64,000 bases of DNA, from the NCBI RefSeq assembly GCF_037892425.1, contig NZ_JBBKTT010000001.1, forward strand, positions 2,294,001 to 2,358,000, written 5' to 3'. This stretch comes from Lacibacter sp. H375 (lineage in GTDB: Bacteria; Bacteroidota; Bacteroidia; Chitinophagales; Chitinophagaceae). The first letter of the stretch is position 1. Each line of letters begins with the position of its first letter. The notes beneath the pieces were generated by a model. The model saw only the letters and a list, made by a program, of their open reading frames with translations, searched no databases and was not told the origin of the DNA. Of the stretch, positions 1 through 64,000 are shown piece by piece. Position numbers and translations under genes: made by a program.

Positions 1-467
1 TAATAGATAATGGCTCTTATGATGCCCTTTGGATCAATGAAGAACACAGCCCTCACAGCTTTAGTAGAACTTTCTCCGGGTTGTATCATGCCATACATTT
101 TGGCAATTTTCATTGTAATATCTTCTATAAGAGGAAATTTTACTTCCACATTTTTCCAACCACGAAAATCAATTTTATCCTTGATTGTGCGTAACCATGC
201 AATGTGGCTGTATAGTCCATCCACACTTAATCCTACTAATTGTGTATTCAGTTTTGCAAACTCAGGCTCCATCTTAGCAAAGGTCATAAATTCTGATGTA
301 CATACGGGCGTGAAGTCGGCGGGATGGCTAAACAGAACGATCCATTTACCCTGATAATCGTTTGGGAAATGGATATTGCCTTGTGTGGTTACTGCAGTAA
401 ACGACGGAGCAGGGTCGCCGATGCGTGGCATACTGATTGAAGTTGGGTTTTCTATTTCGTTGAGCAT
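1..467 (-). CDS. 1-Cys peroxiredoxin (Prx6 type), 3' end outside window
   Basis: Reading the minus strand from an ATG at 467-465 gives an open frame of 155 codons that runs off the window edge, so the C-terminus is missing. The N-terminus reads MPRIGDPAPSFTA after about a dozen residues, then HPADFTPVCTSE, the peroxidatic-cysteine motif of AhpC/TSA peroxiredoxins. The lysine-rich stretch and the later VRAVFFIDPKG segment fit the Prx6 (1-Cys) group, which reduces hydrogen and alkyl peroxides in the cytoplasm. Class is judged from motifs; the missing C-terminus would be needed to exclude a resolving cysteine. It is transcribed away from the divergent OmpA-like gene. Confidence 0.88.
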   Translation of the reverse strand, partial: MLNEIENPTSISMPRIGDPAPSFTAVTTQGNIHFPNDYQGKWIVLFSHPADFTPVCTSEFMTFAKMEPEFAKLNTQLVGLSVDGLYSHIAWLRTIKDKIDFRGWKNVEVKFPLIEDITMKIAKMYGMIQPGESSTKAVRAVFFIDPKGIIRAIIY

Positions 468-806
468 AAAAAAGAGTTTTAAGTGAATAAACGGTTAACT
501 ATTGAAGGTACTGTTATAGCACCCTGTTTTCCAGTGAGCGAAGTCATGAACAGTTGTGATTGTGGGAAGTAAATTCAAAATAGTAAATCTGATTCCTGGA
601 ATTTGAGGTTTTTGCCAGGCCCCATTTAAAGTTTGGCAAGGTTTTTACCCTCCATTGAACAGCATCGTTGAGGAATAGCTTGATCGACCATGCTGTTTGT
701 ATATGAAGTAACTGAAAAGGATCAACCTTTTTGGAACAGTCATTTCTATGCAACACTTTAACCATTGTTAGGACACCTTTATTATTCATGTTCAAAAAAG
801 AATGTT
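468..806. other. intergenic, divergent promoter region
   Basis: This is the 339-base gap between the leftward peroxiredoxin and the rightward OmpA-like lipoprotein, so it must carry both promoters. I see no clean TTG-N20-TAnnTTTG pair, no RNA gene and no long inverted repeat. An 83-codon minus-strand frame at 544-795 has no recognisable family features and I do not call it. Confidence 0.5.
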
Positions 807-1676
807 ATGAAACTCAGTTACGTTGTTACGATAGCCTTCTCGTTAGTCCTGTTTACTTCTTGTGTAAGCAGTAAGAAATTTAAAAAGGCACAAGATGATT
901 ATGCTCAACTGCAAAATCGTTACACAACAATTGAAGGAAGTCTTGCCGATTGTAATAATCAAAAATCCGTTTTGGAAAGAGAAAAAGCTGATCTCAACAA
1001 ACGTGTAACAGACCTCAACCAGGAGATGGAACGCATCAAACAGAATTACACCCAAGCGATCATGCAATTGGAAAATCTATCGGTAATTTCCAAACAGCAG
1101 GCAGAAAGCATCAAACAATCATTGCAGAATATTGGCGCTAAGGACGCTTATATACAAACCTTGCAACAACAGATGGCCTATAAAGATTCACTCAACATGG
1201 TATTGGTGATGAATTTGAAAGGCGCAATAGGCAACATCAATGACGAAGACATTAATATTAAAGTGGATAAAGGGGTGGTGTATATTGATATTTCTGATAA
1301 ATTATTGTTCAAGAGCGGCAGTTATACAATAACTGATCGTGCAAAAGAAGTATTAGGTAAAGTGGCATTGGTGTTGAAGAATCAACCTGATATTGAGTTT
1401 ATGGTTGAAGGTCATACAGATAATGTGCCTTTCCGTGGTAATGCATCATTAGTTGATAACTGGGATCTTAGTGTAAAACGTGCCACTACGGTTGTTCGTT
1501 TATTGCAAAAAGAATATGGAATGGATCCTGCTAAGATGGCCGCTGCTGGTCGTGGTGAATACCATCCGGTAGGTACAAATGATTCAAACGATGGAAAAGC
1601 GTTGAATAGAAGAACAAGAATTGTTATCCTTCCACAGTTGGATCAGTTCTTCAAACTCCTCGAACCACAGAAATAA
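807..1676 (+). CDS. OmpA family lipoprotein with coiled coil
   Basis: The 289-residue protein starts MKLSYVV and has a lipobox LFTSC, so it should be an outer-membrane lipoprotein. An upstream in-frame ATG at 765 would add 14 residues before the signal peptide and is rejected. Residues about 25-130 are rich in Q, E, K and heptad-like leucines (predicted coiled coil). The C-terminal 150 residues form an OmpA/MotB-type peptidoglycan-binding domain: FMVEGHTDN, then NWDLSVKRATTVVRLL, and a final RRTRI. The likely role is tethering the outer membrane to peptidoglycan, or envelope integrity. A bidirectional hairpin terminator follows. Confidence 0.9.
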   Translation: MKLSYVVTIAFSLVLFTSCVSSKKFKKAQDDYAQLQNRYTTIEGSLADCNNQKSVLEREKADLNKRVTDLNQEMERIKQNYTQAIMQLENLSVISKQQAESIKQSLQNIGAKDAYIQTLQQQMAYKDSLNMVLVMNLKGAIGNINDEDINIKVDKGVVYIDISDKLLFKSGSYTITDRAKEVLGKVALVLKNQPDIEFMVEGHTDNVPFRGNASLVDNWDLSVKRATTVVRLLQKEYGMDPAKMAAAGRGEYHPVGTNDSNDGKALNRRTRIVILPQLDQFFKLLEPQK

Positions 1677-1697
1677 TATTCAATCAGCATAAATCAG

Positions 1698-1724
1698 AAA
1701 AGGCCACAGTAATGTGGCCTTTTT
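1698..1724. terminator. bidirectional rho-independent terminator
   Basis: Stem AGGCCACA/TGTGGCCT with a four-base loop, A-run before and T-run after. It sits between the convergent OmpA-like gene and the choice-of-anchor I gene and can serve both strands. Confidence 0.85.
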
Positions 1725-1746
1725 GTATCGAAAGCAAATGCTTCTA

Positions 1747-3288
1747 TCAGTTTGTTGTATACACTTTAATGAAGCCATCAGTTTCGCTGCTGGCAATAAA
1801 TAAACTTTTGCCATTCGGGCTTTTATCAGCAGAAACAAATAACACACCTTCGGGGCCAATACCTGTATTAAGCCATTGACTGAATACTGGTTTAGTTGGA
1901 TTTGTAATATCATAGATCGCTACTGCATTTGCTCTTTCCAAACCAACAAACAACAAGTTGTTATTACCAACACGACCAATGGTGATACCTTCCGGCTCGC
2001 AACCTTTATCATCACTTCTTCCATCAGGGTATTTTCCAAGTTCATTTGCTTTCAGATCGATTTGGTTTTTGCTGTCGTAAACCAATTGACCAGTTAACCC
2101 ATTCCAGATACTGAATGAACGTGCACCGTATGAATACAATTCATCGTAGTCACCATCACCGTCATTATCACCAAGTGTTGTTGTAATATTTAAGCGACCC
2201 AACTGTGCATTTGTTTTTAATGCTGCTGCATTTGGGAAAGCAACAGGATCAAGTATTACAGACGAATGATTTACTCTTCTTATTTCAACAGGTGTTAAAC
2301 CTGCATATTCTCTTGCATCACCTTCATTGGCAGAATAAATAAACGGCACACCATTGTGACTGTTTACAGCAATTGCATCTGGCAAATACATTCCTTTTAC
2401 CGGCCATGCGCCAAAGTTGATACCGCCATCCTGATCACTTGGATCAATTGTATTCATCGGGTTATTATAATCTTTAAAACCTAAAGGAAAAATATCAGTA
2501 ATGTTTTTTGTTGAGAGATCAATTTTGGCAATGCCATTGTTCTCCTGCAATGTAACCCATGCAGTATTACTGTTGGTTGATACTGCAATGTATTCAGGTT
2601 CTACATCCTGCTCAAAACTTGCATTTTTGCCAAACAAACGAAAGCCTTTTGTTTTTAATTCAGCTGCTCTTGAAGCAAAACTGCTGAAGTCAAGCGTTGT
2701 AACAGCATAATTATCGTTCACATCAATAATAGAAACAGTTCCAAGCGGATCAATCGTGTAAGGCTCATTCGGTTCGCCTTCATTTGCTGTAAGAATAAAA
2801 TTTCCATCAGGTGTAAAAGTGATCATATCGGGTAATGCCCCAACAGTTACAATGGCAATAGCATCATGTGTTGCTGTATTAAACACAACCACTTTACCAT
2901 TATTTGTTTTAGGAACAGCTTCAATTGCTGCTGCAAGTTTACCATTGTATACACTTACACTATTTACCAACCCGCCATAGATCGCAATATTGATATTGCC
3001 TGTAATTACTGGTGATGCAGGATTACTCAGATCAACAACTTCAATACGGTTATTACCTGCGCTGTTGTTTACTACAAACAGTTTTTTTGTTTCAGGATCG
3101 TAAGTGCTGATCTCAGCAGCGCCTGTTCCGCCACCAATAGCAAGACTGCTTATTTCAGAAAATGTAGTTGATTCCTGGCGTGCGGCAAAACCAGGTGAAG
3201 TCTGTTTCGAATTTTCCTGCTCCGTATTGAGTTTTGTACAGGCATTCAATAATACAATGCAGCTGATGAGTAAAAAGGATTTTCTCAT
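1747..3288 (-). CDS. choice-of-anchor I family beta-propeller lipoprotein
   Basis: The 513-residue protein begins MRKSFLLISCIVLLNACTK, with lipobox LNAC. The mature part has repeated seven-bladed-propeller-like strands: YDPETKKLFVVNN, VVVFNTATHDAIAIVTVG, PDMITFTPDGNFILTANEGEP and NSNTAWVTLQENN. This pattern, with PEGV and NNLLFVGLERA near the C-terminus, matches the choice-of-anchor I / YncE-like family found in secreted and surface proteins. It is probably surface or periplasmic. Substrate and partners are not evident, and some relatives are annotated as alkaline-phosphatase-like. It stands alone between a terminator and the suf promoter region. Confidence 0.82.
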   Translation of the reverse strand: MRKSFLLISCIVLLNACTKLNTEQENSKQTSPGFAARQESTTFSEISSLAIGGGTGAAEISTYDPETKKLFVVNNSAGNNRIEVVDLSNPASPVITGNINIAIYGGLVNSVSVYNGKLAAAIEAVPKTNNGKVVVFNTATHDAIAIVTVGALPDMITFTPDGNFILTANEGEPNEPYTIDPLGTVSIIDVNDNYAVTTLDFSSFASRAAELKTKGFRLFGKNASFEQDVEPEYIAVSTNSNTAWVTLQENNGIAKIDLSTKNITDIFPLGFKDYNNPMNTIDPSDQDGGINFGAWPVKGMYLPDAIAVNSHNGVPFIYSANEGDAREYAGLTPVEIRRVNHSSVILDPVAFPNAAALKTNAQLGRLNITTTLGDNDGDGDYDELYSYGARSFSIWNGLTGQLVYDSKNQIDLKANELGKYPDGRSDDKGCEPEGITIGRVGNNNLLFVGLERANAVAIYDITNPTKPVFSQWLNTGIGPEGVLFVSADKSPNGKSLFIASSETDGFIKVYTTN

Positions 3289-3414
3289 TATGTAAGTTTA
3301 TTAGTTGAGCGGCAATGGTAGACGTAGAAAGTTAAGAAAATATGACGGGAAGGTTATGAAAAGATGAAGTGAACTGATTCAAAAGTGATTTTTTGCAAAT
3401 AATTATATCGCTCA

Positions 3415-3510
3415 CTGGCTGCCGGATTGCAGCGGCACCGCAGCGTAGCGGAGGTACAGCGAAAAGCCGGAACTGCTGCTGCCAAAAGCACTAAAGCCGA
3501 CAGCCCCAAC
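3415..3510. repeat. GC-rich intergenic sequence, repeat-like
   Basis: The 3289-3651 gap (363 bases) contains a GC-rich block unlike the AT-rich flanks, with overlapping GCAGCGGCA, GTAGCGGAGG and AAAGCCGGA words and a CTGCTGCTGCC tail that can pair with the upstream GCAGC runs. It looks like a dispersed intergenic repeat rather than coding DNA. No second copy occurs in this window, so the call is tentative. Confidence 0.35.
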
Positions 3511-3569
3511 TCCTAATATTCCCCACAAATCCTCCCCAAAACGTCATTTTTTCCGCATCTCGAACACTG

Positions 3570-3605
3570 TTTGTACTTTTTCGTATAGATTAATCTGTAC
3601 TTTTG
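3570..3605 (+). promoter_or_regulatory. candidate suf operon promoter with direct repeat
   Basis: TACTTTTG at 3598-3605 fits the Bacteroidota -7 element TAnnTTTG. A TTTG at 3570-3573 could be the -33 element, though the 24-base spacing is a little long. Two near-identical 21-base segments start at 3572 and 3596 (both TGTACTTTT..GTATAGATT), a tandem repeat across the promoter that could be an operator for an Rrf2-type regulator such as the one at 10577. The operator role is inference. Confidence 0.45.
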
Positions 3606-3651
3606 TGTATAGATTGAAATTCATTAGAAATACGACTAAATAGAACGAATT

Positions 3652-5097
3652 ATGAGTGAGATGCTCAATACACTGGAGCAAACGGCCCTGAGTGAGTACA
3701 AATATGGTTGGGTAACCGACATTGAAGCCGACGAGGCGCCTCCCGGACTTAGCGAAGACATTGTGCGTTTCATCAGCGCCAAAAAGAAAGAACCCGAGTG
3801 GATGCTCGAATGGCGACTCAAAGCCTACCGCCATTGGTTAAAAATGACCGAGCCGGAATGGGCGAATGTGAAATACCCAAAGGTTGATTACAATTCCATT
3901 AAATATTACAGCGCTCCCAAGCAAAAGAAAACACTCAACAGTTTAGATGAGGTAGACCCTGAATTGCGGGCTACGTTTGAAAAGCTGGGTATTTCGCTCG
4001 ATGAACAAAAGCGTTTGAGCAATGTGGCGGTGGATGCGGTGATCGATTCGGTTTCCATTGCAACAACATTTAAAAAAGAACTTGCTGAGCTCGGTATCAT
4101 TTTCTGCAGCATGAGCGAAGCGGTGCAGGAACATCCCGAACTGATCAAAAAATGGTTGGGCTCGGTTGTGCCGATGACTGATAATTATTTTTCTGCTTTA
4201 AATAGCGCTGTGTTCAGCGATGGTAGTTTTTGCTACATTCCAAAAGGTGTAAAAAGTCCAATGGAGCTAAGCACTTACTTCCGCATCAACGCAGAAAACA
4301 CCGGACAGTTTGAACGTACATTGATCGTTGCCGAAGAAGGCAGTTATGTAAGTTATCTCGAAGGTTGTACAGCGCCTATGCGTGATGAAAATCAATTGCA
4401 TGCTGCGGTGGTTGAAATTGTAGCACTTGATAATGCTGAAGTAAAATATTCAACAGTACAGAACTGGTACCCCGGCGATAAAGATGGGAAAGGCGGTATC
4501 TACAACTTTGTTACGAAGCGTGGTATTTGCGCAGGTGTAAATTCAAAGATCAGCTGGACCCAGGTTGAAACCGGATCTGCTGTTACATGGAAATATCCTT
4601 CAGTAATATTAAAAGGTGATAACAGCCAGGGTGAATTTTATTCGGTTGCTGTTACCAACAATCATCAGCAAGCCGATACAGGAACGAAGATGATGCACAT
4701 TGGTAAGAACACAAGAAGCCGAATTGTATCGAAAGGTATTTCTGCAGGTTTCAGTCAAAACTCTTATCGTGGTTTGGTGCAGGTGGGTAAGAACGCTGTT
4801 AACGCAAGAAACTTTTCACAGTGTGATAGTTTGTTGCTTGGCGATAAATGCGGTGCACACACCTTCCCTTACATTGAAGTAAAGAACAGCACTGCTCAGG
4901 TAGAGCATGAAGCCACCACTTCTAAAATTGGTGAAGACCAGATTTTCTATTGCAATCAACGTGGTCTCGATACTGAAACGGCAGTTGCATTGATCATTAA
5001 TGGTTTTGCCAAAGAAGTGATGAATCAATTGCCGATGGAGTTTGCTGTGGAAGCACAGAAACTATTGGCGATCTCATTAGAAGGAAGTGTGGGGTAA
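3652..5097 (+). CDS. sufB: Fe-S cluster assembly scaffold SufB
   Basis: The 481-residue protein is full length for SufB. It has the beta-helix core typical of the SufB/SufD family, including [28 protein letters not shown] and the C-terminal segment [21 protein letters not shown]. SufB forms the SufBC2D scaffold on which Fe-S clusters are built from persulfide sulfur delivered by SufS/SufE. It is the first gene of the cluster, 47 bases after the candidate promoter. Its TAA stop forms part of the first 8-base-periodic inverted repeat. Confidence 0.98.
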
Positions 5098-5215
5098 CCA
5101 CAGAGACACGGAGGCACAGAGAAAAAAATGTTGCTTCCATTATAAACTAAAGCACATTAAAAACGAATAAATCACATAGGTCAGAAAAAAGCTCTGCGTC
5201 TCTGAGCCTCTGTGG
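5098..5215. repeat. 8-base-periodic inverted repeat, site A (sufB-sufC gap)
   Basis: Left arm 5098-5121 is three 8-base units, CCACAGAG, ACACGGAG and GCACAGAG. Right arm 5192-5215 is CTCTGCGT, CTCTGAGC and CTCTGTGG, its inverted counterpart. The 70-base loop has no ORF. The left arm starts directly at the sufB stop codon and the right arm ends 16 bases before the sufC start. Same family as sites B, C and D. Confidence 0.85.
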
Positions 5216-5231
5216 TGAAAAATCAAAGTAT

Positions 5232-5996
5232 ATGTTATCAATCAAAAATTTACAGGCAAGGATTGAAGAGAAGGAAATCTTAAAAGGTATCAATCTTGAT
5301 ATTAAACCAGGTGAAGTACATGCGATCATGGGTCCAAACGGTAGTGGTAAATCAACCTTGGCTTCTGTGTTAGCTGGTCGTGCTGATTACGAAGTAACCG
5401 GCGGTAGTGTTGAGTTCTTGGGAAAAGATTTGTTAGAACTTTCTCCTGAAGATCGTGCACGTGAAGGTGTATTTCTTGCATTTCAATACCCGATTGAAAT
5501 TCCCGGTGTAAGCACTACCAACTTTGTAAAAACAGCCGTGAATGAAATACGCAAGTATCGTGGTGAAGAACCAATGGATGCAGTTGCTTTCCTAAAGTTG
5601 ATGAAAGAAAGAATGAAACTTGTGAATATTGACCAGGCATTGTTAAGCCGTTCATTGAACGAAGGTTTCAGTGGTGGTGAAAAGAAACGTAACGAAATTT
5701 TCCAGATGGCAATGCTTGAACCTAAGCTTGCGATCCTTGATGAAACAGATAGTGGTTTGGATATTGATGCTCTCCGCATTGTTGCAGAAGGTGTAAACAA
5801 ACTCAAATCAAAAGACAACGCTACATTGGTGATTACGCACTACCAACGCTTGCTCGATTATATCGTTCCTGATTATGTACACATTCTCTACAAAGGACGT
5901 ATTGTAAAAACAGGTGGTAAAGAATTAGCTTTGGAACTGGAAGAAAAAGGATACGATTTTATTAAGGAAGAATTGGGAGAAGAAGTAGAAGCGTAA
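5232..5996 (+). CDS. sufC: Fe-S assembly ATPase SufC
   Basis: The 254-residue ABC-type ATPase has Walker A GPNGSGKST (34-42), signature SGGEKKR (147-153), Walker B LAILDETDSGLD (166-177) and a switch histidine in VITHY. SufC binds SufB and SufD in the cytoplasm and powers the conformational change of the SufBC2D scaffold. Length is normal. It lies between repeat sites A and B, so the sufBCD genes probably form one transcript with hairpins in the gaps. Confidence 0.98.
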   Translation: MLSIKNLQARIEEKEILKGINLDIKPGEVHAIMGPNGSGKSTLASVLAGRADYEVTGGSVEFLGKDLLELSPEDRAREGVFLAFQYPIEIPGVSTTNFVKTAVNEIRKYRGEEPMDAVAFLKLMKERMKLVNIDQALLSRSLNEGFSGGEKKRNEIFQMAMLEPKLAILDETDSGLDIDALRIVAEGVNKLKSKDNATLVITHYQRLLDYIVPDYVHILYKGRIVKTGGKELALELEEKGYDFIKEELGEEVEA

Positions 5997-6001
5997 GTTA
6001 A

Positions 6002-6056
6002 CCACAGAGACACAGAGGCACAGAGCAAATTCTCTGCGAACTCCATTCCTCCGTGG
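6002..6056. repeat. 8-base-periodic inverted repeat, site B (sufC-sufD gap)
   Basis: Left arm 6002-6025 is CCACAGAG, ACACAGAG and GCACAGAG. The right arm 6032-6056 starts CTCTGCGA and ends CTCCGTGG with a diverged middle unit. Only six bases separate the arms, so the RNA would fold as a compact imperfect hairpin. The right arm ends 18 bases before the sufD start. It is the shortest, gene-less version of the element. Confidence 0.82.
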
Positions 6057-6074
6057 TAAAAAACAAAAATCAAG

Positions 6075-7382
6075 ATGTCAGAATTAAAAGAATTAATACA
6101 GGATAAGCTCAGCAAAGAATCATTCAGCGGTAATGGTTCATTAAAGGCGTTGAGTCAAAAAGGATTGGAACTGTTCAATGAACAAGGTATTCCAACGGTG
6201 AAGCACGAAGAGTGGAAGTACACACGTATTAGCGCTGTACTCAACAAGGATTTTTCTTATGCAGAAGGTGCAACAGCAATCACTGCAAAAGATGTGGAAG
6301 AGTTTCGTTTGCCGGGTCATGAAGCAGCCAATGAACTGGTATTTGTAAACGGCATTTATCATGCAGAACTTTCTAATATCCAATCATCTGTTGATGAGTT
6401 GGTGATTCTTCCGTTGAGTGAAGCAGTGAAAGGTGAATACAAAACAATCGTTGATGCAAATCTTGGTCATAGTGCCAGCTATCATAAAGATGGCATCAAT
6501 GCATTGAACAATGCATTTGCTTACCAGGGCTTATTTATTTCGGTAAGGAAAAATAAATCAGTAGAGCATCCATTGTATTGCTATTACATCAACGATGCAA
6601 GAACAGTGAATGTATTATCGCAACCACGCACGTTGATTCATGTGGCGGTGAATGCAGAGGTAACGATCGTGGAAGAAGAAGTAACTATTGGTACAAGTGA
6701 TTCATTCATTAACAAGATCTCTGAGATTGTTGTAGAAGAAAATGCACAGGTGCATTTATATAAAATTCAGAACGAAGACAGTCACAGCAGTTGTGTAAAA
6801 ACAACACATGTGCGTCAGGTAGGAGTGAGCAAGGTAAACTCAGTAACCATTACACTCAATGGTGGTGTTATCCGTAACAACCTCAATTTTATTTTAGAAG
6901 CACCGGGTTGTGAAAGCAATATGTATGGTTTGTATTGCGTGAAGGGTGATACCCATGTCGACAATCATACCATCGTTGATAACAAAATGCCTAACAGTTT
7001 AAGCAATGAGCTGTACAAAGGCATTATTGATGAAAATGCAACGGCGGTATTCAATGGTAAGATTTTTGTTCGCCAGGATGCACAAAAGACAAACGCATAT
7101 CAAAGCAATAAGAATATTTTATTGAGTGATACTGCAACAGTGAACACCAAACCACAGCTGGAAATTTTTGCAGATGATGTAAAGTGCTCACACGGTTGTA
7201 CCATTGGCCGACTGGATGATGAAGCATTGTTTTATCTGCAATCAAGAGGTATTGGTGATAAAGCTGCAAAGGCTTTACTACTGCATGCATTCGCCATTGA
7301 GGTTTTGGAGAAGATTGAACTGGAGCCGATCCGTCAGTACGTCGATCAGATCATTTCTGAGCGTTTGGATTTTGAAATATAG
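6075..7382 (+). CDS. sufD: Fe-S assembly scaffold subunit SufD
   Basis: The 435-residue SufB/SufD-family protein carries the C-terminal hallmark CSHGCTIGRLDDEALFYLQS and the N-terminal EEWKYTRIS segment typical of SufD. It pairs with SufB in the SufBC2D complex and is needed for iron acquisition by the scaffold. It follows sufC by 78 bases, most of which is repeat B. The stop codon is followed after seven bases by the left arm of repeat C. Confidence 0.97.
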   Translation: MSELKELIQDKLSKESFSGNGSLKALSQKGLELFNEQGIPTVKHEEWKYTRISAVLNKDFSYAEGATAITAKDVEEFRLPGHEAANELVFVNGIYHAELSNIQSSVDELVILPLSEAVKGEYKTIVDANLGHSASYHKDGINALNNAFAYQGLFISVRKNKSVEHPLYCYYINDARTVNVLSQPRTLIHVAVNAEVTIVEEEVTIGTSDSFINKISEIVVEENAQVHLYKIQNEDSHSSCVKTTHVRQVGVSKVNSVTITLNGGVIRNNLNFILEAPGCESNMYGLYCVKGDTHVDNHTIVDNKMPNSLSNELYKGIIDENATAVFNGKIFVRQDAQKTNAYQSNKNILLSDTATVNTKPQLEIFADDVKCSHGCTIGRLDDEALFYLQSRGIGDKAAKALLLHAFAIEVLEKIELEPIRQYVDQIISERLDFEI

Positions 7383-7389
7383 TTACTAA

Positions 7390-7824
7390 CCACAGAGACA
7401 CCAAGACACGGAGATGAATACAAACTAATACAGTTTGAATAGTATTTCCGGAGCGATTGTAGATTGCTCAATTCGGGTTCATAGAGAATTAGGTCCTGGG
7501 TTGCTTGAAAGTGTTTATGAGGTTTGTTTGATGAAGGAATTAATAAGCGAAGGATTGACAGTAAGAAGGCAGGTGGCGTTACCTGTTTTCTACAAAGGCG
7601 AGAATATTGGACTGGATTTTAAAATTGATTTATTGGTAGAAGAGGAGGTGATTGTTGAGTTGAAAACAGTTGATAATATTCTTCCGGTTCATGAAGCACA
7701 ATTACTGACTTATTTGAAATTGTCTGAAAAGCGTTTAGGTCTTTTAATAAATTTTAATGTTAAACTTTTAAAGGATGGCATCAAGAGAATGGTTTTCTGA
7801 CTCTGTGTCTCTGCGCCTCCGTGG
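7390..7824 (+). mobile_element. putative GxxExxY element bounded by 8-base-periodic inverted repeats (site C)
   Basis: Left arm 7390-7413 is CCACAGAG, ACACCAAG and ACACGGAG. Right arm 7801-7824 is CTCTGTGT, CTCTGCGC and CTCCGTGG. An ATG at 7414 abuts the left arm and the GxxExxY stop codon TGA (7798-7800) abuts the right arm, so the reading frame fills the interval exactly. The unit separates sufD from sufS, which are normally adjacent. I infer an inserted element; no target-site duplication is evident. The arms match sites A, B and D nearby, which lack the gene. Confidence 0.6.
7435..7800 (+). CDS. GxxExxY protein (PD-(D/E)XK-like), copy 1
   Basis: The 121-residue frame starts at TTG and contains GPGLLESVYE, the family-defining GxxExxY motif, then a PD-(D/E)XK-like core: KIDLLV (acidic), VELKT (E-x-K) and the following HEAQLLTYLK. 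The function of this family is unknown; a nuclease fold is suggested by the motif. In the same frame an ATG at 7414 begins MNTN and then meets TAA at 7426-7428, so either TTG 7435 is the true start or the gene has an early nonsense change. It sits inside inverted repeats within the suf operon and has no obvious role in Fe-S assembly. A paralogue lies at 35997. Confidence 0.8.
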   Translation: MNSISGAIVDCSIRVHRELGPGLLESVYEVCLMKELISEGLTVRRQVALPVFYKGENIGLDFKIDLLVEEEVIVELKTVDNILPVHEAQLLTYLKLSEKRLGLLINFNVKLLKDGIKRMVF

Positions 7825-7832
7825 TAAAATAT

Positions 7833-9074
7833 ATGTCAACAACAGCTTTACATATTGCGTTTGATGTAGACCAGGTAAGAAGGCACTTCCCGATATTGAA
7901 GCGTGAGGTAAAAGGAAAGCCCTTGGTTTATTTTGATAATGCAGCCACTACACAGAAACCTGTTGAAGTGATCGATGCATTAACAAGCTACTATCAATAT
8001 TTTAATGCAAATATCCACCGTGGTATTCACTCACTAGCTGAAGAAGCAACTGCAGCTTACGAAGCAACAAGAGATACGGTGCAACAATTCATTAATGCCA
8101 GGCAACGTGAAGAAATTATTTTCACCAGAGGTGTAACTGAAAGCATTAACCTCGTTGCATACACGTGGGCACGTACAAATCTGAAAGCTGGTGATGAGAT
8201 TATGATCAGTGGTATGGAGCATCACAGCAATATTGTTCCCTGGCAGTTGATTGCTGAAATGACGGGTGCAACGTTGAAAGTAATTCCTGTTGACGATAAT
8301 GGTGAATTGATGATGGATGAATTTCACAAACTGCTGAGCGAAAAAGTGAAGCTGGTTTCTGTGGTGCATGCATCCAATTCATTAGGAACAATCAATCCTG
8401 TAAAAGAAATTATTGATGCAGCACATAAGGTTGGTGCAATTGTGATGCTGGATGGTGCACAGTCAACCGTGCATTTGGATATTGATGTGCAGGAACTCGA
8501 TTGCGATTTCTTTGCCATCAGTTCACACAAAGTATATGGTCCCACTGGAATTGGTGTGTTGTATGGTAAAAGAGCATTGCTGGAAGCCATGCCGCCGTTC
8601 ATGGGTGGTGGTGAAATGATCAAAGATGTAACGTTTGAAAAAACAACCTGGAACGAATTGCCTTATAAGTTCGAAGCAGGTACACCCAATATTGCAGATA
8701 CTGTTGCATTGAAAGCTGCGATTGATTTTGTTCAACGCATCGGCAAGAAACAGATCCGGTTGCACGAAGAAGAACTGTTACGATATGCAACGGAAGAATT
8801 GCAAAGTATAGATGGTATCCGTTTAATTGGACAGGCAAAGCAAAAAGTAAGTGTTGCGTCATTTGTAGTGGAAGGTGTTCATCCGCAGGATTTAGGTATT
8901 CTGTTGGATAATCAAGGTGTAGCAGTGCGCACCGGTCACCATTGTACACAGCCATTAATGAACCGCTTTGGTATTCCCGGCACTACAAGAGCAAGTTTTG
9001 CGATGTATAATACCAAAGATGAAATTGATGTAATGATTGCAGGTTTACATAAAGCAATTAAGTTATTAAGATGA
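7833..9074 (+). CDS. sufS: cysteine desulfurase SufS
   Basis: The 413-residue PLP enzyme of the class V aminotransferase family has the FDNAATTQKP segment, PLP lysine in SSHKVYGP (K233) and catalytic cysteine in RTGHHC (C371). It removes sulfur from cysteine and passes persulfide to SufE. ATG 7833 is chosen over the GTG at 7821, which lies inside the repeat arm. The gene starts nine bases after the right arm of site C and overlaps sufE by four bases, indicating translational coupling. Confidence 0.97.
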   Translation: MSTTALHIAFDVDQVRRHFPILKREVKGKPLVYFDNAATTQKPVEVIDALTSYYQYFNANIHRGIHSLAEEATAAYEATRDTVQQFINARQREEIIFTRGVTESINLVAYTWARTNLKAGDEIMISGMEHHSNIVPWQLIAEMTGATLKVIPVDDNGELMMDEFHKLLSEKVKLVSVVHASNSLGTINPVKEIIDAAHKVGAIVMLDGAQSTVHLDIDVQELDCDFFAISSHKVYGPTGIGVLYGKRALLEAMPPFMGGGEMIKDVTFEKTTWNELPYKFEAGTPNIADTVALKAAIDFVQRIGKKQIRLHEEELLRYATEELQSIDGIRLIGQAKQKVSVASFVVEGVHPQDLGILLDNQGVAVRTGHHCTQPLMNRFGIPGTTRASFAMYNTKDEIDVMIAGLHKAIKLLR

Positions 9075-9514
9075 GTGAAGTGAAATCAATAGCAGAAATA
9101 GAAGAAGAAATAGTTGATGATTTTTCCCTGTTTGACACATGGGATGAGAAGTATGAATACATCATCGATATGGGCAAGAAGTTGAAACCATTGGAAGACG
9201 AGCATAAGAAAGACGAGAACAAAATAAAAGGTTGTCAGAGCACAGTATGGATGGTGAGTGAGTTCAAAGATGGCAAAGTGGTTTACCGTGCAGAAAGTGA
9301 TGCGGTGATTGTAAAAGGTTTGGTGAGTTTGCTCATTCGTGTATTGAGCGGACATGCCCCGAAAGAGATCATTGATGCAAAACTTGATTTTATTGATAAG
9401 ATCGGTATGAAGCAACACCTGGCGCAGACAAGAAGTAATGGTTTGCTGAGCATGGTGAAACAAATGAAATTAGATGCAACAGTTTATTTAGCACAACAAG
9501 CAAGTAAGAACTGA
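9071..9514 (+). CDS. sufE: sulfur acceptor protein SufE
   Basis: The 147-residue SufE-family protein has the conserved KGCQSTVW loop, with C55 as the persulfide acceptor. It takes sulfur from SufS and delivers it to SufB. The start overlaps the sufS stop (ATGA) and its own stop overlaps the next start by one base, so sufS, sufE and the sufT-like gene are tightly coupled. No repeat element interrupts these two junctions. Confidence 0.96.
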   Translation: MSEVKSIAEIEEEIVDDFSLFDTWDEKYEYIIDMGKKLKPLEDEHKKDENKIKGCQSTVWMVSEFKDGKVVYRAESDAVIVKGLVSLLIRVLSGHAPKEIIDAKLDFIDKIGMKQHLAQTRSNGLLSMVKQMKLDATVYLAQQASKN

Positions 9515-9831
9515 TGAGTTTAAACAAAGAAGATATCAAAGAAAAGATCATCGAGAAACTGCAAACTGTATTTGATCCCGAGTTGCCGGTGAATATTTAT
9601 GATCTTGGACTGATCTATAATATCGACATCAATGATAAGGGTTATGCGCAGATCACAATGACATTGACAGCTCCGAGTTGTCCTGCTGCACAATCATTAC
9701 CTGTTGAAGTTGATCAGAAAGTAAGAGAAGTAGAAGGTGTAACAGATGCAAATGTGATGATCACCTGGACACCGAAGTGGGAGAAGAGTATGATGAGCGA
9801 AGTGGCAGCATTGGAATTAGGATTTATGTAA
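9514..9831 (+). CDS. SUF-associated DUF59/MIP18 family protein (SufT-like)
   Basis: This 105-residue protein is a DUF59/MIP18 domain: FDPELPVNIYDLGLIY, then MTLTAPSCPAAQSLP with a conserved cysteine, then WTPKWEKSMMSE. Members near suf genes act in Fe-S cluster maturation or transfer to apoproteins. It overlaps sufE by one base. Naming it sufT is reasonable from context but the classical SufT fusion region is absent, so I leave the symbol empty. Confidence 0.92.
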   Translation: MSLNKEDIKEKIIEKLQTVFDPELPVNIYDLGLIYNIDINDKGYAQITMTLTAPSCPAAQSLPVEVDQKVREVEGVTDANVMITWTPKWEKSMMSEVAALELGFM

Positions 9832-9838
9832 TGACTTG

Positions 9839-9858
9839 CTCCTGTCTGAAGACAGGAG
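9839..9858. repeat. perfect short hairpin in sufT-brx gap
   Basis: CTCCTGTC, loop TGAA, GACAGGAG: an eight-base-pair perfect stem. It is followed by A-rich, not T-rich, sequence on the plus strand, so it is not a standard terminator for the suf genes. It may be an mRNA stability hairpin or a dispersed repeat. Confidence 0.6.
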
Positions 9859-9875
9859 AATAAAAAAATATTATT

Positions 9876-10427
9876 ATGGCAATGATTTCATTAGATAGTT
9901 TAATGGGCAATGAAGGCCCCAGCTATCCCGAACAAATAGCAGCACCTTACCGCAAGGAATTGGTGGATGCAGGTTTTGAACAAATGATGACCGTGGAAGA
10001 TGTAGAGAAAGTACTGTCAGGTAATCCCGGCAAAAGTATTCTTGTAGTATTGAACAGTGTATGTGGTTGCAGTGCAAGAGTGAGCCGACCCGGTGCGTTA
10101 CTCAGCTTTTTTAATCATGTTGTGCCAGATGTAAAAGCAACCTTGTTTGCAGGCATGGAAAAAGAAGCGGTTGTGCATTTCCGTGAGAAATACCTTAACA
10201 GTGTTACACCTTCTTCGCCCAATGTCCTGTTGTTGAAAGACGGAAAGGTATTGTTGCACCTGCAACGTCACCAGATCGAAACAACAGATGCAGGAACAAT
10301 TGCTGATGCATTGATCACTGCTTACAACGAGCATTGCACAAAGCAATCAACCGAAACAGAGCGTGAAGAGTTAAGAACCTATTTCAAAAATTTATACCAG
10401 GTAGATCCATTAGCAACACAAGCATAA
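9876..10427 (+). CDS. BrxA/BrxB family bacilliredoxin-like protein
   Basis: The 183-residue protein belongs to the YphP/YqiW (BrxA/BrxB) family: LNSVCGCSARVSRPGA carries the CGC active site (C63, C65), and SPNVLLLKDGKVLLHLQRH follows. In Firmicutes these remove bacillithiol from S-thiolated proteins. The C-terminal 40 residues extend beyond the core. Its place inside the suf cluster suggests protection or regeneration of thiols on Fe-S assembly proteins (inference). The start may be M1 or M3. Repeat site D follows six bases after its stop codon. Confidence 0.9.
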   Translation: MAMISLDSLMGNEGPSYPEQIAAPYRKELVDAGFEQMMTVEDVEKVLSGNPGKSILVVLNSVCGCSARVSRPGALLSFFNHVVPDVKATLFAGMEKEAVVHFREKYLNSVTPSSPNVLLLKDGKVLLHLQRHQIETTDAGTIADALITAYNEHCTKQSTETEREELRTYFKNLYQVDPLATQA

Positions 10428-10433
10428 GAATAA

Positions 10434-10563
10434 CCACAGAGACGCAGGGACACAGGGAAGTGGTTATTATTCGAAGGTTTTATAAATAATAAACAGAGCA
10501 AATTCATCTTTAAAAACCAAACATAAAGACATTAGAAACTCCGTGTTCTCTGTGTCTCCGTGG
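10434..10563. repeat. 8-base-periodic inverted repeat, site D (brx-rrf2 gap)
   Basis: Left arm 10434-10457 is CCACAGAG, ACGCAGGG and ACACAGGG. The right arm 10539-10563 is CTCCGTGT, an extra T, CTCTGTGT and CTCCGTGG. The 81-base loop has no ORF. The right arm ends 13 bases before the Rrf2 start codon, the same placement as at sites A, B and C. Confidence 0.82.
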
Positions 10564-10576
10564 TAAAATCAAAAGC

Positions 10577-11053
10577 ATGAAAATTACTTCATCAGAAGAG
10601 TACGGTATCAGGATCCTCATCCGCATTGCATCGGCTAATCCCGTTGAAGGGCTGAGTATTCCGCAGTTGAGTGAAGCAGAGAAGCTGACAGAACCACATG
10701 TGGCAAAGATCTGCCGCACGCTGCGAATGGAAGGCTTCATCAACAGTACGCCCGGTTACAAAGGTGGTTATGTGTTGGCGAAACCTGCTGAGCAGATCGT
10801 CATCAACGATGTGTTGAAAGCATTGGGTGGTATGTTGTTCGATCAACAGTTTTGTGATACACATACAGGCCTCGGACGTTTGTGTACCAACTCGGTTGAC
10901 TGCAGCACACGTTCCTTATGGAAAATGATTCAGTACACGCTCGATAATCTTCTCAATAAATTAACGCTGAAAGATTTGATGGTAAATGAAAAGGAAGTGG
11001 AGTTGAAACTAGAAGCAATACTGCAGCGTAATGTTGAAGAGTTGTTGAAGTAA
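10577..11053 (+). CDS. Rrf2 family transcriptional regulator (IscR-like)
   Basis: The 158-residue protein starts MKITSSEEYGIRIL, a typical Rrf2 winged-helix N-terminus with recognition segment HVAKICRTLRMEGFINSTPG and wing GYKGGYVL. Three cysteines, C93, C103 and C109, lie where IscR and related regulators bind an Fe-S cluster. Being last in the suf cluster, it probably senses Fe-S status and controls sufB transcription, perhaps through the direct repeat at 3572-3616. Cluster binding is inferred, not shown. Confidence 0.92.
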   Translation: MKITSSEEYGIRILIRIASANPVEGLSIPQLSEAEKLTEPHVAKICRTLRMEGFINSTPGYKGGYVLAKPAEQIVINDVLKALGGMLFDQQFCDTHTGLGRLCTNSVDCSTRSLWKMIQYTLDNLLNKLTLKDLMVNEKEVELKLEAILQRNVEELLK

Positions 11054-11103
11054 AGGGAATTACTTTTTGTACACCTAATCTGTCTTTTGGCTATCTTAAT
11101 TGA

Positions 11104-11589
11104 ATGAAGAAAAACATCTATACTAATTGTTTGCTGCTTGTTAGTTTCCTGGTTTTTATTTCTTGTGGGAAAGAGAAAGCTTGTTATACCTCTCCTTTGA
11201 ACCTTGCTTTTGTCAAATACAAAATGGATGAGGTTGATTCGATTTATGTTTTGAAAATAAAAAAGAACTCAAGCCCAGTTGAGTTGCTCGACTCTTTTCT
11301 GATAACATCAAATAATGCATACTATTCAAGTAACTTGGATACAATTTTTATCAATAATTACAACCACACTATTTTAACCAGCGATTTCGATTGGGAACTT
11401 AGACTTGGTGCAAACCAGCAAACTATTAATTTGGAAGATATTATTACAGAGGGACGAAAACAGAAATGCGGGGGATTATTATCACTTGATTGTCTTCCCT
11501 GCAATGATCCCGTAAAATCAGTTTCGGTGAACGGCCAAGCTGTGGTTTTTGCAAATGAGAATCTTGCTCAGGTTGTAATCAGGAAGTAA
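11104..11589 (+). CDS. hypothetical lipoprotein
   Basis: The 161-residue protein has a signal peptide with lipobox FISCG and a mature part with no family I recognise. It contains a CGGLLSLDCLPCND segment near the C-terminus with three close cysteines, and a beta-rich look (SIYVLKI, ELRLG, QAVVFANENLAQVVIRK). It lies 50 bases after the Rrf2 gene and converges on mtaB. Likely an envelope protein of unknown role. Confidence 0.75.
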   Translation: MKKNIYTNCLLLVSFLVFISCGKEKACYTSPLNLAFVKYKMDEVDSIYVLKIKKNSSPVELLDSFLITSNNAYYSSNLDTIFINNYNHTILTSDFDWELRLGANQQTINLEDIITEGRKQKCGGLLSLDCLPCNDPVKSVSVNGQAVVFANENLAQVVIRK

Positions 11590-11611
11590 AAAATGTTGGA
11601 TTTTGAGTCTT

Positions 11612-12901
11612 TTATATCCTCCAATCCACAATCTCATTCACCCATTCTTTCTTCTCAGGCGTTGTGATCTTAATATAATTATCGGTATAACCTTCCATCA
11701 TTCCGTTCTTGCTATGTCCTTCAAACAACACCGGTCTTGTTTCACCTGCATGTTGCTCGGTAAAGTATTGCATCTTCATGTAAGAAAGATTACGGAGTGC
11801 TTTGTTACGTTCATAGCGTGTGGTCATGGGTACAACAGGACCGAGCGTTAATGCATGTGTGTTATCACGTTCAGAATAAGTGAACACATGTAAATACGAT
11901 ATATCGAGCGAGTGCAGGAATTCAAATGTTTCATTGAAGAGTTCATCTGTTTCGCCGGGGAAACCAACGATCACATCAACTCCAATACAACAATGCGGCA
12001 TCAGTTCTTTAATGAGTGCAACACGTTCGGCGTACAATTCACGCTTGTAACGGCGGCGCATCATTCCTAACACTGTATTGCTTCCGCTTTGCAAGGGAAT
12101 ATGAAAATGCGGCATAAACTTTTTGCTCCTGCTTACAAATTCAATGATCTCGTTGGTAAGCAGGTTGGGTTCAATTGAAGAGATGCGGTAACGTTCAATA
12201 CCATCCACTTCATCTAACTGCTGAATGAGGTCGTAGAAATTTTCTTCACGGTTATAAATCGAAAGTGAACCATCACCATCGGCACCTTTACCAAAATCAC
12301 CAAGGTTCACACCCGTCAACACAATTTCTTTACTGCCGCCTGCTGCAATTTCTTTTGCGTTGGCAATTACATTCGCCACATTATCACTTCTGCTTTTGCC
12401 ACGTGCCTGGGGAATGGTGCAGAACGAACAGGTATAATCGCAACCGTCCTGTACTTTTAAAAACGTACGTGTACGGTCGTTAATGGAATAAGAAGCATTG
12501 AAGCCACTTACATCTTCAATTTCACAACTGCTGATCTTTGCACTATCGCCTTTGGCCAGTTCTTTAATGTGCGAAACAATATTGAATTTTTCTGCAGCAC
12601 CCAACACCAGATCAACACCGGGTATCTCTGCAATTTCTTTTGGCTTCAGTTGTGCATAACACCCGGTGATTACCACCAAACTTTCAGGTGACTTGCGTTG
12701 AATTCGACGCACAAGCTGACGACATTCTTTATCGGCATTATCGGTTACAGAGCAGGTGTTGATGACATACACATCGGCCAGGTCGTCAAACTCTTTCTTC
12801 TCAAAACCTTCACTCTCCATCTGCCGACTGAGTGTGGATGTTTCGGAGTAGTTGAGTTTACAACCGAGTGTGTGAAATGCGACTGATTTTGCTGCTGCCA
12901 T
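11612..12901 (-). CDS. mtaB: tRNA t6A37 methylthiotransferase MtaB
   Basis: The 429-residue radical-SAM methylthiotransferase adds a methylthio group to t6A at position 37 of certain tRNAs. N-terminal UPF0004 cluster cysteines are C14, C50 and C81; the radical-SAM motif is CDYTCSFC (C154, C158, C161), followed by IPQARG. HTLGCKLNYSE at the N-terminus separates MtaB from MiaB and RimO. I start at ATG 12901 (MAAAKSVAF): the frame is open 150 bases further upstream, but that stretch reads like promoter DNA and contains the divergent promoter of the SNF2 gene. Confidence 0.95.
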   Translation of the reverse strand: MAAAKSVAFHTLGCKLNYSETSTLSRQMESEGFEKKEFDDLADVYVINTCSVTDNADKECRQLVRRIQRKSPESLVVITGCYAQLKPKEIAEIPGVDLVLGAAEKFNIVSHIKELAKGDSAKISSCEIEDVSGFNASYSINDRTRTFLKVQDGCDYTCSFCTIPQARGKSRSDNVANVIANAKEIAAGGSKEIVLTGVNLGDFGKGADGDGSLSIYNREENFYDLIQQLDEVDGIERYRISSIEPNLLTNEIIEFVSRSKKFMPHFHIPLQSGSNTVLGMMRRRYKRELYAERVALIKELMPHCCIGVDVIVGFPGETDELFNETFEFLHSLDISYLHVFTYSERDNTHALTLGPVVPMTTRYERNKALRNLSYMKMQYFTEQHAGETRPVLFEGHSKNGMMEGYTDNYIKITTPEKKEWVNEIVDWRI

Positions 12902-12987
12902 GAGGGCTGCAAAGATAACGAAGAATGGAGAAAGGAGCGCAAGGAAGAGTGTGGATAGATTTACCTGCTTGTCAGCTTTTAAAAGGT

Positions 12988-13018
12988 TGGCAACCATAAT
13001 GTAACCCCTTATTTTTGC
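12988..13018 (+). promoter_or_regulatory. Bacteroidota-type promoter for SNF2 helicase
   Basis: TTG at 12988-12990, a 20-base spacer and TATTTTTG at 13011-13018 match the TTG-N20-TAnnTTTG consensus. The expected start of transcription lies within about ten bases, just before the ATG at 13032, so the leader would be very short if that ATG is used. Confidence 0.75.
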
Positions 13019-13031
13019 CCCCTTCTTTTCT

Positions 13032-15878
13032 ATGGACAACCGCAATACCAAAACGTATTTACTCTTTCAGCCGAAACATCTGTTTACCAAGCGACCGATG
13101 CTGGAGATCAGGCAATTGATCAAAACTCCCTCTGGTGTTACTCCCGGCGAACAACCGCTGAACCGTGCACAGTTAAAAGTTTTCTTTCCCAACTTAACCG
13201 ATGAAGGAATGAAAACGTTGCTGAGTTTTTCCAAATGGGAATGGCAGAAAACAGAAGCCGATATCGTTGGTCAATCGCAATACATCAAAGATGAAAAGGA
13301 GCGATCGTTGATGCAGAAAAAAGCCATGACCCGCAAACTGCAGTCAATGATGAGTGCAGTACGACAATTGAACGGCGTTGAATTTTATCATCCCGCAGCA
13401 CAAACGGTGAAATGTGTTTTTTATAACTATCCTGTTGAATTGGCTTTTCATGCAACAACAAACGAAGAGCGATACGAGCTTGAAGTATATGTGGTGAAAG
13501 GAAAAGAGCGCATGCCGTTAGGTGCCTTCAAGCGTTATCATTTTTTAGTGGAAACAGAATCCTGTTATTATCAACTCACTTCAAAAAGTCATGATGCCAT
13601 TGAATGGCTGCAACAACAGGATGCAACAACTTGGACAACCAACGATCCTGCTGCATTTGAACAGGTGTTGAATAAATTAAGAGAGTGGGAGTTGAAAGTA
13701 GATGCATCCATCATTGCAAAAGGCGAAGAGCTGATTGCAGAACCTCAGCCGCAGGTAATGCTCAGTGAACTCAATAATACATTCTTAAAACTCGAACCTC
13801 GATTTGTGTACGATGGATATGTGGTGGATGGTCCGTTTGAAGAAGTAACAAAACAACAATCAGCTGATAAAATAATTTCGATCGTTCGTCATAAACAGAA
13901 AGAAGAAGAGTTGGTGGAGTTTCTTCGTTCGCTGCACGAAAAGTTTACCAATCAAAGCAATGGATTTTTCTATCTCAATTTTGCTGAAGCCCAAAAGAAA
14001 GGCTGGTTTTTAAAAGTATATCACAAACTGCTTGAGCTGAATATCGACTTGCTCGGTATTGACTTGATGAAGCATTTCCGTTACTCACCACATATTGCAG
14101 AAACAATCATCAGCAAGCAGGAAGTAGAAGGCAACTGGATCTGTGTAGCAATGACGGTGAAGTTTGGAAAAGAAGCCATACCGTTAAACTACTTACATAA
14201 AAGTTTAATGAACGGACAGAAAGCTGTGATGTTGAAAGATGGAAGTTTGGGTGTGTTGGGTGAAGAATGGTTGAAGCAATACGGGATGATGATCCGTCAT
14301 GGTAAAGTGCGCAAAGAAGAATTGCTTGTGCCGAAGTGGTTGTTGATGAGTGAAGCAACAGGTGAAGCATCTGCAGATGCATCAATCAAAACAGACATCA
14401 GTGCAACATGGTACAGCAAATGGAAGCAATGGGAAAAACAGGAAGAGGCATTGTATGCATTGCCAAAAGGATTAACTGTTGAGCAGTTGCGTCCTTATCA
14501 ACAGAAAGGATATGAGTGGTTGCGTTTGTTATCAGAGATCGGCGGCAGCGGTTGTTTAGCCGATGATATGGGGTTGGGTAAAACATTACAAACAATCACC
14601 TTCCTCTTGCATAAAATTGAAGAGCAACCAATGGATCAACACCTTGTTGTTGCGCCTGCAAGTTTGTTGTACAACTGGCAGAAGGAGTTGGAGAAATTTG
14701 CACCCGATGTAAAGGCGGTTGTGTTTCATGGTGCAGGCAGAGACGAAGAAGAATTGAAAGATGAAACAAACCGCATCATTATTACCAGTTATGGAACTTT
14801 AAGGCAGGATGTTGAATTGCTGCAAACTATTCCGTGGAATACGGTGGTGGTGGATGAAAGTCAGAATATAAAAAATCCATCTGCGCAAATAACAAAAGCA
14901 ACCTGGCAACTCGTTGCGAAAATAAAAATTGCATTGAGTGGTACACCGGTGATGAATGGCACAGGCGATCTCTTCAGCCAGATGCATTTTCTGTTGCCCG
15001 GTTTGCTGGGCAGCAACGAATTTTTCAGAAAAGAATACGCTATACCGATTGAACAAAAAGGCGATGCTGAAAAAGCGGCTGCATTGCAGAAGTTGATTCG
15101 TCCGTTTGTATTGCGCAGAACCAAAGAACAGGCAGCACCTGATCTTCCTGCAAAAACAGAATCGATTCTCTGGTGCGAAATGGAATCCGATCAACGTGCA
15201 GCTTACGAAAGCATCAAAGAAAATGTGCGTGGCAATATTTTAATGGACATTAGTGAAAACGGATTGAGTAAAGGCAAAATGAGTGTGCTGGCAGGGTTGA
15301 CAAAGCTCCGTCAGATTTGTAACAGCTGCGAACTGGTGAATGATGAAGATGTGTTTGCGTACGACAGTATTAAAACAAAAGTGTTGATCGATGAATTAAA
15401 GACCATCATACCGCAACACCGTGCATTGGTGTTCAGTCAATTTACTTCGATGCTTGATCTTCTGGAACGTGACTTGCAGAAAGAAGGCATCAAATATATC
15501 CGCCTCGACGGACAAACAAAAATTTCTGAACGACAGGAATTGGTTTCAGAATTTCAAAATGAAGAGAGTGATGTAGCTGTGTTCCTGTTGAGTTTAAAAG
15601 CGGGTAATGCCGGTCTTACATTAACAGCTGCTGATTATGTATTCCTCTTTGATCCATGGTGGAATACAGCAGTCGAAAATCAGGCTATTGATCGTACACA
15701 TCGCATCGGCCAGCAATCGCAGGTGTTTGCGTATCGTATGATATGCAAAGACAGTATTGAAGAAAAAATCATGAAGATGGCGGCAGGTAAAAAGAAATTA
15801 GCGGAAGATCTGATCACTGCTGAAGAAGGATTTGTAAAGAGTTTAACGCTGGATGATATTAAGTATTTGTTAGAGTAA
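13032..15878 (+). CDS. SNF2-family DEAD/DEAH helicase-like ATPase
   Basis: The 948-residue protein has a long N-terminal region (about 1-480) without clear motifs, then a SNF2 motor: CLADDMGLGKTLQT (about 508-521), VVVDESQNIKNP (DESQ box, about 605), LSGTPVMN, and the second RecA half with LVFSQFTSMLDLLERDL, SLKAGNAGLTLT and AIDRTHRIGQ. It should translocate on double-stranded DNA and remodel DNA-protein complexes; the partner is unknown. No restriction or modification gene is adjacent, so a defence role is not supported. The start could instead be ATG 13098 (MLEIRQ), because 13032 is only 14 bases from the -7 element. Confidence 0.93.
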   Translation: MDNRNTKTYLLFQPKHLFTKRPMLEIRQLIKTPSGVTPGEQPLNRAQLKVFFPNLTDEGMKTLLSFSKWEWQKTEADIVGQSQYIKDEKERSLMQKKAMTRKLQSMMSAVRQLNGVEFYHPAAQTVKCVFYNYPVELAFHATTNEERYELEVYVVKGKERMPLGAFKRYHFLVETESCYYQLTSKSHDAIEWLQQQDATTWTTNDPAAFEQVLNKLREWELKVDASIIAKGEELIAEPQPQVMLSELNNTFLKLEPRFVYDGYVVDGPFEEVTKQQSADKIISIVRHKQKEEELVEFLRSLHEKFTNQSNGFFYLNFAEAQKKGWFLKVYHKLLELNIDLLGIDLMKHFRYSPHIAETIISKQEVEGNWICVAMTVKFGKEAIPLNYLHKSLMNGQKAVMLKDGSLGVLGEEWLKQYGMMIRHGKVRKEELLVPKWLLMSEATGEASADASIKTDISATWYSKWKQWEKQEEALYALPKGLTVEQLRPYQQKGYEWLRLLSEIGGSGCLADDMGLGKTLQTITFLLHKIEEQPMDQHLVVAPASLLYNWQKELEKFAPDVKAVVFHGAGRDEEELKDETNRIIITSYGTLRQDVELLQTIPWNTVVVDESQNIKNPSAQITKATWQLVAKIKIALSGTPVMNGTGDLFSQMHFLLPGLLGSNEFFRKEYAIPIEQKGDAEKAAALQKLIRPFVLRRTKEQAAPDLPAKTESILWCEMESDQRAAYESIKENVRGNILMDISENGLSKGKMSVLAGLTKLRQICNSCELVNDEDVFAYDSIKTKVLIDELKTIIPQHRALVFSQFTSMLDLLERDLQKEGIKYIRLDGQTKISERQELVSEFQNEESDVAVFLLSLKAGNAGLTLTAADYVFLFDPWWNTAVENQAIDRTHRIGQQSQVFAYRMICKDSIEEKIMKMAAGKKKLAEDLITAEEGFVKSLTLDDIKYLLE

Positions 15879-15946
15879 GGGGGGAGGCGTGTGAGCTATC
15901 CGCTCATTTCGCCGAAAAGCGATATTATTGTAAGGCAAATACAACA

Positions 15947-16405
15947 ATGAAAAAAGCACTTCCTTATCTATTACTCATTTTATTGCTGCTTGCTGCATTG
16001 ATGCTCCGTCGTTGCAACAACACGGATAATGCAAGCGATAATCAAAAAACCAAAGACCGTACAGACGATACAAAACGTGAAGAAGCAAAAACGGACAACC
16101 ATAAATCAAATCTTGATGTCTTTCGTGATCCGTCGTCGGAATTTTATTTCACCAAGCATGCACGCTGCAGAATGAAGTGTCGTCACATCACACAGGAAGA
16201 AGTAAAAGAAATTGTGCAGAAAGCTGAGGTTAATTATAAGAAAAGTGAACTGGATGCAGCACAAGGTCCGAAGTATGCGTTGGAAGGATACACGTCGAGA
16301 GACAATCAACATGTACGTATCATTGTGGCACCGAAGCAACGGCATTTAACAATTGTAACGGTGATTGACCTGGATGAAGAGTGGGCATGTCCGAGTTGTA
16401 AGTAG
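15947..16405 (+). CDS. membrane-anchored DUF4258 protein
   Basis: The 152-residue protein has one N-terminal membrane segment (YLLLILLLLAALML), a charged linker rich in K, D and T, and a C-terminal DUF4258 domain: FYFTKHARCRMKCRHITQEE, then VRIIVAPKQRHLTIVTVIDL. Cysteines near the C-terminus read CPSCK. DUF4258 domains resemble small RelE/BrnT-type folds and are sometimes toxin-like; the membrane anchor makes a classic toxin role less likely here. Function unknown. It follows the SNF2 gene by 68 bases. Confidence 0.8.
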   Translation: MKKALPYLLLILLLLAALMLRRCNNTDNASDNQKTKDRTDDTKREEAKTDNHKSNLDVFRDPSSEFYFTKHARCRMKCRHITQEEVKEIVQKAEVNYKKSELDAAQGPKYALEGYTSRDNQHVRIIVAPKQRHLTIVTVIDLDEEWACPSCK

Positions 16406-16472
16406 AAGCCCACTTCGTAGCGGAACTAAAGTCAAAATGAAAGTGTTACTGACGAATAAAAACAAACAGCTC

Positions 16473-16550
16473 GTCACCTCGACGCAGGAGAGGTCTCATA
16501 AATTGGAAACTATTTCAAACTTTTGAGATGTCTCCTGCGTCGACATGAGG
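16473..16550. repeat. inverted repeat upstream of plsC-like gene
   Basis: Arms CTCGACGCAGGAGAGGTCTC (about 16479-16498) and, inverted, GAGATGTCTCCTGCGTCGAC (about 16525-16544) enclose a loop of about 26 bases. The element ends 11 bases before the acyltransferase start codon and would fold into a long hairpin in its leader. It looks like a dispersed intergenic repeat of this lineage. Confidence 0.75.
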
Positions 16551-16561
16551 GGCTTCGGATT

Positions 16562-17341
16562 ATGAAAATTTTACTCAAACCACTGCAAATCCTTTACGTC
16601 ATCTACGCCATGATCCTTTTTCTGATCATGATGTTGATCGTAATCCCGTTTGTACTAATTGCATCTTTTTTCGGAAAAATAAAAGGCGGAAATGCTGTAA
16701 TGCGTATTGTACATTGGTGGGCCGATGTGTGGTTATTTATGATCGGCATTTTTCATATTCGCATTGTTGAGCAGGAGATACGTGAACATCAACCCTACAT
16801 TTTTGTGAGCAATCATAATTCTTACATGGATATACCGCAGATGCTGAAAGCTATCCGCAGTCCATTACGTATTTTGGGCAAAGCAGAAACAGGTAAAATA
16901 CCCCTCTTCGGAATTATTTATAATGCAGCCGTTGTGCCGGTGTTGAGAGGAAGTGCTCAGAACAGGGCAAAAAGTGTAAAGACATTGAAGAGTGTGTTGA
17001 GCAAAGAGATCTCCATTTATATTGCTCCAGAAGGCACATTTAATATGACCGATAAGCCATTGATCGATTTTTATGATGGTGCTTTTCGTCTTGCCATTGA
17101 AACGGAAACACCCATTAAGCCGATGTTGTTTCTCGATTCGGTTGATCGTTTACACTGGAGCAGCGTTTTTGCAATGACTCCCGGCAAACTAAGAACTGTT
17201 TATCTCGAAGAAATTTCTCCTGAAGGTTATAGTCCCTTTGATGCAGATCAATTGAAAAAGAAAGTATATGATTTGATGGAGAAAAAGCTAATTGAGTATA
17301 ATGTGAGCTGGATAAAACCCTCATCCCCTGAAGGGGAGTAA
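16562..17341 (+). CDS. 1-acyl-sn-glycerol-3-phosphate acyltransferase family protein
   Basis: The 259-residue membrane protein has two N-terminal hydrophobic stretches, the catalytic NHNSYMD (HX4D, about 85-91) and APEGTF (about 155-160), the hallmark of PlsC-type acyltransferases. It should acylate lysophosphatidic acid or a related lipid at the inner membrane. ATG 16562 is chosen over TTG 16523, which lies in the upstream hairpin. The last residues (SSPEGE) are encoded by a CCCCTGAAGGGG palindrome, suggesting that a repeat has replaced the original 3' end. Confidence 0.9.
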   Translation: MKILLKPLQILYVIYAMILFLIMMLIVIPFVLIASFFGKIKGGNAVMRIVHWWADVWLFMIGIFHIRIVEQEIREHQPYIFVSNHNSYMDIPQMLKAIRSPLRILGKAETGKIPLFGIIYNAAVVPVLRGSAQNRAKSVKTLKSVLSKEISIYIAPEGTFNMTDKPLIDFYDGAFRLAIETETPIKPMLFLDSVDRLHWSSVFAMTPGKLRTVYLEEISPEGYSPFDADQLKKKVYDLMEKKLIEYNVSWIKPSSPEGE

Positions 17342-17453
17342 ATACACACTCCGAGTGTTCTCCATCTTCCCTAATTTTATTGGTTCATGCAATTGTTTGA
17401 TGAAAATATTAATGAAGCAGTTAAATCTGCGGAGATTCACACCCCTTTAGGGG
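17325..17453. repeat. paired CCCCT/AGGGG palindromes spanning plsC 3' end and priA 5' end
   Basis: CCCCTGAAGGGG (17325-17336) and CCCCTTTAGGGG (17442-17453) are two related palindromes with a smaller one, ACACTCCGAGTGT (17346-17358), between them. The first lies in the last codons of the acyltransferase, the second in the first 25 codons of priA. They look like ends of an intergenic repeat that has invaded both coding margins. Confidence 0.55.
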
Positions 17454-19897
17454 ATAGGGGTTATGCTGAAGTTATCATACCACTTGCTCTACCTAAAAAC
17501 TATACCTGGAGCATTCCTGAACGTTTACAAGAACAGGTGCGTGTAGGTGTGCGTGTAGAAGTGGAGCTAAGAAAAAAACGTTATGCAGGTGTGATCAAAA
17601 CATTGCACAATAACAAACCGGCAGCTTTTGATCCCAAGTATATTTTGAACGTGCTGGATGTTGAACCCATTATTCACGACGAACAATTAAAGTTGTGGCA
17701 ATGGATAGCAGATTATTATTTGTGTACGGAAGGCGAAGTGATGGCGGCTGCATTGCCTGCACATTTTAAACTCAGCAGCGAAACTATTTTAGTTTATAAC
17801 GAAGAGATCGGCGAAGATTTTACTACACTCGATCATGATGAATATTTAGTTGCAGAAGCATTACTGATTCGTAAAGAATTGAAGTTGCCCGAAGTACAGC
17901 AGATACTTGATACATCACATGTATATCCTGTAGTGAAACGGCTGATTGAAAAGCGTGTTTGTTTTGTATGGGAATCGCTGAAAGAAACGTACTCAGCTAA
18001 GAAGGAAACATTCGTCTTGCTGAACCCGCAATATGATAATGAAGATCAGTTAAGTGATTTGCTTAACAACTGGAGTCGTGCACCCAAACAAATGGAATTA
18101 CTGTTAAGCTATCTGCACCTTATAAAAACAGAAGGTGAAGTAAGTAAAACAGCTTTATTGAAAAAGAGTGGTGCAAGTGATGCACAGTTGAAAGGATTGG
18201 TTGAGAAGAGTATTTTGTTTTTAGAAAAACGTTCGGTCGATCGTTTACAGAACCTGCCGAGAAATGTATCGATCGATTTTGAGTTAACGGTTGCACAGCA
18301 AACATCATTGGATGAAATACGTCAATCGTTTAAAGCAAAATCGGTTTGTTTGTTGCACGGTGTTACAGGCAGTGGTAAAACACAACTCTATATTAAACTT
18401 ATTGAAGAGTATATCAAAAAAGGTAAACAGGTTTTGTACCTGTTACCTGAGATTGCATTAACGGCACAGATCATTCGTCGACTGCAAAAACATTTTGGCG
18501 GTTACATTGGTATTTATCACAGTAAGTTCAACCAGAATGAACGCATTGAAATATGGAACAAGATCAAGAGTGGCGAAATGAAAGTAGTACTGGGTGCAAG
18601 AAGTTCATTGTTTCTTCCCTTTGCAGATCTTGGTTTGATTGTTTGTGATGAAGAACACGACAGCAGTTACAAACAACAACAACCTGCTCCACGTTATAAT
18701 TCACGTGATGCAGCAGTTTATTATGCAACTGTGTTTGGTGCGAAAGTATTATTGGGAAGTGGCACTCCTTCCATTGAAACCTATTACAACTCACAAACGG
18801 AAAAGTATAGCCTGGTTGAATTGAATGAACGTTATGGTGAAGGTGAATTGCCTGCTATTGAATTGATCGATACAAAACCACTCTTCAAACAAACGAAACA
18901 AAAAGTAATGATTGCACCGGCTTTGCAAAAAGCGATTGAAGAATCATTGCTGCAAAAGAAACAGGTGATCTTATTTCAGAACCGGAGAGGTTATACGCCT
19001 CACCAGGTATGTAAGGCTTGTGGCTGGATTCCTAATTGCAGATATTGCGATGTGAGTTTAACTTATCACAAGTTCAAGAATAAATTACAGTGCCATTACT
19101 GCGGAACAATTTATCCAACCGTTACAACCTGTGAAGCCTGCGGCAGTCACGATTTTATGCAGCAGAATTTTGGTACCGAAAAAGTGGAAGAGCAATTGCA
19201 GGAATTAATTCCGCATGCAAAAATTGCACGGATGGATTATGACACCGTGAGTGGTAAAACAGCGCATGATCAGTTGATACAAAATTTTGAGCAGCATCGC
19301 ATTGATGTATTAGTGGGTACACAAATGGTGGTGAAGGGTTTGGATTTTGAACATGTGAATCTTGTTGGCATACTCGACGCCGATAGTCTGTTAAGCTTTG
19401 CTGATTTTCGTGTGAATGAACGTGGTTTCCAATTGATGGAGCAGGTGAGTGGTCGTGCCGGTCGAAAAGACGCACATGGCAAAGTAATGATACAGGTCGC
19501 CAATACAAATCATCCTGTGTTGAAGTACGTGGTAGCGCATGATTACAAATCGTTCTATGCAGAAGAGATACAAAGCAGGCGGCAGTTTTTTTATCCGCCG
19601 TTTTCACGCATCATTCAACTTACATTCAGGCATAAACACAAAGAAATAGTTGAAGCTGCTGCGCAACTGGTAGCAGAAAATATGAAACCACTATTTGCGA
19701 ATTATATGGTTGGCCCGGCAGAGCCGGTGGTGAACCGAATCCGCAATCAATACATCATGGAGCTGTTGTTTAAATTGCCGAAAGATGCACAGTTGATTCA
19801 TCAATGCAAGGAGATGATCCTTGCACAGGAAATACATTTACATAATCATCCGAATTTGAAAAGTGTAGTGATAATACCGGATGTAGATAAAGTATAA
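17387..19897 (+). CDS. priA: replication restart helicase PriA
   Basis: The 836-residue primosomal helicase has Walker A GVTGSGKT (about 324-331), DEEH (about 421-424) and a zinc-binding insert with paired cysteines (CKACGWIPNCRYC, CHYCGTIYP, CEACGS) at about 542-585. It then has the second helicase half with GTQMVVKGLDFE and QVSGRAGR. PriA reloads the replisome at stalled forks. The first 25 residues come from repeat sequence; homology-like sequence begins at YAEVIIPLALPKNYTW, so the extension is probably lineage-specific. The next gene converges on it. Confidence 0.96.
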   Translation: MQLFDENINEAVKSAEIHTPLGDRGYAEVIIPLALPKNYTWSIPERLQEQVRVGVRVEVELRKKRYAGVIKTLHNNKPAAFDPKYILNVLDVEPIIHDEQLKLWQWIADYYLCTEGEVMAAALPAHFKLSSETILVYNEEIGEDFTTLDHDEYLVAEALLIRKELKLPEVQQILDTSHVYPVVKRLIEKRVCFVWESLKETYSAKKETFVLLNPQYDNEDQLSDLLNNWSRAPKQMELLLSYLHLIKTEGEVSKTALLKKSGASDAQLKGLVEKSILFLEKRSVDRLQNLPRNVSIDFELTVAQQTSLDEIRQSFKAKSVCLLHGVTGSGKTQLYIKLIEEYIKKGKQVLYLLPEIALTAQIIRRLQKHFGGYIGIYHSKFNQNERIEIWNKIKSGEMKVVLGARSSLFLPFADLGLIVCDEEHDSSYKQQQPAPRYNSRDAAVYYATVFGAKVLLGSGTPSIETYYNSQTEKYSLVELNERYGEGELPAIELIDTKPLFKQTKQKVMIAPALQKAIEESLLQKKQVILFQNRRGYTPHQVCKACGWIPNCRYCDVSLTYHKFKNKLQCHYCGTIYPTVTTCEACGSHDFMQQNFGTEKVEEQLQELIPHAKIARMDYDTVSGKTAHDQLIQNFEQHRIDVLVGTQMVVKGLDFEHVNLVGILDADSLLSFADFRVNERGFQLMEQVSGRAGRKDAHGKVMIQVANTNHPVLKYVVAHDYKSFYAEEIQSRRQFFYPPFSRIIQLTFRHKHKEIVEAAAQLVAENMKPLFANYMVGPAEPVVNRIRNQYIMELLFKLPKDAQLIHQCKEMILAQEIHLHNHPNLKSVVIIPDVDKV

Positions 19898-19904
19898 CAA
19901 CCGA

Positions 19905-20426
19905 TCAATTCTGAGCTGTATTCAAATAATCAATCGGGTTCAAGTAAAACATCTTTTTCCATCCCTGAATGGAATCATCTTTTCTCCAGGGCAATGGTAT
20001 AATTGATCGGATCGTATAATGCAAATGAGGCGCCTTGCCTTTTGCATTACCTGTTGTGCCAACCGTTCCAATTACTTCTTTACGATTAGTCCATGCAAAT
20101 GCTGAAGTTTTGATTTCTTTCAGATGAGCATAATAATGCAATCTCCATTTTGGTCCAAGTATCAATACGATATTTCCGCCTTTTTTAATTTCACCTGTGT
20201 AAAGAACAAAACCTCCGGTAGATGAAACTATATCGGTTCCTTCTTTCGAAAATATATCAACACCTTTATGTGTAACCGATGTTCCCCATGGATAAGCCCA
20301 AAATGATTGTTGGTTAAAACTGCTTTTGCCAGCACCAGAAACAGGCATTGTAAAACGTTCAGGAAGAAGAAACCCAGCAAAAAGGATAAGAAATATTAAT
20401 AGCAGAATTCGTTTGAATCTTTTCAT
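19905..20426 (-). CDS. M23 family metallopeptidase
   Basis: The 173-residue protein has an N-terminal signal/anchor (ILLLIFLILFAGFLL) and an M23 (LytM/lysostaphin) domain: HKGVDIF (HxxxD) and HLHYTI (HxH), the zinc ligands. It should cleave or remodel peptidoglycan cross-bridges from the periplasmic side. ATG 20426 (MKRFKRILLL) is preferred over the upstream in-frame start at 20504, which would put 26 polar residues before the signal. It ends seven bases from the convergent priA stop. Confidence 0.88.
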   Translation of the reverse strand: MKRFKRILLLIFLILFAGFLLPERFTMPVSGAGKSSFNQQSFWAYPWGTSVTHKGVDIFSKEGTDIVSSTGGFVLYTGEIKKGGNIVLILGPKWRLHYYAHLKEIKTSAFAWTNRKEVIGTVGTTGNAKGKAPHLHYTIRSIIPLPWRKDDSIQGWKKMFYLNPIDYLNTAQN

Positions 20427-20900
20427 GGAGTTAGGAAACGAAGAGCAGCGATGGATATTTTTATAAGAATCTGTTTTGGCAATTACTTTGCAATTGCTCT
20501 TCAAAATGCAAATCCCCCCGCTGGAGCGGAGGGATTTGACTTGTGTAAATTTGTTCCATCAAATTAGATAAATGTGTCTCTTGTTTTGTTTTTAATAGGG
20601 TTGATGGACTGTCAAGGTTTACATGGATACAGATTTCATTTCGGTTTTCAAAGGATTTAAATTTCTGTTAGTTCGAATAGAGTACGGATTTTTCTATCAG
20701 GTATTGGATTCTTAATTACTAATGTAAATCTCTGAATACTTTTGAATAGTTGCTAGGGTACATTTGACCAATTTTATTGCGGAAAATCACATCGTGGTTT
20801 TACGACATATTATTTTTATTGATAAAGCCTTCGTCAAGTATGTACAATAAAAAATCCCTCATATAAAGAGGGATTGAAATATTATTGATGTGAGTGTTAA
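20427..20900. other. gene-poor intergenic region with hairpin
   Basis: The region has no convincing ORF. At 20510-20537 there is an imperfect 13-base-pair stem (AAATCCCCCCGCT / AGCGGAGGGATTT) with a two-base loop, lying upstream of the M23 gene, so it is not its terminator; it may be a dispersed repeat. The rest is AT-rich without a clear promoter or RNA gene. The terminator of the RNA-binding protein gene occupies the right end. Confidence 0.5.
20847..20875 (-). terminator. rho-independent terminator of RNA-binding protein gene
   Basis: AATCCCTC (20853-20860) pairs with GAGGGATT (20868-20875). Read on the minus strand the stem is followed by a T-run, 26 bases after the stop codon of the glycine-rich protein. 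Confidence 0.8.
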
Positions 20901-21326
20901 TTAATAACGTCGGCCACCGCCTCCGCCACCACTATAACCACCACCGCCGCCGCTTCCGCCGCCATAGCCACCGCCACCACCTGGGCGACCGCCACCACCA
21001 TAACCTCCGCCGCCGCCGGGACGACCACCGCCACCGCCGTAGCCTCCACCGCCGCCTCTATTACCACCACCGCCACCTGGACGATCTTCGGCCTGCTTCA
21101 CTACCAATGGTTTTCTACTGCGTCCGAGAGTAATATCATTGAGCAATTCAATTGCATCTTTTCCATCTTGATCTTCTTGCATGGTTACAAAACCAAAGCC
21201 ACGGCTTTTTCCGGTTTCACGGTCGATCGATACTTTTGCAGAAACTACTTTGCCAAATTTTTCGAAAATTTCTTCTAATTCGGCATCATCTACATCATAG
21301 GGTAAACCGGCTACAAATAAATTCAT
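20901..21326 (-). CDS. glycine-rich RRM RNA-binding protein
   Basis: The 141-residue protein has one RRM domain (residues 1-80) with RNP2 LFVAGL and RNP1 KSRGFGFV, then about 60 residues made almost only of glycine with R, Y and P (GGGGGYGGGG-type runs). Such proteins bind single-stranded RNA or act as RNA chaperones, and in many bacteria are induced by cold. The tail is encoded by a low-complexity CCACCGCC-like tract, prone to length change by slippage. The 230-base AT-rich upstream region could be a long regulated leader. Confidence 0.93.
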   Translation of the reverse strand: MNLFVAGLPYDVDDAELEEIFEKFGKVVSAKVSIDRETGKSRGFGFVTMQEDQDGKDAIELLNDITLGRSRKPLVVKQAEDRPGGGGGNRGGGGGYGGGGGRPGGGGGYGGGGRPGGGGGYGGGSGGGGGYSGGGGGGRRY

Positions 21327-21560
21327 TGTTTTAATTTTTGTAAAGCTAATTAATCTGTTGATTCCGTCCTCAAGATAGTCAGTTTAAGTCATATTTCAGC
21401 CCGATTCCGTTGTTTTCAGTCATGGCATTGTCGATTTTCAGCGTCAGTTACCGGATTCATAACGAACAATTCATATCAACAGAAAAATGCAATTCGGAAT
21501 TTACGATATAGAGTTATGATGTTTTTTTAGAACGGTCGTTTGCAAGTAGATAAACAAGGC

Positions 21561-21592
21561 AAAAAAAAAGCGCAGGTTGTCATCCTGCGCTT
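21561..21592 (-). terminator. rho-independent terminator
   Basis: AAGCGCAGG (21568-21576) and CCTGCGCTT (21584-21592) with a seven-base loop. On the minus strand a run of nine T follows. It terminates the tail-fiber-domain gene at 21610. Confidence 0.88.
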
Positions 21593-21609
21593 CTCACGAA
21601 TTATCATCG

Positions 21610-22056
21610 TTATTGCATTGCCGTAACTTCTTTCTTCCTTTTCAATACTTCAATTTCTGATTTTAATTGATCGATCTGTTTTTGTTGTTCAACAATTGAA
21701 GCAACCAATACAGGAATCAAACTCGTTTCATTGATGTTTGCAATACTTGCACTTTTATAATTGTTCTTCCCCTGCATGTATGATACACGCTTTTCTTTCA
21801 CCAGTTCTGGAAAAACGGCTTGTATGTTATCTGATAAGAAACCGTACTGCTTACCACTTTGCAGGTTCAGGAATTTGTATTGTTTGGTGTTATATTCAAA
21901 ACTGATCGGTTTCAGTTGCGACAGTCTTTCAACCGGGTTGCTGATGCTTGCAACATTCAGTTTTGTTTGCTCATCGTTAATGGTTTGTGCAATTGTTGCA
22001 GTAGAAATAAATAATCCTAATGTAATAAGACCGATATTTTTAATAGAAGTGAACAT
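21610..22056 (-). CDS. tail-fiber/S74-like chaperone-domain protein
   Basis: The 148-residue secreted protein has signal peptide MFTSIKNIGLITLGLFIST ending near TIAQT. The body has LKPISFEYN, YGFLSDNIQAVFPELV and the C-terminal coiled coil EQQKQIDQLKSEIEVLKR. This is the layout of the intramolecular chaperone (peptidase S74) region that ends many phage tail spikes and Bacteroidota surface proteins. Here it stands alone on a short protein, so autocleavage is not expected. I choose ATG 22056 because upstream codons precede the signal peptide. Function unclear. Confidence 0.72.
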   Translation of the reverse strand: MFTSIKNIGLITLGLFISTATIAQTINDEQTKLNVASISNPVERLSQLKPISFEYNTKQYKFLNLQSGKQYGFLSDNIQAVFPELVKEKRVSYMQGKNNYKSASIANINETSLIPVLVASIVEQQKQIDQLKSEIEVLKRKKEVTAMQ

Positions 22057-22146
22057 GCGAATATTAATTAAATGATTTTTAATAAGATCACTGTGCAATA
22101 TCCAAAAGGATAATACATGAGATCATGAAACTATAAAACGGGATAA

Positions 22147-22446
22147 CTATGCCTGTTCGGGCGGAGGAGTAGGATTCTTAATATTCACCTCATCTATAAA
22201 AGCAGAGTTGGAGAATGCTGTTTTATTTTTTCGTCCGTTTGTATCTAAGACGATATCGTTCATTAAAATGGAATAGGGCTGAAATTTTTCCTTCGATTCT
22301 GGATCTGTCTTTTCTTCTTTTTGTTCCTGTTCCGGATTGATAGAGACTTCAATATCAGAGTATAAATCGGTATAGGGAAGAATAATGGAAACGCTGTTTA
22401 AAGCAAAAAGCAGAATGAAAAATATGGAAAGAAAATACTTCATCAA
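22147..22446 (-). CDS. hypothetical small membrane/secreted protein
   Basis: The 99-residue frame starts MMKYFLSIFFILLFALNSVSI, a signal peptide or anchor. The rest is acidic and polar (EQEQKEEKTDPESKEK) and ends with the proline-rich NPTPPPEQA. No family recognised. It lies between the tail-fiber-domain gene and the NAD(P)-binding gene, all on the minus strand with about 90-115 bases between them. Confidence 0.55.
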   Translation of the reverse strand: MMKYFLSIFFILLFALNSVSIILPYTDLYSDIEVSINPEQEQKEEKTDPESKEKFQPYSILMNDIVLDTNGRKNKTAFSNSAFIDEVNIKNPTPPPEQA

Positions 22447-22560
22447 TCGTTAACGATTTTCAATGTGCAAATGTAAGCATATGCTGGCGTTTATCGTTTG
22501 TTTCGGTAGTTGTATTTAGAAAGTTTTATAAAATTTAACGCTTGTTTTTCTATCAGCAGT

Positions 22561-23211
22561 CTAATTCATCATTTCGTTATAATAGTATACACTTAGTCCT
22601 TCTTTTCCCTCTTTTGCAGCCTTCCTCATGGCCTTGGCAACTGTCGCCCCATTAATTGCCTTATAGTTTGATGGAATTAAAAATGAAAGGAGCCGGAACA
22701 TTGTTGTAAGTATTTTTTCACCTGTACGTTCGTTTTGTTTCCTACCTGCTAAAAATGACGGGCGAAACACATGAAAACTTTTGAATTTGTAACTCGCAAT
22801 CATTTCTTCCACTTCGCCTTTTAACCGGGTATAAAAAATGCGTGAACGGGCATCTGCACCAATAGCCGATACAAGTAAAAATTGGCTGAACCCGGCTTCC
22901 TTGCCAAAACGGGCTGCATTAACAGGAATATCAAAATCGATAGAGCGGTATAACAATTTATCGCCTTTTACATTTGCATTAGTTGTGCCAATGCAGGAGA
23001 AAATACAATCGCCTGTACCAAGAATTTTCCTGTAGACATCGTAATCCGAAAAGTCTGTGATAAACACCTCAAGTTTGGGATGCTGAATTGAAATTGGTTT
23101 GCGCACCAACACTCTCACTCTTAAGAAAGCCTCATCAGCAAGTAGCTGTTCAACGAGTGATGATCCAATTAATCCGGTCGCACCTAATACAACTGCTGTT
23201 TGTCCGTTCAT
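22561..23211 (-). CDS. NAD(P)H-binding oxidoreductase-like protein (atypical SDR)
   Basis: The 216-residue Rossmann protein begins MNGQTAVVLGATGLIGSSLV, with glycine motif GATGLIG. Later segments LLVSAIGADARSRIFYTRLKGEVEE (YxxxK-like) and VFRPSFLAGRK fit the atypical SDR group that includes HTATIP2/YwnB-type proteins. Substrate unknown. ATG 23211 leaves only 22 bases to the divergent murB start; an earlier in-frame start at 23235 would overlap it and is rejected. Confidence 0.82.
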   Translation of the reverse strand: MNGQTAVVLGATGLIGSSLVEQLLADEAFLRVRVLVRKPISIQHPKLEVFITDFSDYDVYRKILGTGDCIFSCIGTTNANVKGDKLLYRSIDFDIPVNAARFGKEAGFSQFLLVSAIGADARSRIFYTRLKGEVEEMIASYKFKSFHVFRPSFLAGRKQNERTGEKILTTMFRLLSFLIPSNYKAINGATVAKAMRKAAKEGKEGLSVYYYNEMMN

Positions 23212-23233
23212 AAATTCTTTATTTTGCACCTGC

Positions 23234-24256
23234 ATGCAAATTCACGAAAATCTTTCACTCCGGCAATACAATACATTTGGTATTGATGTAAAAGCAAAAC
23301 ATTTTGCTGATTTTTCATCAGCAGCACAGTTACAGGAAATTTTGATGTACATGCATCAGCTTTCGCCCCGTATCAACAAACTCATACTAGGCGGGGGCAG
23401 TAATCTGCTTTTTACAGGCGATGTAAATGCATTGGTGTTGAAGAATGAAGTTTCGGGCATCCATGTTATAAAGCAGGACGATGAGTTTGTGTATGTGCAG
23501 GTGGGGGCTGGAGTTAACTGGCACAGCTTCGTGCAAAATTGCGTGCAGCAGAGTTGGGGTGGAGTTGAGAATTTAAGTTTGATACCGGGGAATGCAGGTG
23601 CAAGTCCAATGCAGAATATTGGTGCTTACGGTGTGGAGATCAAAGATGTGTTTGAAGAACTGGAAGCCTATCATCTGCACGATAAAACTGTTGTGAAATT
23701 TTCTGCTGCTGATTGTGCGTTTGGTTACCGTGAAAGTGTGTTCAAACGAAAGTATAAAGATCAATTTGTTATTATATCGGTTACCTATAAACTCAGAAAA
23801 AAACCAATATTCAATACAAGTTACGGAGCCATTAACCAGGAGTTGGAGAAGATGGGTGTAAAGGAATTGAGTATTGCTGCTATATCACAAGCAGTGATTA
23901 ATATCCGTTCATCGAAGTTGCCTGATCCGAAAGAGATTGGTAATGCAGGAAGTTTTTTCAAGAATCCATCGATCAGCAAAGAGCAATACGATCAGTTGAA
24001 GAATGAGTTTCCTTCAATGGTTGCATTTACAAATCCTGACGGAACAATGAAGCTTGCTGCCGGTTGGTTAATTGAACAATGCGGTTGGAAGGGTTTTCGA
24101 AAAGGCGATGCCGGTTGCCATGCAAAACAGGCATTGGTATTGGTAAATTATGGTACAGCAACCGGCAAAGAAATTTATGAGTTGAGCGAAGAGATCATGC
24201 AAAGTGTGAAGCAGAAATTTGGAGTGGAGTTGGAGAGAGAAGTGAATATTATTTAG
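23234..24256 (+). CDS. murB: UDP-N-acetylmuramate dehydrogenase MurB
   Basis: The 340-residue FAD enzyme reduces UDP-GlcNAc-enolpyruvate to UDP-MurNAc in peptidoglycan synthesis. Motifs: LGGGSNLLF near the FAD site, SLIPGNAGASPMQNIGAYGVE, CAFGYRESVFK and GNAGSFFKNP. The YRES segment and length point to type I MurB. ATG 23234 (MQIHENLSLRQYNTFG) matches the family N-terminus; the frame is open 135 bases upstream but that stretch is antisense to the divergent gene. The compact 22-base divergent gap means the promoters overlap coding sequence. Confidence 0.96.
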   Translation: MQIHENLSLRQYNTFGIDVKAKHFADFSSAAQLQEILMYMHQLSPRINKLILGGGSNLLFTGDVNALVLKNEVSGIHVIKQDDEFVYVQVGAGVNWHSFVQNCVQQSWGGVENLSLIPGNAGASPMQNIGAYGVEIKDVFEELEAYHLHDKTVVKFSAADCAFGYRESVFKRKYKDQFVIISVTYKLRKKPIFNTSYGAINQELEKMGVKELSIAAISQAVINIRSSKLPDPKEIGNAGSFFKNPSISKEQYDQLKNEFPSMVAFTNPDGTMKLAAGWLIEQCGWKGFRKGDAGCHAKQALVLVNYGTATGKEIYELSEEIMQSVKQKFGVELEREVNII

Positions 24257-24275
24257 ACGATAGCCATTAGTCTGT

Positions 24276-24330
24276 AGCCGATAGTTTTTGAAGAAGCAGG
24301 TGAATAACTGACTACTAACAACTATCGGCT
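24276..24330. repeat. inverted repeat between murB and phosphopantetheinyl transferase gene
   Basis: AGCCGATAGTT (24276-24286) and its exact inverse AACTATCGGCT (24320-24330) with related CGATAGCC and CTAACGGCT words around them. It lies between convergent genes and may act as a weak bidirectional terminator, but there is no T-run at the stem base. It more resembles a dispersed repeat. Confidence 0.6.
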
Positions 24331-24352
24331 AACGGCTTTCTTCGGGCTTTCA

Positions 24353-24982
24353 TCAACTAACCACCCAACTCATCACCAAATCTTTCATAAAACGATATTG
24401 CACTGTTAACGGCAGCGGATCAAATTTTTGGAAACTGCAAATGAGTTTACCTTCCTCATCGTTGCCTTCAATGTTTTCAATGTGCATATGCTCACGAAAA
24501 TCAACACCGCCATCACCAAACCATTTAAACATCGATTCTTTGGTGCTCCAGAGCAAAGTCGCTAGTTGCAGAAGTTGGGCAGCACTCATCTGCTCATCAA
24601 GAAACATTTTTTCCTGTAGTGTTAAAAATTTATGACTGATGCGTAATATCTTATCGCTGGGTTGTTCAATATCAACACCCACCCGTTGTTTACTGCTCAC
24701 AATTGCCGCTGCATAATTACCACAATGCGAAATAGAGAAATGGTACTTTTCATCAGGCAGGAATGGCTTGCGGGTATCGGCTATTAAAATTTCTTCGAGA
24801 GGAAAATCTTCAAACAATGTTGGCAGCAAATAGCGACCGGCCAGGTGTTGTAACCGTTTATGCGGGTGTGATACATCCCGTTTTAAAGGAACCTTTTCAA
24901 GGAAAAAATCTTCCGGTTCCTCAATGAGCCAAAGCCCCGCTTTTGTGTTGCTGTTGATAGTATGTTGATAAACGAGCGGCAA
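24353..24982 (-). CDS. 4'-phosphopantetheinyl transferase superfamily protein
   Basis: The 209-residue protein has the catalytic motifs GVDIE (about 110-114) and WSTKESMFKWFG (about 150), plus FSISHCGNYAAA, as in Sfp-type transferases. It moves phosphopantetheine from CoA onto a serine of acyl-, aryl- or peptidyl-carrier proteins. Which carrier is served cannot be told here. It is convergent with murB and divergent from dcd. Confidence 0.9.
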   Translation of the reverse strand: MPLVYQHTINSNTKAGLWLIEEPEDFFLEKVPLKRDVSHPHKRLQHLAGRYLLPTLFEDFPLEEILIADTRKPFLPDEKYHFSISHCGNYAAAIVSSKQRVGVDIEQPSDKILRISHKFLTLQEKMFLDEQMSAAQLLQLATLLWSTKESMFKWFGDGGVDFREHMHIENIEGNDEEGKLICSFQKFDPLPLTVQYRFMKDLVMSWVVS

Positions 24983-25050
24983 ATTAAGATTTAAGATTTT
25001 AGATTGCAGGTTTCAGAGTTATACTTTCGCACAAAGCTAAAGAGAACAAA

Positions 25051-25587
25051 ATGATTTTAAGTGACAAGCGTATTTTAGAGGAAATAGAAAAAGGAACAAT
25101 TAAAGTTGAACCATACGATCGTGAGTGCTTGGGCAGCAACAGCTACGATGTACATCTCGGAGGTACACTCGCTATTTACAAAGATCATATGATCGATGCA
25201 AAAAAGCATAACGAGATCGAGTACATTGAAATTCCTGATGAAGGGTTTGTATTATATCCGCATATTTTTTATCTAGGTGTAACACTTGAGTATACCGAGA
25301 CACATGCGCATGTTCCTTTCCTTGAAGGTAAATCATCAACCGGTCGTTTGGGTATCGACATTCATGCAACTGCTGGTAAAGGTGATGTTGGCTTTTGTGG
25401 CAACTGGACATTGGAAATATCAGTAAAGCAACCCGTGAAGATTTACAAAGGCATGCCTATTGGTCAGCTGATTTATTTCCCTGTAGATGGAGAGATTGAA
25501 GTGAAGTACAATCAAAAGAAAAATGCAAAATACAGTGGCCAGCACAACAAGCCGGTTGAAAGCATGATGTGGAAGAATAAGTTTTGA
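25051..25587 (+). CDS. dcd: dCTP deaminase
   Basis: The 178-residue protein matches dCTP deaminase: MILSDKRILEEI at the start, SNSYDVHLGG, the active-site EGKSSTGRLGIDIHATAG, GDVGFCGNWTLEI and the C-terminal NKKNAKYSGQ-like segment (here QKKNAKYSGQHNKP). It deaminates dCTP to dUTP for thymidylate synthesis. Whether it is the bifunctional dUMP-forming type cannot be decided by eye. A 21-base-pair hairpin ends the transcript. Confidence 0.95.
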   Translation: MILSDKRILEEIEKGTIKVEPYDRECLGSNSYDVHLGGTLAIYKDHMIDAKKHNEIEYIEIPDEGFVLYPHIFYLGVTLEYTETHAHVPFLEGKSSTGRLGIDIHATAGKGDVGFCGNWTLEISVKQPVKIYKGMPIGQLIYFPVDGEIEVKYNQKKNAKYSGQHNKPVESMMWKNKF

Positions 25588-25602
25588 TAAAAGCTATCAG
25601 TA

Positions 25603-25649
25603 AATAAGTAAAAAGTTGATAGGGGATACCTATCAACTTTTTACTTATT
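25603..25649. terminator. long perfect hairpin, bidirectional terminator
   Basis: A 21-base-pair perfect stem (25603-25623 with 25629-25649) and a five-base loop lie between convergent dcd and the DUF3810 gene. The stem overlaps the DUF3810 stop codon and its last codons. A- and T-rich flanks on both sides suit termination in either direction. Confidence 0.8.
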
Positions 25650-26723
25650 ATACTTCTTCCTGTACGCAATCAACCAACCCGTTACCTCACCATAACTTTC
25701 AATCCCTTTCCGCTGGCGGTTTTGTTTGAGATAGTAATCGTATAAAAAATCGGTCCAGTCGCTGATAAACGTACGATGCTCTTCCACATACTTACGATAT
25801 GTTTTCAAATCTCTTTTTACACCATCATGCAATTTTGTGCCAAACTCTTTTGCTGCTGTTGAATCAACTGCTCTTAAGTTTCCCCATGCATACAAGAACA
25901 TATCGAGATAAGAAGAGTATTGCATGAGTGTATCGCTTGAATGTGTAGCCGCCAGGAAACCTACAAAGTTTGCTTCGCTTTCGCTGGCGTAACCAACCTG
26001 GTGCGCCATTTCATGACAGGTAACATAAGGCTGCAGAAAATTTGGGATAGCGGTGTTTACCTGACCTTCACCAGTGAAAGGATTATAATATCCCTGGAAG
26101 CCGATATAGTTACCAACTCGTCCAAACATCGAGGGCTTTAAGGAAGAATAACGGTAACGCATATAAGGAAACTGCTGTTCCAGTTGACTGTAACCTTCCC
26201 TTGCCGATTGAAACATACGTTCACGGCTCATGACGGTATCTTTTTTCTGCAGGCAAATCGCTTTGCGGCTATTCAGTTCCGTGAGCAGAAAAGTATTCAG
26301 CTCAATTAATTCCTCTTTTATAAACTTGGCATTCTTTAACCCAAGTTGATGTTCAATGCCTTTCCGGTAGTAATTCAAGCCCCAGAACAGGTAGAAATAA
26401 ACGTATACCGCAAGTATAATAATGCCTGCCGTCACCAGCGGGTTCAGCTTTTTACGCCAGCTATCGGTTTTATGAAATAGCCGCACTACAAATTTGCCGA
26501 TCTGCCAAAGCACACTGATTGTAACAATGGAATAAATAATATCGCCAAGGCTGAACGGGAACCAGCCAAAGAGTAAACGCAGCGTCGACGCAAGCTTTGG
26601 GTAAAAACTGGTGGCATAGTTCTTCTCGATCCATTCATGATTGCCTGCAATGAAGAAGATAAACAGGGCAAAGATGGATAGTGTGCTGATGATTGCTATG
26701 CGTATGATTCTTCCGTAAGTCAT
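25641..26723 (-). CDS. DUF3810 family membrane metalloprotease-like protein
   Basis: The 360-residue protein has three N-terminal membrane segments (IISTLSIFALFIFFIAG, then two more to about residue 120) and a soluble part with HEMAHQVGYASESEANFVGF at about 236-255. This is an HExxH plus downstream glutamate zinc site as in gluzincin-like proteases. DUF3810 proteins are common in Bacteroidota and uncharacterised. ATG 26723 (MTYGRIIRIA) is preferred to 26759. Substrate unknown. Confidence 0.85.
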   Translation of the reverse strand: MTYGRIIRIAIISTLSIFALFIFFIAGNHEWIEKNYATSFYPKLASTLRLLFGWFPFSLGDIIYSIVTISVLWQIGKFVVRLFHKTDSWRKKLNPLVTAGIIILAVYVYFYLFWGLNYYRKGIEHQLGLKNAKFIKEELIELNTFLLTELNSRKAICLQKKDTVMSRERMFQSAREGYSQLEQQFPYMRYRYSSLKPSMFGRVGNYIGFQGYYNPFTGEGQVNTAIPNFLQPYVTCHEMAHQVGYASESEANFVGFLAATHSSDTLMQYSSYLDMFLYAWGNLRAVDSTAAKEFGTKLHDGVKRDLKTYRKYVEEHRTFISDWTDFLYDYYLKQNRQRKGIESYGEVTGWLIAYRKKYNK

Positions 26724-27050
26724 TCGGTTCAAATTTACGGGAGGAAGGTGAATGGTCAATTGGCAATGGAGGAAGGTTGGAATTTGGGTTTTGGAGTTTG
26801 TGAATTGGGTTGTGCCAATTGCCTGTTGCTCTTGTGCCGTGTATCTTGACTCTTATTCCTTTGCTCAACCTAGCCCCGACCGCCGTGGATGCCCCGAAGG
26901 CTTTGCAAATCAGCAGACTAATGTCACTTAAGCTTAGCTTTGCAGTACCGAACGCAGTCATTCAGCGGCGGAGCAGGAACAAAGGGCGGGAAACCGCAGC
27001 CCAACAAGGAACGGAACGCTGCCGCTCCTGAAAATAAACCTGCTTTTCCT
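26724..27050. other. intergenic region with inverted repeats before yceD operon
   Basis: About 330 bases without a convincing gene. CAATTGGCA (26757-26765) and its inverse TGCCAATTG (26813-26821) form one pair. A GC-rich block around 26960-27030 holds GCGGGAAACCGC (26986-26997), a perfect four-base-pair hairpin with a GAAA loop, and further GGCGGAGC/GCTGCCGCTCC words. The block resembles a dispersed repeat. Frames crossing it look translated by chance. Confidence 0.4.
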
Positions 27051-27082
27051 TTTGGCTTGAAACTGTATTTCGGTTACCTTTG
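27051..27082 (+). promoter_or_regulatory. Bacteroidota-type promoter of yceD-rpmF-plsX
   Basis: TTTG at 27051-27054, 20 bases, then TACCTTTG at 27075-27082 match TTTG-N20-TAnnTTTG. The yceD start codon is at 27107, giving a leader of about 18 bases. Confidence 0.8.
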
Positions 27083-27106
27083 CAAACTCTTTAAAATAGG
27101 GGTGAT

Positions 27107-27643
27107 ATGGCAAGCCGCCGGGAATACGAAATAGCATTTGTGGGTTTAAAGCCCGGCATTCATCAATTTGATTATGAAATTGATGACAGGTTCTTTGAGG
27201 AATTCGAAAAACAGGACTTTAAAAACTGTAAGGCCAACGTAAAACTGCAACTCGAAAAGAATACCGGGTTTATGTTGCTGAAGTTTGAGGTGGTTGGTAC
27301 CGTTGGCGTTCTTTGCGACCGTTGTGGTAACGATCTTCCTTTAGAACTGTGGGACGAATTTGAGATGCTGGTTAAAATGACCGATGAACCTGAGAAGATG
27401 AATGATGAAGAAGAAAGTCCGGATGTGTTTTACATATCCCGAACAGAAAGTCATCTGCATGTGAAGAGCTGGATCTACGAGTTCATAGTACTAAGCATCC
27501 CTATGCAAAAGATGTGTAAGGAAAGTGAAATGGGTGGACCGCATTGCAACAAAGAAGTGCTTGCACGCCTTGCTCAACTTAACCCGCAAACAAACGAAAA
27601 CAAATCAATCTGGAAAGGATTGGATAAATTCAGAAACGACTAA
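27107..27643 (+). CDS. YceD/DUF177 family protein
   Basis: The 178-residue protein is the DUF177 member that precedes rpmF in most bacteria. It has CDRCGNDL (C70, C73), the conserved CxxC, and a later pair in CKESEMGGPHC, together a possible metal site. The family has been linked to 23S rRNA maturation or accumulation. The gene is 11 bases before rpmF and shares its promoter. Confidence 0.92.
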   Translation: MASRREYEIAFVGLKPGIHQFDYEIDDRFFEEFEKQDFKNCKANVKLQLEKNTGFMLLKFEVVGTVGVLCDRCGNDLPLELWDEFEMLVKMTDEPEKMNDEEESPDVFYISRTESHLHVKSWIYEFIVLSIPMQKMCKESEMGGPHCNKEVLARLAQLNPQTNENKSIWKGLDKFRND

Positions 27644-27654
27644 AATTTAAAGAT

Positions 27655-27849
27655 ATGCCAAATCCAAAGCGCAGACATTCACAGCAACGCAGCGCAAAGC
27701 GTCGTACACACTACACAGCAGTGAGTGTTACTTTAACAAAGGATAGCACAACGGGTGAAATTCATCCACGTCACCGTGCACATGTGAGTGAAGGTAAACT
27801 GTACTACAAAGGAAAATTAGTAGCTGAAAAAGCTCCTTTAAAAGCGTAA
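27655..27849 (+). CDS. rpmF: 50S ribosomal protein L32
   Basis: This 64-residue basic protein begins MPNPKRRHSQQRSAKRR, the conserved L32 start. It lacks the zinc-binding cysteines found in some L32 forms, so it is the C-minus type. It is translated between yceD and plsX, the common order linking ribosome and lipid synthesis genes. Confidence 0.97.
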   Translation: MPNPKRRHSQQRSAKRRTHYTAVSVTLTKDSTTGEIHPRHRAHVSEGKLYYKGKLVAEKAPLKA

Positions 27850-27873
27850 GCTTTTTATAATTAACTTACCTGC

Positions 27874-28824
27874 ATGGTCATAGGTATTGACATGATGGGT
27901 GGCGACTACGCCCCTCAGCAGCCGCTGTTGGGCGTAGATTTGTTTTTAGCCGATGCTGCCCCGGGAATAGAATTGCTGTTGCTTGGTGATGAAACCATCA
28001 TGCGCAGGCATTTTGTTACTGTACCTCCATCTGTTTCTTTTGTGCACACTACCGAAGTGGTGGATATGCACGAACCTCCCACCAAAGCTTTACGGGATAA
28101 GCCCAACTCATCCATGAACAAAGGATTACAGTTGCTGGCAGAAGGAAAAATTGATGCGTTCATCAGTGCAGGTAACACCGGTGCAATGATGGTGGGTGTA
28201 TTTTATACCATCCGTGCTATTGAAGGTGTGCAGCGACCAACCATTTCAACCGTTATCCCAAAAGTGGAAGGTGGTTACGGATTGATTCTCGATGTGGGTA
28301 TGCAGGCCGATTGTAAACCGGAAAATCTGTTGCAGAATGCTATTCTCGGCAGCATCTACGCACAAAATATTCTTGAGATTGAAAATCCGGCTGTGGCGTT
28401 GATCAATATTGGTGAAGAAGAAGGGAAAGGTAACCTGTTGGCTCAGGCAGCTTATCCTTTGTTGAAAGAAAGTAAGCTTATCAACTTTATTGGTAATATA
28501 GAAGGCCGTGAAGTATTGACCGGCAGAGCTGATGTGATGGTATGTGATGGGTTCACCGGGAATGTTATTCTGAAATTAGGTGAATCGATCTTTGATATTG
28601 CGAAATCACGCAGCCTTGATGAAGACGATTACTTCAAGCGTTTCAATTTTGAAACCTACGGTGGCACACCCATTCTTGGTATTGATAAGCCTGTTATCGT
28701 TGGTCATGGTATTTCAACCTCAAAGGCATTTTTGAATATGATCCATCTTGCCAGCAAGATGATTGAAACTAAACTGCTGGAGAAGATGAAGGCCAAGTTT
28801 GTGAGCGAAGAAGAAGTAGAATAA
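27874..28824 (+). CDS. plsX: phosphate acyltransferase PlsX
   Basis: The 316-residue enzyme starts VIGIDMMGGDYAPQQP and has SAGNTGAMM, DVGMQADCKPENL and CDGFTGNVILK, all typical of PlsX. It converts acyl-ACP and phosphate to acyl-phosphate, the first step of phosphatidic acid synthesis with PlsY. It ends the yceD-rpmF-plsX operon; the tRNA-Lys promoter follows. Confidence 0.96.
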   Translation: MVIGIDMMGGDYAPQQPLLGVDLFLADAAPGIELLLLGDETIMRRHFVTVPPSVSFVHTTEVVDMHEPPTKALRDKPNSSMNKGLQLLAEGKIDAFISAGNTGAMMVGVFYTIRAIEGVQRPTISTVIPKVEGGYGLILDVGMQADCKPENLLQNAILGSIYAQNILEIENPAVALINIGEEEGKGNLLAQAAYPLLKESKLINFIGNIEGREVLTGRADVMVCDGFTGNVILKLGESIFDIAKSRSLDEDDYFKRFNFETYGGTPILGIDKPVIVGHGISTSKAFLNMIHLASKMIETKLLEKMKAKFVSEEEVE

Positions 28825-28900
28825 AACTGTAATAAGATGAACAAACTGTTTAAACAGAATTGTTTATTTCAGGGAAAATAAAAACATTTTGTTTGAAAAG

Positions 28901-28931
28901 TTGGGAGCGAATTCTAATTCTCCTATTTTTG
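28901..28931 (+). promoter_or_regulatory. Bacteroidota-type promoter of tRNA-Lys
   Basis: TTG at 28901-28903, a 20-base spacer and TATTTTTG at 28924-28931. The tRNA begins 28 bases downstream. Confidence 0.78.
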
Positions 28932-28959
28932 CACTCCCAAAAAAACGGAAACGTTTTGA

Positions 28960-29032
28960 GATTCCGTAGCTCAGTTGGTAGAGCACGACACTTTTAATGT
29001 TGGGGTCCTGGGTTCGAGTCCCAGCGGGATCA
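28960..29032 (+). tRNA. tRNA-Lys (anticodon TTT)
   Basis: A 73-base cloverleaf: acceptor GATTCCG pairs with CGGGATC, D arm GCTC/GAGC, anticodon stem CGACA/TGTTG with loop CTTTTAA (anticodon TTT), T arm CTGGG/CCCAG with TTCGAGT loop, discriminator A. CCA is not encoded. It has its own promoter and a terminator eight bases downstream. Confidence 0.97.
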
Positions 29033-29040
29033 CAGAAACA

Positions 29041-29066
29041 AAAGCCTCCACACGGAGGCTTTTCTG
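29041..29066 (+). terminator. rho-independent terminator of tRNA-Lys
   Basis: AAAGCCTCC (29041-29049) and GGAGGCTTT with a four-base loop, then TTCTGTTT. A TACTTTTG box at 29074-29081 follows and is the likely -7 element of the downstream SDR gene. Confidence 0.85.
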
Positions 29067-29098
29067 TTTATATTACTTTTGCAAATAAATCAACAGGC

Positions 29099-29902
29099 AT
29101 GGATTTTCAGAATAAGGTTGTTGTTATCACCGGCGGAAGCGATGGCATTGGAAAAGCATTGGTTCAACTTTTTTTAAGCAAAGGCGCAAAGGTTGCTACC
29201 TGCGGCAGAAATGCTGACAGGTTGTATTCATTGCAACAGGAGTTTGCAGGCAGAGCTTTGCATACGTTTGTTGCTGATGTTAGTAATGAAGATGATTGTA
29301 ACCGGTTTATTGAAACAACGGTAAAAGCATTTGGAGGCATTGATGTGCTCATCAACAATGCAGGCCTATCCATGCGTGCATTGATCATTGAATCGGAAAC
29401 AAGTGCTTATAAACGATTGATGGATGTAAATTTCTGGGGCACTGTGTATACAACCAAAGCTGCACTTCCATACATTATTCAACGTAAAGGAACTGTTGCC
29501 GGTATTTCTTCTATTGTTGGCAACCGAGGTATACCGGGCAGAAGTGCTTACTCAGCTTCAAAATTTGCTATGCAAGGTTGGCTGGAAGCGTTGCGTGTTG
29601 AAATGTTTGATCATGGCGTAAATGTATTGTGGGTGTCGCCGGGCTTTATTGCTACCAATATCCGTTCAGTTGCATTGAATGGAGAAGGCAACCCAATTGG
29701 CGAAACTCCAATGGATGAATCGAAATTGATGAGTGCCGAAGAATGTGCCCAACATATTTTTAATTCGATTGCAAAACGCAAACGTGCAGTAGTGCTTACA
29801 GCAACAGGCAAAGCAACAGTGTGGATTGGTAAATTGTTGCCACGTGTTGCTGATAAGTATATCCACAAGTTTTTCTTTAAGGATGGGAAGCTCATTAAAT
29901 AA
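29099..29902 (+). CDS. SDR family oxidoreductase
   Basis: The 267-residue classical short-chain dehydrogenase has TGGSDGIGKA (cofactor loop, 11-20), NNAG (86-89), the catalytic serine in GISSIVG and YSASK (Y151, K155). The C-terminal layout resembles DHRS7-like enzymes that act on lipids or steroids, but the substrate cannot be read from sequence. ATG 29099 is chosen because the frame upstream runs through the tRNA gene. The SAM-hydrolase-like gene follows after 76 bases. Confidence 0.9.
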   Translation: MDFQNKVVVITGGSDGIGKALVQLFLSKGAKVATCGRNADRLYSLQQEFAGRALHTFVADVSNEDDCNRFIETTVKAFGGIDVLINNAGLSMRALIIESETSAYKRLMDVNFWGTVYTTKAALPYIIQRKGTVAGISSIVGNRGIPGRSAYSASKFAMQGWLEALRVEMFDHGVNVLWVSPGFIATNIRSVALNGEGNPIGETPMDESKLMSAEECAQHIFNSIAKRKRAVVLTATGKATVWIGKLLPRVADKYIHKFFFKDGKLIK

Positions 29903-29978
29903 TGCAACTGCTCTTTAACAGGGCTTGTTTCTTCCACTGATTATTCTTTATCTTTCCTTCCAATTTTTCTACGCATCA

Positions 29979-30800
29979 ATGGCTTTACTAACCCTCACAT
30001 CAGACATCGGAGAACAGGATTACCTGGCCGGAGCCGTGAAAGCCGTGTTGTTACGACAAAATCCATCGTTTCAATTAGTTGATATTACACATCAGTTATC
30101 ACCGTTTAATGATCCGCAGGCAGCTTATATTATCCGGAATGCGACCAAACAATTTCCGGCAGGCACTTTTCATATCATTCTTGTAAATCTTTTTCAATAC
30201 AAGCCCGATCATTTATTGCTGGTGAAACACAATGAGCAGTATTACCTCTTGGCCGATAATGGTCTTATCACCATGATACTTGAAGAAACACCGCAAGAGC
30301 TGGTGGCCTTGCCGATGGATAAATCCATTGCCCGAAATACACTTGCATGTGCTGATGTATTTGCAAAGGCGATTGATGATCTGGCAAATGGAAAATCTTT
30401 AGTTGAACTCGGTGATGCGACAGTTTCCATACAGGTGAGAAACCCGTTGCGACCAATCACTACCAGTCAGTACATTGAAGGGCAGATCATTTCTATTGAT
30501 CATTTTGAGAATGTGATCGTGAATATTACGCATGAAGAATTTGAAGCACAACGCAAGGGCCGCCGCTTTAAAATTGTATTTAAACGTGATGAAATGATCG
30601 ACCGTATCAGCGAAACCTATGCTGATGTGAACGAAGGTGAAAAGTTGGCCTTGTTCAATGCGGCAGGTTATCTTGAAATTGCCATCAATAAAGGCAATGC
30701 AGCCGGGTTGTTTGGATTGCAGGGCTTTTCTGAAAAGAGCACCAGCCAATACACACAAAGCCGTTTATTTTACCAAACGGTAAGGGTTTATTTTGAATAA
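29979..30800 (+). CDS. SAM hydroxide adenosyltransferase (DUF62 family)
   Basis: The 273-residue protein begins MALLTLTSDIGEQDYLAGA, the DUF62 N-terminus with the conserved aspartate, and has ILVNLFQY, LLADNGL and a C-terminal domain with IDHFENVIVNIT. The family hydrolyses S-adenosylmethionine to adenosine and methionine, related to fluorinases and chlorinases. A typical halogenase loop is not evident, so hydrolase activity is expected. The start at 29979 matches the family; the frame is open 54 bases upstream with a hydrophobic, unlikely extension. Confidence 0.9.
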   Translation: MALLTLTSDIGEQDYLAGAVKAVLLRQNPSFQLVDITHQLSPFNDPQAAYIIRNATKQFPAGTFHIILVNLFQYKPDHLLLVKHNEQYYLLADNGLITMILEETPQELVALPMDKSIARNTLACADVFAKAIDDLANGKSLVELGDATVSIQVRNPLRPITTSQYIEGQIISIDHFENVIVNITHEEFEAQRKGRRFKIVFKRDEMIDRISETYADVNEGEKLALFNAAGYLEIAINKGNAAGLFGLQGFSEKSTSQYTQSRLFYQTVRVYFE

Positions 30801-30843
30801 ATACAGCCCGTCAAATTATCCTGTTAAAAGAAAGTTGAAATAC

Positions 30844-30872
30844 TTGTTTATACCCTCATCTCCTTATTTTTG
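30844..30872 (+). promoter_or_regulatory. candidate promoter of DUF2723 gene
   Basis: TTG at 30844-30846, 18-base spacer, TATTTTTG at 30865-30872. Downstream, GCCTGCC and GGGCGGGC around 30872-30894 can pair, forming a small leader hairpin before the start codon at 30917. Confidence 0.6.
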
Positions 30873-30916
30873 CCTGCCTCCCGTTAGGGCGGGCTATTTC
30901 TAAACCAAAGCTTCAT

Positions 30917-33900
30917 ATGAATTTTCAAAAGCTCAACAACATTACAGGCTGGATCATTGGTCTTGTATCCTGCGCTGTGTACGTGTTAACGATGGAACCA
31001 ACCGGTAGTTTGTGGGACACAGGCGAATTTATTTCCTGTGCCTATAAGTTAGGTATTCCTCACCCTCCGGGCGCACCTTTGTTTATTATGCTGGGTCGTT
31101 TGTTTACACTCTTTACACCCGGCGATGCCGCTATTGGTGTAAACCTGCTGTCAGCATTATCAAGTGGTTTCACAATCATGTTCCTGTTCTGGACCATTAC
31201 ACACTTTGGTCGCAGATTGGTGCAAAAAAATAATGAAGAGTTACAGGGCAACCAGTTGTTTACTGTAATGGCTGCAGGTGTTATCGGCTCGTTGGCCTAC
31301 ACATTCAGTGATTCTTTCTGGTATAGTGCTGTTGAAGGTGAAGTATATGCGTTATCATCTTTTTTTACGGCTGTTGTATTCTGGATGATCCTGAAATGGG
31401 AGCATGAAGATGCAAAAGCAGGTGACGATGACCGTAAGCGTACGTTTGCTGAACGTTGGATCGTACTTATCTTCTTCATCATGGGATTGAGTATTGGTGT
31501 TCACTTATTGAACCTTCTTACACTTCCTGCCATTGTGATGGTGTATTATTTCCGCAGGTATAAACCAACATGGACCGGTGGTACAGTAGCCTTCCTGATT
31601 GGTTGCGTTATTACAGGTGTTGTGCAGAAAGCGGTGATCCAGTGGAGTATTTCAAGTGCAGGCTGGTTCGATCGTTTATTTGTAAACAGTTTTGGTTTGC
31701 CTTTCTTTTCCGGATTTATTTTCTTTTTTGCTTTGGTAGCAGTGCTTATATGGCTTGGTTTGCGTTATGCCAAACAAAATCAGTGGCGCTTTTTGCGTTT
31801 AGGTTTGTGGAGCTTTGCATTTATGCTCATTGGTTTTTCTACTTATGTAACAACCATGATCCGTGCAAATGCCAACCCCGGCATTGATATGAACGATGTA
31901 AACAACCCGATGGCTTTGGTAAGTTACCTGAGCCGAGAGCAATATGGTGATGTGCCATTGCTGAAAGGACAAAAGTTTACAGCAGAAGCAGAAGAGTATG
32001 CTGATGAAGGGGATGCTTACCAACGTGTGGGTGATCGTTATGAAGTAACCGGACAAAAAAGAAAACCTGTTTACCCTGCTGAACAAACAATGATATTTCC
32101 ACGTGTATGGGATGCCAGTAACGACCAGGGACATGCCGATTATTATGCACAGTTCCTTGGCATTGGAAAATACCAGGATCGACAAACTGGAAAAATTTCT
32201 TACGAACGTGATCCTGATATGGCCGATAACTTTAAATTCTTCTTCGGCTACCAGGTAAACATTATGTACTTCCGTTACTTCATGTGGAATTTTGCAGGAA
32301 GACAAAATGATGTACAGGGTTTAGGTGAAAGAAGAAATAGTAATTGGGTGAGTGGAATTTCTCCGCTTGATAATGCAAGATTGGGTAACCAGAAATTAAT
32401 GCCCGACAGTTTGAAGAATAACAAGGCACATAACAAATACTATTTGCTTCCTTTCATTCTTGGATTGCTGGGAATTCTTTATCAATTTAATAAGAATAAA
32501 AAAGACGGACTGATTGTTGGCTTGTTATTCTTCTTTACAGGCTTAGCAATTGTGTTGTATCTCAACCAGGCAGGTCCTCAACCACGTGAGCGTGACTATG
32601 CCTATGTAGGAAGTTTCTATGCATTTGCTATCTGGATCGGTCTTGGATTTTTCCAGGTAAAAGAATGGTTAGAGAAATTAATAAAAGGTGCTGTTGGTTC
32701 TTATGTGGCTGCTGCACTTTGTTTTGTTGCTGTTCCTGTTCTAATGGCTTCTCAAAACTGGGATGATCATGATCGCAGCAAAAAAACAATTGCTCCTGAT
32801 CTTGCTACAAATTATCTCGAAAGCTGTGCACCAAATGCCATCCTGTTTACCGTTGGTGATAACGATACCTATCCATTATGGTATGCACAGGAAGTGAAAG
32901 GGATCCGTCCAGATATTCGTGTCATCAACACAAGCTTGCTTGGTACCGATTGGTATATTAACCAGCTTCGTTATAAAGTAAACAACAGTGATCCGATCGA
33001 TGTAATTTGGAGTGAAGAACAAATAGCCGGTGATAAACGTAACGTAGCTTATCACATTCCGCTTTCACAAACTGATACTGCTTTTTACGATCTCTATACC
33101 ATGATGAAAGATCAGGTTGGTAGTGATGCCGATAATAAAATGTATCGTTCACAAGGTGGTGAAATGCTTAACTACTTCTACAGCCAGCGTTTTAAAGTAC
33201 CGGTTGATGGAAACGTTGTTCGCCAGAACGGAACGGTTACAGCAAAAGACAGTGTGCTGAATGAACTTCGTTTCCAGGTAGGCAAAAGTTACTTGTTTAA
33301 AAATGATGCAGCTATTCTCAACATCATTGCTGCTAATAACTGGAAACGTCCGATCTATTTCACGCAACCTTATCAATTAGGCTTTGATGATTATCTCCGC
33401 CAGGATGGGTTAACCTATCGCCTTGTTCCTGTTGCAAATGCAAGAGGAACAGCCAATATGGATTGGATGTTTGATAAGATCATGAACAAATTCAAATATG
33501 GCGGTGCAGATAAGAATGAAGTTTATTTTGATGAAGAAAACCGCAGGCACATGGTGAACATCCGTAATGCACATACCATGCTTGCAATGAATCTTATCGC
33601 TGCAGGACGTAAAGATGATGCGAAGAAAGTGTTACAACGTGCAGACCAGATGATCAAAGACAAGAACGTGCCATATGCACTTGCATCACGTTATGGTAAT
33701 GATCATAATGAAAAGAGTTTCTATTTTGCAATGACAGCTTTCCAGGCAGGTGATATTGAATTAGGCAAACGTATCATGGAAAGTGTAAAGAAAGATTTGC
33801 AGCAGCAAATGGCATTTTATGAATCATATGTTGGTGGTGAAGGCACAACACCTTCAGAATATGAATACCAGGTTGCAAAACAATTAGTACAGGGTATCGA

Positions 33901-34006
33901 CAATGCACTGAAAGAATTTGTGCAGGGGATAAAACCTGGCTCTGATACATTACAGAGTAAGGAAGTTCCTCAGACAATCAAAAACACAACAGATACGCAG
34001 AAATAA
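30917..34006 (+). CDS. DUF2723 family integral membrane protein (GT117-like)
   Basis: The 1029-residue protein begins with an integral membrane domain: LTMEPTGSLWDTGEFISCAYKLGIPHPPGAP carries the conserved acidic and proline residues of DUF2723, related to protein O-mannosyltransferases. About ten membrane segments reach residue 600, followed by a large soluble domain with an acidic SVGDNDTYPLWYAQE-like segment and a helical C-terminus with TPR-like character. It probably moves a sugar from a lipid donor to a surface substrate; family-level inference only. A strong terminator follows. Confidence 0.9.
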   Translation: MNFQKLNNITGWIIGLVSCAVYVLTMEPTGSLWDTGEFISCAYKLGIPHPPGAPLFIMLGRLFTLFTPGDAAIGVNLLSALSSGFTIMFLFWTITHFGRRLVQKNNEELQGNQLFTVMAAGVIGSLAYTFSDSFWYSAVEGEVYALSSFFTAVVFWMILKWEHEDAKAGDDDRKRTFAERWIVLIFFIMGLSIGVHLLNLLTLPAIVMVYYFRRYKPTWTGGTVAFLIGCVITGVVQKAVIQWSISSAGWFDRLFVNSFGLPFFSGFIFFFALVAVLIWLGLRYAKQNQWRFLRLGLWSFAFMLIGFSTYVTTMIRANANPGIDMNDVNNPMALVSYLSREQYGDVPLLKGQKFTAEAEEYADEGDAYQRVGDRYEVTGQKRKPVYPAEQTMIFPRVWDASNDQGHADYYAQFLGIGKYQDRQTGKISYERDPDMADNFKFFFGYQVNIMYFRYFMWNFAGRQNDVQGLGERRNSNWVSGISPLDNARLGNQKLMPDSLKNNKAHNKYYLLPFILGLLGILYQFNKNKKDGLIVGLLFFFTGLAIVLYLNQAGPQPRERDYAYVGSFYAFAIWIGLGFFQVKEWLEKLIKGAVGSYVAAALCFVAVPVLMASQNWDDHDRSKKTIAPDLATNYLESCAPNAILFTVGDNDTYPLWYAQEVKGIRPDIRVINTSLLGTDWYINQLRYKVNNSDPIDVIWSEEQIAGDKRNVAYHIPLSQTDTAFYDLYTMMKDQVGSDADNKMYRSQGGEMLNYFYSQRFKVPVDGNVVRQNGTVTAKDSVLNELRFQVGKSYLFKNDAAILNIIAANNWKRPIYFTQPYQLGFDDYLRQDGLTYRLVPVANARGTANMDWMFDKIMNKFKYGGADKNEVYFDEENRRHMVNIRNAHTMLAMNLIAAGRKDDAKKVLQRADQMIKDKNVPYALASRYGNDHNEKSFYFAMTAFQAGDIELGKRIMESVKKDLQQQMAFYESYVGGEGTTPSEYEYQVAKQLVQGIDNALKEFVQGIKPGSDTLQSKEVPQTIKNTTDTQK

Positions 34007-34007
34007 T

Positions 34008-34046
34008 AAAAAACTAACCCCGGCAATTAGCCGGGGTTAGTTTTTT
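34008..34046. terminator. strong bidirectional terminator
   Basis: A 17-base-pair perfect stem (AAAAAACTAACCCCGGC with its inverse) and an AATTA loop, flanked by A- and T-runs. It separates the DUF2723 gene from the convergent lipoprotein gene and touches the latter's stop codon. Confidence 0.93.
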
Positions 34047-34665
34047 ATTTAGTCTTGGCTGGTTCTGGTAAATTTTTATTCTTCCGGTATTCTTTCTCCA
34101 CACTTTGCACAACTGACACAACATACTTTACAACCTTTGTGCTTTGACGGTCGATCTGTTTGTCTAATGAGCGATACATGCCTGTTGAATTAATTGAAAC
34201 ACGTTGAAAGGTTGAGAGATCGCTGATGTCTTTACTTAATCCCGGCTGTACACTTGTTTTTGCACTCGGTATATGAACCCAGCCAACAGGCACCGGAAAT
34301 CCTGTTGCAATTAATGTAGCGGCAGTACCAAGCCCCACTACACTAATAGCCGTGCCAATAATATTTTCTTTACGACCAATAAATTTCACCCGCACAATTT
34401 TTATGTTGCAGTTACTAGTTGTTGAGCCACTATTAAGCGCCAGTTTAAATGGATGGTCTTCGGTGTTATATACCTCGGTGAACTTTTTCATTTTTTGCAG
34501 CAAAGCCTGTTTGTATTCGTATTGCTGAACAATGTTTAAGTCAAGTTCAAGATGCAGCGTGTCGAACGTTGCTGCAGGTTTCAACAGCAATTTTGGCTGA
34601 CTACAGGAGCTGGTTAGAAACAAAATGAGGCAGAAAAAGATGACAAAATTGGTAAGCCTTTGCAT
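34045..34665 (-). CDS. hypothetical lipoprotein
   Basis: The 206-residue protein has signal MQRLTNFVIFFCLILFLT and lipobox TSSC. The middle shows a hydrophobic glycine-rich stretch (IIGTAISVVGLGTAATLIATG) that could be a hairpin membrane segment or a buried strand. The C-terminus is basic. No family recognised. It is divergent from the VWA gene. Confidence 0.68.
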   Translation of the reverse strand: MQRLTNFVIFFCLILFLTSSCSQPKLLLKPAATFDTLHLELDLNIVQQYEYKQALLQKMKKFTEVYNTEDHPFKLALNSGSTTSNCNIKIVRVKFIGRKENIIGTAISVVGLGTAATLIATGFPVPVGWVHIPSAKTSVQPGLSKDISDLSTFQRVSINSTGMYRSLDKQIDRQSTKVVKYVVSVVQSVEKEYRKNKNLPEPAKTK

Positions 34666-34806
34666 GAATCGTGTGTTTTCAGACGGTAAAATAAGAAAAC
34701 AGCGGAAAAACTGTCAAGAACTTTTCAGGTTCAGTTTTTGTTATCTTTTTGTCTTCCGTCTCCGGTTCAAAAAGTAGTATTGGATTTTGAAGTAAATTGT
34801 ATAGTT

Positions 34807-35904
34807 ATGATTGGACACTTTTTCTCGAAATATGATCCGTCGCAAAATAGTAAGTCGAAGTTTGAGCAGTTGCTTGATCTGTTCACGCAACTGTTGACTT
34901 ATACCAGTGGCGATGTAACGGAAGCAATGGATTGGTTAAACCAACTCGATCGCAAATTTCAACTCACGAATGATGAGTATGGTATGGGTGATTTTATTGA
35001 AGAACTGAAAGAGAAAGGCTATCTCGAAGAGAACCAGATCACCGGTCAGTTTAATATTACAGCAAAAACAGAACAGACCATACGTAAACAGTCGCTTGAA
35101 GAAATATTCGGTAAACTGAAGAAAACCAAGCAAGGGAATCATCAAACATTTAAACCGGGTATGGGAGATGAGATCAATCCTGAAACAAGACCGTTTCAGT
35201 TTGGTGACACATTAGAGCAGATCGATTTCACCAACTCCATCCGTAATGCACAGATCAATCATGGCATTGACAGTTTTATGATGCGTGAAGATGACCTGGA
35301 GATTCGTGAAACGGATTTCAAAACACAAACATCAACAGTGTTGATGATTGATATATCACACTCGATGATCCTGTATGGTGAAGACCGTATTACACCTGCA
35401 AAGAAAGTGGCGATGGCTTTGAGTGAACTCATTCAAACAAAATATCCGAAGGATACACTGGATATTGTAGTATTTGGTAATGATGCATGGACGATTGAAG
35501 TGAAAGATCTTCCGTATTTACAAGTAGGCCCATATCATACCAACACTGTTGCGGGTTTGGAACTGGCGATGGAAATTCTTCGTCGAAGAAAAAATCCCAA
35601 CAAGCAGATATTCATGATCACTGATGGGAAACCAACCTGTTTGAAGATCGGTAAGAAATATTATAAGAACAGTTTTGGCTTAGATCGGAAAGTAGTGAAC
35701 CGTTGTATCAACCTTGCAGCACAATGTAAAAAATTGAAAATACCTATCACAACATTTATGATAGCAACCGATCCTTATCTGCAAAAGTTTGTACAGGAGT
35801 TTACTGAAACCAATCATGGTAAAGCTTTCTTTGCATCATTGGATAAACTAGGTGCATTTATTTTTAAGGATTTTGAAAGCGGCAAGCGAAAGACGGTGTA
35901 TTAG
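34807..35904 (+). CDS. VWA domain-containing protein
   Basis: The 365-residue cytoplasmic protein has a helical N-terminal region and a von Willebrand A domain with MIDAS motif DISHSM (about 181-186) and MITDGKP later, typical of CoxE/ChlD-like partners of MoxR/ChlI AAA+ proteins. The AAA+ partner is probably the gene at 36424. ATG 34807 (MIGHFFSKYDP) is chosen; upstream frame is promoter-like DNA. Its stop codon is the first base group of the left inverted-repeat arm of the second GxxExxY unit. Confidence 0.87.
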   Translation: MIGHFFSKYDPSQNSKSKFEQLLDLFTQLLTYTSGDVTEAMDWLNQLDRKFQLTNDEYGMGDFIEELKEKGYLEENQITGQFNITAKTEQTIRKQSLEEIFGKLKKTKQGNHQTFKPGMGDEINPETRPFQFGDTLEQIDFTNSIRNAQINHGIDSFMMREDDLEIRETDFKTQTSTVLMIDISHSMILYGEDRITPAKKVAMALSELIQTKYPKDTLDIVVFGNDAWTIEVKDLPYLQVGPYHTNTVAGLELAMEILRRRKNPNKQIFMITDGKPTCLKIGKKYYKNSFGLDRKVVNRCINLAAQCKKLKIPITTFMIATDPYLQKFVQEFTETNHGKAFFASLDKLGAFIFKDFESGKRKTVY

Positions 35905-36434
35905 TCTGAACCATGATTTGGGTAGATTTTCTGATTTAGCAGAAATGGGATGGAGTTGAATATTGACTTAATGTTTCATATACAACAAAGCAGCTTATGG
36001 AAAAACCTGATTATAAGTTTAAAGAAATAACTGAGAAAATCATAGGTGCTTCAATGAAAGTACATGCTGCACTTGGCAACGGTTTTCAAGAATTGATTTA
36101 TCAACGAGCAATGGAAATTGAAATGGAAGAAATGGGCGTTCATTTTAAACGTGAATTTGAAATGCCTATTTATTATAAGGGAAGAGAAATCGGGCTACGA
36201 AGAGTTGATTTTTTTGTAGAAGAGAAAATAATGGTAGAGTTAAAAGCAATGATACAATTGGAAAATGTTCACTTGGCACAAGCAAAGAATTATCTGGAAG
36301 CATATAATATGCAAGTTGGCCTGCTGATAAATTTCGGAAGTGCGAGCCTTCAATTTAAGCGGCTTGAGAACAATAAGTTTAGATCAAACAATAATCTATT
36401 AAATCAATAAATCCACCCAAATCATGGTTCAGAC
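35904..36434 (+). mobile_element. putative GxxExxY element bounded by 9-base-periodic inverted repeats
   Basis: Left arm 35904-35949 reads GTCTGAACCA then 9-base units TGATTTGGG, TAGATTTTC, TGATTTAGC, AGAAATGGG. The right arm 36389-36434, read on the minus strand, is GTCTGAACCA then TGATTTGGG, TGGATTTAT, TGATTTAAT, AGATTATTG. The outer 25 bases differ at one position. The GxxExxY stop codon and the start codon of the downstream AAA+ gene both fall inside the right arm. The unit splits a VWA-AAA+ pair. Mobility is inferred. Confidence 0.6.
35997..36410 (+). CDS. GxxExxY protein (PD-(D/E)XK-like), copy 2
   Basis: The 137-residue protein has GNGFQELIYQ, in which GFQELIY is the GxxExxY motif, then the nuclease-like core RRVDFFVEE, MVELKA (E-x-K) and LAQAKNYLEAYN. 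It is only distantly similar to copy 1 at 7435 but shares length and motif order. Family function is unknown. The last residues (NNNLLNQ) are encoded by the right inverted-repeat arm, so element and gene are fused at the 3' end. The ATG start is intact here. Confidence 0.9.
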   Translation: MEKPDYKFKEITEKIIGASMKVHAALGNGFQELIYQRAMEIEMEEMGVHFKREFEMPIYYKGREIGLRRVDFFVEEKIMVELKAMIQLENVHLAQAKNYLEAYNMQVGLLINFGSASLQFKRLENNKFRSNNNLLNQ

Positions 36435-37935
36435 TTTAGGCGAATTAAAAAAAAGTGGTTACAAATCGAAAAGCATCAAAGAGGAAGTACGTCAAAATTT
36501 AATTGCAAAACTTCAGCAAAACGAAAATGTATTTCACGGCATATTGGGTTATGAAGACTCCGTAATTCCTGATGTAGAGCGTGCGCTACTCAGCCGGCAT
36601 AACATTTTGTTTCTTGGTTTACGCGGCCAGGCAAAAACAAGAATGGCAAGATTGATGACGGAGTTGCTCGATGAACATATTCCGGTAGTGGCAGGCAGTG
36701 AAGTAAATGATGATCCGTTCAATCCTATTTCTCATTATGCAAAAGAATTGATTGCTGAGAAAGGCGATGCTACTCCCATCGCTTGGATTCATCGTTCGCA
36801 ACGCTATGGTGAAAAACTGGCTACACCAGATGTAAGTGTAGCCGATCTCATTGGTGATATTGATCCTATTAAAGCAGCAAACCTGAAATTAAGTTTTGCC
36901 GATGAACGTGTGATACACTACGGCATCATCCCACGCAGCAATCGCTCTGTATTTGTGATCAATGAAATTCCTGATCTGCAGGCCCGCATCCAGGTGTCAT
37001 TGTTCAATATTTTAGAAGAAGGTGATGTGCAGATACGTGGTTTTAAATTACGTTTGCCGCTTGATATTCTATTTGTGTTTACAGCAAACCCTGAAGATTA
37101 TACCAATCGTGGTTCGATTGTAACTCCTTTAAAAGATCGTATCGAAAGCCAGATACTCACGCACTATCCTAAAACAATTGAAACGGCATTAGCTATTACT
37201 GAACAGGAAGCTGCAGTGCATCCTGATCAGGCAAAGAGAGTGGATATAAGTGATTTGATGAAACGCATTATTGAGCAAGTTGCGTTTGAAGCACGAGGTA
37301 GCGAGTATGTTGATAAAAAGAGTGGTGTAAGTGCAAGGCTTACTATTTCTGCTTATGAAAATGCAGTGAGTACAGCAGAACTTCGTGCCATTCAGAATAA
37401 AGAAAAAAGCACACAGGTGTGGATGAGTGATCTCATTGGTGTTATTCCATCTATCACCGGTAAGATTGAATTGGTATATGAAGGAGAGCAGGAAGGTCCT
37501 TACCAGGTAGCGTTTCATTTATTGGATAAAGCAATCCGCACACAGTTTCTTCAATATTTTCCTAATCCTGAACAATTGAAAAAACGAAAACAGGAAACAT
37601 CGGCTGATAATCCTTATAAATCTATCAGCAATTGGTTTGATAAAGGCAACCAGTTAACGCTGTTGATGAACACTAAAGACGAAGAAAAGATCCAGCAATT
37701 GTACAGTGTTGATGGTTTGTATCCATTGGTGAAAAAATATTTCAAAGGGGCCAATGAAAAACAAACAGCCTTACTGATGGAGTTCGTTTTGCATGGATTG
37801 TCTGCTTATTCAGTGATCAGCAAAAAAGTGGTGGAAGGAAAAATCGAATTCAGTGATCTCATGGGCAGCATCATCAATCTTAATACAAACAGGGGAGATG
37901 AAGAGGAAGATTTCGATGGAGAAGATTTTAATTAA
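36424..37935 (+). CDS. MoxR/ChlI-type AAA+ ATPase
   Basis: The 503-residue AAA+ protein has Walker A GLRGQAKT (64-71), Walker B VFVINEIPDL and the sensor region VFTANPEDYTNRGSIVTPL, as in magnesium-chelatase I subunit and MoxR proteins. With the VWA protein at 34807 it likely forms an ATPase-VWA module that inserts a metal or remodels a target; no chlorophyll or cobalamin genes are near, so the substrate is unknown. The start codon lies inside an inverted-repeat arm, so the first residues (MVQT) are repeat-derived. Confidence 0.88.
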   Translation: MVQTLGELKKSGYKSKSIKEEVRQNLIAKLQQNENVFHGILGYEDSVIPDVERALLSRHNILFLGLRGQAKTRMARLMTELLDEHIPVVAGSEVNDDPFNPISHYAKELIAEKGDATPIAWIHRSQRYGEKLATPDVSVADLIGDIDPIKAANLKLSFADERVIHYGIIPRSNRSVFVINEIPDLQARIQVSLFNILEEGDVQIRGFKLRLPLDILFVFTANPEDYTNRGSIVTPLKDRIESQILTHYPKTIETALAITEQEAAVHPDQAKRVDISDLMKRIIEQVAFEARGSEYVDKKSGVSARLTISAYENAVSTAELRAIQNKEKSTQVWMSDLIGVIPSITGKIELVYEGEQEGPYQVAFHLLDKAIRTQFLQYFPNPEQLKKRKQETSADNPYKSISNWFDKGNQLTLLMNTKDEEKIQQLYSVDGLYPLVKKYFKGANEKQTALLMEFVLHGLSAYSVISKKVVEGKIEFSDLMGSIINLNTNRGDEEEDFDGEDFN

Positions 37936-37936
37936 C

Positions 37937-37974
37937 AAAAAGCCGCAGTAATTACTGCGGCTTTTTGTTTTATT
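37937..37974. terminator. perfect palindromic bidirectional terminator
   Basis: A 30-base perfect palindrome (AAAAAGCCGCAGTAA and its inverse) followed by TTTTTGTTTTATT. It serves both the AAA+ gene and the convergent outer-membrane protein gene. Confidence 0.92.
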
Positions 37975-37983
37975 TCAATGGTG

Positions 37984-38460
37984 TTATTTGAATTTATAAC
38001 CTATCGAAACACCTCCGTACAATGGCCAGAATGCACCTTCTTCAAAGAAGATAAGCGGATTAATAGCAACTCTGAATGTTACCCCGTTGCCTACTGGTTG
38101 ATAACGGTAGCCAAGATTAAGATGTCCAAACGCATTACTGAAATTGTTATCAGTATCAACATCGCTTGTTCCGTTCACATAAGTAACACCGGCCCCTAAT
38201 TCAAAAAAGTTTTTAGAACCTTCTTTACCAAACAGGTAGTTAACAGCAGCTGGCACAAAAAGTATTCCGGTACCATCAATACTGAATCCACCGAAACCAA
38301 TGCGACCTCCGATTCCCGTTTCTTTTTTAGTAAAACGACTGTCAAAGTTTATGGAGGCAAGACCTGGTCCGCCTAATTCAGCATAAAGTTGCGGAGCCTG
38401 TGCAATAGCGGATGATGAGACTAAAACAATAAACAATGTAGCAAATGCTAGTTTTTTCAT
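37984..38460 (-). CDS. outer membrane beta-barrel-like protein
   Basis: The 158-residue protein has a cleavable signal (MKKLAFATLFIVLVSSSAIA, cut near AQA). The mature part has alternating strands such as GIGGRIGFGGFSI, FFELGAGVTYVNG and AFGHLNLGYRYQP, and a C-terminal VSIGYKFK, as in small eight-stranded porin-like barrels. Function unknown. It stands alone after a bidirectional terminator; the 230-base upstream gap to 38693 shows no clear signal. Confidence 0.78.
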   Translation of the reverse strand: MKKLAFATLFIVLVSSSAIAQAPQLYAELGGPGLASINFDSRFTKKETGIGGRIGFGGFSIDGTGILFVPAAVNYLFGKEGSKNFFELGAGVTYVNGTSDVDTDNNFSNAFGHLNLGYRYQPVGNGVTFRVAINPLIFFEEGAFWPLYGGVSIGYKFK

Positions 38461-38692
38461 TTTTGTAATGGTTTAATTGATGACAAGATAAAAAGATTAT
38501 TGATAATTAAAAATCACATATTGATGTCTGAAACTCATTCTTACAGACAGGGATCTGTAAACGTGAAGAGAGGGAACAAAGCAGGCGCTGTTCGAAATTC
38601 ATTGATAAGGTTTATGTCGTTAAATAAAGTTGCAAAGATGCAGTAACAATGACGAACAGTATTTGAAAATTATGTTAAAGCAAAAATAAAGC

Positions 38693-39745
38693 TCACATAG
38701 CAGCTGTATCCTGGTTTAATACTATGCGGAGACTTTCGTACAGATCAGGGTATTGTGTTTTTAATTCAACTGGTTTTTCAAAAAAAAGTTCAACAGATGT
38801 TGCCCAGAATTCATTCTTATTGCGCAATGCATTTTCATCGAACATCCGCCTGTCATTAGTTTTTTCTGCATTCAATACGTCATCATCAATACGATCGTAA
38901 TGTTCAAAATCTTCTTTGAACGTATTGCTGCGTTTTGGATTACGGAATAAGTACTGCACCTGCAGGGCATGTGCCATTTCATGTAGACCAACATTTTTTC
39001 CGTCGGTGGGGTTCTGGTAATCCTGCAGGAAATGTTTCCATGAAAGCGAAATTGAATGTCCCTGTACATTACCAACCAGTATGCGGAAAGGGTCGTAGGC
39101 AAAATATTCTTCAGGATGAATAATGATGTTAGAGAAATGCGGAAGCAGGAAATCTTTTAACCCAAATGTGATCTGCACAGCTGATGCAGATATAAGAATC
39201 GGCATTTCTTTGTATCCTTTTGCTGAGCAGATATAAAAATCTTTGCTGTGAATAAATTCCTGAACACGCTCAATAAAAGCGGGCTGTTTGTCTGCGTTTA
39301 ATTTTTGGTAATAGGGATTGTATTTCCTGCACACCGTATGTAGCTCCTCATCCGTAAATTTTAACTCACTTCCCTTGTAAATGAGATATCTTACGGTAGG
39401 TTCTGGTTCAACTTCATCATTTTCATCGGCATCAATCGAGGCTGCATTGACAGGACTGTTTTGTTCTTTGATGAGCTGACGTATTAAGCGATAAATATTA
39501 AATGCAATGATGCTGAAAACAACCATTATCACAATTGAAAACCCCCATTCTCCCGAACTGTCTTCTTCTGCAGATACTTTAGGCGCATTAATATATTGTA
39601 AGGCGTTGTAAACGGAATCAACATAGTTTTGCTGCTCAACACTACCTTTCAATGAATCGGGCAATTGATTGTATTCTTCCAACGAATAAACAGTGAAAGC
39701 GGAATCTTTATAGTGTAATATGGTTGGTACGGTATCCCGAGGCAT
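38693..39745 (-). CDS. MtfA-like zinc metallopeptidase, membrane anchored
   Basis: The 350-residue protein has an N-terminal region, one membrane segment (FSIVIMVVFSIIAFNIY, about 70-86) and a C-terminal M90/MtfA-like domain with GLHEMAHALQ (HExxH, about 253-262), DENALRNKNEFWATSVELFFEKP supplying the third ligand region. E. coli MtfA is a cytoplasmic peptidase that acts on Mlc; this one is membrane anchored and its target is unknown. It starts two bases after the DUF2130 stop, so the two genes are co-transcribed. Confidence 0.87.
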   Translation of the reverse strand: MPRDTVPTILHYKDSAFTVYSLEEYNQLPDSLKGSVEQQNYVDSVYNALQYINAPKVSAEEDSSGEWGFSIVIMVVFSIIAFNIYRLIRQLIKEQNSPVNAASIDADENDEVEPEPTVRYLIYKGSELKFTDEELHTVCRKYNPYYQKLNADKQPAFIERVQEFIHSKDFYICSAKGYKEMPILISASAVQITFGLKDFLLPHFSNIIIHPEEYFAYDPFRILVGNVQGHSISLSWKHFLQDYQNPTDGKNVGLHEMAHALQVQYLFRNPKRSNTFKEDFEHYDRIDDDVLNAEKTNDRRMFDENALRNKNEFWATSVELFFEKPVELKTQYPDLYESLRIVLNQDTAAM

Positions 39746-39747
39746 AA

Positions 39748-40944
39748 TTATTCGTCAGTTAATAAATCAGGTGAATCTTCGAGCAATGCAATGTTTACAT
39801 CGGTTCCTGCAATACCTTCTACTGACCCTCTTATGTGCGCTGCATTCAGCAATACTTTCTCTAGTTGTTTCTCCCGTTGCTTCCATAATTTTTCCATTGC
39901 ATCACGTTCTTTTTGAATAGAAATTTTCATACTCATAAAACCTTCACGAATGGCTTTCCATTGTTCGGCAAATTCATTTCCAGTGAGATAGTCATACAGC
40001 ATGTGCATTTTTTCTCCTTTGTTTTCCTGGCCTGTTGTAGCCTGCGCAATACGAACAATGCTATCACGCAACACATGTGTTAACGCTTTTACTTCTGCAA
40101 AGCTGCACACCCACACTCCATCTTTTTCTCCAAACCGGTCAAGTCCTTTCGGCATAGCCTGTGTAACAATGACAGCAATATCGGCCGCTTGGCTGCGCAT
40201 ATCGGCTTTTAATTTCTCGATCCATTGCTCCGAAAAATCTTTGGTACGTTTACTTTCAAAAATGATCTTACCACATTCCTGTCCGAACCTGTTGCGTACC
40301 AATAGCATACAATCAGCGCCCTTTACTCCTTTGCCCACTTCTTCAATGGAATCGTAAGGAAATGATTGACGAAGTAAATCTTCCAGTTCCAGCTCCTGCG
40401 CCTCGCCTTGCAATTGCATAGAGCCTTGTTCCGATTTACGTTTCATCTCATCCACGAGTCGTTTCTGTGCTTCTAATTTTTCTTCCAGCTCTCTGTTTTT
40501 GAGTTGATATTCTGTTTCACGCAACGAAATTTTTTCTGCTTCTTCTTTTCGAATTATGTCAGCCAGTTTGTTGCGTTCTTCTAATAACATCTTTTGCAGT
40601 TGCAGATCAAGTTCCTGTTCTTTTGAAAGTAGCGCTTGTTCTTTTTTCAGGAATTCAATTTCTTTTGCCCGTGCCAGCTTTAGTTTTTCCTGGTTGTTTT
40701 TGTCATTTTCTTCCAGTAAACGGAGTTTGTTTTCAAAATCCGATACAATGCTTTTGCGTAACGATTCTTCTGTTTCTTTTTGTGTTCTCTTTTTTTCTTC
40801 AAGCAACTGCGCATCAAATTTTTGCTGTTGCTGTTTTTGCCACTCGCTCATTTTGGCACGCAGTTCTTTCTGCACCTCTTCACGGATGCTGTCGGTTGGT
40901 TCAAATTCGTGACCACAATTGGGGCATTTTATTTCGGTTGACAT
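39748..40944 (-). CDS. DUF2130 protein: zinc ribbon, coiled coil, nuclease-like domain
   Basis: The 398-residue protein begins with CPNCGHEF (8-15), half of a zinc ribbon, then about 180 residues of charged coiled coil. The DUF2130 domain then has a PD-(D/E)XK-like core: GADCMLLV, GKIIFESKRTKDF (E-x-K, about 226) and IAVIVTQAMP. DUF2130 proteins are widespread and poorly known; a DNA-binding or nuclease role is inferred from the fold motif. It is the first gene of a two-gene unit with the MtfA-like peptidase. Confidence 0.87.
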   Translation of the reverse strand: MSTEIKCPNCGHEFEPTDSIREEVQKELRAKMSEWQKQQQQKFDAQLLEEKKRTQKETEESLRKSIVSDFENKLRLLEENDKNNQEKLKLARAKEIEFLKKEQALLSKEQELDLQLQKMLLEERNKLADIIRKEEAEKISLRETEYQLKNRELEEKLEAQKRLVDEMKRKSEQGSMQLQGEAQELELEDLLRQSFPYDSIEEVGKGVKGADCMLLVRNRFGQECGKIIFESKRTKDFSEQWIEKLKADMRSQAADIAVIVTQAMPKGLDRFGEKDGVWVCSFAEVKALTHVLRDSIVRIAQATTGQENKGEKMHMLYDYLTGNEFAEQWKAIREGFMSMKISIQKERDAMEKLWKQREKQLEKVLLNAAHIRGSVEGIAGTDVNIALLEDSPDLLTDE

Positions 40945-41218
40945 ACTTTCACTTCTTTTTGCAAGTTTACGTTAATCGTACTAAGCTTTATGACTATAAG
41001 TGCCCTTTTCGTGATTTCAACCGACGGCAATAAATGCTTTGTGGGCAGCGGCCCGGGATTTGATATATCGGGCGGTACAATTTCACCCAAATTACTCATC
41101 TCCCGGTAGAAAGAAAATAGGAATATCCCTTATTTTACCGAAGCAGAAATCGTAACTTTACCGCTGTGAGGAGCAATTACTTAGAGATTGGCCAAAGTTT
41201 ATTTATTTTCTTTAACCC

Positions 41219-42439
41219 ATGCAGTCTACAGCAGATTCCAAACTATTTCAAACGCTTTTTGATCATGCCAGTATTGGGATCATTGTAGTGAACTCTTCAG
41301 CTGAAATAATTACCATCAATAAATTTGCCCTGCAACAGTTTGGTTATAGTGAAGGGGATGATGTATTAGGAAAAAAAATAGAGTTGTTCATTCCCTCCCG
41401 CTTCCATCACCGCCACGAAAAACATCGGGATGGCTATATGCACGATCCCAAAAGCAGACCAATGGGTATCGGACTTGATCTGTATGCAATAAAAAAAGAC
41501 GGTTCAGAATTTCCGGTGGAGATCAGCCTCGGCAACTACCATGTTGATGAGAGCAAGTTTGTAGTGGCATTTGTGAATGACATTACGCTACGCAAGCAAG
41601 CCGAGCAAGCATTGGTGAAGCTGAATGAAGAACTGGAAAAAAAAGTGGAAGACCGGACTGTTACATTGAGGGAAACTGTAGAAAAGCTGAATGAGCAGAT
41701 ACAGGAAACGGAGGAAAAAGACAGGGAGCTGATGGCTGCACTAAGTAAAGAGAAAGAATTGGGTGAACTGAAGTCAAGATTTGTTTCGGTGGCATCACAT
41801 GAGTTTCGTACTCCTCTCAGCACAGTTTTATCGTCGGTTTATCTTTTACAGAAGTACACTAATACAGAAGAGCAGCCCAAACGTGAGAAGCATATTCAAC
41901 GCATCATCTCATCGGTAAACCTGCTTACTGATATTTTGAACGACTTTTTGAATGTAGGAAAGATCGAAGAAGGAAAAATTCAGGCACGTTTCAGCATTTT
42001 TGACATAGAAAAGAATACATCAGAAACGATAGCCGAAATGCAGAACGTTTGTAAAAAGGGGCAGGAGATAGCCTACAAACATTCCGGAGAATCGCAAGTT
42101 GAACTAGACCCTGGGATGTTTAAACATATCAGTTTAAATTTGTTATCAAATGCGATTAAGTTCTCTCCGGAAAACTCTGTCATTGAACTCAATACCAACG
42201 TAACTGACAATGAAATCGAGTTCAGGATAAAAGACAGTGGCATCGGCATTTCGAAAGATGACCAGGAGCATTTGTTTGAACGTTTTTTTCGAGCCGCAAA
42301 TGCCATTAATATACAAGGTACAGGTTTAGGTTTGCACATTGTATCGAAATACGCTGAGTTGATGAACGGTAACATTTCATGCAAAAGCGAAACTGATAAA
42401 GGCACTGAATTTACCGTAACCTTTAAAAAACAACATTAA
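41219..42439 (+). CDS. PAS domain sensor histidine kinase
   Basis: The 406-residue kinase has no membrane segment. It has one PAS domain (about 10-125, FDHASIGIIVVNSSAEII), a coiled linker (about 140-185), HisKA with VASHEFRTPLST (H about 194) and a HATPase domain with LSNAIKFSPE, FRIKDSGIGISKDD and GTGLGLHIV. It should sense a soluble cue, perhaps redox or a ligand, and phosphorylate the receiver of the adjacent regulator at 42485. The 45-base gap indicates an operon. The 270-base upstream region shows no clear promoter match. Confidence 0.94.
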   Translation: MQSTADSKLFQTLFDHASIGIIVVNSSAEIITINKFALQQFGYSEGDDVLGKKIELFIPSRFHHRHEKHRDGYMHDPKSRPMGIGLDLYAIKKDGSEFPVEISLGNYHVDESKFVVAFVNDITLRKQAEQALVKLNEELEKKVEDRTVTLRETVEKLNEQIQETEEKDRELMAALSKEKELGELKSRFVSVASHEFRTPLSTVLSSVYLLQKYTNTEEQPKREKHIQRIISSVNLLTDILNDFLNVGKIEEGKIQARFSIFDIEKNTSETIAEMQNVCKKGQEIAYKHSGESQVELDPGMFKHISLNLLSNAIKFSPENSVIELNTNVTDNEIEFRIKDSGIGISKDDQEHLFERFFRAANAINIQGTGLGLHIVSKYAELMNGNISCKSETDKGTEFTVTFKKQH

Positions 42440-42484
42440 CTTCATACCACCACATCAAGTTTAACCTTTAATAAAAGCGATCAG

Positions 42485-43540
42485 ATGAAAAAAATTCTGC
42501 TAATAGAAGATAATGATGATATACGGGAGAATACCGCCGAAATACTGGAGCTGGCGAACTACAAAGTGGTAACTGCCGCTAATGGTAAACTAGGCATTGA
42601 AACAGCATTAGCTGAACAACCTGACCTGATCGTTTGTGATATTATGATGCCTGTTCTTGATGGCTATGGTGTGTTACATACATTGCATAAGAATGAAACT
42701 GTAAAAAATATTCCTTTTATATTTCTAACGGCAAAGACTGAACGAAGTGACCTTCGCCGGGGAATGGAACTTGGAGCAGATGATTATATCACCAAGCCAT
42801 TCAGTGGTACTGAATTGCTGAATGCTATTGAGGGGCGGTTGAAAAAAGCTGATCTATTGAAAGAAGAATACAGCTCCGGACTTGACGGTGTAAATAAACT
42901 GCTTGCTGCTACTGGTTCAAAAGATGCATTGGAATCACTCACTGCCGACAGGGACATTAACAAATACAAAAAGAAGCAAACTGTATACAATGAAGGCAAC
43001 CGGGCAGCACGTTTGTTTTATATCGTAAAAGGTAAAGTGAAAACATTTAAAACCAACGACGATGGTAAGGAGCTGGTGGTTGGTTTGTATAATGAAGGCG
43101 ATTTTCTTGGGTATGTTGCATTGCTCGAAGGTGGATCTTACAAAGAAACGGCCGAAGCCATGGAAGACAGCGAACTGGCTATAATCCCGAAAGCAGATTT
43201 TGACGAACTGATGAACAGCAACAGCCAGGTCGCACAAAAATTTATTCAACTTCTTGCTAAAAATGTTGCTGAAAAAGAAGAGCATTTACTTGGTCTTGCG
43301 TATAATTCATTACGGAAAAAAGTAGCAGATGCATTAATAAGTCTGCAGAAAAAATATCAAACCGGCGAAGGTCATTTTTCAATTAACATCAGCAGGGAAA
43401 ATCTGGCCAGTATAGCCGGTACAGCAACCGAATCACTCATCCGAACTTTAGGTGATTTCCGTTCAGAAAAACTAATTGAGATCAAAGAAGGAAATATTGT
43501 GATTCTTAACGAGAAGAAATTAGAAAACCTGATCAATTAA
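42485..43540 (+). CDS. response regulator with receiver, cNMP-binding and Crp-type HTH domains
   Basis: The 351-residue protein fuses a receiver (1-125; D10/D11, phospho-acceptor D52, T82, K104) to a Crp/Fnr module: cyclic-nucleotide-binding-type barrel (about 160-275; YNEGNRAARLFYIVKGKVK) and winged HTH (about 285-351; ENLASIAGTATESLIRTLGDF). The HTH has E and R at positions matching the DNA-reading residues of Crp/Fnr but isoleucine where FNR has serine. No N-terminal Fe-S cysteines are seen. Phosphorylation by the neighbouring kinase probably controls DNA binding. It may act on the palindromes found at 50-64 kb (inference). Confidence 0.93.
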   Translation: MKKILLIEDNDDIRENTAEILELANYKVVTAANGKLGIETALAEQPDLIVCDIMMPVLDGYGVLHTLHKNETVKNIPFIFLTAKTERSDLRRGMELGADDYITKPFSGTELLNAIEGRLKKADLLKEEYSSGLDGVNKLLAATGSKDALESLTADRDINKYKKKQTVYNEGNRAARLFYIVKGKVKTFKTNDDGKELVVGLYNEGDFLGYVALLEGGSYKETAEAMEDSELAIIPKADFDELMNSNSQVAQKFIQLLAKNVAEKEEHLLGLAYNSLRKKVADALISLQKKYQTGEGHFSINISRENLASIAGTATESLIRTLGDFRSEKLIEIKEGNIVILNEKKLENLIN

Positions 43541-43562
43541 GATTCAGGCTTAGTATAAAAAG

Positions 43563-43611
43563 AAACAGCATCTGTTTGCATAATGCAGCAGATGCTGTTT
43601 TGTTTTTTGTT
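43563..43611. terminator. rho-independent terminator
   Basis: AAACAGCATCTG (43563-43574) and CAGATGCTGTTT (43589-43600), with a smaller inner hairpin TGCAT/ATGCA, then TTGTTTTTTG. It ends the two-component operon and lies just before the convergent gene at 43617. Confidence 0.85.
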
Positions 43612-43616
43612 GCCTG

Positions 43617-43997
43617 CTATAAACTTTCAGTAAGGTAAAGATTGAAATCTGATTTCAGTTTGTTGAACTGACGCTCAACAATTTCCATATCCTTGTGCAT
43701 CTTCTTTAATCTCTTCTGCAATTCTTTAATTGTATTTGTATCTTCAACCATTTCTTTTGTGAGCAAATTATCCAGTTCATGAATATCCTGGCGCAGCATA
43801 TTCACTGTATCATCTTCGGCAATGAACTTACTCTGGAAATATTCAGCACGTTCCAGGAACTGTTCATCCGTATCATGTTGAAGTACCTGCGAAAGACGGG
43901 TCTTTAAATGATTATTTTCCTGCTGTATAAATTGCAGGTACCGTTTCCACGTATCACTCTCGTGCCGGAATTGTGTAAATTTTTTATTATGCGTCAT
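43617..43997 (-). CDS. hypothetical coiled-coil protein
   Basis: The 126-residue protein, started at MTHNKKFTQF, is almost wholly helical and charged, with heptad patterns (IKELQKRLKKMHKDMEIVERQFNKL). No membrane segment, no signal, no family recognised. The start at 43997 is preferred to 44012, five residues upstream. It lies 130 bases downstream of the cbb3 accessory genes on the same strand and might be read through from them. Confidence 0.65.
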   Translation of the reverse strand: MTHNKKFTQFRHESDTWKRYLQFIQQENNHLKTRLSQVLQHDTDEQFLERAEYFQSKFIAEDDTVNMLRQDIHELDNLLTKEMVEDTNTIKELQKRLKKMHKDMEIVERQFNKLKSDFNLYLTESL

Positions 43998-44126
43998 AAC
44001 GATTGTGATCATTGTATTTCAAAGTGAACAATATAGTTACACTGTTTAGCAAAGCTAAATTTTGCCGCTGCCCTTGTAAATAACTGCTATCAATAGCCCT
44101 GCTGATACTAATCATACGGTTTGGCA

Positions 44127-44834
44127 TTAGTGACAAGGTATTGCTGTAGCCGGTTCGCTTGCCATTACAGGGCTTATGAACGGAATTCCAAGGTTCATAC
44201 CACGCAGTATTAACAATACGGCCGTCACGGTCATTAAATAAGGAACAACTTTTTTAATACGTCCACGTATTGAAAAAGAAAAACTGCTCCCTGCTATGCT
44301 TAACAAAAACATTAACGGAATAGTGCCGGTACCAAAGGCACTCATGAACAATACACTCTGTTGCAATTCACGAAAATTTAACGCTGCTGCAAGCGCCACA
44401 TACACCATACCGCAAGGCAACAGTCCATTCATTATACCAAGCAACAGGTATCCTCCTTTGCGATCTGTACGTAGCGTTTTGATCATGAGTTGTTGTACAG
44501 CTCCATGCAACTTCAATGTCCATTTTGGTTGCCAGGCTTTTTTCAGGAAATAATAATTAATGATGAAAGCAAGTATAACTGCTCCGCTGATGATGGATAA
44601 CCATTGCTGAAAACCTGCCAGGTATAAGCCACGACCTACAATGCCGAACAACAAACCCAACAATGCATATGTAACAATGCGGCCTGCATTGTACATGAGT
44701 GCTGCAGCACGTTGCTGCCACACAGGTAAATGCTGTACAGGCATTGCCAATGCCAACGGACCGCACATTCCTATGCAGTGCAGACTGCTGAATGCACCCA
44801 GGACCAATCCACCTGTAATTGCTTCTGTTATCAT
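44127..44834 (-). CDS. sulfite exporter TauE/SafE family protein (CcoH2-like)
   Basis: The 235-residue protein has six membrane segments and the N-terminal HCIGMCGPL motif, with GLLPCGMVYVALA in the second half: two cysteine-containing repeats as in the DsbD/SafE-like family found in cbb3 loci. In this context it likely helps copper handling or oxidase assembly rather than exporting sulfite (context inference). It overlaps fixH by four bases and is the last gene of the cco run. Confidence 0.88.
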   Translation of the reverse strand: MITEAITGGLVLGAFSSLHCIGMCGPLALAMPVQHLPVWQQRAAALMYNAGRIVTYALLGLLFGIVGRGLYLAGFQQWLSIISGAVILAFIINYYFLKKAWQPKWTLKLHGAVQQLMIKTLRTDRKGGYLLLGIMNGLLPCGMVYVALAAALNFRELQQSVLFMSAFGTGTIPLMFLLSIAGSSFSFSIRGRIKKVVPYLMTVTAVLLILRGMNLGIPFISPVMASEPATAIPCH

Positions 44835-45274
44835 TTCAATTCCAAACGTTGTTCATTATAATAATTCAATTCTTCTGCCTTCCAGGTAACCTTCAATAAA
44901 TAATTTGCAGGCATCATGTTTTTACTATCGATCACCTGTTTGCCATTTTCATCAACCGTCAATTCAAGTCGGCGATCCTTCTTGTCATCAGAAGAGCAAT
45001 ACAGCCAGATGTTGCCACTTATTGTTTTGCCTTTCATCTCTGCCGGCAGTTGAATAATAAGCTCATTATTCAACTGTGTAACCTCTACACTGCTGCTTAA
45101 CTTATTTGCACGGTTAGTGCCGTCGATCACCTGCTGGTAGGCCAGCTCATCTTTATAATATTCTTTGGTCACCAACTGGAAATCTGTTTTCATGCTTTTG
45201 TAAACCATTACAAACATAAACACAACAAAAGCAGAAAATGCCAGTGTTATCTTATGTCCCCAATTCAGTGTCAT
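44831..45274 (-). CDS. FixH family protein
   Basis: The 147-residue protein has one N-terminal membrane segment (ITLAFSAFVVFMFVMVYKSM) and a periplasmic beta domain, with KEYYKDELAYQQVIDGTNRA close to the anchor, as in FixH/CcoH. These act in cbb3 oxidase assembly, probably with the copper ATPase CcoI. It follows ccoG by ten bases and overlaps the SafE-like gene. Confidence 0.92.
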   Translation of the reverse strand: MTLNWGHKITLAFSAFVVFMFVMVYKSMKTDFQLVTKEYYKDELAYQQVIDGTNRANKLSSSVEVTQLNNELIIQLPAEMKGKTISGNIWLYCSSDDKKDRRLELTVDENGKQVIDSKNMMPANYLLKVTWKAEELNYYNEQRLELK

Positions 45275-45284
45275 TGTTTTTAGT

Positions 45285-46703
45285 TTAATTGTTTGAATAG
45301 AGTGGCCCGAGAAAACTTGTTTTCACAACCACAATGCGTTTATCTCCCTGGTATAGTCCAACTTTCAATTCCGTTTTACGTTGCTGAATTCGTTTCTTTG
45401 GAATAGTGATAAAGAATGATCCTGATCCCTGACCTTCTTTTTGTACGTTAATATTCTTACCTACAAGTTGCACAATCCCATCTCCATCTTCCAATTTTAC
45501 TGTAAGCGGAATATCATTCATTGTTTTGTTCACCACTTTAATGTTGTACAGGTTCGATACACTGTCTTGTCCTTTTTCCTGGTATAATAATCCCGGTGTG
45601 CGCATCACAGTTGCCTTCACATCTTTTTGTGAAACCAGCAATGTAGTGAGCAGAATGAGCAACACAGCAAGCAAACCCGTATACATTTTCATTCGGCGTG
45701 TGTAATGCAGCTTTTCATGTTTAGCAATGCCGTTCTCACTTGCATAACGGATCAACCCTCTTTTGAAACCCACACTTTCCATCATATGATCGCATGCATC
45801 AATACAGGCAGTGCAACCCACGCATTCCATTTGTGTGCCGTTGCGAATGTCAATACCTGTAGGACATACCTTCACACATTGAAAACAATCGATACAATCA
45901 CCGGCAGTACGTTCTTCTTTTTTATCGATCTTTTTACGTTCTTCCCCACGCTTGTAATCATATGCTACAACCATTGAGTTTTTATCAAGTAATACACCTT
46001 GTAAGCGTCCGTAAGGACAAACAACAGTGCAGGCCTGCTCACGGAAAAATGCATACACTGCATAGAACACTGATGAAAAAACCAGAAGTGCCGCAATGGT
46101 GCCAACGTTAGCATCAGGATGTTTCATCATAGCCCATAATTCCTCCACACCAATGATATAGGCAAGGAATAAATTTGCAATAATGAACGCCAGCAAATAG
46201 AATACTACATGTTTGCTTGTTTTGCGAACGATCTTTTCGGTTGTCCATGGGCCGGCAGCCATTATTTTTTGTTTGGCTGCACTACCTTCGATTGCATACT
46301 CCAGTTTACGGAAAAGCATTTCCATGAAAATGGTTTGCGGACAAACCCAGCCGCAGAACAAACGACCGAACGCAGAAGTAAACAATACAATGAACACAAT
46401 GAATGTGATCATGATAATACCGAAGATGAAAAAATCCTGTGGCCAGAAAACCTTTCCAAACAGAATAAACTTCGCCTGCGGAATATTGAACAGGAACAAT
46501 GGTCGTCCATTCATTTGAATAAACGGAAGTGATACAAACAGCAGAAAGAAAACGAAACTTACATAAGTACGTATACTGTAAAATTTTCCTTTTGGTTTTT
46601 GTGCAAAGATCCATTTCCGTTTCCCCTGTGCATCTATTGTCGCAAGCGTGTCACGGAAAGATTCTTTGTTTGTTTGTGTTTGTATGTTGCCTTCGGTATT
46701 CAT
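45285..46703 (-). CDS. ccoG: cytochrome c oxidase accessory protein CcoG
   Basis: The 472-residue membrane protein has about five membrane segments, an N-terminal CGWVCPQ pair and two ferredoxin-type [4Fe-4S] motifs in CIDCFQCVKVCPTGIDIR and CVGCTACIDACD. The C-terminal periplasmic domain is immunoglobulin-like. CcoG reduces Cu(II) for delivery to the cbb3 active site. An alternative start at 46712 would add three residues. It follows ccoP by a few bases. Confidence 0.95.
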   Translation of the reverse strand: MNTEGNIQTQTNKESFRDTLATIDAQGKRKWIFAQKPKGKFYSIRTYVSFVFFLLFVSLPFIQMNGRPLFLFNIPQAKFILFGKVFWPQDFFIFGIIMITFIVFIVLFTSAFGRLFCGWVCPQTIFMEMLFRKLEYAIEGSAAKQKIMAAGPWTTEKIVRKTSKHVVFYLLAFIIANLFLAYIIGVEELWAMMKHPDANVGTIAALLVFSSVFYAVYAFFREQACTVVCPYGRLQGVLLDKNSMVVAYDYKRGEERKKIDKKEERTAGDCIDCFQCVKVCPTGIDIRNGTQMECVGCTACIDACDHMMESVGFKRGLIRYASENGIAKHEKLHYTRRMKMYTGLLAVLLILLTTLLVSQKDVKATVMRTPGLLYQEKGQDSVSNLYNIKVVNKTMNDIPLTVKLEDGDGIVQLVGKNINVQKEGQGSGSFFITIPKKRIQQRKTELKVGLYQGDKRIVVVKTSFLGPLYSNN

Positions 46704-46715
46704 GTATGTCATTCA

Positions 46716-47891
46716 TCAGTTACTAGCCACGTCTTTCTTTGCTGTTGCTGAATCCTGTGCGGGAGCAGCGTCTTCTTTGTACAAATCACCTTGTTTGTCT
46801 TTTGCGTTTGGCGGATTCGTGCCATGTAGTGATTTAATAAAACTTGCCAGTTGTGCAATTTGCACAGGCGAATAATCATCCTGCCAGCTCTTCATTCCCT
46901 TTTCAGGACGACCGTATTTAATGGTTTTGAAAATATCTTTTATGCTGCCACCATTCAACCAGTAATCATCAGTTAAGTTTGGTCCCACAATTCCTTCGCC
47001 CGATTTGCCGTGACATGCAGCACACATCTGAACGAAATTATTTTTACCTGCATCAATGGCTGCTTTGTCGGTAATGAGTGTAACAGTGTTCTCGTCAATA
47101 TTATTTGCCGCTTTTGCCAGGTAAGCTGCTTTCTCTTCTTCAGCATGTTTCATGGCAATTTCAAATTCCTGCTTGCTGAGCGGAGCTGTTTCAGCAATAT
47201 GATAACGCCATAAGTAAATACCTGCAACAATAATGGTTACATAAAAACCATAGATCCACCAAGGTGGCATTCGATTGTCAAGCTCACGTATACCATCATA
47301 GTCATGCCCAAGATCAATATCAGCTTCCTGTTCCATTGGTTTAAAGCTGTTGAGCTTATCCCACCATACTTTAAATGAAGAAGGTTTTGCAATAGCATTC
47401 TCCTCAGTGATAGCAAGCGTAACCTTTTCTTTAGCAAGGAAACTTTTTACAAACAATCCCATTACAATTATTACCAGGAACTCTATTGCAATAACTGTAG
47501 AGAGCAACCAGAATGTTGTAGCTGATAAACCGCCAATAGAAGTTGGACCTGCAGGTGCAGCAGCTTCTGCAGTTTCCTGTGCTGATGCCATCATTGGTAA
47601 AAGAAATAACGCTATAGCTGTTATGGTTTGTGCAGCATTATTTTTTTTCTTTTGTTTATCGAAATGAAGACGGGCAGTTCCCAACACCACATTTGCCAAT
47701 AATGCGATCACCAGTAGTAAAACAAGGATGATAGCCAGCATTGTTAATGCAAGTGGGTTGTCCCAAATAGAAGGGGCAGGAGCGCTTGATGTTGTTTGAG
47801 CAGTAACTACAACGCCAGCCGTTAACAGCGGCAGCATAAGCAACAGCTTCCGTAAAAATGGTTTCAGATAAGTTGATCTGTATGTGAACAT
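46716..47891 (-). CDS. ccoP: cbb3 oxidase subunit CcoP, mono-heme form
   Basis: The 391-residue protein has a signal-like segment, two further membrane segments in an extended N-terminal part, the CcoP N-terminal segment ELDNRMPPWWIYGFYVTI, and a single c-type heme site MCAACHGKSGEG near residue 290. Proteobacterial CcoP has two CxxCH sites; only one is present here. It carries electrons from donors to the CcoN core. The C-terminus is a low-complexity tail. It lies between the ccoQ-like gene and ccoG. Confidence 0.93.
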   Translation of the reverse strand: MFTYRSTYLKPFLRKLLLMLPLLTAGVVVTAQTTSSAPAPSIWDNPLALTMLAIILVLLLVIALLANVVLGTARLHFDKQKKKNNAAQTITAIALFLLPMMASAQETAEAAAPAGPTSIGGLSATTFWLLSTVIAIEFLVIIVMGLFVKSFLAKEKVTLAITEENAIAKPSSFKVWWDKLNSFKPMEQEADIDLGHDYDGIRELDNRMPPWWIYGFYVTIIVAGIYLWRYHIAETAPLSKQEFEIAMKHAEEEKAAYLAKAANNIDENTVTLITDKAAIDAGKNNFVQMCAACHGKSGEGIVGPNLTDDYWLNGGSIKDIFKTIKYGRPEKGMKSWQDDYSPVQIAQLASFIKSLHGTNPPNAKDKQGDLYKEDAAPAQDSATAKKDVASN

Positions 47892-47909
47892 GGCTTTAAG
47901 TTTAGTTTA

Positions 47910-48068
47910 TTAGTCTAATGGAATACGGCTGCATTCATTCATTTCTTTTTTGCTTGCACGCAATACATAAATGAACACGGCGCAGAAAAAAATGAAGAAG
48001 ATGAGAAAAGAAGTCAATCCGTAAAAACTTACGTTGCTGATCTTTTCGAGATAGTTGATAAATTTCAT
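47910..48068 (-). CDS. CcoQ-like small cbb3 subunit
   Basis: The 52-residue protein MKFINYLEKISNVSF... has one membrane segment (GLTSFLIFFIFFCAVFIYVL) and a short cytoplasmic tail. Size, topology and position between ccoNO and ccoP fit CcoQ, which stabilises the cbb3 complex. Sequence identity in CcoQ is low, so the call rests on context. ATG 48068 is preferred over the upstream 48095. Confidence 0.75.
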   Translation of the reverse strand: MKFINYLEKISNVSFYGLTSFLIFFIFFCAVFIYVLRASKKEMNECSRIPLD

Positions 48069-48091
48069 ATTACTGTTTTTACGTGTTTGAA

Positions 48092-50224
48092 TCAATCAGC
48101 TAATGCTGTTTCTGTTTTCTTCTCGGCCTTAATGTCTTTACCTAATCGTTGCAAATAAGCGATCAATGCAACGATCTCTTTGTTTGCAGGTGTTTCAATC
48201 TTATCCATTTTTAAACTGATGCGGATGCTGTTGGCCTGTGTCATCAGATCTTTATTTGCCTGCTGATCATAACCTTTTGCATAAGGAACACCAAGTGTTT
48301 GCATGGCTCTTATTTTGGCAGGTGTTGAAGCTGTATCGACATTATTATCGAGTAACCAGCCATAGCGTGGCATAATAGAACCGGGCGACATTAATGATGG
48401 CTCCATCATGTGATTGTAATGCCAGCTGTCAGGATATTTTCCACCAACACGTGCAAGATCCGGTCCTGTACGTTTGCTTCCCCACTGGAACGGATGATCA
48501 TACACAAACTCTCCTGCTTTGGAGTATTCGCCATAACGGGCCACTTCATCACGGAACGGACGGATCATTTGTGAGTGACAGGTATAACAACCCTCACGTA
48601 TATAAATATCACGACCCTGTAATTCTAAAGCTGTGTATGGTTTTACACTTGTAATAGTTGGTACGTTTGATTTTATGAGGAAGGTTGGAACAATTTCAAG
48701 AATACCACCAATAGCCACCACGATCAAACTGAAGACTAATAATGTTGCCGGTCTTCTTTCGATCCAGCGATGCCAATGTTCTTTTACATGCGATTCAGGT
48801 TTTACTAACGGAGCAGCTTCTGCTTCTTCATTGGCAATGAATGAACCTTGCTTCGCTGTTTTATATAAGTTGTACACCATCATGAACGCACCAATGAGAT
48901 AAAGCGTGCCGCCTACACTACGTGTAATGTACATGGGGATGATGTTGGTAACCGTTTCTAAGAACTGGAATTTCAATTGACCTGATTCTGTAAACGTCTT
49001 CCACATTTCTGCCTGGGCAAAACCTGCCCAGTATAAAGGCACTGCGTAGATAACAATACCAATTGTTCCTAACCAGAAATGGTTGTTGGCAAGTTTTTTT
49101 GAATAAAGACTTGTGCCCCACATTTTTGGTACAAGCCAGTACAACATACCAAACGCCATAAAGCCATTCCATCCTAAACCACCAATGTGTACGTGGCCAA
49201 CGATCCAGTCAGTAAAGTGTGCAATAGCGTTCACACTTTTTAAACTGAGCATTGGTCCTTCGAACGTTGCCATACCATAACAGGTAACAGCAACAACAAA
49301 GAATTTCAACACCGGTTCTTCACGAACTTTATCCCATGCACCACGCAGTGTAAATAAACCATTGAGCATACCGCCCCAACTGGGAGCAATCAGCATTACG
49401 CTGAAAACAACGCCAAGTGATTGTGCCCAGTCAGGCAGGGCGGTATACAGCAAATGGTGAGGGCCTGCCCATATATATATAAATATGAGCGCCCAGAAGT
49501 GGATGATGGATAAACGATACGAGTAAACAGGTCTGTTAGCAGCTTTTGGTAAGAAATAATACATCAAACCAAGAATGGGCGTTGTTAAAAAGAAAGCAAC
49601 GGCATTGTGGCCATACCACCATTGTACCAAAGCATCCTGCACACCTGCATACCAGCTGTAGCTTTTGAAAAGTGAAACAGGAATTTCAAATGAGTTCACA
49701 ATGTGGAGCATTGCAACAGTGATCCAGGTAGCGATGTAGAACCAGATGGCTACATATAAATGACTTTCTCTTCTCTTGAAAATAGTGCCGAACATATTTA
49801 TACCAAACACAACCCACACCAACGTGATCATAATGTCAACAGGCCATTCAAGCTCTGCATATTCTTTACCTGTTGTGTAACCAAGGAATAAGGTAATAGC
49901 GGCAACAACAATAATTGATTGCCATCCCCAGAAATGGATCCAGCTTAATTTATCGCTGAACATTCTTGCTTTACACAAGCGTTGAAGTGAATAGTAGATT
50001 CCGGTAAACATACAGTTACCAACAAAGGCAAAAATGACAGCGTTGGTATGAATGGGGCGAAGACGGCCAAACGTAGTGCCTGCATAATCGAGCGATGCTG
50101 CCGGCATATAGATCTGGATAGCTGCCCATAAACCTGCAAGCATACCTACCAATCCCCAGATGGCTGTTGCATTGGCAAAGTATTTTACGATCTTGTTGTC
50201 GTAGTAAAATTTTTCTAGTTGCAT
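48092..50224 (-). CDS. ccoNO: cbb3 oxidase subunits I and II fused (CcoNO)
   Basis: The 710-residue protein joins CcoN (1 to about 480; twelve membrane segments, heme-copper ligands in WWYGHNAVAFF, GPHHLLY and VGHVHIGG) to CcoO (about 500-710; one anchor, then heme c site CYTCHSQMIRPF). A short acidic linker joins them. It is the catalytic core of a high-affinity oxygen reductase used under low oxygen. Such fusions occur in Bacteroidota. It follows ccoS by 13 bases. Confidence 0.96.
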   Translation of the reverse strand: MQLEKFYYDNKIVKYFANATAIWGLVGMLAGLWAAIQIYMPAASLDYAGTTFGRLRPIHTNAVIFAFVGNCMFTGIYYSLQRLCKARMFSDKLSWIHFWGWQSIIVVAAITLFLGYTTGKEYAELEWPVDIMITLVWVVFGINMFGTIFKRRESHLYVAIWFYIATWITVAMLHIVNSFEIPVSLFKSYSWYAGVQDALVQWWYGHNAVAFFLTTPILGLMYYFLPKAANRPVYSYRLSIIHFWALIFIYIWAGPHHLLYTALPDWAQSLGVVFSVMLIAPSWGGMLNGLFTLRGAWDKVREEPVLKFFVVAVTCYGMATFEGPMLSLKSVNAIAHFTDWIVGHVHIGGLGWNGFMAFGMLYWLVPKMWGTSLYSKKLANNHFWLGTIGIVIYAVPLYWAGFAQAEMWKTFTESGQLKFQFLETVTNIIPMYITRSVGGTLYLIGAFMMVYNLYKTAKQGSFIANEEAEAAPLVKPESHVKEHWHRWIERRPATLLVFSLIVVAIGGILEIVPTFLIKSNVPTITSVKPYTALELQGRDIYIREGCYTCHSQMIRPFRDEVARYGEYSKAGEFVYDHPFQWGSKRTGPDLARVGGKYPDSWHYNHMMEPSLMSPGSIMPRYGWLLDNNVDTASTPAKIRAMQTLGVPYAKGYDQQANKDLMTQANSIRISLKMDKIETPANKEIVALIAYLQRLGKDIKAEKKTETALAD

Positions 50225-50237
50225 AATTTCAGTTTAT

Positions 50238-50432
50238 CTATGGTTTTGAGTTGTTCGTTGTTTCTGTTTTGGACGCTCCTGTTTTTACAGGCGAGTTGCC
50301 ATCGAATAAAATGCGCATTGGTGGTGAAGTTTCATCATCGTACTGCCCGTTTTTTACACTCCATAAAAAAGCGCCGAGAAAAATAGCGGCTACCGATATA
50401 CTGGCGATCAATAATAAAATGATGACACTCAT
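50238..50432 (-). CDS. ccoS: cbb3 oxidase assembly protein CcoS
   Basis: The 64-residue protein MSVIILLLIASISVAAIFLG... has one membrane segment and the conserved FLWSVKNGQYDDETSPPMRIL, diagnostic for CcoS. It is needed to insert cofactors into CcoN. It is the first gene of the ccoS-ccoNO-ccoQ-ccoP-ccoG-fixH-safE unit, with two FNR-like boxes upstream. Confidence 0.94.
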   Translation of the reverse strand: MSVIILLLIASISVAAIFLGAFLWSVKNGQYDDETSPPMRILFDGNSPVKTGASKTETTNNSKP

Positions 50433-50480
50433 ATGCTCTTATTTCGGCTGTAAAACTATTTTGAGTGGGAAGCACAGGAG

Positions 50481-50516
50481 CTGATAATGGTCAGACAAAT
50501 GGTTGACTTTCATCAA
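50481..50516 (-). promoter_or_regulatory. two FNR/CRP-like operator boxes upstream of ccoS
   Basis: TTGAC-TTTC-ATCAA at 50503-50516 is a near-perfect FNR-type palindrome, 77 bases (centre) from the ccoS start. A second, CTGAT-AATG-GTCAG at 50481-50494, is centred 22 bases nearer, two helical turns away. On the minus strand TAGTTTTA at 50458-50451 could be the -7 element. Confidence 0.7.
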
Positions 50517-50541
50517 ATCGACCCTGATCTCTGTCAGTTTT

Positions 50542-52929
50542 TCAATCCAGTTTCAGCGAACGGGCATAAAGAGATGATGCGCCGAAGGTTAAGAGGATAA
50601 TACTGATAGAGCTGGAGGGCATGAGGATGGCAGCAACAAGAGGAGATAAAATTCCCTGCAAAGCAAAGCTGAGACCGATGATATTATAAACGATCGATAG
50701 TATAAAGCTGGCGAGCACTACCTGTTTGTTGGCCTTGGTAAAACGCAGGTACGATGAAAGCCGTTTCAAACGGTCAGCTTCAAGAATACCATCACTGGCA
50801 GGAGTAAAGTTGTTGGTACTTTCAGTTACGGCAATACCTGCATCGCTTTGTTTTAATGCACCGGCATCGTTCAACCCATCGCCGATCATAATTACTTTCT
50901 GGCCTTTCTGTTGCAGTTCTTTGATGTAATTGAGCTTGTCGTGTGGATGTTGGTTGAAGAATAATTTTACATCCATGCCAAGTTCCTGCTGCAGGTTCAA
51001 TCGTTCGCTTTCGTTATCGCCTGAGAGAATAGAGATACGGTATTGTTTCCGCAGTTCGCTGATCTGTTTAAAAATGGAAGGACGGTAATGATTACGTATA
51101 CTGAAATGGCCGAGCAGTATTCCATCAACAGAAACATACACAGAACTTCCATTGAACACCGTTACTTCTTCACCTGTTACAAATTCAGCAGAGCCAAGTG
51201 TAATGATGCGGTGATTAACAATGCCACTGATACCTCTTCCCGTTGTTTCACTAAACTGTCTTACTTCATAGGTTTCGTTGTTGCGTAATTCTTTTGCCAG
51301 CAACTTACTCAATGGGTGTGTGCTTTGTGCTGCTACTGCGGCAATACTTCCTGCAATTTCATCACTGAAAGGTTCGCCGATGTACTGAATGTCTTGTTCT
51401 TCTGTTGTAGTGAGTGTGCCTGTTTTATCGAACACCAAATGTGTAGCCTTCGCCATTTCTTCAATAGTTTGTGCATTACGCAGATACAGTTTGTTTTTGC
51501 TGAGGATGCGTAACACATTTCCATTGGTAAAACTGTTGCTGAGTAACAAAGCACAAGGACATGCCACAATTAAAATAGTAGTTACAACATTCCATGCTTT
51601 ACCAGCGTCCTGAAAACTCCAATATAAAGCGCCTGCGGCGGCCAACGCAAAAACGATCCAGGTAAAATAGCGGCTCAGTCCATCAACAAAAGAAGTTTTC
51701 TCCGGTTTTGTTTTTTCACCATTGTTCCATAAACGTGTAAGATAACTCTGCGATACTTCTTTCATCACCAGCAATTCAATGTTACTGCCGGTTTGTTTGC
51801 CACCTGCATATAACAATTCACCCATGTCTTTTAATACAGGCAACGATTCACCGGTAACAAAACTATAATCAATAAATGCTTTGCCTTTAGTGAGTAAGCC
51901 ATCAACTGGAATTAATTCTTCATTGTGAATAAGAATAGTATCACCTGCTTTTATTTCAGGCAATGCAGTGGGAATTTCTTTTTTATCTTTTAAAATAGTA
52001 ACAGCAATCGGGAAGTAAGAAGTATAATCACGTTCGAACGATAATTGCTGATAAGTTTTTTCCTGTAATACACGACCAACAAGCATAAAGAAAACAATAC
52101 CGCTCATTGAATCGAAATAACCACCACCTGTATTGCTCAATACTTCGTATAAACTTCTGCCAAAGGTCATAATGATGGCTAATGCAATAGGTGCATCAAT
52201 GTTGAGGTATTTGTGTTTTAAACTTCCCCAAGCACTTTTATAGAACGGGAGAGAGCTGTAAAGAAAGACGGGGATCGCTAAAATGAGATTGAAATACCTG
52301 AACAGCGATTGCATACTCTTCTCTGCTTCCTCCAAACCCAGGTATTCAGGAAAACTCATTAGCATGATGTTGGCAAAACAAAAACCCGCCACACCCAATT
52401 GGTAGATGAGGCTGCGTTGAATTCTTGGTTTTGCTTGTTGCAGGTTTTGCAGGCTGATGTAGGGTTCGTAACCAATACTTGTCAATAATTCTGCAACGCT
52501 GCGTAAAGATGTGCTGCGGTGATCAAACACTATTGCTACTTCTTTACGGGTGAAATTTACACGTGAAGAAATAACAGCTGCATTTAACCTGTGCAGATTT
52601 TCCAACAGCCATAAGCAGGAGCTGCAATGGATCTGTGGTAAATAAAAGGTTACATGCGTTTGCTCAGTATTGCGGAAGGAGATGAGTTGCTGCTCGATCT
52701 TTTCATCATCTAAAAAAGAGAATTTGTCTTTACGTACTGTTATGCGTTGGCTGGTGCCGGGGTTTTGATTCAGTTCATAATAATCGCAGAGATCACTCTG
52801 GTTGAGCACCTGGTACACGGTTTTACAACCCTGGCAACAAAAATTTTTGTCGGCGAGTTGAATGGTTTCGTTGATGCATTCATCACCACAATGATAGCAT
52901 TTCACCGTTGGCTTTACAGACGTGTTCAT
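50542..52929 (-). CDS. ccoI: copper-translocating P-type ATPase CcoI/FixI
   Basis: The 795-residue P1B ATPase has an N-terminal cysteine-rich part (CYHCGDEC, CCQGCK), a metal-binding HCSSC loop, eight membrane segments, the transport motif CPCALLLS (about 458), phosphorylation site DKTGTLT (about 499) and hinge GDGLNDAGAL. It exports copper across the inner membrane for assembly of the cbb3 binuclear centre. ATG 52929 is chosen over TTG 52941. An FNR-like box lies 45 bases upstream. It is 110 bases upstream of ccoS, with its own regulatory region. Confidence 0.95.
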   Translation of the reverse strand: MNTSVKPTVKCYHCGDECINETIQLADKNFCCQGCKTVYQVLNQSDLCDYYELNQNPGTSQRITVRKDKFSFLDDEKIEQQLISFRNTEQTHVTFYLPQIHCSSCLWLLENLHRLNAAVISSRVNFTRKEVAIVFDHRSTSLRSVAELLTSIGYEPYISLQNLQQAKPRIQRSLIYQLGVAGFCFANIMLMSFPEYLGLEEAEKSMQSLFRYFNLILAIPVFLYSSLPFYKSAWGSLKHKYLNIDAPIALAIIMTFGRSLYEVLSNTGGGYFDSMSGIVFFMLVGRVLQEKTYQQLSFERDYTSYFPIAVTILKDKKEIPTALPEIKAGDTILIHNEELIPVDGLLTKGKAFIDYSFVTGESLPVLKDMGELLYAGGKQTGSNIELLVMKEVSQSYLTRLWNNGEKTKPEKTSFVDGLSRYFTWIVFALAAAGALYWSFQDAGKAWNVVTTILIVACPCALLLSNSFTNGNVLRILSKNKLYLRNAQTIEEMAKATHLVFDKTGTLTTTEEQDIQYIGEPFSDEIAGSIAAVAAQSTHPLSKLLAKELRNNETYEVRQFSETTGRGISGIVNHRIITLGSAEFVTGEEVTVFNGSSVYVSVDGILLGHFSIRNHYRPSIFKQISELRKQYRISILSGDNESERLNLQQELGMDVKLFFNQHPHDKLNYIKELQQKGQKVIMIGDGLNDAGALKQSDAGIAVTESTNNFTPASDGILEADRLKRLSSYLRFTKANKQVVLASFILSIVYNIIGLSFALQGILSPLVAAILMPSSSISIILLTFGASSLYARSLKLD

Positions 52930-52967
52930 AACAGGCTGCAAATTAAAACGGGGCTCTTTGCTGCTAT

Positions 52968-52981
52968 CTGACCAATATCAG
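52968..52981 (-). promoter_or_regulatory. FNR/CRP-like operator upstream of ccoI
   Basis: CTGAC-CAAT-ATCAG is a perfect dyad in the outer bases (extends to TCTGA/TCAGA), centred about 45 bases before the ccoI start codon. Confidence 0.6.
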
Positions 52982-53007
52982 AAAACGAACTGATGGTGCT
53001 CATCTGC

Positions 53008-53042
53008 AAAAAAGCCCTGCCACAAATCTATTGCGACAGGGC
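53008..53042 (-). terminator. rho-independent terminator of hsp20 gene
   Basis: GCCCTG (53014-53019) and CAGGGC (53037-53042) with further pairing inside. On the minus strand the stem is followed by TTTTTT. It ends the Hsp20 transcript before the ccoI operator. Confidence 0.72.
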
Positions 53043-53070
53043 CCGGGTTACAATCCCACCATCGGTGAGA

Positions 53071-53517
53071 CTATTTTACAGCGATATGTTTGCCCGCTGC
53101 GAGCTTTTTGGCTTCCTCTTTTTTTGGAAGCATGAGTTTCAACACACCTTCTTCATATTTAGCTTCAATTTTTTCTTTGTTTACCTCTTCAGGTAAAGTA
53201 AAGCTGCGGCTGAAAGAAGAATAGTTGTATTCTTTGCGAGTATACTGATGTTCTTTTTCCTCTCTGTTTTCTTCCCTTTCACAGCTGATGGTTAGCATAT
53301 TGCCTTCCACATCAATATTGAAGTCTTCTTTTTTCATACCAGGTACAGCTAAAGACACTTTGTAGTCTTCTTTGCTTTCAACAATGTTAACGGCAGGCAT
53401 GGTCATTGTTTGGCCAGTGAATGCACCTCCATTATCAAACCATTCATTCCATGGTTTGAAGAAATCATTAAATACTGTTGGCAGCATGCCGGGTTTTGAA
53501 ATCGCTCTTGTTGACAT
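53071..53517 (-). CDS. small heat shock protein (Hsp20/alpha-crystallin)
   Basis: The 148-residue chaperone has the alpha-crystallin domain: MPAVNIVESKEDYKVSLAVPGMKKEDFNIDV, FSRSFTLPEEVNKEKIEAKYEEGVLKLMLPK and the C-terminal anchor motif region. It binds unfolding proteins as an oligomer. ATG 53517 is chosen: an unusually complete Shine-Dalgarno AAGGAGGT (53529-53522) sits about five bases upstream, rare in Bacteroidota. No FNR-like box is seen upstream. Confidence 0.94.
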   Translation of the reverse strand: MSTRAISKPGMLPTVFNDFFKPWNEWFDNGGAFTGQTMTMPAVNIVESKEDYKVSLAVPGMKKEDFNIDVEGNMLTISCEREENREEKEHQYTRKEYNYSSFSRSFTLPEEVNKEKIEAKYEEGVLKLMLPKKEEAKKLAAGKHIAVK

Positions 53518-53834
53518 ATACACCTCCTTGTTTTATGATGAGTGAATAATTTTAACTTGTTTAAAGATAGTTTTCTGAGTAGCAGAATTCAAGAATCTGC
53601 GTCAAACGCTGTGGTGAGAGTTGTCAGTAAAAAATGAGTTGTATCCTTTCATTTTAACAAGAATAAATTACTCAGCAATTCACTGTAAGTAGAAATGATC
53701 TGATGATACGTTCTGAAGAGTTAACGATTAATAGAAACAAATGATCCTTGCAGTAAAATAAATCCCGATCTTTTTCTACCAAGCGCTGCTCACCAAAGAA
53801 TCACTTTTTTTTGAAGAGAACCACAATTTTTGTG
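53518..53834. other. intergenic, upstream region of hsp20
   Basis: This 317-base AT-rich gap holds the Shine-Dalgarno and presumably the promoter of hsp20, and the 3' end of the 53835 gene. I see no clear TAnnTTTG pair, no CIRCE-like repeat and no ORF. Confidence 0.45.
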
Positions 53835-54125
53835 CTACTTTTTTTTGTGCGACATCCATTCTGCCATTTTTTCTTCTGCTTTTTCCACCGCAATTTTCGT
53901 GAGTACTGCAGCCAATTGAGATATTGTATTGGCTAAAGAGGAATCTTCATTTTTTTGCTCCTTATCAAAGATGTGTGCAAACACCTGGCCTGCAACATTT
54001 TTTGGTTTTATACTGTTTTTCACATCCAGCCAATCGTAACGGATAGCTTTTTCCAATTCTGTTTTTCGCTGCTCCAGTTTTTTTTGCCGGGCTTTTAATT
54101 GTTTTATGGATCTGATCTTATTCAT
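53835..54125 (-). CDS. hypothetical helical protein in ytxH operon
   Basis: The 96-residue protein MNKIRSIKQLKARQKKLEQR... has a basic coiled-coil N-terminus, a conserved-looking YDWLDVKNSIKPKN and an amphipathic C-terminus with a lysine tail. No membrane segment. It overlaps the holin-like gene by eight bases, so it is the third gene of the ytxH unit. No family recognised. Confidence 0.75.
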   Translation of the reverse strand: MNKIRSIKQLKARQKKLEQRKTELEKAIRYDWLDVKNSIKPKNVAGQVFAHIFDKEQKNEDSSLANTISQLAAVLTKIAVEKAEEKMAEWMSHKKK

Positions 54126-54483
54126 CATCGTCTTCTTCATCATCAGTAAATAGTTGCTGCAGCAATGCATTCATTATAGGCAGTTGAAGAATACGATCTC
54201 TCAAGAGCCAGACAACTGCGCCGAGCAACAAGTAAATACCGGCAACAATTAAAAATCCCAACCATAGTTCACCGGTGAGTCGTGAAAAAACAAATGCCAA
54301 AGCAGTACTGGCGAAAAACATAAAAGTGATAAAGAACATTGCTACAACAACAGACGCAATCACAGTTGCTGCAAGTTTTGAACTTTTTTCTGCTGTACTC
54401 AACTTCACCGCATCCATGCGGTTATTGATATACTCTTTTACATGTTCGGCCAGGTCTTCTGCTTTGGCAAATGTATCTTCCAT
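54118..54483 (-). CDS. phage-holin-superfamily-like membrane protein
   Basis: The 121-residue protein has an N-terminal amphipathic helix (KAEDLAEHVKEYINNRMDAVKL), two membrane segments (VIASVVVAMFFITFMFFAST and ELWLGFLIVAGIYLLLGAVVW) and an acidic tail of D and E. This layout fits the putative Actinobacteriophage holin superfamily III proteins that bacteria carry next to YtxH genes. No phage genes are near, so a cell-envelope stress role is more likely than lysis. Confidence 0.8.
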   Translation of the reverse strand: MEDTFAKAEDLAEHVKEYINNRMDAVKLSTAEKSSKLAATVIASVVVAMFFITFMFFASTALAFVFSRLTGELWLGFLIVAGIYLLLGAVVWLLRDRILQLPIMNALLQQLFTDDEEDDDE

Positions 54484-54500
54484 GCTCTGCCGTTTCGGGG

Positions 54501-54725
54501 TTATGCAAATTCTTCCATTCCTTCTTTCACAGATTCAGTTTTGCCCTTGATGTTAACTTTCAGGTTACCCATTTTTTCTTTTACAGTGTCTGTGAGTTTT
54601 TTCCCACCGTCAGCAATTTTTTTGCGGGTGTTCTCACCTTTATCAGGTGCAAACAAAACTCCCAATACGCCTCCGGCAACTAAACCTGCCCCGGCTGCAA
54701 TAGCAATCTTAGCTAAAGTGTTCAT
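54501..54725 (-). CDS. YtxH domain-containing protein
   Basis: The 74-residue protein has one glycine-rich membrane segment (IAIAAGAGLVAGGVLGVLFAP) and DKGENTRKKIADGGKKL, the YtxH signature. YtxH-like proteins are general-stress proteins in Firmicutes. It is the first of three coupled genes (ytxH-like, holin-like, coiled protein) and has an FNR-like box 77 bases upstream. Confidence 0.9.
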   Translation of the reverse strand: MNTLAKIAIAAGAGLVAGGVLGVLFAPDKGENTRKKIADGGKKLTDTVKEKMGNLKVNIKGKTESVKEGMEEFA

Positions 54726-54795
54726 GTGAAAAATTTATAGGTGAACAATAATTGATCTAACGTTTCTAAGATAGTATTTCCACAAGGCCGTTACA

Positions 54796-54809
54796 ATGAT
54801 GGTCATCAT
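54796..54809 (-). promoter_or_regulatory. FNR/CRP-like operator upstream of ytxH unit
   Basis: ATGAT-GGTC-ATCAT is a dyad with perfect arms, centred about 77 bases before the YtxH start codon, the same distance as the main ccoS box. Confidence 0.6.
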
Positions 54810-54828
54810 GGTTCCTGATGAGAGTGGG

Positions 54829-55281
54829 CTATTCTTTTTCGTAGCGACCGGTTTTTTCTGTAAGTATAATTCGATAGATCACCGGTTTTACACTTCCATG
54901 TGTACCGTGTAAACGTTCTGGTTGTAATTCAGGCGGGTGTGCAGTTGTGCTCACTTTTAGTTTGAGCATTTTGTCAACAAATAATTTCATGGCATCATAG
55001 CGTTCACGCTCACCAATTATTTCCTGGTAAACGCCCTGGGCTATTACACTCCTCCAGCTTTTATTATTCTGCACTTCATCCACTTCAAAGCAAACAGAAG
55101 GGTTGCTCCGCATAATGCGGATCTTCAACCCTTCAACTGAATGTGCGATTACAGACCTGCCATCATAGATGTAATTAACCGGCACTACATATATTTTTCC
55201 ATTGTGGCTGCAGCCAATGCGGCCCAGGTTGCATTGGTAAAGCAGGTCTTCAATTTCAGATGTACTTAATGAACCAAGCAT
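54829..55281 (-). CDS. pyridoxamine 5'-phosphate oxidase family protein, copy 1
   Basis: The 150-residue protein has a flavin-binding split-barrel fold: LGRIGCSHNGKIYVVPVNYIYD, SVEGLKIRIMRSNPSVCFEVD and WRSVIAQGVYQEI. Such proteins bind FMN or heme and act as oxidoreductases or flavin sensors. A paralogue lies at 57543, sharing the order of motifs and the final EKTGRYEKE/EKTGRFEKR. An FNR-like box is 59 bases upstream. Confidence 0.87.
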   Translation of the reverse strand: MLGSLSTSEIEDLLYQCNLGRIGCSHNGKIYVVPVNYIYDGRSVIAHSVEGLKIRIMRSNPSVCFEVDEVQNNKSWRSVIAQGVYQEIIGERERYDAMKLFVDKMLKLKVSTTAHPPELQPERLHGTHGSVKPVIYRIILTEKTGRYEKE

Positions 55282-55333
55282 GGCAAACTCATTAACGGCG
55301 CATCAAATGTATTTGATGAGCTTGAGAAGAACG

Positions 55334-55347
55334 ATGATGTTTGTCAG
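55334..55347 (-). promoter_or_regulatory. FNR/CRP-like operator
   Basis: ATGAT-GTTT-GTCAG, reading CTGAC-AAAC-ATCAT on the other strand, centred about 59 bases before the start of the flavin-binding gene at 55281. Confidence 0.5.
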
Positions 55348-55371
55348 CACTTGTTTTGATGCTGCTCACAT

Positions 55372-57030
55372 CTAACGGATGAAGCCGGGCAACTCTTCAA
55401 AAGCCGCCGCTTCTTTTTCTGGAAGTAGGAGATCTTTCACTGCAATGATCAACGATTTATAGGCGGTATACAATTCACGGTTGTAATTTATGATGGTGGA
55501 GATCTCTGTTTCATTCAGGTGATCGATGGTACCCTGTTTGTACAGATGACTCAGTTCCTCAGTATAACCTTTGATGATCTCACGATAGAGGGTAATCAAT
55601 GCCTCTGCATTTGATTGCCCCGGCTCTTTTGCCGCAAGTACCTGGCCAATGGTTGAAATGAAATGATCAGTGCGTTTGCGGCTTTCTTCGTAGTAAGCAA
55701 ATTTTTTATCGTTCGATGAATTTTTGAGAATGAGCATATCATGCCAGGCATCTTTCAAACTTTTGGCTGCATACATTCCATTGCGTACCGAAGAAATAAG
55801 CAATTCAAATCTTGCAGCTTCTTCCGGCTGCGCATGATCTGATTGCATCTTTACATAAAATTCAAGTATTTCACCATGCAGGTGCTTGATGAACTCGTAT
55901 TTCTCTTCCGGCTTTTTCTTATAAAAATCGTTACCGTTCTTTTGCTCTGGCACCAGTTCAAAGATATGTTTGCTATAGGCAATAATGAGTTGCAGGAAAT
56001 GTGCAGTTTCTTTTTGCATGGCCTGTAATGCAAGTTCTGTTTCTGCGGGTTTTATTTTGTGGATGAATAACGTTTCATCACTGTCTTTGGTAAACCGGGC
56101 GGCTAAGAATTTACCGAACGGATTCAGGAATGGGTAAAAGAGAAGAATGCTGATGATGTTCACCAGTGTTTGAAACACCACCAAGGCAACTACATGATTT
56201 TTAACACCAAGGGTTTCATTGATAAATAATGAAATTGGCCCCAGGAAAAATACAAGCAACAGCGAAATGATCGTGTTCATTAAAAAGTTTCCCAACGCTA
56301 CCTGCTTTTTTGCGGGTATACCCTTTGCAGAAGCAAGTAACAGTTTAATAGTAGTACCAACTTCTGCACCCAATACAATCGCCATTGCAGGTTCAAGTTC
56401 AATTGCATGGGCGTGCAATGCAGCCAATGCCAGTGCGATAGTGGCTGAGCTTGCCTGTATTAGTGCAGTGATCAAAATACCGATCAATAAAAACAGTAAC
56501 ACCGGGTAATCATTAAACCTACTGAGATCGGTTTGTTGCACCATGGCTTCAACAGCCGTTTTCATAAAATTCAACCCAACAAATAAAAAGCTGAAACCCA
56601 AAAAGAATTTACTCAGCTGAAACCATTTGCTGTGTTTGTTCAGCAGGATCATTAAAATACCGGCAACACCGGTTACCGGCAACGCAAAATTTTCGATGTT
56701 GAATTCAAAACCAATTGTTGCAACGATCCAGCTCGTGAACGTAGTGCCAATGTTACTTCCCAACACCATGGCAAGGCCATTTTGCATTTGAATAATTCCA
56801 CTGCCTACAAATGCAAGTAACATCAGGTTTACAATACTGCTGCTTTGCAGCAATGCAGTAACAACAGCACCTGCACCAATTGCTTTTAATTTATGCTGGG
56901 TATGTTTTCGCAGAAATAATTTAAACGGCCGGCCCGCCAGTTGTTGCAATGCTTCTTCCAGCATATTCATTCCTAAAAGAAAAATGGCGACGCCTGCAAG
57001 TATTTTCCATATATCGAACGATCCGTCCAT
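55372..57030 (-). CDS. Na/Pi cotransporter family protein with PhoU-like tail
   Basis: The 552-residue protein has eight to ten membrane segments with the duplicated NptA-type signature: LLQSSSIVNLMLL and LIQASSATIALALA, each in one half. The C-terminal 220 residues are helical and PhoU-like. It should import phosphate with sodium, or export it. ATG 57030 is chosen over TTG 57036. It follows the trx terminator and has no FNR-like box that I can see. Confidence 0.92.
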   Translation of the reverse strand: MDGSFDIWKILAGVAIFLLGMNMLEEALQQLAGRPFKLFLRKHTQHKLKAIGAGAVVTALLQSSSIVNLMLLAFVGSGIIQMQNGLAMVLGSNIGTTFTSWIVATIGFEFNIENFALPVTGVAGILMILLNKHSKWFQLSKFFLGFSFLFVGLNFMKTAVEAMVQQTDLSRFNDYPVLLFLLIGILITALIQASSATIALALAALHAHAIELEPAMAIVLGAEVGTTIKLLLASAKGIPAKKQVALGNFLMNTIISLLLVFFLGPISLFINETLGVKNHVVALVVFQTLVNIISILLFYPFLNPFGKFLAARFTKDSDETLFIHKIKPAETELALQAMQKETAHFLQLIIAYSKHIFELVPEQKNGNDFYKKKPEEKYEFIKHLHGEILEFYVKMQSDHAQPEEAARFELLISSVRNGMYAAKSLKDAWHDMLILKNSSNDKKFAYYEESRKRTDHFISTIGQVLAAKEPGQSNAEALITLYREIIKGYTEELSHLYKQGTIDHLNETEISTIINYNRELYTAYKSLIIAVKDLLLPEKEAAAFEELPGFIR

Positions 57031-57058
57031 GAACAATCAAGTTAATAAATATTTGCTG

Positions 57059-57085
57059 CAAAAAAAGCCGGGCACGAGGCCCGGC
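57059..57085 (-). terminator. rho-independent terminator of thioredoxin gene
   Basis: GCCGGGC (57067-57073) and GCCCGGC (57079-57085), loop ACGAG, followed by a T-run on the minus strand. Confidence 0.88.
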
Positions 57086-57110
57086 AAGCACAACTTGGTT
57101 CGAAAGTAAT

Positions 57111-57410
57111 TCAGCTCATCACCGTATTCAGGTACTGTAGAATTTCATGGGCAGGAACCACGCCGCTTTTCCGCCAGATGATCTGGCCATCTTTAAAGAT
57201 GATAAGTGTTGGCACTGCCTGTACACCGTAGCGATGAGTAAAACCCGGATTCTTGTCGATATCCATCTTAAGAACCGTCACACGGTCGCCCGCAGCTTGT
57301 TTTACCTGCTGCAGCACCGGTGTCATTAATTTGCATGGTCCACACCATTCTGCAAAAAAATCAACAACCACCGGCTTACTTCCGTATATATGTGACTCAA
57401 AGTTGCTCAT
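57111..57410 (-). CDS. thioredoxin
   Basis: The 99-residue protein is a minimal thioredoxin: VDFFAEWCGPCKLMTP (active site C23, C26), DIDKNPGFTHRYGVQAVPTLIIFKDG with the cis-proline. It keeps cytoplasmic thiols reduced. It is divergent from the flavin-binding gene at 57543, and the shared 132-base gap carries an FNR-like palindrome. The symbol trxA is not assigned because other copies may exist elsewhere. Confidence 0.95.
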   Translation of the reverse strand: MSNFESHIYGSKPVVVDFFAEWCGPCKLMTPVLQQVKQAAGDRVTVLKMDIDKNPGFTHRYGVQAVPTLIIFKDGQIIWRKSGVVPAHEILQYLNTVMS

Positions 57411-57465
57411 GTAACCAAAGCTACTTTTTTATAATAATGATTACTATGAGAACAGTCAACAATGT

Positions 57466-57486
57466 GGTTGATGCATATCATCAACC
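57466..57486. promoter_or_regulatory. FNR/CRP-like operator in divergent gap
   Basis: GGTTGATG and CATCAACC form eight-base arms around CATAT. Inside is TTGAT-GCAT-ATCAT (57468-57481), matching the FNR half-sites. It is roughly midway between the thioredoxin and flavin-binding gene starts (about 64 and 68 bases away), so one site could serve both. Confidence 0.65.
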
Positions 57487-57542
57487 TTGCCTATGTGTAT
57501 CTGTAGTTTTAAATTACAATTTCACTTTTTCATAGATCTGCC

Positions 57543-57992
57543 ATGCTTGGACAATTGAATGAACAACAAATGAACAACCTGCTTGGAAGCCAGGTTGTGG
57601 GGCGGCTTGCCTGCACAGATTCAGTTCAGCCATATCTTGTTCCTGTTACATATGCGTTTGACGGTAATTATATTTACGGTCAAACGAATGAAGGTATGAA
57701 GTTGAGTTTGTTGCGCAGTAATCCTAATGTCTGTTTTGAAGTGGATACCATGACCAACATGGCCAATTGGCAAAGTGTGATTGTGAGAGGAACTTTTGAA
57801 GAGCTAAAAGACAACGAAGCAGAAAATGCCCGTGCTATTCTGAAAAACCGTGTATTCCCAATGATGACGAGTGCAACGATTGATGGTGAGCAGCATGAAG
57901 TTGTAACGGAGCTTGATGACAGTAACCGTATTAAGCGGGTGATGTATAGAATTACAATTGCTGAAAAAACAGGAAGGTTTGAAAAAAGATAA
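57543..57992 (+). CDS. pyridoxamine 5'-phosphate oxidase family protein, copy 2
   Basis: The 149-residue split-barrel protein has VVGRLACTDSVQPYLVPVTYAFD, NEGMKLSLLRSNPNVCFEVD and WQSVIVRGTFEEL. It is a paralogue of the gene at 55281 and shares its C-terminal EKTGRFEKR. FMN or heme binding is expected; substrate unknown. It leads a rightward unit with the phospholipase D gene 16 bases downstream. Confidence 0.88.
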   Translation: MLGQLNEQQMNNLLGSQVVGRLACTDSVQPYLVPVTYAFDGNYIYGQTNEGMKLSLLRSNPNVCFEVDTMTNMANWQSVIVRGTFEELKDNEAENARAILKNRVFPMMTSATIDGEQHEVVTELDDSNRIKRVMYRITIAEKTGRFEKR

Positions 57993-58008
57993 TAGTAATT
58001 TGCCATGA

Positions 58009-59190
58009 ATGTCGACAGGCAAACAATTTCCCGTTTCATCTGCTTATAGCACACATAACCAGGTACAACTGGTTAGAGGTGGGCGAGATTTTTTTTCTAT
58101 CCTCTTCCGTTTATTAGAAGATGCAAAGCACAGTGTTCATTTACAGATCTATATTTTTGGAGATGATGAAACAGGTACCCAGGTTGCGGCAGCTTTAATG
58201 AAAGCTGCAGAAAGAGGGGTGAAGGTTTACCTTTTACTGGATGGATATGCATCTCAAAATTTACCCGACGAGTTTATTGCGCAGCTAAAGGCGAGTGGTG
58301 TTGAGTTCCGTTGGTTTGAACCGGTTATAAGAAGCCGGTATTTTTATTTTGGGCGGAGGATGCATCATAAAATTGTGGTGGTTGATGCTGTGCATAGCCT
58401 GGTGGGTGGTGTAAATATTTCAAACCGGTATAATGATATGCCCGATAAGCCGGCTTGGCTCGATTGGGCATTATACAGCCATGGCGAAGTGAGTGCAGAG
58501 CTTTACAATCTTTGTGTGGAAGTGTGGAATAAATCGGGTTGGGGAAAAAAGAAAGATCAGCTGCTGAAAACTGAAGCATCGTTCCATTTACGTGGCGAAG
58601 AATGTTTGGTAAGGGTGAGGCGTAATGATTGGGTGCGCCGCAAGAACCAGATCAGCCGAACTTATCTTGAAATGTTTCGGAAAGCAAGTTCGCACATCTG
58701 CATCATGTCGAGTTACTTTTTACCTGGCCGTGCATTCCGTCGTAACATGACGTTGACTGCAAGACGTGGAATAAAAATTAAAGTGATAGCAGCCGGCATC
58801 AGCGATATATCTATGGTGAAGCATGCGGAACGCTATCTCTATCGCTGGATGTTTAAAAATGGTATTGAGTTATACGAATATCAACCCAATGTATTGCATG
58901 GAAAACTAAGTACCTACGATTCAAAGTTTGTAACTGTTGGTTCTTACAACGTAAATAACATCAGCGCCTATGCCAGTATTGAGTTGAATATTGATATTCA
59001 GAACAACCGGTTTGCTGAAAATGTGGAACGAACCCTTGAAGAGATCATGCAAAACGATTGTATCCGTATAACGGAAAAGGAATTTGAGCGCCATAACACA
59101 TTTATCAAAAGGTTATGGCAACGGATTTGTTACGAAATAATTAGGCTTATCTTTTTCCTCTTTACGTTTTATTTTAAACAACGGGATTAA
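58009..59190 (+). CDS. phospholipase D-like protein (cardiolipin synthase-type)
   Basis: The 393-residue protein has two HKD motifs: HHKIVVVD (about 120-127) and HGKLSTYDSKFVTVGSYN (about 297-314). The N-terminus lacks the two membrane helices of classical ClsA, and a hydrophobic C-terminus (LIFFLFTFYF) may bind the membrane, resembling ClsB-type enzymes. It probably makes cardiolipin or another phospholipid by transphosphatidylation. It overlaps the convergent DUF457 gene by four bases at the stops. Confidence 0.88.
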   Translation: MSTGKQFPVSSAYSTHNQVQLVRGGRDFFSILFRLLEDAKHSVHLQIYIFGDDETGTQVAAALMKAAERGVKVYLLLDGYASQNLPDEFIAQLKASGVEFRWFEPVIRSRYFYFGRRMHHKIVVVDAVHSLVGGVNISNRYNDMPDKPAWLDWALYSHGEVSAELYNLCVEVWNKSGWGKKKDQLLKTEASFHLRGEECLVRVRRNDWVRRKNQISRTYLEMFRKASSHICIMSSYFLPGRAFRRNMTLTARRGIKIKVIAAGISDISMVKHAERYLYRWMFKNGIELYEYQPNVLHGKLSTYDSKFVTVGSYNVNNISAYASIELNIDIQNNRFAENVERTLEEIMQNDCIRITEKEFERHNTFIKRLWQRICYEIIRLIFFLFTFYFKQRD

Positions 59191-60197
59191 TTTCCCCGCA
59201 TTCGCCTCAGAAGAATATTTATTTCCTGTTTATTCCAGCCGGTGAAACGGCCACGCTGCACCACTAATTTATTTTCATTTGGATATTGCAGAAAATAGTG
59301 AAACACAAATTTTTCTTTTGGATTGTGCCAGCCAAGTATTTGTCCAAAACGAAGATCATTGAACACCAGGGTATCGCCCCATTTTTCTAACGTGTAGAAT
59401 TGCTGTGAGAAGCGAACGAGTTTTTGCATATCCTCAAATTGATCAACAGGATTTAATAACGAATCGTTGCGGGGGAAGAAATTAAAATCCATTCCGGGGT
59501 TTTGATCAAATACGGAACGATAGCCGATGTAATAACCACTGTCGTTACCCGCCACCACATACCAAAGCCAGTTGTTAAGTGGTGTTGGGGTGGTGAAATA
59601 TCGTTGATGCGGGATATTCTGGGCCACCATTATTTTTTTCACTTCCCTGTCAATGCTGAATTTGTTATAGCTGCAATAAGTGAGATAGAGAAATGGTATA
59701 AAAATGCCGATCCTCCACCATAATGTACGCAGCGGATGAAAACGATTCAGGATCAGTAACACAACAAATGCAATACCCGGCCATATAGAAAAGAAAATAT
59801 CGGCTACATACAACGTATTAAATGAAAACCGGTGATCGTTAAAAGGAACCAGCCAGCCAATACCATAATTATTGAAAGCATCGAGGAAGAGGTGCATTAA
59901 TACCTCTACCAAAAAAAACAAGGCCCATTTTTTATAGGAGATATCATGCGGACGGTGAACCCTTTCAGCAATGAGTGCCATAATGGGCACAATGAGTATA
60001 GCAAACAAAAGTGAATGTGTAAATCCCCGATGTGCCAACAGGTCATCAGCAGTACCCATCCAGAAAGATGCAACAAAATCTATATCAGGAATACTTTGTG
60101 CCAAGGCACCCCAAAGCATCGCCTTTTTACCAAAGCCTTTTTCAAAAAATGCTTCGCCAATGCAGGCACCCAAGGCAATGTGCGTAATTGAATCCAT
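59187..60197 (-). CDS. YdjM/DUF457 family membrane-bound metal-dependent hydrolase
   Basis: The 336-residue protein begins MDSITHIALGACIGEAF and has HRGFTHSLLFAI and HLFLDAFNNYG, the histidine/aspartate-rich membrane-embedded hydrolase signature of the YdjM/YbcI family. It has four to five membrane segments and a soluble C-terminal half. Reaction unknown. It is the last gene of a minus-strand unit that starts near 61869. Confidence 0.88.
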   Translation of the reverse strand: MDSITHIALGACIGEAFFEKGFGKKAMLWGALAQSIPDIDFVASFWMGTADDLLAHRGFTHSLLFAILIVPIMALIAERVHRPHDISYKKWALFFLVEVLMHLFLDAFNNYGIGWLVPFNDHRFSFNTLYVADIFFSIWPGIAFVVLLILNRFHPLRTLWWRIGIFIPFLYLTYCSYNKFSIDREVKKIMVAQNIPHQRYFTTPTPLNNWLWYVVAGNDSGYYIGYRSVFDQNPGMDFNFFPRNDSLLNPVDQFEDMQKLVRFSQQFYTLEKWGDTLVFNDLRFGQILGWHNPKEKFVFHYFLQYPNENKLVVQRGRFTGWNKQEINILLRRMRGN

Positions 60198-60205
60198 ACA
60201 GCTGA

Positions 60206-61297
60206 TTATGCTGTGAAAGTAAACTGAATGTTGGTAATTTCAAGTTCAAGCCATTTGAAATCTCCTTCTTTCAATTTCCAGGTCACATTATTTTTTACCG
60301 GTATCCTTATCCCGTTCATGGTTTTGTGATCAATGCAAGTAACCTGCCATTTTTCGATTGATGAATGATTGTTGTTGATATAATAACGGTCGGCCTCAAA
60401 TTCTTCCACGTCGCCATTTGAGTTGAAACGGAATACACCCGATGCTGTTATGCCTCCATAACTCATCGTTGCTTTTGCAGTATTATCATCAATCGTTTCC
60501 CATTTTATATACTCACTGAGTGCTGCAGTAGGGAACCAACAGGTTTCGGCAAGATAGCGTATCAAAGCTCCCTGGTCTGTTTCCGAACCTTTGCTGTCTG
60601 CAATGGTAAAAAGCCCGTAAGCTTTAATGAGCATGTTCCCTTTGCCTTGTTCATACTTGTCTCTGCCGGTTATGAATAAAAAAACCGAAGGACGAATTGT
60701 TGTTTTCCATGAAAAAGAGGGAGGATCAATTGTGAAATATTGTTCCGCTTCAAATGGTATCCATTTTCCATCGGGTGTATTTTTCATTTCACCTCGTTGT
60801 TGCAGATACACCTGTTTAATTGCCGGTCGGCCAACTACGCCGCTGGCCCGTAACCATTTTTGAACTACAGGTGGTAGCGATTGAAGCTGTTGATTTGTAA
60901 TTGCACTTGCTGATTTGTTTATTGGTTGTGAAAGTAATTGCTGTACTTCTTTTTTGTACATGCGGTTGAATTGCCATTCGCCCAATGCAGGAACAGTAAC
61001 CAGTAAGATGATGAAGTTGGCTGCTGTTCCCATCTTCGCATCTTTCCAGTACCACACAATGAGCAATTGAGAAACGATAACAGCAGCAACAGCAATCAGA
61101 GCCCAGTTTTCTTTTTTCAGAAAATAATAAACAGCAGTTGTTGATAAAAGGATGGTTGTAAAAAGCCATAACAGCGCTGTTGGTTTAGAAATAAATTTTG
61201 TAAGTGCAGGCAGTTTACTGAAGCCAAATCCATTGGTAAAACCCATCAGGTGAATAAGGCCATGCACAAACAGGAGTAGGGGAAAAAGGTATTTCAT
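60206..61297 (-). CDS. DUF6544 family membrane protein
   Basis: The 363-residue protein has three or four N-terminal membrane segments (YLFPLLLFVHGLIHLMGF, LLWLFTTILLSTTAVYYF, IAVAAVIVSQLLIVWYW) and a C-terminal soluble beta domain with WLRASGVVGRPAIKQVYLQQ and the following PDGKWIPFEAEQYFTIDPPS, as in DUF6544. Function unknown. It overlaps the upstream 56-residue gene by four bases (ATGA) and lies nine bases from the DUF457 gene. Confidence 0.82.
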   Translation of the reverse strand: MKYLFPLLLFVHGLIHLMGFTNGFGFSKLPALTKFISKPTALLWLFTTILLSTTAVYYFLKKENWALIAVAAVIVSQLLIVWYWKDAKMGTAANFIILLVTVPALGEWQFNRMYKKEVQQLLSQPINKSASAITNQQLQSLPPVVQKWLRASGVVGRPAIKQVYLQQRGEMKNTPDGKWIPFEAEQYFTIDPPSFSWKTTIRPSVFLFITGRDKYEQGKGNMLIKAYGLFTIADSKGSETDQGALIRYLAETCWFPTAALSEYIKWETIDDNTAKATMSYGGITASGVFRFNSNGDVEEFEADRYYINNNHSSIEKWQVTCIDHKTMNGIRIPVKNNVTWKLKEGDFKWLELEITNIQFTFTA

Positions 61298-61464
61298 GCT
61301 GAAGTTGTTTTGTTCTTTCGCTTCTTTATTTCTTCTTTTATCTTATCGGGCATTTCTCTGCAGCTGCAATGTTTTGCGTGTTCAATATGCCATGCAATGC
61401 GCTCCTCTAATGTTGGGTTTTTTGGCATTAGATGATGAATATGCCATTCTTTATTAAGCTTCAT
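61294..61464 (-). CDS. small conserved-looking protein, 56 residues
   Basis: MKLNKEWHIHHLMPKNPTLE begins a short basic protein with WHIEHAKHCSCREMPDKI, a histidine/cysteine cluster (H..H..C.C) that could bind a metal. The C-terminus is lysine-rich. I call it real because of the ATGA overlap with the DUF6544 gene. A longer frame upstream (to 61713) runs antisense-like through the DUF2892 gene and is rejected. Confidence 0.72.
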   Translation of the reverse strand: MKLNKEWHIHHLMPKNPTLEERIAWHIEHAKHCSCREMPDKIKEEIKKRKNKTTSA

Positions 61465-61538
61465 AGAAATAAGTATAACATCCAGTTCAATTGAATTGGA
61501 TGTGTGATGAATAGAATATCGGTGATTTCTCGTTTTTG

Positions 61539-61754
61539 TTAGGCGCTTGTTTTCTTTGCCGGGCAACTGCTGATGCCAAATATTGCGTACAATGGACAAA
61601 AGCTTACAAGACTTGTAAGTACAAATACAGCCGCAACAACCAGTGCCACAATGCCCCAAGTGCCGGTTACAATATTCTGAAACCAAAGCAAAGCAAGTAT
61701 ACCTGCTATACAAAGACGAATGATACGATCGGCATTTCCCATGTTCTTTTTCAT
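61539..61754 (-). CDS. DUF2892 (YgaP-like transmembrane) protein
   Basis: The 71-residue protein MKKNMGNADRIIRLCIAGIL has two membrane segments and LVSFCPLYAIFGISSCPAKK at the C-terminus, typical of DUF2892. Such proteins form the membrane part of YgaP-like rhodanese fusions and are often near sulfur or stress genes. Two cysteines near the C-terminus are conserved in the family. It follows a 34-codon ORF in the same unit. Confidence 0.9.
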   Translation of the reverse strand: MKKNMGNADRIIRLCIAGILALLWFQNIVTGTWGIVALVVAAVFVLTSLVSFCPLYAIFGISSCPAKKTSA

Positions 61755-61764
61755 ATGATGTGTT

Positions 61765-61869
61765 TTATGATTGAAAAAATTCTATCAGCAAGGCAATTGC
61801 AACAGCAAATCCTACGCATAATAAACACATGAGCAGCAGTTTTGCGATAGTCTTTTTGTTAATTGCCAT
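61765..61869 (-). CDS. possible 34-residue single-span membrane peptide
   Basis: An ATG frame of 34 codons reads MAINKKTIAKLLLMCLLCVG and continues as one hydrophobic helix ending EFFQS. It lies ten bases before the DUF2892 gene, on the same strand and 60 bases downstream of an FNR-like box. Short length makes this uncertain; position and the basic-then-hydrophobic layout support it. Confidence 0.45.
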   Translation of the reverse strand: MAINKKTIAKLLLMCLLCVGFAVAIALLIEFFQS

Positions 61870-61928
61870 ACTGCTGTAAACCTACTTATTGGCTATGTGG
61901 TACTGTATGATGCTGATTGCAGCAATCA

Positions 61929-61942
61929 ATGATCGTGATCAT
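61929..61942 (-). promoter_or_regulatory. FNR/CRP-like operator upstream of small-membrane-protein unit
   Basis: ATGAT-CGTG-ATCAT has perfect arms and is centred about 66 bases before the 34-codon ORF start. It lies between the terminator of the universal stress gene and this unit, so it belongs to the latter. Confidence 0.6.
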
Positions 61943-61949
61943 GATCGGT

Positions 61950-61984
61950 ATAATAAAAGAGAGGGGCCGATGGATATCGGCCCC
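61950..61984 (-). terminator. terminator of universal stress protein gene
   Basis: GGGGCCGAT (61963-61971) pairs with ATCGGCCCC (61976-61984). On the minus strand it is followed by TCTCTTTTATTAT. Confidence 0.8.
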
Positions 61985-62010
61985 GAAACAATCACCAACC
62001 AAATTGCTAT

Positions 62011-62832
62011 CTATCTGTGTGCGATAAATACGGGTAACTTATGTTCTGCAATCACCTCCCGCACTAAACTTTTGCGGATGAGTTGTGAAATAGCAGAACG
62101 TCCAAATGCACCGGATACCACCAAAGCACTTTCACGGTTATTTATCCATGTGCTGAAATACTTCTCAGGCCTCATATCAAGCTTCATTAATGTGAGATCG
62201 CTGAAATGTCTGGTAACGAGTTCTTCAATATTTACCTGCTGTGGAAATTCATTCTTCCCGTCTTCATGGACATATACCAGTAAAGTGGGATGTTTTGTTA
62301 ATTCAGGAAACAGGTATGCAAATTGTTTAATGGCATAAACTGATGATTCACTGCCATCGTAACAAAGAATGTTTGTTTTCGGAAAATCATATTTCTCCGG
62401 CACTACTACAACAGGGCATTCTGAACGATGCAACACATCCTGTAGATACTCATTCAATTTCCCACCAAGATTTTCATAAAACACTTCACTGCCTATCACC
62501 AATACATCAGCAAATCTTGTTTCAGCCTTCAGTTCAGGCAGCGCAAAATCATACAGGTCTTCATGCACACGGTATTCCATCCCGTTTTTACGGCAGAGTG
62601 TTTCAAACTTTTCCATGTTTGCTTTCATCACTTCCGTATTACGTTCTTCTACTAAAGGAACAAACATAGGGCCGCTCATGCCATCGGCATAGCTCCATAA
62701 GTTGGCGGCTTGTGCCTGTGGCAAAAAGGCGCCGGTTACTAAAGCAGGTTCCAACTCATTCAGTTGACGGGCAAATTGAAATGCACCGTTTGAAAAATGA
62801 GTTCCGTCGAATGCCAGCAGAATCTTTTTCAT
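62011..62832 (-). CDS. universal stress protein, tandem UspA
   Basis: The 273-residue protein has two Usp domains: ILLAFDGTHFSNGAFQFA with VLVIGSEVFYENLGGKLNEY in the first, and ILCYDGSESSVYAIKQFA with ALVVSGAFGRSAISQLIR in the second. The second domain keeps a G-2x-G-9x-G-like nucleotide-binding pattern in altered form. Such proteins act in stress and low-oxygen survival. An FNR-like box is centred 78 bases upstream. Confidence 0.92.
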   Translation of the reverse strand: MKKILLAFDGTHFSNGAFQFARQLNELEPALVTGAFLPQAQAANLWSYADGMSGPMFVPLVEERNTEVMKANMEKFETLCRKNGMEYRVHEDLYDFALPELKAETRFADVLVIGSEVFYENLGGKLNEYLQDVLHRSECPVVVVPEKYDFPKTNILCYDGSESSVYAIKQFAYLFPELTKHPTLLVYVHEDGKNEFPQQVNIEELVTRHFSDLTLMKLDMRPEKYFSTWINNRESALVVSGAFGRSAISQLIRKSLVREVIAEHKLPVFIAHR

Positions 62833-62903
62833 GATGAATGATTTTGAAGGTTAAAGATCAATTACAAGCGAACTATAAAGAATGACACGCAATAGCCGGG
62901 GGG

Positions 62904-62917
62904 CTGATTCGGATCAT
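62904..62917 (-). promoter_or_regulatory. FNR/CRP-like operator upstream of usp gene
   Basis: CTGAT-TCGG-ATCAT is centred 78 bases before the universal stress protein start and overlaps the stop codon of the PolX gene. The distance matches the ccoS and ytxH boxes. Confidence 0.6.
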
Positions 62918-63948
62918 AAATGTTTTTTATTTAATATTTCGTCCCTTTTTTTACTCATGGCCTGTTCAATCTCGCCTTTGTTGAGCCGCTTTTCCGGCGG
63001 GATATAGTTCATCCCCAAAAACCTGTACATCTCTTCTTCTGTTTCTCCGGCCAGCCACTCATCCTGTTCATTGAAAATGCCGTATTCATTTATTTTGAAG
63101 CCACGCTCTTTTGCAATGCTGCGGAGTTTAATGTTGTGTTCTTTTGAACCGGTGAAATACAGCATGGCCGCTCCAAATTCATGATTACTGACTATACGCA
63201 CATCCACCTGTACCTGCTGCTCTTTTAATACGATGCTTGCTTTGGTGCGCCCTGCTGCTATTATTTTTTCAATTCCAGGGATACTTGTGAATTTGCTGAT
63301 GATCTTTTTCCGGTCTTTTTCGTTGGCTGTAATGATCAGGTCAATATCGCCAATCGTTTCTTTTCTTCTCCTCAAACTGCCTGCCAGTTCTGCATGTTGT
63401 ACACCGGGGAATGTTTTCACCAAAGCCAGTAGTTTGTTGCCAATCTTTTCTGCATCAGCAAGTGCCAGCCGTTGTTTATTTTCTTTCTCCAGTTTCAGCG
63501 CCTGCATCATATTGCTGATCTTTTTAGGTCCAAAGCCTTTCAGTTTGCTCAGGCGGTTATGCAGCAATGCATCTATCAGGTCTTCTTTCGTATTTATATG
63601 CAGTTGCTTATGCAAAGTTCGCAAAGTGGCCGGACCAAAACCAGTGATATTCATCAGCTCCAGTAATTCAAACGGTACTTTCTTTTTGAGTTGTTCATAA
63701 GTTTTTATTTTTCCGGTATGCAAGTACTCCAGAATTTTTGTAGCAATACTTTCGCCAATGCCTCCCAGTTCATCAAGCGTCTTCACATCTTTATACAACG
63801 AAATGTCTTCACTCATGTTAAACAGCATTTTCGCAGCGTTTTCATAGGCAATCGCACGAAAGCGCTCAGTTGCTCCCAGATAACTGTAGCAATCGGCCAT
63901 GCTGTGAAAAATTTTTGAAAGACTGATATTATTTGCCGGATGTTTCAT
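62914..63948 (-). CDS. PolX-like family X DNA polymerase lacking a PHP domain
   Basis: The 344-residue protein has an N-terminal helix-hairpin-helix domain (LDELGGIGESIATKILEYL), further HhH units (ITGFGPATLRTL, LKGFGPKKI) and a polymerase X palm with AGSLRRRKETIGDIDLII (about 190-210), the catalytic aspartates, then FGAAMLYFTGSKEHNIKLR. Typical bacterial PolX has about 570 residues with a C-terminal PHP exonuclease; that is absent here. It likely fills short gaps in repair. A weak FNR-like box lies upstream at the window end. Confidence 0.9.
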   Translation of the reverse strand: MKHPANNISLSKIFHSMADCYSYLGATERFRAIAYENAAKMLFNMSEDISLYKDVKTLDELGGIGESIATKILEYLHTGKIKTYEQLKKKVPFELLELMNITGFGPATLRTLHKQLHINTKEDLIDALLHNRLSKLKGFGPKKISNMMQALKLEKENKQRLALADAEKIGNKLLALVKTFPGVQHAELAGSLRRRKETIGDIDLIITANEKDRKKIISKFTSIPGIEKIIAAGRTKASIVLKEQQVQVDVRIVSNHEFGAAMLYFTGSKEHNIKLRSIAKERGFKINEYGIFNEQDEWLAGETEEEMYRFLGMNYIPPEKRLNKGEIEQAMSKKRDEILNKKHL

Positions 63949-63986
63949 GTGCTGTGTAAAGGACCGCCATCTTTTATTAGTCTTTT

Positions 63987-64000
63987 ATGAGTAGCATCAA
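63987..64000 (-). promoter_or_regulatory. weak FNR/CRP-like box at window edge
   Basis: ATGAG-TAGC-ATCAA matches the box pattern with one mismatch in the left half-site. It is centred about 45 bases before the PolX start, the same distance as the ccoI box. The window ends here, so its context cannot be judged. Confidence 0.3.

Follow-up and report, generated by a model that had tools for sequence, protein, structure and literature searches.

What does a small gene of the GxxExxY family do between sufD (6075-7382) and sufS of Lacibacter sp. H375, and why is it enclosed by inverted repeats built of short periodic units? An earlier note on the window (the whole stretch of DNA analyzed, 64,000 nucleotides) had placed the gene at this junction, where we also see it, and had proposed that the protein and its terminal repeats form a minimal mobile element. 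We compared the locus with GxxExxY genes in related and distant genomes, and with other small proteins that are associated with repeats. We know of no function that has been assigned to GxxExxY proteins, which are widespread, or to the equally widespread four-helix-bundle proteins that enter the comparison below.

Both repeats ("arms") at the sufD-sufS junction are real. The two 25-nt arms were 76% complementary and formed the longest inverted pair in the list for positions 6800-8400. The left arm reads CCACAGAG-ACACCAAG-ACACGGAG, and the right arm, as its reverse complement, CCACGGAG-GCGCAGAG-ACACAGAG. The three 8-base units first described are present in each arm, but CRCNRAG describes them better than the RCRCAGAG given at that time; three CRCNRAG units 8-9 nt apart are the usual arm of this lineage. 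With up to three mismatches allowed, there were 10 sites for ACCACAGAGACACAGAG in the window, compared to 0.08 expected. The gene had also been described as fitting exactly between the arms. An ATG (7414-7416) lies directly 3' of the left arm and the right arm lies directly 3' of the TGA stop codon (7798-7800), so that both codons do touch the arms, but the frame of the ATG is closed four codons on, and the open frame in this genome runs from the TTG at 7435 to the TGA (Table 1). In the orthologues from genomes G012, G009 and G004, the frame from the arm-adjoining ATG stays open past the position of that early stop; the G012 orthologue has an in-frame stop further inside the gene.

Table 1. 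GxxExxY elements and gene-less hairpins in the window
Feature	Position	Strand	Basis
Gene-less CCACAGAG hairpin between sufB and sufC	5097-5216	.	
Gene-less CCACAGAG hairpin between sufC and sufD; weaker pairing, partner score 10	6001-6057	.	
Left arm, A and three 8-nt CRCNRAG units	7389-7413	+	inverted-repeat search, pattern scan
ATG adjoining the left arm, then stop at 7426-7428	7414-7434	+	sequence, orthologues
ORF of GxxExxY putative PD-(D/E)XK nuclease, TTG start, 121 aa	7435-7800	+	TIGR04256, 152.1 bits; PF13366, 147.4 bits
Right arm, three units in opposite orientation, adjoining stop codon	7801-7825	-	sequence, inverted-repeat search, pattern scan
Gene-less CCACAGAG hairpin between ORFs 9876-10427 and 10577-11053	10433-10564	.	
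Left arm of second element, GTCTGAACCATGATTTGGGT family	35904-35940	+	
Second GxxExxY gene, 137 aa	35997-36410	+	
Right arm of second element, holding start codon (36424) of downstream ORF	36402-36434	-	

The protein encoded between the arms is a putative PD-(D/E)XK nuclease with intact predicted active-site residues, in agreement with the family assignment made earlier. It matched TIGR04256 (GxxExxY) over positions 2-116 of 116 and PF13366 (PDDEXK_3) over positions 2-117 of 117, against cut-offs of 35 and 22 bits. PF13366 was its sole match in the Pfam search, which found no HUH/Y1 transposase domain in it. Residues E25, Y28, D65, E75, K77 and Q89 were invariant and Y93 nearly so among 15 aligned sequences; Q89 and Y93 match QxxxY, which we take to be a signature of RecB/Cas4-like PD-(D/E)XK proteins. 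An AlphaFold2 model (mean pLDDT 96.2) had no Foldseek match at E 1e-3 among solved structures. Its best hit was a weak match to SSO0001 (4ic1; E 2.6e-3, probability 1.00, TMq 0.56, rmsd 10.3), presumably a Cas4, followed by alkaline exonuclease and lambda exonuclease, with tRNA splicing endonucleases lower in the ranking. The model thus weakly suggests a Cas4/lambda-exonuclease-like fold.

A check set in advance was whether such arms are common around GxxExxY genes. The TIGR04256 family was present in 30 of 39 related genomes, with one to ten matches, some of them broken, in each of the 14 genomes of the genus. Roughly the best-scoring 92 of the 113 matches listed, some of which are fragments of one gene, were analyzed, less one (L047) that had a short flank. 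At each of the remaining 91 loci, the 220 nt to the left of the domain were aligned locally with the reverse complement of the 220 nt to the right, and a score of at least 18 was counted as an inverted repeat; windows shifted within the same loci served as controls. Inverted repeats were found around 64 of the 91 genes, compared to 5 of 354 shifted windows. Some of the 27 genes under the threshold had short arms. At one locus (L041) the alignment scored a chance match within sufD; the true arms of that locus were visible in the sufD-sufS comparison. The distant sample consisted of 80 loci, chosen not at random but as the top matches in a search with an alignment headed by the protein of the window. 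Most are metagenome bins, possibly misassigned, and by record titles they include Acidobacteria, Verrucomicrobia, Chloroflexota, Planctomycetota, cyanobacteria and two archaeal bins. There were inverted repeats around 60 of the 77 usable genes (L203, L238 and L240 were left out) and in 29 of 425 shifted windows; one archaeal locus passed (L234, score 19) and the other failed (L202, score 13). Arms are therefore common around these genes in both samples. At five of the distant loci (L193, L201, L225, L239 and L259), a complete hairpin was present on either side of the gene, like paired REPs.

The periodic make-up of the arms was also shared. Mirrored tandem CRCNRAG units, in forward orientation in the left flank and reversed in the right one, were found at 55 of 77 distant loci (0 of 285 controls) and at 19 of 91 related loci (0 of 354 controls). 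Arms of class A had three units in 87 of 150 cases, two in 41 and four in 22, and the commonest unit spacing was 8 nt (140 of 281). In the autocorrelation of the arms, lags 8 and 9 were prominent, with z of 10.6 and 9.5 in the relatives and 14.9 and 13.3 in the distant loci. Lag 2 was raised as well (z 6.3 and 16.4, respectively), which would be expected from the CAC/GAG make-up of the arms.

The arm family was found to track the protein. Among 69 armed related loci, 2258 of the 2346 pairs had non-homologous outer flanks, and in these pairs protein identity was correlated with arm similarity (Mantel r 0.393; maximum of 2000 permutations 0.116). On a protein tree built from few columns and having many weak forks, and with 14 armed loci of no class omitted, the four arm classes required 6 changes, compared to a mean of 27.0 and a minimum of 24 after shuffling (n = 120). 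The result was 6 changes against 25.0 for the relatives alone (n = 59), and 5 against 11.9 (lowest 9) with one locus per site (n = 28). Adding the 14 classless loci as a fifth class gave 18 changes, a raw count with no shuffle control. Two loci (L034 and L037) entered the Mantel and tree runs with faulty coordinates; they form faulty long-branch rows in the tree, but fell below the arm threshold in those runs and so lie outside the counts. These comparisons support the view that protein and arms behave as one unit: even where the sites are unlinked, the family of the arms goes with the lineage of the protein.

The two arms of an element also matched each other. Among 44 loci with at least three units on each side, picked for the motif irrespective of how their inverted repeats scored, unit spacing was the same in both arms at 42, compared to 11.6 expected from cross pairs. 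Arm likeness was 17.8 within elements and 10.8 across elements (maximum of 2000 permutations 12.95). This matching is what would be expected if a folded hairpin were the working form, or if one arm were copied from the other. Class A arm differences comprised 725 transversions beside 440 transitions, so many of them are not pairing-neutral.

Individual sites were also compared. Three TIGR04256 genes are present in the own genome, all between inverted repeats, of three different families (CCACAGAG, GTCTGAACCATGATTTGGGT and CTAAGAGTTT). When the sufD-sufS junction was inspected by eye in the 14 genus genomes, five had a GxxExxY gene, two had nothing recognizable, and seven had gene-less hairpins, remnants or unclear sequence. 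At nine loci of other genera there was no GxxExxY-like motif within 1500 nt after sufD. The order sufD-GxxExxY-sufS, whose conservation across distant relatives without repeats would have spoken against an element, is thus not conserved. In the relatives, the sufB-sufC, sufC-sufD and sufD-sufS junctions were often occupied by hairpins of other families. Pairwise dN/dS among the five sufD-sufS copies was 0.03-0.14, many of the dS values being close to 1 or higher; that of sufD was 0.03-0.10 (four genomes), and the divergence of the GxxExxY copies runs with that of sufD. Judged by this divergence, the sufD-sufS copy is an old resident under constraint and not a recent insertion, a pattern that fits maintained function as well as mobility.

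At the site of the second element, genomes G000 and G013 share a gene with GTCTGAAC arms (97 of 114 residues identical). Five others (G001, G002, G008, G010 and G011) have a different GxxExxY gene with GCCGGGAAG-type arms, identical to that of G000 at 35-41 of 111-112 residues, and G003 and G009 are gene-less but keep CATGGTTCAGAC, where the right arm ends and the next gene starts. Since gene and arms differ together here, the site does not supply the arms. The first codons of the ORF downstream of the second element, like its start codon, lie inside the right arm, and the same bases are present in the gene-less G003 and G009. The third gene is present at its site in G000 and G001; hairpins of the CCACAAAG/CCACGAAG type are found instead in G003, G004 and G009, and the rest have other or unresolved sequence. 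By eye, none of the sites compared offered a clean empty site with a target duplication, such as the earlier note had suggested looking for. The intergenic DNA differs throughout and is not cleanly interrupted, and classical cut-and-paste insertion is therefore unsupported; our guess is that repair-based copying into occupied intergenic sites fits better. Of the proposed minimal mobile element, then, the joining of protein and arms in one unit is supported by their co-variation, but clean insertion is not, and the sufD-sufS copy is old. Carriage by phages was rejected, since none of 50,697 phage records matched the family at E 1e-5. Of 72,556 plasmid records eight matched; both of the two plasmid loci inspected were also armed.

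Related hairpins were found without a gene. The three in the window (Table 1) are all within 3 kb of the sufD-sufS GxxExxY gene. In the own genome there were 35 sites for ACCACAGAGACACAGAG at up to three mismatches, compared to 18 for a reversed control pattern, and 22 compared to 2 at up to two mismatches. Among the 30 of the 35 sites that were inspected, there were seven hairpins without a gene whose partner arm scored at least 15, in addition to the weaker one between sufC and sufD. Four CCACAGAG elements lie in 5.5 kb around the suf operon (5097-10564), and the 22 sites at up to two mismatches are spread over 5 Mb. The window also contains a strong short-loop inverted repeat of another type (16468-16554, score 21), just after ORF 15947-16405.

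In the genus, the number of CCACAGAG sites was 14-22 (mean 17.8) in the five genomes with the sufD-sufS gene and 0-22 (mean 6.7) in the nine without it, one of which (G001) had 22. Among distant host genomes, the count drawing on 30 of the 80 loci, the CACAGAG pattern was at least twice as frequent as its reversed control in 18 of 29 and below the control in three; examples are 173+189 against 5+13, 64+73 against 9+5, and 62+64 against 7+5. Sites of the GTCTGAAC type were present in 23 of the 39 related genomes. Genome G018 had 13 of them and no TIGR04256 match. G017 had a dispersed GTCTGAAC family of approximately 150 bp (L357-L368), whose interior is conserved and which has a GAGTCGTTC/GAACGACTC palindrome inside, and neither of its two GxxExxY genes has GTCTGAAC arms. 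The idea that hairpins strictly need a cognate gene is not upheld in these two genomes. In clusters of G001 and G013 (L378, L379 and L380), CRCNRAG units were present at many gene junctions. Six ORFs of the G001 cluster were tested, and one is a sodium:solute symporter and five have glycoside hydrolase domains. In several ORFs (14131, 15492 and 18823 of L379), the hairpin arms are read in frame and give a Lys/Arg-rich and then hydrophobic N-terminus that by eye resembles a signal peptide.

Two other small proteins were put through the same arm test. The RAYT sample consisted of 24 loci of 50 Y1_Tnp matches, of which six were skipped as short. Inverted repeats were found at 13 of the remaining 18 RAYT genes, compared to 3 of 72 controls, and none of the 18 had tandem CRCNRAG units on either side. 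Recovery of the RAYT arms indicates that the test detects a known protein-repeat partnership. RAYT genes of the genus (L327-L354) are accompanied by compact palindromes such as AGCTCCGTAGGAGC. Y1_Tnp matches were present in 13 of 14 genus genomes, and there were none in the own genome (completeness 100). RAYT is therefore an unlikely mover of the hairpins, both for this absence and because its arms differ. The four-helix-bundle (TIGR02436) proteins, which we take to be relatives of S23, were represented by 34 loci (L063-L067 and L128-L156), a part of all matches. Without L140 and L152, inverted repeats were present at 25 of 32, compared to 1 of 128 controls. Their arms repeated sharply every 7 nt (z was 22.0 at lag 7 and 17.6 at lag 14) and had no mirrored CRCNRAG units (0 of 32). 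Three unrelated small proteins, GxxExxY, RAYT and four-helix-bundle, are each associated with their own kind of arm in one bacterial group.

The explanation that we favor, with somewhat better than even confidence, is a minimal two-part DNA element in which a small PD-(D/E)XK nuclease lies between inverted arms, takes their folded hairpin as its substrate, and spreads hairpins by way of repair. The arm hairpin would be the cognate substrate, formed as a cruciform or in single-stranded DNA at replication forks, and the nuclease would cut or trim it. Host repair would then copy the arms, with or without the gene, into other intergenic places. We infer these steps of recognition, cutting or trimming, and copying. 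Hairpins without a gene would stand to the element as REPINs do to RAYT elements, being copies that are not autonomous. A copy of the element could persist for long at one site, kept there by purifying selection, while its hairpins are gained and lost.

Several other explanations were weighed against this element. The arms could act in RNA, as a hairpin with a role in processing, stability or autoregulation (compare the 23S rRNA intervening sequences with S23), with the GxxExxY protein binding or cutting RNA or profiting from a protected mRNA. The location of elements inside the suf operon, the folding as RNA of gene-less hairpins in and near this operon at -18.4 to -38.2 kcal/mol (raw values with no shuffle control), and the inverted repeats around the genes of the presumed S23 relatives are all in keeping with this idea. 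We nevertheless consider it unlikely, given that DNA exonucleases and Cas4 come closest among solved folds, with tRNA splicing endonucleases ranking lower, that the many transversions in class A arms are not pairing-neutral, and that dispersal of related gene-less hairpins would need DNA copying anyway. The gene could instead be cargo, the hairpins being moved by a RAYT or IS transposase. Y1_Tnp is present in most of the genus, and G017 and G018 have hairpins with no cognate GxxExxY gene, but cargo would not be expected to track the arm family, RAYT arms are compact and lack tandem CRCNRAG, and the complete own genome is without a Y1_Tnp match in a search that covered Y1 transposases only; we regard cargo as very unlikely.

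A distinctly unlikely reading is that of a nuclease useful to the host, perhaps in defense, that spreads by gene transfer and is kept at hairpin-bearing intergenic sites, where the arms would be terminators or homology for recombination. It would account for purifying selection at sufD-sufS and for different lineages in the same intergenic site, and there is a parallel in the independent insertion of rpnC at one place, which the accessible text of PMC5350276 names in a section heading. It is at odds with the change of arm family together with the protein at a single site, which indicates that arms are not supplied by the site, and with the similar units around the gene in distant phyla. Chance coincidence of a gene with a simple-sequence repeat might be entertained for units so short and degenerate, but it is refuted by the shuffles and shifted windows and has a negligible probability.

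The favored two-part element resembles several known systems without coinciding with any of them. MITEs are short gene-less elements with inverted repeats, and the ~150-bp family in G017 is like them; the difference is that no target duplication was recognized and that GxxExxY arms track a nuclease and not a known transposase. Its logic is that of RAYT, REP and REPIN elements (PMC2817692, Nunvar 2010; Bertels and Rainey 2011, PMC3116915), which in the accessible parts of those papers share a gene between inverted, dispersed palindromic repeats, co-variation and gene-less copies. RAYT/REP has an HUH/Y1 enzyme and compact palindromes, whereas the GxxExxY protein is of the PD-(D/E)XK type and its arms have periodic units 8-9 nt apart. 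RAYT genes are said to be "always" flanked by REPs (PMC2817692, accessible text), whereas GxxExxY genes had arms in most and not in every case. The analogy drawn in the earlier note, similar logic in an unrelated protein family, thus holds up, since the arms co-vary and the HUH domain is lacking. Rpn/transposase_31 proteins (PF04754), as far as the accessible text of PMC5350276 and PMC10327210 goes, are likewise PD-(D/E)XK proteins with a proposed role in DNA mobility and with independent insertions at one place. They belong to another Pfam family, and RpnA is described in the same text as having little, if any, sequence specificity. Intervening sequences of 23S rRNA with an S23 ORF also have a short ORF between stem-forming inverted repeats and are termed selfish, but in the accessible account (PMC4990558) they encode another protein, lie within rRNA and are excised by RNase III. 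The TAACTGA heptamers of Beggiatoaceae, Cyanobacteria and Bacteroidetes are similarly short, periodic, mostly intergenic and patchy over phyla (PMC4679880, accessible text). They differ in being direct repeats and are nearer to the 7-nt arms of the four-helix-bundle genes; terms for four-helix or S23 proteins were absent from the accessible text of that paper. Four-helix genes appear as phage-region entries in the accessible part of PMC5524665. A literature search on a possible link to cyanobacterial STRR heptamers gave nothing.

The type of element is called new here because the defining enzyme of RAYT/REP was looked for and was absent; it combines RAYT/REP logic with a different predicted enzyme and is, on sequence evidence, a candidate mobile element. 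By title, a literature search found no account of a partnership between GxxExxY proteins and arms, a passage that names GxxExxY was incidental, and the term PDDEXK_3 and four arm strings were absent from it, with most subscription papers outside its coverage. These genomes commonly contain periodic intergenic hairpins, which have so far had no explanation; the element may have peppered genomes with them. We give an even chance to a broader proposal, in which GxxExxY nucleases are the enzymes of an unrecognized class of hairpin-spreading elements that extends over bacterial phyla and perhaps into archaea, with each lineage recognizing its own ~8-nt units in a folded hairpin. Four-helix-bundle proteins (presumably S23/Avd-like) would run a parallel 7-nt system, making, with RAYT/REP, three unrelated partnerships in one genus. 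If the partnership of protein and arms is real, a new type of enzyme would be added to the few proteins that seed genomes with short hairpins, and one class of the repeats that are scattered through genomes of several phyla would be explained. Both the GxxExxY and the four-helix-bundle families would gain a testable substrate, and each GxxExxY protein would be predicted to prefer its own arm family.
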